In this document: positions 1-6,586 of the stretch, one piece after another
Layout: every line of letters starts with the position of its first letter
Numbering within the stretch: position 1 is the first letter of the stretch
Origin: an uncultured Bacilli bacterium
GTDB taxonomy: Bacteria > Bacillota_I > Bacilli_A > RF39 > UBA660
Assembly (NCBI GenBank): GCA_905236935.1
Contig: CAJOQL010000051.1
Span: 1 to 6,586 of the forward strand
Direction of reading: 5' to 3'
Length of the DNA: 6,586 bases
Translations under genes and position numbers: made by a program
Notes under the pieces: generated by a model
Seen by the model: only the letters and a program-made list of their open reading frames with translations
Told to the model about the DNA's origin: nothing
Database searches by the model: none

Positions 1-21
1 CTACCACTGTGCTAAGTCGGC
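1..21 (-). tRNA. tRNA gene, 5' end only (cut by window edge)
   Basis: Read on the minus strand, the window ends in GCCGACT, TA, then a D-arm start GCACAGTGGTAG, the usual beginning of a bacterial tRNA (7-nt acceptor strand, two linker bases, D-stem and a D-loop with GG). The anticodon lies outside the window, so the amino acid cannot be named. It directly abuts the RNase P-like RNA upstream, with no promoter in between, so the two are probably co-transcribed. Confidence 0.75.
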
Positions 22-260
22 ATATAAGTTTTTGCTATTCCTTCAGTTTATGGATAAGCAATAGCTAAGCAACCATCTATCTCTAAACACCATAGCGGCG
101 GCTAGGTTTCCTTACGCCCGAACCTAACAAAATCGGTCTGGTCTATTTGGCAGAAAAACTTTAACTTGCCGTGCGTGAGACAGCCCGCACTATTTACAAG
201 ACACTTCTTTTAAATATATCCCAAATATTTATTAAAAATTGCTGTATATGTCTTTCTATT
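22..260 (-). ncRNA. rnpB: Structured RNA resembling a small RNase P RNA
   Basis: This block is much richer in G and C than its surroundings, has no convincing reading frame and has its own promoter, all typical of an RNA gene in an AT-rich genome. By eye it carries, in order, three segments resembling conserved parts of type A RNase P RNA: GCACGGCAAG, GCCAAATAG about 23 nt later, and AGATAGATGGTTGC about 65 nt after that. I recall matching segments of E. coli M1 RNA in the same order with similar spacing. Visible helices include GTGCG/CGCAC, GTTAGG/CCTAGC and GCTATT/AATAGC. The strongly conserved regions I and V (the P4 helix) are not clear, so it would be a reduced or divergent RNase P RNA, or another RNA. 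RNase P RNA is the ribozyme that cuts tRNA 5' leaders. The gene runs straight into a tRNA. The exact 5' end is uncertain, somewhere between about 260 and 206. Confidence 0.45.
191..259 (-). repeat. Two-part leader element, copy 1
   Basis: The 5' part reads AGAAAGACATATACAGCA (about 259-241) and the 3' part AAGTGTCTTGTAAATA (206-191). AAGACAT (254-248) can pair with GTGTCTT (204-198), with one G-U. A short AT-rich hairpin lies between. Both parts recur almost exactly around the permuted tRNA at 1630-1767, in the same position relative to the promoter. The function is unknown; a shared RNA processing or stabilising structure is an inference. Confidence 0.6.
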
Positions 261-271
261 TTCTATAATAC

Positions 272-300
272 ATTTTATTATATATTTTTATAATAATCAA
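272..300 (-). promoter_or_regulatory. Promoter of the RNase P-like RNA
   Basis: TTGATT (-35, 295-300), a 17-bp spacer and TAAAAT (-10, 272-277). It matches the promoter type found throughout the window, but with a weaker -10. Transcription should start near 262-265, just before the shared leader element. Confidence 0.65.
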
Positions 301-468
301 ATGTATGTAAAGGAGCTATGCATAATTACACCAAACCTGCTCCAGAAAGAAGGAAGGAAGGAAGCATTTTATTTTTTTTTAAGAGAATAAAATGAAAAAC
401 TCTTTTCAATTAAATAGGAAATAATTAATTTATTTATTAAATTAATATAATGTACTATGTTTAACATA
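301..468. other. Intergenic stretch with weak hairpins and a GAAG repeat
   Basis: No supportable gene. It holds an inverted repeat GGAGC/GCTCC (312-316 and 339-343) with a long loop containing the palindrome TATGCATA, then a GAAG tandem run (345-364), a run of nine T (plus strand), and short AT hairpins such as TGAAAA/TTTTCA followed by T-rich sequence on the minus strand. The latter could terminate the transcript that ends with tRNA-Ile. The remainder up to 468 is nearly pure A+T. Confidence 0.4.
345..364 (+). repeat. GAAG tandem repeat
   Basis: A purine run with about four consecutive GAAG units inside the intergenic stretch. Such a short repeat can vary in length by slippage. No gene depends on it visibly. 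Confidence 0.7.
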
Positions 469-543
469 TGGTTGAGAGACTGAGAATCGAACTCAGAACA
501 ATACCTTATCAGAGTATCGTAATAACCTTTTTACTATCTCTCA
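469..543 (-). tRNA. tRNA-Ile (anticodon GAU)
   Basis: Acceptor TGAGAGA/TCTCTCA, D-stem GTAA/TTAC, anticodon stem ATACT/GGTAT with loop CTGATAA (anticodon GAT), T-stem CTGAG/CTCAG with loop TTCGATT, A73 and an encoded CCA. All four helices are intact. No promoter lies directly upstream. The stop codon of the upstream protein gene falls inside the tRNA 5' end, so the tRNA must be released from a shared transcript. Confidence 0.95.
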
Positions 544-1019
544 ATATTATCAAAATATAAATCTAAATCAATAAAAGCAAAAATTGGTTTAATTGTTTTT
601 GAAATAGTTGTAACAGAGCCTTGCCCAATTAATGTATTTCATTTATAATATTGATTATTATATTTAAAAACATATTCATACTCTTCAAATATACTATCAT
701 CATAATATTCTTTCACTCTTTGCTTATCTGCAACAATGTGTAAAAAAAGATAAAAGTGTTCTAAATCTGTTACATTTCTTTCATCTATTTCAGAAAAATC
801 TATTTTATGTTTTAGAGTTTTGTATGACCAACATTCACTATCAAAAGACTCGTATAAATTATCTAAAAAAGATACTAACCAATTACAATAATTTTTATTA
901 GCTACTCTTAATTGTCCTTGCATACGCTCTTCTTTTTCTTTCTTTATAAAAGAATCCCAATCTATTTCATCTAATTTATCTTCAATTTGTTTATAAATAT
1001 CTAAAATATTTTTTAACAT
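534..1019 (-). CDS. Hypothetical protein, 161 aa, with one in-frame TGA
   Basis: The frame opens at ATG 1019-1017, eight bases after a GAGAGG ribosome site; a GTG three bases upstream is too close to that site. It reads 126 codons to TGA at 639-641. Reading that codon as Trp continues the frame without a gap through KWNTLIGQGSVTTI to TAG at 534-536. The extension looks like ordinary protein, supporting TGA as sense. TGG is also used in this gene. The N-terminal third is charged and probably helical. No known domain was recognised. The gene starts 37 nt behind the tmRNA 3' end with no promoter between, so it should be co-transcribed with tmRNA. Its last ten bases overlap tRNA-Ile, so RNase P cleavage of the tRNA would cut the mRNA just before its stop codon. 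Confidence 0.8.
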
Positions 1020-1055
1020 CACACTTACCTCTCTTTTATTGCTATATTTTTACAT

Positions 1056-1411
1056 TGGTGGAGATGGAGGGTGCTGACCCCTCGTCCAAATTACCTTCGA
1101 AATCAATATCTACAAGTTTAGTCTATTGTTTAAGCTTTATTTTATAATTTACAATAAACAAAAAATTATAAAATGCCTTCTATGTTTATACCTCGACTCT
1201 ATCTCAAAAAGCAATGTCCAGAGTACAGTTATCCTTATAACATTATTTTAAAAAGCGATAACTACTTTTTAAATAATGTGCCTATTCTTAGGCAGCTACT
1301 AATTCTTCGTTAGCGTTTATTTTATTTTATAGTCATTTTTATAGTTTCCAGACTATCTTAACTACTTGCAATTAATCTATCTAATAATCTGTCAAAACCA
1401 AATACATCCCC
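1056..1411 (-). ncRNA. ssrA: Transfer-messenger RNA (tmRNA)
   Basis: tmRNA rescues stalled ribosomes and adds a degradation tag. The 5' end GGGGATG followed by TATTTGGTTTTGACAG is the classic tmRNA start. It pairs with the 3' CATCTCC, followed by A and an encoded CCA. The tag frame ends NANEELVAA then TAA (1288-1290), inside the usual hairpin TGCCTAAGAATAGGCA. An upstream in-frame TAA at 1327-1329 limits the tag to at most NKINANEELVAA; the exact resume codon is not certain. Length is 356 nt, normal for a one-piece bacterial tmRNA. Odd point: the T-arm GAGGG/CCCTC has loop GTCAGCA instead of the usual TTCRANN. It lies downstream of tRNA-Ala and a hairpin RNA, probably on the transcript from the promoter at 1775-1803. 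Confidence 0.93.
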
Positions 1412-1423
1412 ATAAATAAAAAT

Positions 1424-1512
1424 TGCGGAAACCAGTTAATGAATCATTAACCGAGATTCAAGAAGTAAAACCGGTTGCCGCACATCACATTATAATAGGA
1501 AGGTTTTGTGAT
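1424..1512 (-). ncRNA. Unidentified hairpin RNA between tRNA-Ala and tmRNA
   Basis: A long interrupted stem joins TGCGGCAACCGG (1482-1471) to CTGGTTTCCGCA (1435-1424): 11 of 12 positions pair on the minus strand, one as G-U. That G-U would be an A-C mismatch on the plus strand, so the minus strand is the likely RNA. Inside lies the perfect palindrome TTAATGATTCATTAA (1450-1436). Just upstream, ATCACA/TGTGAT (1512-1507 and 1489-1484) can pair across a 17-nt loop. No tRNA fold or known RNA family was recognised. It could be a small RNA, a processing spacer or a decayed RNA gene. Confidence 0.45.
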
Positions 1513-1553
1513 ATAGGTAGTTATAAGCAAATTTTCATTTACATATAACCTAT

Positions 1554-1628
1554 TGGTGGAGCTACTGAGAGTCGAACTCAGGTTTCCAGCTTGCAAGGCT
1601 AGCACACTAGCCACTATGTTATAGCCCC
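1554..1628 (-). tRNA. tRNA-Ala (anticodon UGC)
   Basis: Acceptor GGGGCTA/TAGCTCC (with the G3-U70 pair that alanyl-tRNA synthetase recognises), D-stem ACAT/GTGT, anticodon stem CTAGC/GCTGG with loop CTTGCAA (anticodon TGC), T-stem CTGAG/CTCAG with loop TTCGACT, A73 and an encoded CCA. It starts one base beyond the two-part element that trails the permuted tRNA, so both are on one transcript. Confidence 0.96.
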
Positions 1629-1629
1629 A

Positions 1630-1767
1630 TATATACAAGACACTTTTTACGCACTCTACCAACTGAGTTAACTAGGAAACCAGACAATGTATTTCCCAGT
1701 GTAGGATTCGAACCTACGACTTCGGGTTTAGCAGACCTAATAAAAAGATGCTGTATGTGTCTTTTTC
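1630..1767 (-). repeat. Two-part leader element, copy 2, enclosing the permuted tRNA
   Basis: The 5' part AGAAAAAGACACATACAGCA (1767-1749, within a base) precedes the tRNA 3' half. The 3' part AAGTGTCTTGTATATA (1645-1630) follows the tRNA 5' half. AAGACAC (1763-1757) pairs with GTGTCTT (1643-1637), and CTTTTTA (1747-1741) with TAAAAAG (1649-1643); one G is shared. These helices bring the two open ends of the permuted tRNA together, leaving about nine unpaired bases on one strand and TTA next to the junction. Copy 1 at 191-259 lacks the tRNA. Confidence 0.7.
1650..1737 (-). tRNA. Circularly permuted tRNA, anticodon GCU (Ser codons AGU/AGC)
   Basis: The gene order is reversed. The 3' half (positions 29-73, 1737-1693) comes first: GGT, loop CTGCTAA, ACCCG, AAGTC, T-arm GTAGG-TTCGAAT-CCTAC, ACTGGGA, A73. 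After a 15-nt linker comes the 5' half (positions 1-28, 1677-1650): TCCTAGT, TA, D-arm ACTC-AGTTGGTA-GAGT, G, CG. Joined as CG+GGT they give a perfect anticodon stem CGGGT/ACCCG. The acceptor pairs TCCTAGT/ACTGGGA with one G-U. The halves total 28 plus 45 nt, exactly 73. Neither half alone has a partner in normal order. CCA is not encoded. Maturation would require joining the outer ends and removing the linker, as known for permuted tRNAs of red algae and a few archaea. The body is a short-variable-loop type resembling tRNA-Asn, although bacterial tRNA-Ser normally has a long variable arm. Confidence 0.85.
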
Positions 1768-1774
1768 TATATTT

Positions 1775-1803
1775 ATTATATTATATTTTTTTATAAAAAT
1801 CAA
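1775..1803 (-). promoter_or_regulatory. Promoter of the permuted tRNA - tRNA-Ala - tmRNA unit
   Basis: TTGATT (1798-1803), 17-bp spacer, TATAAT (1775-1780). Transcription should begin near 1767, at the two-part leader element. No other matching promoter is seen until 300, so this unit may extend through tmRNA and the 161-aa gene to tRNA-Ile. Confidence 0.85.
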
Positions 1804-1829
1804 ATAATTTTTATAATCTTAAAAATCTA

Positions 1830-1906
1830 TGGCTGCCGAGGTATGACTCGAACATACAAACTCCAAGGTCAAAGCTTGGTGGCTCTACCAGTTCGCCTAC
1901 TCGGCA
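1830..1906 (-). tRNA. tRNA-Gln (anticodon UUG)
   Basis: Acceptor TGCCGAG/CTCGGCA, anticodon stem CCAAG/CTTGG with loop CTTTGAC (anticodon TTG), T-stem GTATG/CATAC with loop TTCGAGT, G73 and an encoded CCA. The D-stem is short (GGC/GCC). It begins eight bases after the stop codon of the 115-aa gene and has no promoter of its own. An all-AT inverted repeat ATTTTTA/TAAAAAT just downstream could end the transcript. Confidence 0.95.
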
Positions 1907-1914
1907 ATAAATAC

Positions 1915-2262
1915 TTAAGTCGGCATTTTTAATTTTTTGATAATTTCTACTTTTGCAACCCATTGACCAATAGGAAAAGTAATATATTTTCCACCAAAAA
2001 TTGCAATTTTATCTGTTTTTAGATTATTAACAATAGTATCAATAATATATTTCTTATCATTATCTATTTTATGAGTGTCATTGGAACCCATAGCCATAGC
2101 TTTTGTATATTTAATTTCATATATTTTATTATTAATAATAACTAAATTAAAAATACCATCGCCAGTTAAGGAATATTTAGTTTTATATGTAGGAAAAATT
2201 GATTGTAAAAATTTTCTAAAAGGATATTCAGTTTCCCAAAAATTTTCATATCTTATTTCCAT
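1915..2262 (-). CDS. Hypothetical protein, 115 aa, possible PD-(D/E)XK nuclease-like core
   Basis: Two ATG codons lie near the start. The one at 2262-2260 is seven bases behind AAGGAG, while the one at 2268 is only two bases away, so 2262 is preferred. Residues about 35-52 read TGDGIFNLVIINNKIYEIKY: a strand with an acidic residue followed by a strand ending E-x-K. This resembles the metal-binding core of PD-(D/E)XK nucleases. The resemblance is an inference from pattern only; no family is recognised and the protein is short for an active nuclease. It has its own strong promoter (2295-2323), and tRNA-Gln follows eight bases behind its stop codon, so mRNA and tRNA probably share a transcript. 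Codon use is AT-rich like its neighbours. Confidence 0.8.
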   Translation of the reverse strand: MEIRYENFWETEYPFRKFLQSIFPTYKTKYSLTGDGIFNLVIINNKIYEIKYTKAMAMGSNDTHKIDNDKKYIIDTIVNNLKTDKIAIFGGKYITFPIGQWVAKVEIIKKLKMPT

Positions 2263-2294
2263 ATTCATTCTCCTTCTTTTTATTTTCTATAATA

Positions 2295-2323
2295 ATTATA
2301 TATTATTTTTTATAAAAAATCAA
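2295..2323 (-). promoter_or_regulatory. Promoter of the 115-aa gene and tRNA-Gln
   Basis: TTGATT (2318-2323), 17-bp spacer TTTTATAAAAAATAATA, TATAAT (2295-2300). The start would be near 2287, giving a leader of about 25 nt. Confidence 0.88.
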
Positions 2324-2339
2324 AGAAAAATACTTAACA

Positions 2340-2560
2340 CCTATTAGTTTCCCATTTTGAGGTACTTATAGACCAAACCGCGAAAAGGTTAGTGTTAACT
2401 CAGCCCTACTGGCTTATAAGGAGTACCAGCTTCCTTTAAATGTTGTAAAATCAGTTTTTTTATTACTTCACTTTCGTTGGGGATCAACTGTAACCAGTCT
2501 ACGGAATACTTATCATCTTTTATTTTAGGATAGATGGTCTGATTCAAAGACTTAACCTTT
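2340..2560 (-). ncRNA. GC-elevated block: structured RNA or gene remnant
   Basis: This block is clearly richer in G and C than the protein genes. At its 3' end GGTACT (2427-2422) pairs with AGTACC (2366-2361), continuing as TATAAGCCA against TGGTCTATA, with an inner hairpin AACC-TTTTCGC-GGTT: a long, strong hairpin across 2361-2427. Upstream, a minus-strand frame runs from a possible TTG at 2547 to TAA at 2395-2397 (50 residues, ending HLKEAGTPYKPVGLS). It is protein-like but has no ribosome site or ATG and uses more GC-ending codons than the neighbours. It could therefore be an RNA gene, a riboswitch-like element or a decayed imported gene. No matching promoter was found; it follows tRNA-fMet. 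Confidence 0.4.
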
Positions 2561-2568
2561 TATATAAA

Positions 2569-2590
2569 ATTCTTTTATTAGTAAAAGAAT
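2569..2590 (-). terminator. Possible AT-rich terminator behind tRNA-fMet
   Basis: Perfect 9-bp stem ATTCTTTTA/TAAAAGAAT with a 4-nt loop, followed on the minus strand by TTTATAT. The stem is weak (one G-C pair), so termination would be inefficient. Confidence 0.35.
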
Positions 2591-2614
2591 AAAACTTTAC
2601 TATTTATAATAATG

Positions 2615-2688
2615 TGGTTGCGGACGTAGGACTCGAACCTCGTCTCTGGGTTATGAGCCCAGTGTGCTGCCGTTGCACCACCTCCGCG
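2615..2688 (-). tRNA. Initiator tRNA-fMet (anticodon CAU)
   Basis: The hallmarks of an initiator are present: a C1-A72 mismatch, three G-C pairs at the base of the anticodon stem (GGG/CCC) and loop CTCATAA (anticodon CAT). The D-arm GTGC-AACGGCA-GCAC is intact, as are A73 and an encoded CCA. The T-arm is irregular: CGAGG before the loop TTCGAGT faces CCTAC, so only three of five positions pair, and the variable loop is just AGA. An extra G appears between the acceptor and D-arm. A base may have been lost from an original CGTAGG strand. It follows the 65-aa gene and a structured spacer without a promoter of its own. Confidence 0.88.
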
Positions 2689-2689
2689 A

Positions 2690-2760
2690 TATATAAATGC
2701 CGTAACCCCGTGTTTATTTTTATAAGGTGCTTTCTGCACTCGGCTCTGACCAACCACCTT
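2690..2760 (-). other. Structured spacer between the 65-aa gene and tRNA-fMet
   Basis: AAGGTG (2760-2755) can pair with CACCTT (2729-2724). Competing pairs are the hairpin GTGC-AGAAA-GCAC and a wider GCCG/CGGC. The two foldings share bases, so only one can form at a time. No T-run follows, so it is not a standard terminator. One minus-strand frame is open through it and into the tRNA, but it lacks a start and is considered accidental. Confidence 0.4.
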
Positions 2761-2764
2761 GTAT

Positions 2765-2962
2765 TTATTTATCAAAATTTCTTAATTCTTTTTGAGATAT
2801 TTTGTCCAAATTCTTATATTTATTTAATCTATTTCCTTTACACCAAGGACAATCACCATGATTTCTACAACTTTTATCAACAGCTTTACAATATGGTTGC
2901 CCTTTTGTTCCATACTCAATTCGATGTTCTTTTCCAGATTTTATAGCTTTTGATAAACTCAT
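2765..2962 (-). CDS. Small Cys-rich, probably zinc-binding protein, 65 aa
   Basis: Start ATG 2962 sits six bases behind a GGAAGGTG ribosome site; the in-frame GTG upstream overlaps that site and is rejected. The N-terminus MSLSKAIKSGKEHR is basic. The middle has a cluster C-x6-C-x5-C-x2-C within YCKAVDKSCRNHGDCPWC, with a His beside it, suggesting one zinc site. I have a general impression of similar short proteins with a CRNHGxCPxC motif in Gram-positive bacteria and their phages, but no function is known to me. The C-terminus is lysine-rich. It has its own promoter (2986-3014) and is followed by a structured spacer and tRNA-fMet. Confidence 0.82.
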   Translation of the reverse strand: MSLSKAIKSGKEHRIEYGTKGQPYCKAVDKSCRNHGDCPWCKGNRLNKYKNLDKISQKELRNFDK

Positions 2963-2985
2963 ATTTATCACCTTCCTATATAATA

Positions 2986-3014
2986 ATTATAATATATTTT
3001 TTAATAAAAATCAA
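2986..3014 (-). promoter_or_regulatory. Promoter of the 65-aa gene and tRNA-fMet
   Basis: TTGATT (3009-3014), 17-bp spacer, TATAAT (2986-2991). It begins only 12 bases behind the end of tRNA-Cys. Confidence 0.88.
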
Positions 3015-3025
3015 TTAAAAATATA

Positions 3026-3101
3026 TGGAGCACCCAGATGGACTTGCACCATCACTCAAGCTTTTGCAGAGCTTTGCCTTAGCTATTTTGGCTATGGGCG
3101 C
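3026..3101 (-). tRNA. tRNA-Cys (anticodon GCA)
   Basis: Acceptor GCGCCCA/TGGGTGC, D-stem GCC/GGC, anticodon stem AAGCT/AGCTT with loop CTGCAAA (anticodon GCA), T-stem GATGG/CCATC, and an encoded CCA. U73 is the expected discriminator for tRNA-Cys. The T-loop reads TGCAAGT, with G in place of the nearly invariant U55. It lies behind the Hsp20 gene with no promoter of its own. Confidence 0.93.
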
Positions 3102-3109
3102 ATTTAGGA

Positions 3110-3124
3110 ATAAGATATCAAGAT
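3110..3124 (+). repeat. Inverted repeat flanking hsp20, trailing arm
   Basis: ATAAGATATCAAGAT is the exact reverse complement of 3581-3595. In the hsp20 mRNA it lies about 20 nt after the stop codon, so it could base-pair with the leader of the same mRNA. Confidence 0.8.
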
Positions 3125-3144
3125 TAAAAAATCATATGCTTTTA

Positions 3145-3555
3145 TTAAGATATTTCTATATTTTTACTTTCTTTTTTATCTTCTTTTCTTTTTGTGGGAA
3201 TTGTTATATATAGCAATCCATTTTGTGCAGTAGCTTTAATACCAGTTAAATCTAATTGAGTATCATCAAGAGCAAACCTTGAATCAATTGAATATTCTTT
3301 ACCTGATATTGAATCTTTAGTTTTACCTTTAATTAATATAAAAGTTGTTCCATTTTCACTTTCATTAGTAATTTTTAGGTCTTTTTTATCGATACCTAGG
3401 ATATTGTGTGTAATAAGTACTTCTTTTTCGCCGTTTTTAATAGAATAAGGATGCATATCCTTTTCTTCTCTATTGAATTTATATGATTTTTTATCCCAAT
3501 CAAAAAATGGGAAAAACATATCAATTAATTTATCATAATCATTAATATTAGACAT
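3145..3555 (-). CDS. Small heat-shock protein (Hsp20 / alpha-crystallin family), 136 aa
   Basis: Hsp20 proteins are ATP-independent chaperones that bind unfolding proteins as oligomers in the cytoplasm. The alpha-crystallin domain spans roughly residues 35-125. It starts with YSIKNGEKEVLITHNILGI, contains FILIKGKTK and the core EYSIDSRFALDD, then KATAQNGLLYITIP, the conserved A-x-x-x-N-G-x-L motif. The C-terminal IEI is the I-x-I tail motif used for oligomer assembly. Length is normal for the family. The start ATG 3555 is seven bases behind AAGGAGG. The gene has a TTGACT/TATAAT promoter and a perfect 15-bp inverted repeat in its leader and trailer, which may regulate it. tRNA-Cys follows on the same strand. 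Hsp20 genes are known in some large phages. Confidence 0.93.
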   Translation of the reverse strand: MSNINDYDKLIDMFFPFFDWDKKSYKFNREEKDMHPYSIKNGEKEVLITHNILGIDKKDLKITNESENGTTFILIKGKTKDSISGKEYSIDSRFALDDTQLDLTGIKATAQNGLLYITIPTKRKEDKKESKNIEIS

Positions 3556-3580
3556 ACTAAAACCTCCTTAAAAATAAAAC

Positions 3581-3595
3581 ATCTTGATATCTTAT
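3581..3595 (+). repeat. Inverted repeat flanking hsp20, leader arm
   Basis: ATCTTGATATCTTAT, exact reverse complement of 3110-3124. In the mRNA it falls in the 5' leader, between the promoter (-10 at 3603-3608) and the ribosome site near 3563-3569, about 10 nt from that site. Confidence 0.8.
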
Positions 3596-3602
3596 AACTA
3601 TT

Positions 3603-3631
3603 ATTATATCAAAATTTTTATGAAAAGTCAA
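3603..3631 (-). promoter_or_regulatory. Promoter of hsp20
   Basis: TTGACT (3626-3631), 17-bp spacer, TATAAT (3603-3608). It has the best -35 on the minus strand. The -35 box begins one base beyond the stop codon of the 52-aa gene. Confidence 0.9.
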
Positions 3632-3632
3632 A

Positions 3633-3791
3633 TTATGCCTCTTTATACCTCACTATTGTAGCATAATAATTATTTTGCAAATATTGTAAAGAATTTATAT
3701 CTTGTACTGGAGTTAAATGTTTTATATTATAATCATCAATATATACTACCCACCAATTTGGTATTAATACATTTTGTTCATTATCATCCAT
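3633..3791 (-). CDS. Hypothetical protein, 52 aa
   Basis: ATG 3791 lies nine bases behind a GGGAGG ribosome site and the frame ends at TAA 3633-3635. It begins MDDNEQNVLIPNWWVVYIDD, with two TGG Trp codons in a row, and ends YYATIVRYKEA. Its own promoter (3829-3857), a strong ribosome site and neighbour-like codon use support a real gene despite its size. No domain was recognised; the alternating hydrophobic pattern suggests a small beta-rich fold. Confidence 0.72.
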   Translation of the reverse strand: MDDNEQNVLIPNWWVVYIDDYNIKHLTPVQDINSLQYLQNNYYATIVRYKEA

Positions 3792-3828
3792 AATATGAAA
3801 CCTCCCTATACTTATTTTTTATATATCT

Positions 3829-3857
3829 ATTATATAATATTTTTTATAAAAAAACAA
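3829..3857 (-). promoter_or_regulatory. Promoter of the 52-aa gene
   Basis: TTGTTT (3852-3857), 17-bp spacer, TATAAT (3829-3834). The -35 lies within the T-rich tail of the terminator just upstream, so one stretch serves both signals. Confidence 0.75.
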
Positions 3858-3886
3858 ATAAAACAATAGCAAATATGCTATTGTTT
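3852..3886 (-). terminator. Rho-independent terminator of the three-gene operon
   Basis: Perfect 11-bp stem AAACAATAGCA/TGCTATTGTTT with a 4-nt loop (3886-3861), followed on the minus strand by TATTTGTTTTTTT. The stem begins at the last base of the operon's final stop codon. Confidence 0.88.
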
Positions 3887-4194
3887 TATAAACCAAATGT
3901 TTCCATTAGTTTTTTTACATTATTTTTTTCTTCTTGTGTAGGTTCTACAATATTATGTTCAATAGACTGATTATTTATAATATTCTCTTGTGCGGAAATG
4001 CCTGGTATTGCATTATCTTGCCCAGAATATACATTTTCTTTAGCTGCGGTTAATGTTACCTTTACTTGAATTTCCTCACCATTTTCTTGTATTGGGATCC
4101 TAATTTCTTTACCATCATTATATAAAAATGATCCTGCAAAAGTATCTAATATAATTTTAGTTATAGTTGCTTTGCTTTCAGCTCCGTCTAGCCA
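3886..4194 (-). pseudogene. Conserved-looking phage protein frame without a start codon (frameshifted or fused to the 58-aa gene)
   Basis: The open frame starts just after a TAA (4195-4197) and reads WLDGAESKATITK, then SFLYNDGKEIRIPIQENGEE, VKVTLTAAKENV, and ends VKKLMETFGL with TAA at 3886-3888 (102 residues). It looks like intact protein, but it has no ATG, GTG or TTG until near its end. An ATG at 4193-4195 with GAGGAGG nine bases upstream is one frame off and stops after 12 codons. Two explanations fit. One missing base near AATAATGG would fuse it to the preceding 58-aa frame as ...EEETNN-WLDGAES. Alternatively, a one-base surplus or +1 frameshift would link it to ATG 4195. Programmed frameshifting, a sequencing error and a true mutation remain open. 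Confidence 0.65.
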
Positions 4195-4364
4195 TTATTT
4201 GTTTCCTCCTCTATTTTATTAATTATTTCACTTAAATCTGGATGTTCTCTTTTTATTTTTTGAAAATTTAATTCTTGATCTCCAAAAGCCATCATAATTA
4301 ACTGTAATCCCATATAAGAAGCAAAATCTAAATTTTTACTTTTTAATATATCACTAATCTTCAT
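4188..4364 (-). CDS. Hypothetical protein, 58 aa
   Basis: ATG 4364 overlaps the end of the 271-aa gene by 11 bases, with GAGG upstream, so translation is probably coupled. It reads MKISDILKSKNLDFASYMGL, QLIMMAFGDQELNFQKI and ends IEEETNNG at TAG 4188-4190. No known domain was recognised; it looks helical. The frame of the next gene could continue it after a single-base shift, giving a protein of about 160 residues, so this may be only the N-terminal part of one protein. The paired, overlapping layout recalls phage tail-chaperone gene pairs, but no classical slippery heptamer is present at the junction. Confidence 0.7.
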   Translation of the reverse strand: MKISDILKSKNLDFASYMGLQLIMMAFGDQELNFQKIKREHPDLSEIINKIEEETNNG

Positions 4365-5169
4365 TTAATTTTTCCTCTTTTTTATCTATTTTGACTATTA
4401 AATTACTTTTTTCAAGAGAATTAGATAATTCCTCTATAATTTCACATCTGCGGCAATGTCCTCCTTTTAAACAATTTTTACCACATTTGATACGCATTTC
4501 CGCAAATCTAGGAATTATATATTTATTATCAATTTCTGAATTAAAATCTAATATAATTTCATTTAATTTTCCAAACCACTTTTGTTTCTTATTGTAAATA
4601 TCATAATATATATCAATTTGCTTGTCAACATTATAAAATTCAACTACGTCTACATATTCATTGTAATCTTCTATATCTTCTGGTCTTACAAAAAATTTTT
4701 TTAACGCTGGAGTGTTGTTCCATTTAGATTGAGCTATGTTTACATAAATTCTCGTTTCTGCCTCAAATAAATGCACCAATTCTGCAACTTTATCTATTTC
4801 AAAAGCTAAATTTTCTACAATATAAACATCTGTAACTCCTAATTGTAATATACCATTTAAAGTATCTCAATCATTTATCCATATATCTAAGAAAAATTTA
4901 AAATTTGGTTTATTTTTTAAAATAATATCAAGATAATATTCACTTTTAAATTTTATATATAAATTAGAATATTTGTTACATAGTTCTGTTAAAAAAGTAA
5001 AATTTATATTTTCATCTTCAATATATAAATTAATTCTTTTATTCTTATGTAAATCCAAAAAAGTTAATAAAGTTGTATCTTTACTATTATATTTAATAGT
5101 TCATTCATTTACTTCATTAATACTTTTACTACCTTGAGTATCTTTATTATAATTTAAACAATATTTCAT
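4354..5169 (-). CDS. Hypothetical phage-type protein, 271 aa, with two in-frame TGA codons
   Basis: Start ATG 5169 sits five bases behind GGAG. The frame crosses TGA at 5101-5103 (VNE-W-TIKYN) and 4867-4869 (WIND-W-DTLNG) and ends at TAG 4354-4356. Read with standard stops it would be cut into three pieces, the last without a proper start. With TGA as Trp it is one protein with alternating strands and helices, for example GVTDVYIVENLAFEIDKVAE and TRIYVNIAQSKW. This suggests a beta/alpha barrel-like fold. Near the C-terminus is a cluster KCGKNCLKGGHCRRC (C-x3-C-x5-C-x2-C), probably binding zinc or an Fe-S cluster. I have an impression of similar proteins in gut Firmicutes phages next to structural genes; the function is unknown. 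It is the first gene of a three-gene operon. A -10-like TATAAT at 5185-5190 lacks a good -35. Confidence 0.88.
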
Positions 5170-5187
5170 TATATCTCCATTCTTATT

Positions 5188-5215
5188 ATAAAAAGAAGGT
5201 GGTTATTTGCCACCT
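5188..5215 (-). terminator. Rho-independent terminator behind the winged-helix gene
   Basis: Stem AGGTGG/CCACCT (5215-5210 and 5202-5197) with a 7-nt loop, followed by TTCTTTTT on the minus strand. A TATAAT at 5185-5190 follows directly, so read-through or a weak promoter must serve the 271-aa gene. Confidence 0.85.
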
Positions 5216-5221
5216 ATAATA

Positions 5222-5602
5222 TTATTCAGCTAATTTATAAGCTTTAACAGTCTTACTATCCACTTTTATATCTGTTTTTTCAACTTCATTATTTTTTACT
5301 AATTGACCTAATCTAGCAATTACTTTAGCTCTTGTAACTTCTTCATTAGCAATTTGATTAGTAATATCATCAACAGTTTGTAATTCATTAGTTAAAAGAG
5401 ATTTAATTTGATCTCTTAGTTCATCTCCATTTTCTTTTTTCTCTGCTGCTCTAGCTTTTGCTTTTTCAGCTTTAGCTTCAATTTGAGCCTTTTGTTTATC
5501 AATAAATTCTATTAGCTCATCTTTCATTTCTATGTTAGCTTCTGCTATTACATTTTTAATCAAATCATAATATTCTTTTTTTGTCATTTTTTTATTTTCC
5601 AT
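5222..5602 (-). CDS. Winged-helix-like, Lys/Glu-rich protein, 126 aa
   Basis: The start at ATG 5602 is chosen because AAAGGAG lies 11 bases upstream; an earlier in-frame ATG at 5623 falls next to the predicted transcription start and has no ribosome site. Residues about 1-45 look helical. Residues about 35-65 are a highly charged Ala/Lys/Glu stretch (KAQIEAKAEKAKARAAEKKE) that may form a coiled coil. The C-terminal 65 residues contain DELRDQIKSLL, VDDITNQIAN, a helix with RAKVIARLGQLVKNNEVEK and a final beta-like KTVKAYKL, the pattern of a winged helix-turn-helix. I recall a family of short phage proteins with this layout. DNA binding is inferred. It has its own promoter and terminator, so it is a single-gene unit. 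Confidence 0.85.
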   Translation of the reverse strand: MENKKMTKKEYYDLIKNVIAEANIEMKDELIEFIDKQKAQIEAKAEKAKARAAEKKENGDELRDQIKSLLTNELQTVDDITNQIANEEVTRAKVIARLGQLVKNNEVEKTDIKVDSKTVKAYKLAE

Positions 5603-5637
5603 TTTTAATATTTCTCCTTTCATTTTTTTATATTTTT

Positions 5638-5666
5638 ATTATAGCAAAAATTTTAGAAAAAATCAA
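5638..5666 (-). promoter_or_regulatory. Promoter of the winged-helix-like gene
   Basis: TTGATT (5661-5666), 17-bp spacer, TATAAT (5638-5643). It lies six bases beyond the stop codon of the 88-aa gene. Confidence 0.88.
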
Positions 5667-5672
5667 TCTAGA

Positions 5673-5939
5673 TTATACGCACCCAGTTATTTTTTCTAAA
5701 ATATATTTTTTAATTGCTGTTTGCACTCTTTTTTTATCTAATTCAGTAAGATTTTCATCATTATACACTAAATCAATAGCTGAATAATCTGTTCCTACTG
5801 GATATAAATCAATTATATTTTTTAATTGTTGAATAAGTTTATTTGCATTTTTATCACTTTCCATTAACATAATATCAAAACCATTAAGATTTCCTGAATT
5901 AAAAGTTTGCATAAAATGTTTTACATTAAAATCTATCAT
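5673..5939 (-). CDS. Hypothetical protein, 88 aa
   Basis: It reads MIDFNVKHFMQTFNSGNLNG to ITGCV, ending at TAA 5673-5675. ATG 5939 is 13 bases behind GAAAGG, a rather long gap; no better in-frame start is visible. The protein is mostly helical with a charged C-terminal helix (LTELDKKRVQTAIKKYILEK). No family was recognised. It has its own promoter (5977-6005). It and the plus-strand gene at 6099 are transcribed divergently from a shared 100-bp intergenic region. Confidence 0.75.
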   Translation of the reverse strand: MIDFNVKHFMQTFNSGNLNGFDIMLMESDKNANKLIQQLKNIIDLYPVGTDYSAIDLVYNDENLTELDKKRVQTAIKKYILEKITGCV

Positions 5940-5976
5940 TTTTAATCACTTACCTTTCTTTTTAATATTTATATAT

Positions 5977-6005
5977 ATAATATAATAAAAATAATAAAAA
6001 ATCAA
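5977..6005 (-). promoter_or_regulatory. Promoter of the 88-aa gene
   Basis: TTGATT (6000-6005), 17-bp spacer, TATTAT (5977-5982). It lies back to back with the plus-strand promoter, 13 bp apart. Confidence 0.75.
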
Positions 6006-6018
6006 TATTTTTGCATTG

Positions 6019-6047
6019 TTGACTTTTTATAAAAAATATGTTATAAT
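6019..6047 (+). promoter_or_regulatory. Promoter of the plus-strand gene
   Basis: TTGACT (6019-6024), spacer TTTTATAAAAAATATGT (17 bp), TATAAT (6042-6047). It is nearly identical in spacer sequence to the minus-strand promoters. Confidence 0.9.
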
Positions 6048-6098
6048 TTAAAAAAATATATATAAAATAGGAAGAAAATTGAAGAAAGGAACATAAAT

Positions 6099-6586
6099 AT
6101 GGAACAATATTTACAAAAGCAATATGATAATTTTTGTAATCAATATGGAGAAGATAGAATTTTATGAGTGGCGGCAGATCCTGGTTATAGTTCAGTTATT
6201 CCAGATTCGTTAATTACTATACCAGCAACCGCATGTTATTTACCTACAGAAGAAGAACTATATAATATATCTTTTTATCAAAATACTATTGATATACGAA
6301 GTTTAATTGATTCCACTTTAAATATGAAATCAGATTTATTTAATTCAATACTATCTCCTTATAAAATTATCAATCCTAAATATCAAGATATAATTAATGA
6401 TGAATTTTTTACATATTTAAAAATTATTATATTAGATAATGATGATATTATAATTAATAAAGTAAAAAATATTATTAAAAATCTTATTGAAAATAATATT
6501 AACAAAATTTCAAAAGAGCAAGAAATATTAACAATATTAACAAAAACCGAATTAAAAGTTTTAAAATATATAATTAAAGATTTTAA
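6099..6586 (+). CDS. Hypothetical protein, N-terminal 162 residues (runs off window), one in-frame TGA
   Basis: ATG 6099 is preceded by GAAAGGAA and by a strong promoter. After 22 codons the frame meets TGA at 6165-6167 (DRIL-W-VAADPGYSS) and continues open to the window end. A GTG directly after the TGA has no ribosome site, so read-through as Trp is preferred. The N-terminal 60 residues are mixed (VIPDSLITIPATACYLPTEE). The rest is rich in Asn, Ile and Lys and looks helical. No domain was recognised and the C-terminus is missing. It is the only supported plus-strand gene and may open a rightward operon. Confidence 0.82.

What the first reader, a model, noticed from the sequence alone, without database searches (positions are those of the whole stretch)
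1630..1767. Circularly permuted tRNA gene with the 3' half in front of the 5' half
Seen directly: the 45-nt 3' half (1737-1693) precedes the 28-nt 5' half (1677-1650) by a 15-nt linker. Joining CG to GGT gives a perfect five-pair anticodon stem, the acceptor pairs at all seven positions, the D- and T-arms are intact, and the sum is exactly 73 nt. The outer flanks TAAAAAG/CTTTTTA and GTGTCTT/AAGACAC are complementary and would hold the open ends together. Known: permuted tRNAs are established in red algae, some other eukaryotes and a few archaea, where a splicing endonuclease acts on a bulge-helix-bulge. I know of no established case in a replicon with bacterial promoters and tmRNA. How the ends are joined here, by an unknown enzyme, ribozyme activity or a circular intermediate, is open.
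Basis: partly seen in the sequence, partly recalled or inferred. Interest (0 to 1): 0.96.

Follow-up and report, generated by a model that had tools for sequence, protein, structure and literature searches.

The report
Swapped-half tRNA mimic, Ro60-like partner
A small gene in what is likely a bacterial-virus genome has the two halves of a transfer RNA in swapped order, set on a conserved helix that a Ro60-like protein is predicted to hold, so its RNA is probably a tRNA mimic rather than a tRNA awaiting splicing; some 290 candidate relatives, found here in viruses and bacteria, share that helix, and we found no name for them.

The parts
1636..1763 (-). Whole element: handle plus permuted tRNA-like domain (128 nt)
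1758..1763 (-). Handle, outer helix 5' strand AAGACA (pairs with 1642-1637)
   Evidence: 7th pair, not used for selection: 264 of 275 members Watson-Crick vs mean 198.6 for re-dealt partners
1749..1754 (-). Conserved ACAGCA in the one-sided bulge of the handle
1741..1747 (-). Handle, inner helix 5' strand CTTTTTA (pairs with 1649-1643)
1725..1737 (-). Upper anticodon arm: GGT / loop CTGCTAA (GCU at 1732-1730) / ACC
1723..1724 (-). Lower anticodon stem, 3' strand CG (pairs with 1651-1650)
1701..1717 (-). T arm GTAGG-TTCGAAT-CCTAC
1694..1700 (-). Acceptor stem 3' strand ACTGGGA
1678..1692 (-). 15-nt linker that caps the acceptor stem; no CCA
1671..1677 (-). Acceptor stem 5' strand TCCTAGT
1653..1668 (-). 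D arm ACTC-AGTTGGTA-GAGT
1650..1651 (-). Lower anticodon stem, 5' strand CG; end of the 5' half
1643..1649 (-). Handle, inner helix 3' strand TAAAAAG
1636..1642 (-). Handle, outer helix 3' strand TGTCTT and conserved G
1775..1803 (-). Promoter-like TTGATT-17-TATAAT, ending 11 nt before the element (21 sites found vs 17.9 expected in the stretch, so weak by itself)
197..254 (-). Second element with the same handle and no tRNA; promoter-like site TTGATT-17-TAAAAT at 300-272

Best explanation
The locus holds a Y-RNA-like gene whose circularly permuted tRNA-like domain sits on a conserved bulged helix that is predicted to be gripped by a Ro60-like DUF2828 protein, so the RNA likely works as an unspliced tRNA mimic rather than as a tRNA precursor. 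Shown by sequence: the permuted domain, the handle, its second copy in the window, the covariation, and the linkage of such handles to DUF2828 genes in relatives. Predicted: the Ro60 fold of DUF2828. Inferred: that this phage also encodes a DUF2828 protein and that the protein binds the handle. Inferred: the RNA's 5' and 3' ends pair as the handle, which leaves the tRNA fold through the 5' strand of the anticodon stem (between nt 28 and 29). The acceptor end is capped by the linker, and the anticodon loop stays exposed. The mimic would then present elbow and anticodon loop to tRNA-binding enzymes (modification enzymes, anticodon nucleases, an exonuclease partner) on the Ro60-like ring, as a tether or decoy.
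Against: The window's own contig is not held, so its DUF2828 gene is not seen. ViennaRNA prefers another fold for this element (-34.2 vs -24.8 kcal/mol for the cloverleaf plus handle), pairing the anticodon region with the D loop. Across the 41 permuted members that helix is not above chance (mean 5.46 vs 5.82 when shuffled; 7 or longer in 8 of 41, longest, 9, in the window), and the syntenic relative's best fold is the expected one. Four handle-type viral records lack DUF2828, one of them 94.6 kb. In the record of L044, a close relative, the DUF2828 match is split over two short frames of 89 and 192 aa 1.3 kb apart, so it may be broken or interrupted. Relative L644 shows no clear element between tRNA-Gln and tRNA-Ala. 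8 of 41 permuted members keep CCA behind the acceptor strand, which would suit a processed tRNA. No expression, binding or modification was tested.
Confidence: 0.82

Rival explanations
1. A true permuted tRNA gene: the transcript is cut and its ends joined into a 73-nt tRNA(GCU) that decodes AGY codons.
For: Joined halves are a complete tRNA for ARAGORN; anticodon arm completable in 24 of 41 permuted members vs mean 0.5 in shuffles.
Against: The same handle carries normal-order tRNAs, lone hairpins or no tRNA. 17 of 41 cannot complete the arm under the rule used, including the syntenic relative. The gap between the acceptor strands is 3-8 nt in 32 of 41. RtcB not found in 39 viral and phage records (other ligases not searched). 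No CCA in the window copy. A GCU anticodon on a short-variable-arm body is not a usual serine tRNA (recalled).
Confidence: 0.06
2. A two-piece tRNA: the acceptor linker is cut out (as recalled for permuted tmRNA), leaving two halves held by the handle, with a free 3' end that could be charged.
Against: 22 of 41 gaps between the acceptor strands are 6 nt or shorter, with hardly room for CCA and a cleavage site. CCA may be a relic of origin from ordinary tRNA genes.
Confidence: 0.06
3. An ordinary YrlA RNA of a classical Ro60 (TROVE) protein.
For: Rfam YrlA hit over the tRNA-like domain, 28.6 bits, E 1.5e-4 in 201 nt and 0.0048 in the window; same opening of the anticodon stem in TROVE-type phage RNAs.
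Against: Score below gathering (69), model ends 1-22 and 88-114 unmatched. TROVE in 0 of 30 handle-type viral records and 0 of 34 further records, 32 of them bacterial genomes; none of the 7 loci of the TROVE records holds a strict handle.
Confidence: 0.05
4. A decayed or rearranged tRNA gene, or an assembly artefact.
For: Phage tRNA arrays rearrange often (general knowledge).
Against: Syntenic permuted copy with compensatory changes; 41 permuted members; 0 of 500 shuffles.
Confidence: 0.01

Closest known systems
YrlA (Rfam RF02553), the tRNA-like bacterial Y RNA of Ro60/Rsr
   Same: End-closing stem and tRNA-like D, T and acceptor arms (YrlA as in passages of PMC8394870); T arm before D arm and a loop across the acceptor stem in the Rfam model; often several handles per locus; Ro60-fold partner; RtcB nearby in some bacteria.
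   Different: Handle has an ACAGCA bulge and WAG/CTWG ends not matched by the Rfam model; partner is DUF2828, not TROVE; the same handle also carries normal-order tRNAs or only hairpins. The kept anticodon arm is shared with 6 of 7 TROVE-type phage RNAs, so it is not a difference from those.
Circularly permuted tRNA genes of algae and archaea (PMC3978253 and PMC3218864, seen as search listings only)
   Same: 3' half before 5' half, intact arms, flanks pair.
   Different: No sign that the ends are joined; flanks are a family-wide handle also found round unpermuted cargo.
Permuted (two-piece) tmRNA (recalled; Rfam RF04321 appears)
   Same: Permuted tRNA-like part, some members with CCA behind the acceptor strand.
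   Different: No tag frame seen; gap between acceptor strands 3-8 nt in 32 of 41; a separate tmRNA gene is in the window.
rsr-yrlBA-rtcBA RNA repair operon of Salmonella (passages of PMC7790460)
   Same: In bacteria: a regulator, handle RNAs, a Ro60-fold protein and RtcB.
   Different: ORF clusters of WYL type (19 of 50 loci), DUF2828 type (32 of 50) and RtcB type (12 of 50) within 4 kb of handles; RtcB not found in the 39 viral and phage records.

Membership tests
Permuted tRNA gene (functional) | 3' half precedes 5' half and the sum folds as a tRNA | tested here: met
Permuted tRNA gene (functional) | Joined mature tRNA is made | not testable with these tools
   needs RNA data
Permuted tRNA gene (functional) | Flanks specific to permuted genes (joining motif) | tested here: not met
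   same handle round 41 normal-order and 180 T-arm-less cargos
Permuted tRNA gene (functional) | Standard anticodon arm completable in relatives | tested here: inconclusive
   24 of 41
YrlA RF02553 | Rfam gathering score 69 | tested here: not met
   28.6 bits
YrlA RF02553 | Permuted D, T and acceptor arms on an end-closing stem | tested here: met
YrlA RF02553 | Genome encodes TROVE Ro60 | tested here: not met
   in relatives: 0 of 30 viral records, 0 of 34 further records; window genome not held
YrlA RF02553 | tRNA-type base modification, binding of Rsr | not testable with these tools
   -
Y RNA / Ro60-fold RNP in the wide sense | Linked protein with Ro60 fold | tested here: met
   in relatives; window's own gene not seen
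Y RNA / Ro60-fold RNP in the wide sense | Protein binds the RNA handle | not testable with these tools
   -
ACAGCA-handle RNA family (defined here) | WAGnnn-(1-5 nt)-ACAGCA[AT] ... reverse complement + G | tested here: met
   two members in the window

The most novel reading that the evidence does not exclude
Phages and bacteria run a second Ro60-type RNP system, unrecognised so far: a DUF2828 ring displays a library of tRNA mimics (whole permuted tRNAs, normal-order tRNAs or bare anticodon stem-loops such as Lys UUU and Asn GUU) as interchangeable cargo on one handle, serving as decoys or sensors for anticodon nucleases and other tRNA-attacking defences.
Probability: 0.35. Interest if true: 0.92.

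Novelty: new variant of a known kind. Interest (0 to 1): 0.8.

Why it matters
It explains a striking oddity (a tRNA with swapped halves in a bacterial-type replicon) without unknown splicing. It joins two things that our searches found no text linking: the domain of unknown function DUF2828 and a large set of tRNA-like RNAs. It suggests that Ro60-type RNPs with tRNA mimics are wider than the TROVE/YrlA pairs, and it points to cultured phages (Bacillus phages FADO and vB_BcoS-136) in which the idea can be tested at once. It also warns that permuted-tRNA searches in prokaryotes will hit such mimics.

Tried and rejected
Exact 27-mer of the T-arm region in IMG/VR: 0 matches. blastn of 1500-1960 against named phages: none. 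TROVE as the partner: 7 of 37 viral records, all of them the YrlA-type ones without the handle, then 0 of 34; dropped. RtcB as a joining ligase in phages: 0 of 39. Alternative fold pairing the anticodon region with the D loop: best by energy for the window but not conserved. A profile of 52 DUF2828 proteins against PDB sequences gave only weak hits: a vWA protein at E 0.32, Ro60 1yvp at 0.51, two TROVE entries at about 0.7; the fold comparison settled it. The genome scan (stopped at 119 stretches) returns chance 16-mers too: 50 of 119 loci hold a strict handle. Literature: DUF2828 is in 4 held papers, all on plants going by titles and abstract starts in the listing; of 7 papers with two of DUF2828, Ro60 and RtcB none holds DUF2828; other searches. 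Papers looked at only as passages: PMC7790460, PMC8394870, PMC7824862, PMC7765460. Chen 2014 on YrlA is not held; an id recalled for Burroughs and Aravind 2016 is not held; one search tried a guessed id, also not held. So 'undescribed' rests on these searches only.

Full report
WHAT IS THERE. On the minus strand 1763-1636 the window holds AAGACA-CATACAGCAT-CTTTTTA-TTA-[3' half 1737-1693]-linker-[5' half 1677-1650]-TAAAAAG-TGTCTT-G. The joined halves are called tRNA-Ser(gct) by ARAGORN, 73 nt, with all four stems complete. Rfam calls no tRNA here but places YrlA (Y RNA-like) on 1725-1647 with 28.6 bits, below its gathering score of 69; E is 0.0048 in the window and 1.5e-4 in a 201-nt search. 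In 500 dinucleotide-shuffled windows the permuted signature never appears. Around it are tmRNA and tRNAs Ile, Ala, Gln, Met and Cys, all five tRNAs with CCA in the DNA (read); the permuted one has none. The frame from 6099 to 6584 is open only with TGA read as Trp.

THE FLANKS ARE A HANDLE. The same flank occurs a second time in the window, at 254-197 minus, round a cargo without tRNA. Strict means WAGnnn, 1-5 nt, ACAGCA[AT], then the reverse complement plus G. In the first 240 loci and the window, 71 WAG members with ACAGCAA lie outside the query sites. Forty letter-permuted 7-mers give a mean of 1.8; the two highest, CAGCAAA with 33 and AACAGCA with 18, overlap the true motif, and the next has 3. 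The 7th pair, not used for selection, is Watson-Crick in 264 of 275 members with the standard spacer, against a mean of 198.6 and a maximum of 211 in 2,000 re-deals of partners. A looser sub-type (AGGATAG ... CTATCCTGTT) exists.

THE CARGO IS INTERCHANGEABLE. Of 291 members 41 hold a permuted tRNA, 41 a tRNA in normal order, 29 a T arm of unresolved order and 180 no T arm. By a separate test for a T loop, 38 of 178 members without one contain a 5-bp, 7-nt anticodon-like hairpin; 100 shuffles give 5.0 on average and at most 9. The commonest loops are CTTTTAA (10, Lys UUU) and CTGTTAA (7, Asn GUU). Among the 41 permuted members, 24 can complete a standard anticodon arm from their two halves; 200 shuffles give 0.5 on average and at most 3. 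In the window the handle enters after nt 28, in the 5' strand of the anticodon stem; the same or a neighbouring opening is seen in L099, L331, L352, L371, L382, L471 and L508. Other members open in the loop or after the stem. The gap between the acceptor strands is 3-12 nt in 40 of 41 and 16 nt in the window; 8 of 41 keep CCA. Six of seven TROVE-type permuted RNAs also complete an anticodon arm, four of them with the same opening as the window among the solutions shown first (L197, L208, L171, L150; L234 likewise with a less tRNA-like loop).

THE WINDOW'S OWN LINEAGE. A protein of the window finds five related viral contigs. Two of them had already come up through the handle motif (L642 is the contig of L056, L641 that of L044). 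L642 (144 kb) is collinear with the window and has a permuted element at the same place, between tRNA-Gln and tRNA-Ala. Compared pair by pair, 6 of 7 acceptor pairs, 1 of 4 D pairs and 1 of 5 T pairs changed on both sides, the other compared pairs are identical and none is broken (the inner helix was not compared); its minimum-energy fold is the full expected architecture. L641 has an element after tRNA-Gln with the T arm before the D arm, though its acceptor stem is too short for the stricter count. L644 has no clear element between tRNA-Gln and tRNA-Ala. DUF2828 is in 4 of the 5 contigs; the fifth is a 22.7-kb fragment, and in the contig of L044 the match is split over two short frames.

HOW IT LIKELY WORKS. 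Inference: a promoter-like TTGATT-17-TATAAT ending 11 nt upstream (not above chance as a count) starts a ~130-nt RNA. Its ends form the handle bound by the Ro60-like protein, and the tRNA-like domain stays unspliced and is seen as tRNA by other proteins. For YrlA, binding of Rsr and PNPase and modification by DusA and TruB are described (passages of PMC8394870), and a role as competitive inhibitor of an anticodon nuclease has been proposed (passages of PMC7790460). The anticodon-like hairpins in cargo without a T loop fit the decoy idea best, but no nuclease was tested.

AGAINST. The window's contig is not held. ViennaRNA prefers a different fold for this copy, though that helix is not conserved. 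Counts come from related sequences and capped scans. CCA remnants and complete anticodon arms leave room for processing. Whether DUF2828-linked RNAs have been described in papers that are not held cannot be excluded (passages of PMC7824862 mention TROVE with a tRNA-like partner in jumbo phages).

VERDICT. Observation confirmed; interpretation revised: a tRNA mimic of the Y-RNA kind, in a second Ro60-like system for which we found no name. New variant of a known kind.

Noticed in passing
window 254-197 (-): Second handle element without tRNA; inner hairpin AATAT-TTGGGAT-ATATT.
   Followed up: partly
window 6099-6584 (+) and 5169-4357 (-): Frames are open only with TGA read as tryptophan, suggesting genetic code 4.
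   Followed up: partly
window 23-185, 1411-1544, 2337-2600: Stretches mostly outside the longer ORFs that align at roughly 75-86% identity with related phage contigs and carry no Rfam name; possibly further structured RNAs.
   Followed up: no
window 3555-3145 (-): Hsp20 small heat-shock protein in the phage.
   Followed up: no
T-arm-less members, e.g. L046, L487, L533, L599, L600: Recurring cargo hairpins with loops like UGGGGAUU / AUGGGAUU and UUAGGCGAA (seen by eye), unexplained.
   Followed up: no
L002 3293-3916: ROOL RNA (292 bits) in the same contig as handle RNAs.
   Followed up: no
L208 6477-6635 (-): Permuted tmRNA (64.3 bits) in a phage contig that also has Ro60 and a YrlA-like permuted RNA.
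   Followed up: no
L031 1222-1302: Twister-like ribozyme match below threshold (41.6 bits).
   Followed up: no
L174 3013 (-), L187 733 and 2484 (-), L225 82 to 4306 (+), L152 1128 and 1313 (+); minus-strand positions count along the reverse complement: Handle sub-type AGGATAG/AGAATGT ... ACAGCA ... CTATCCTGTT-like, also with DUF2828.
   Followed up: partly
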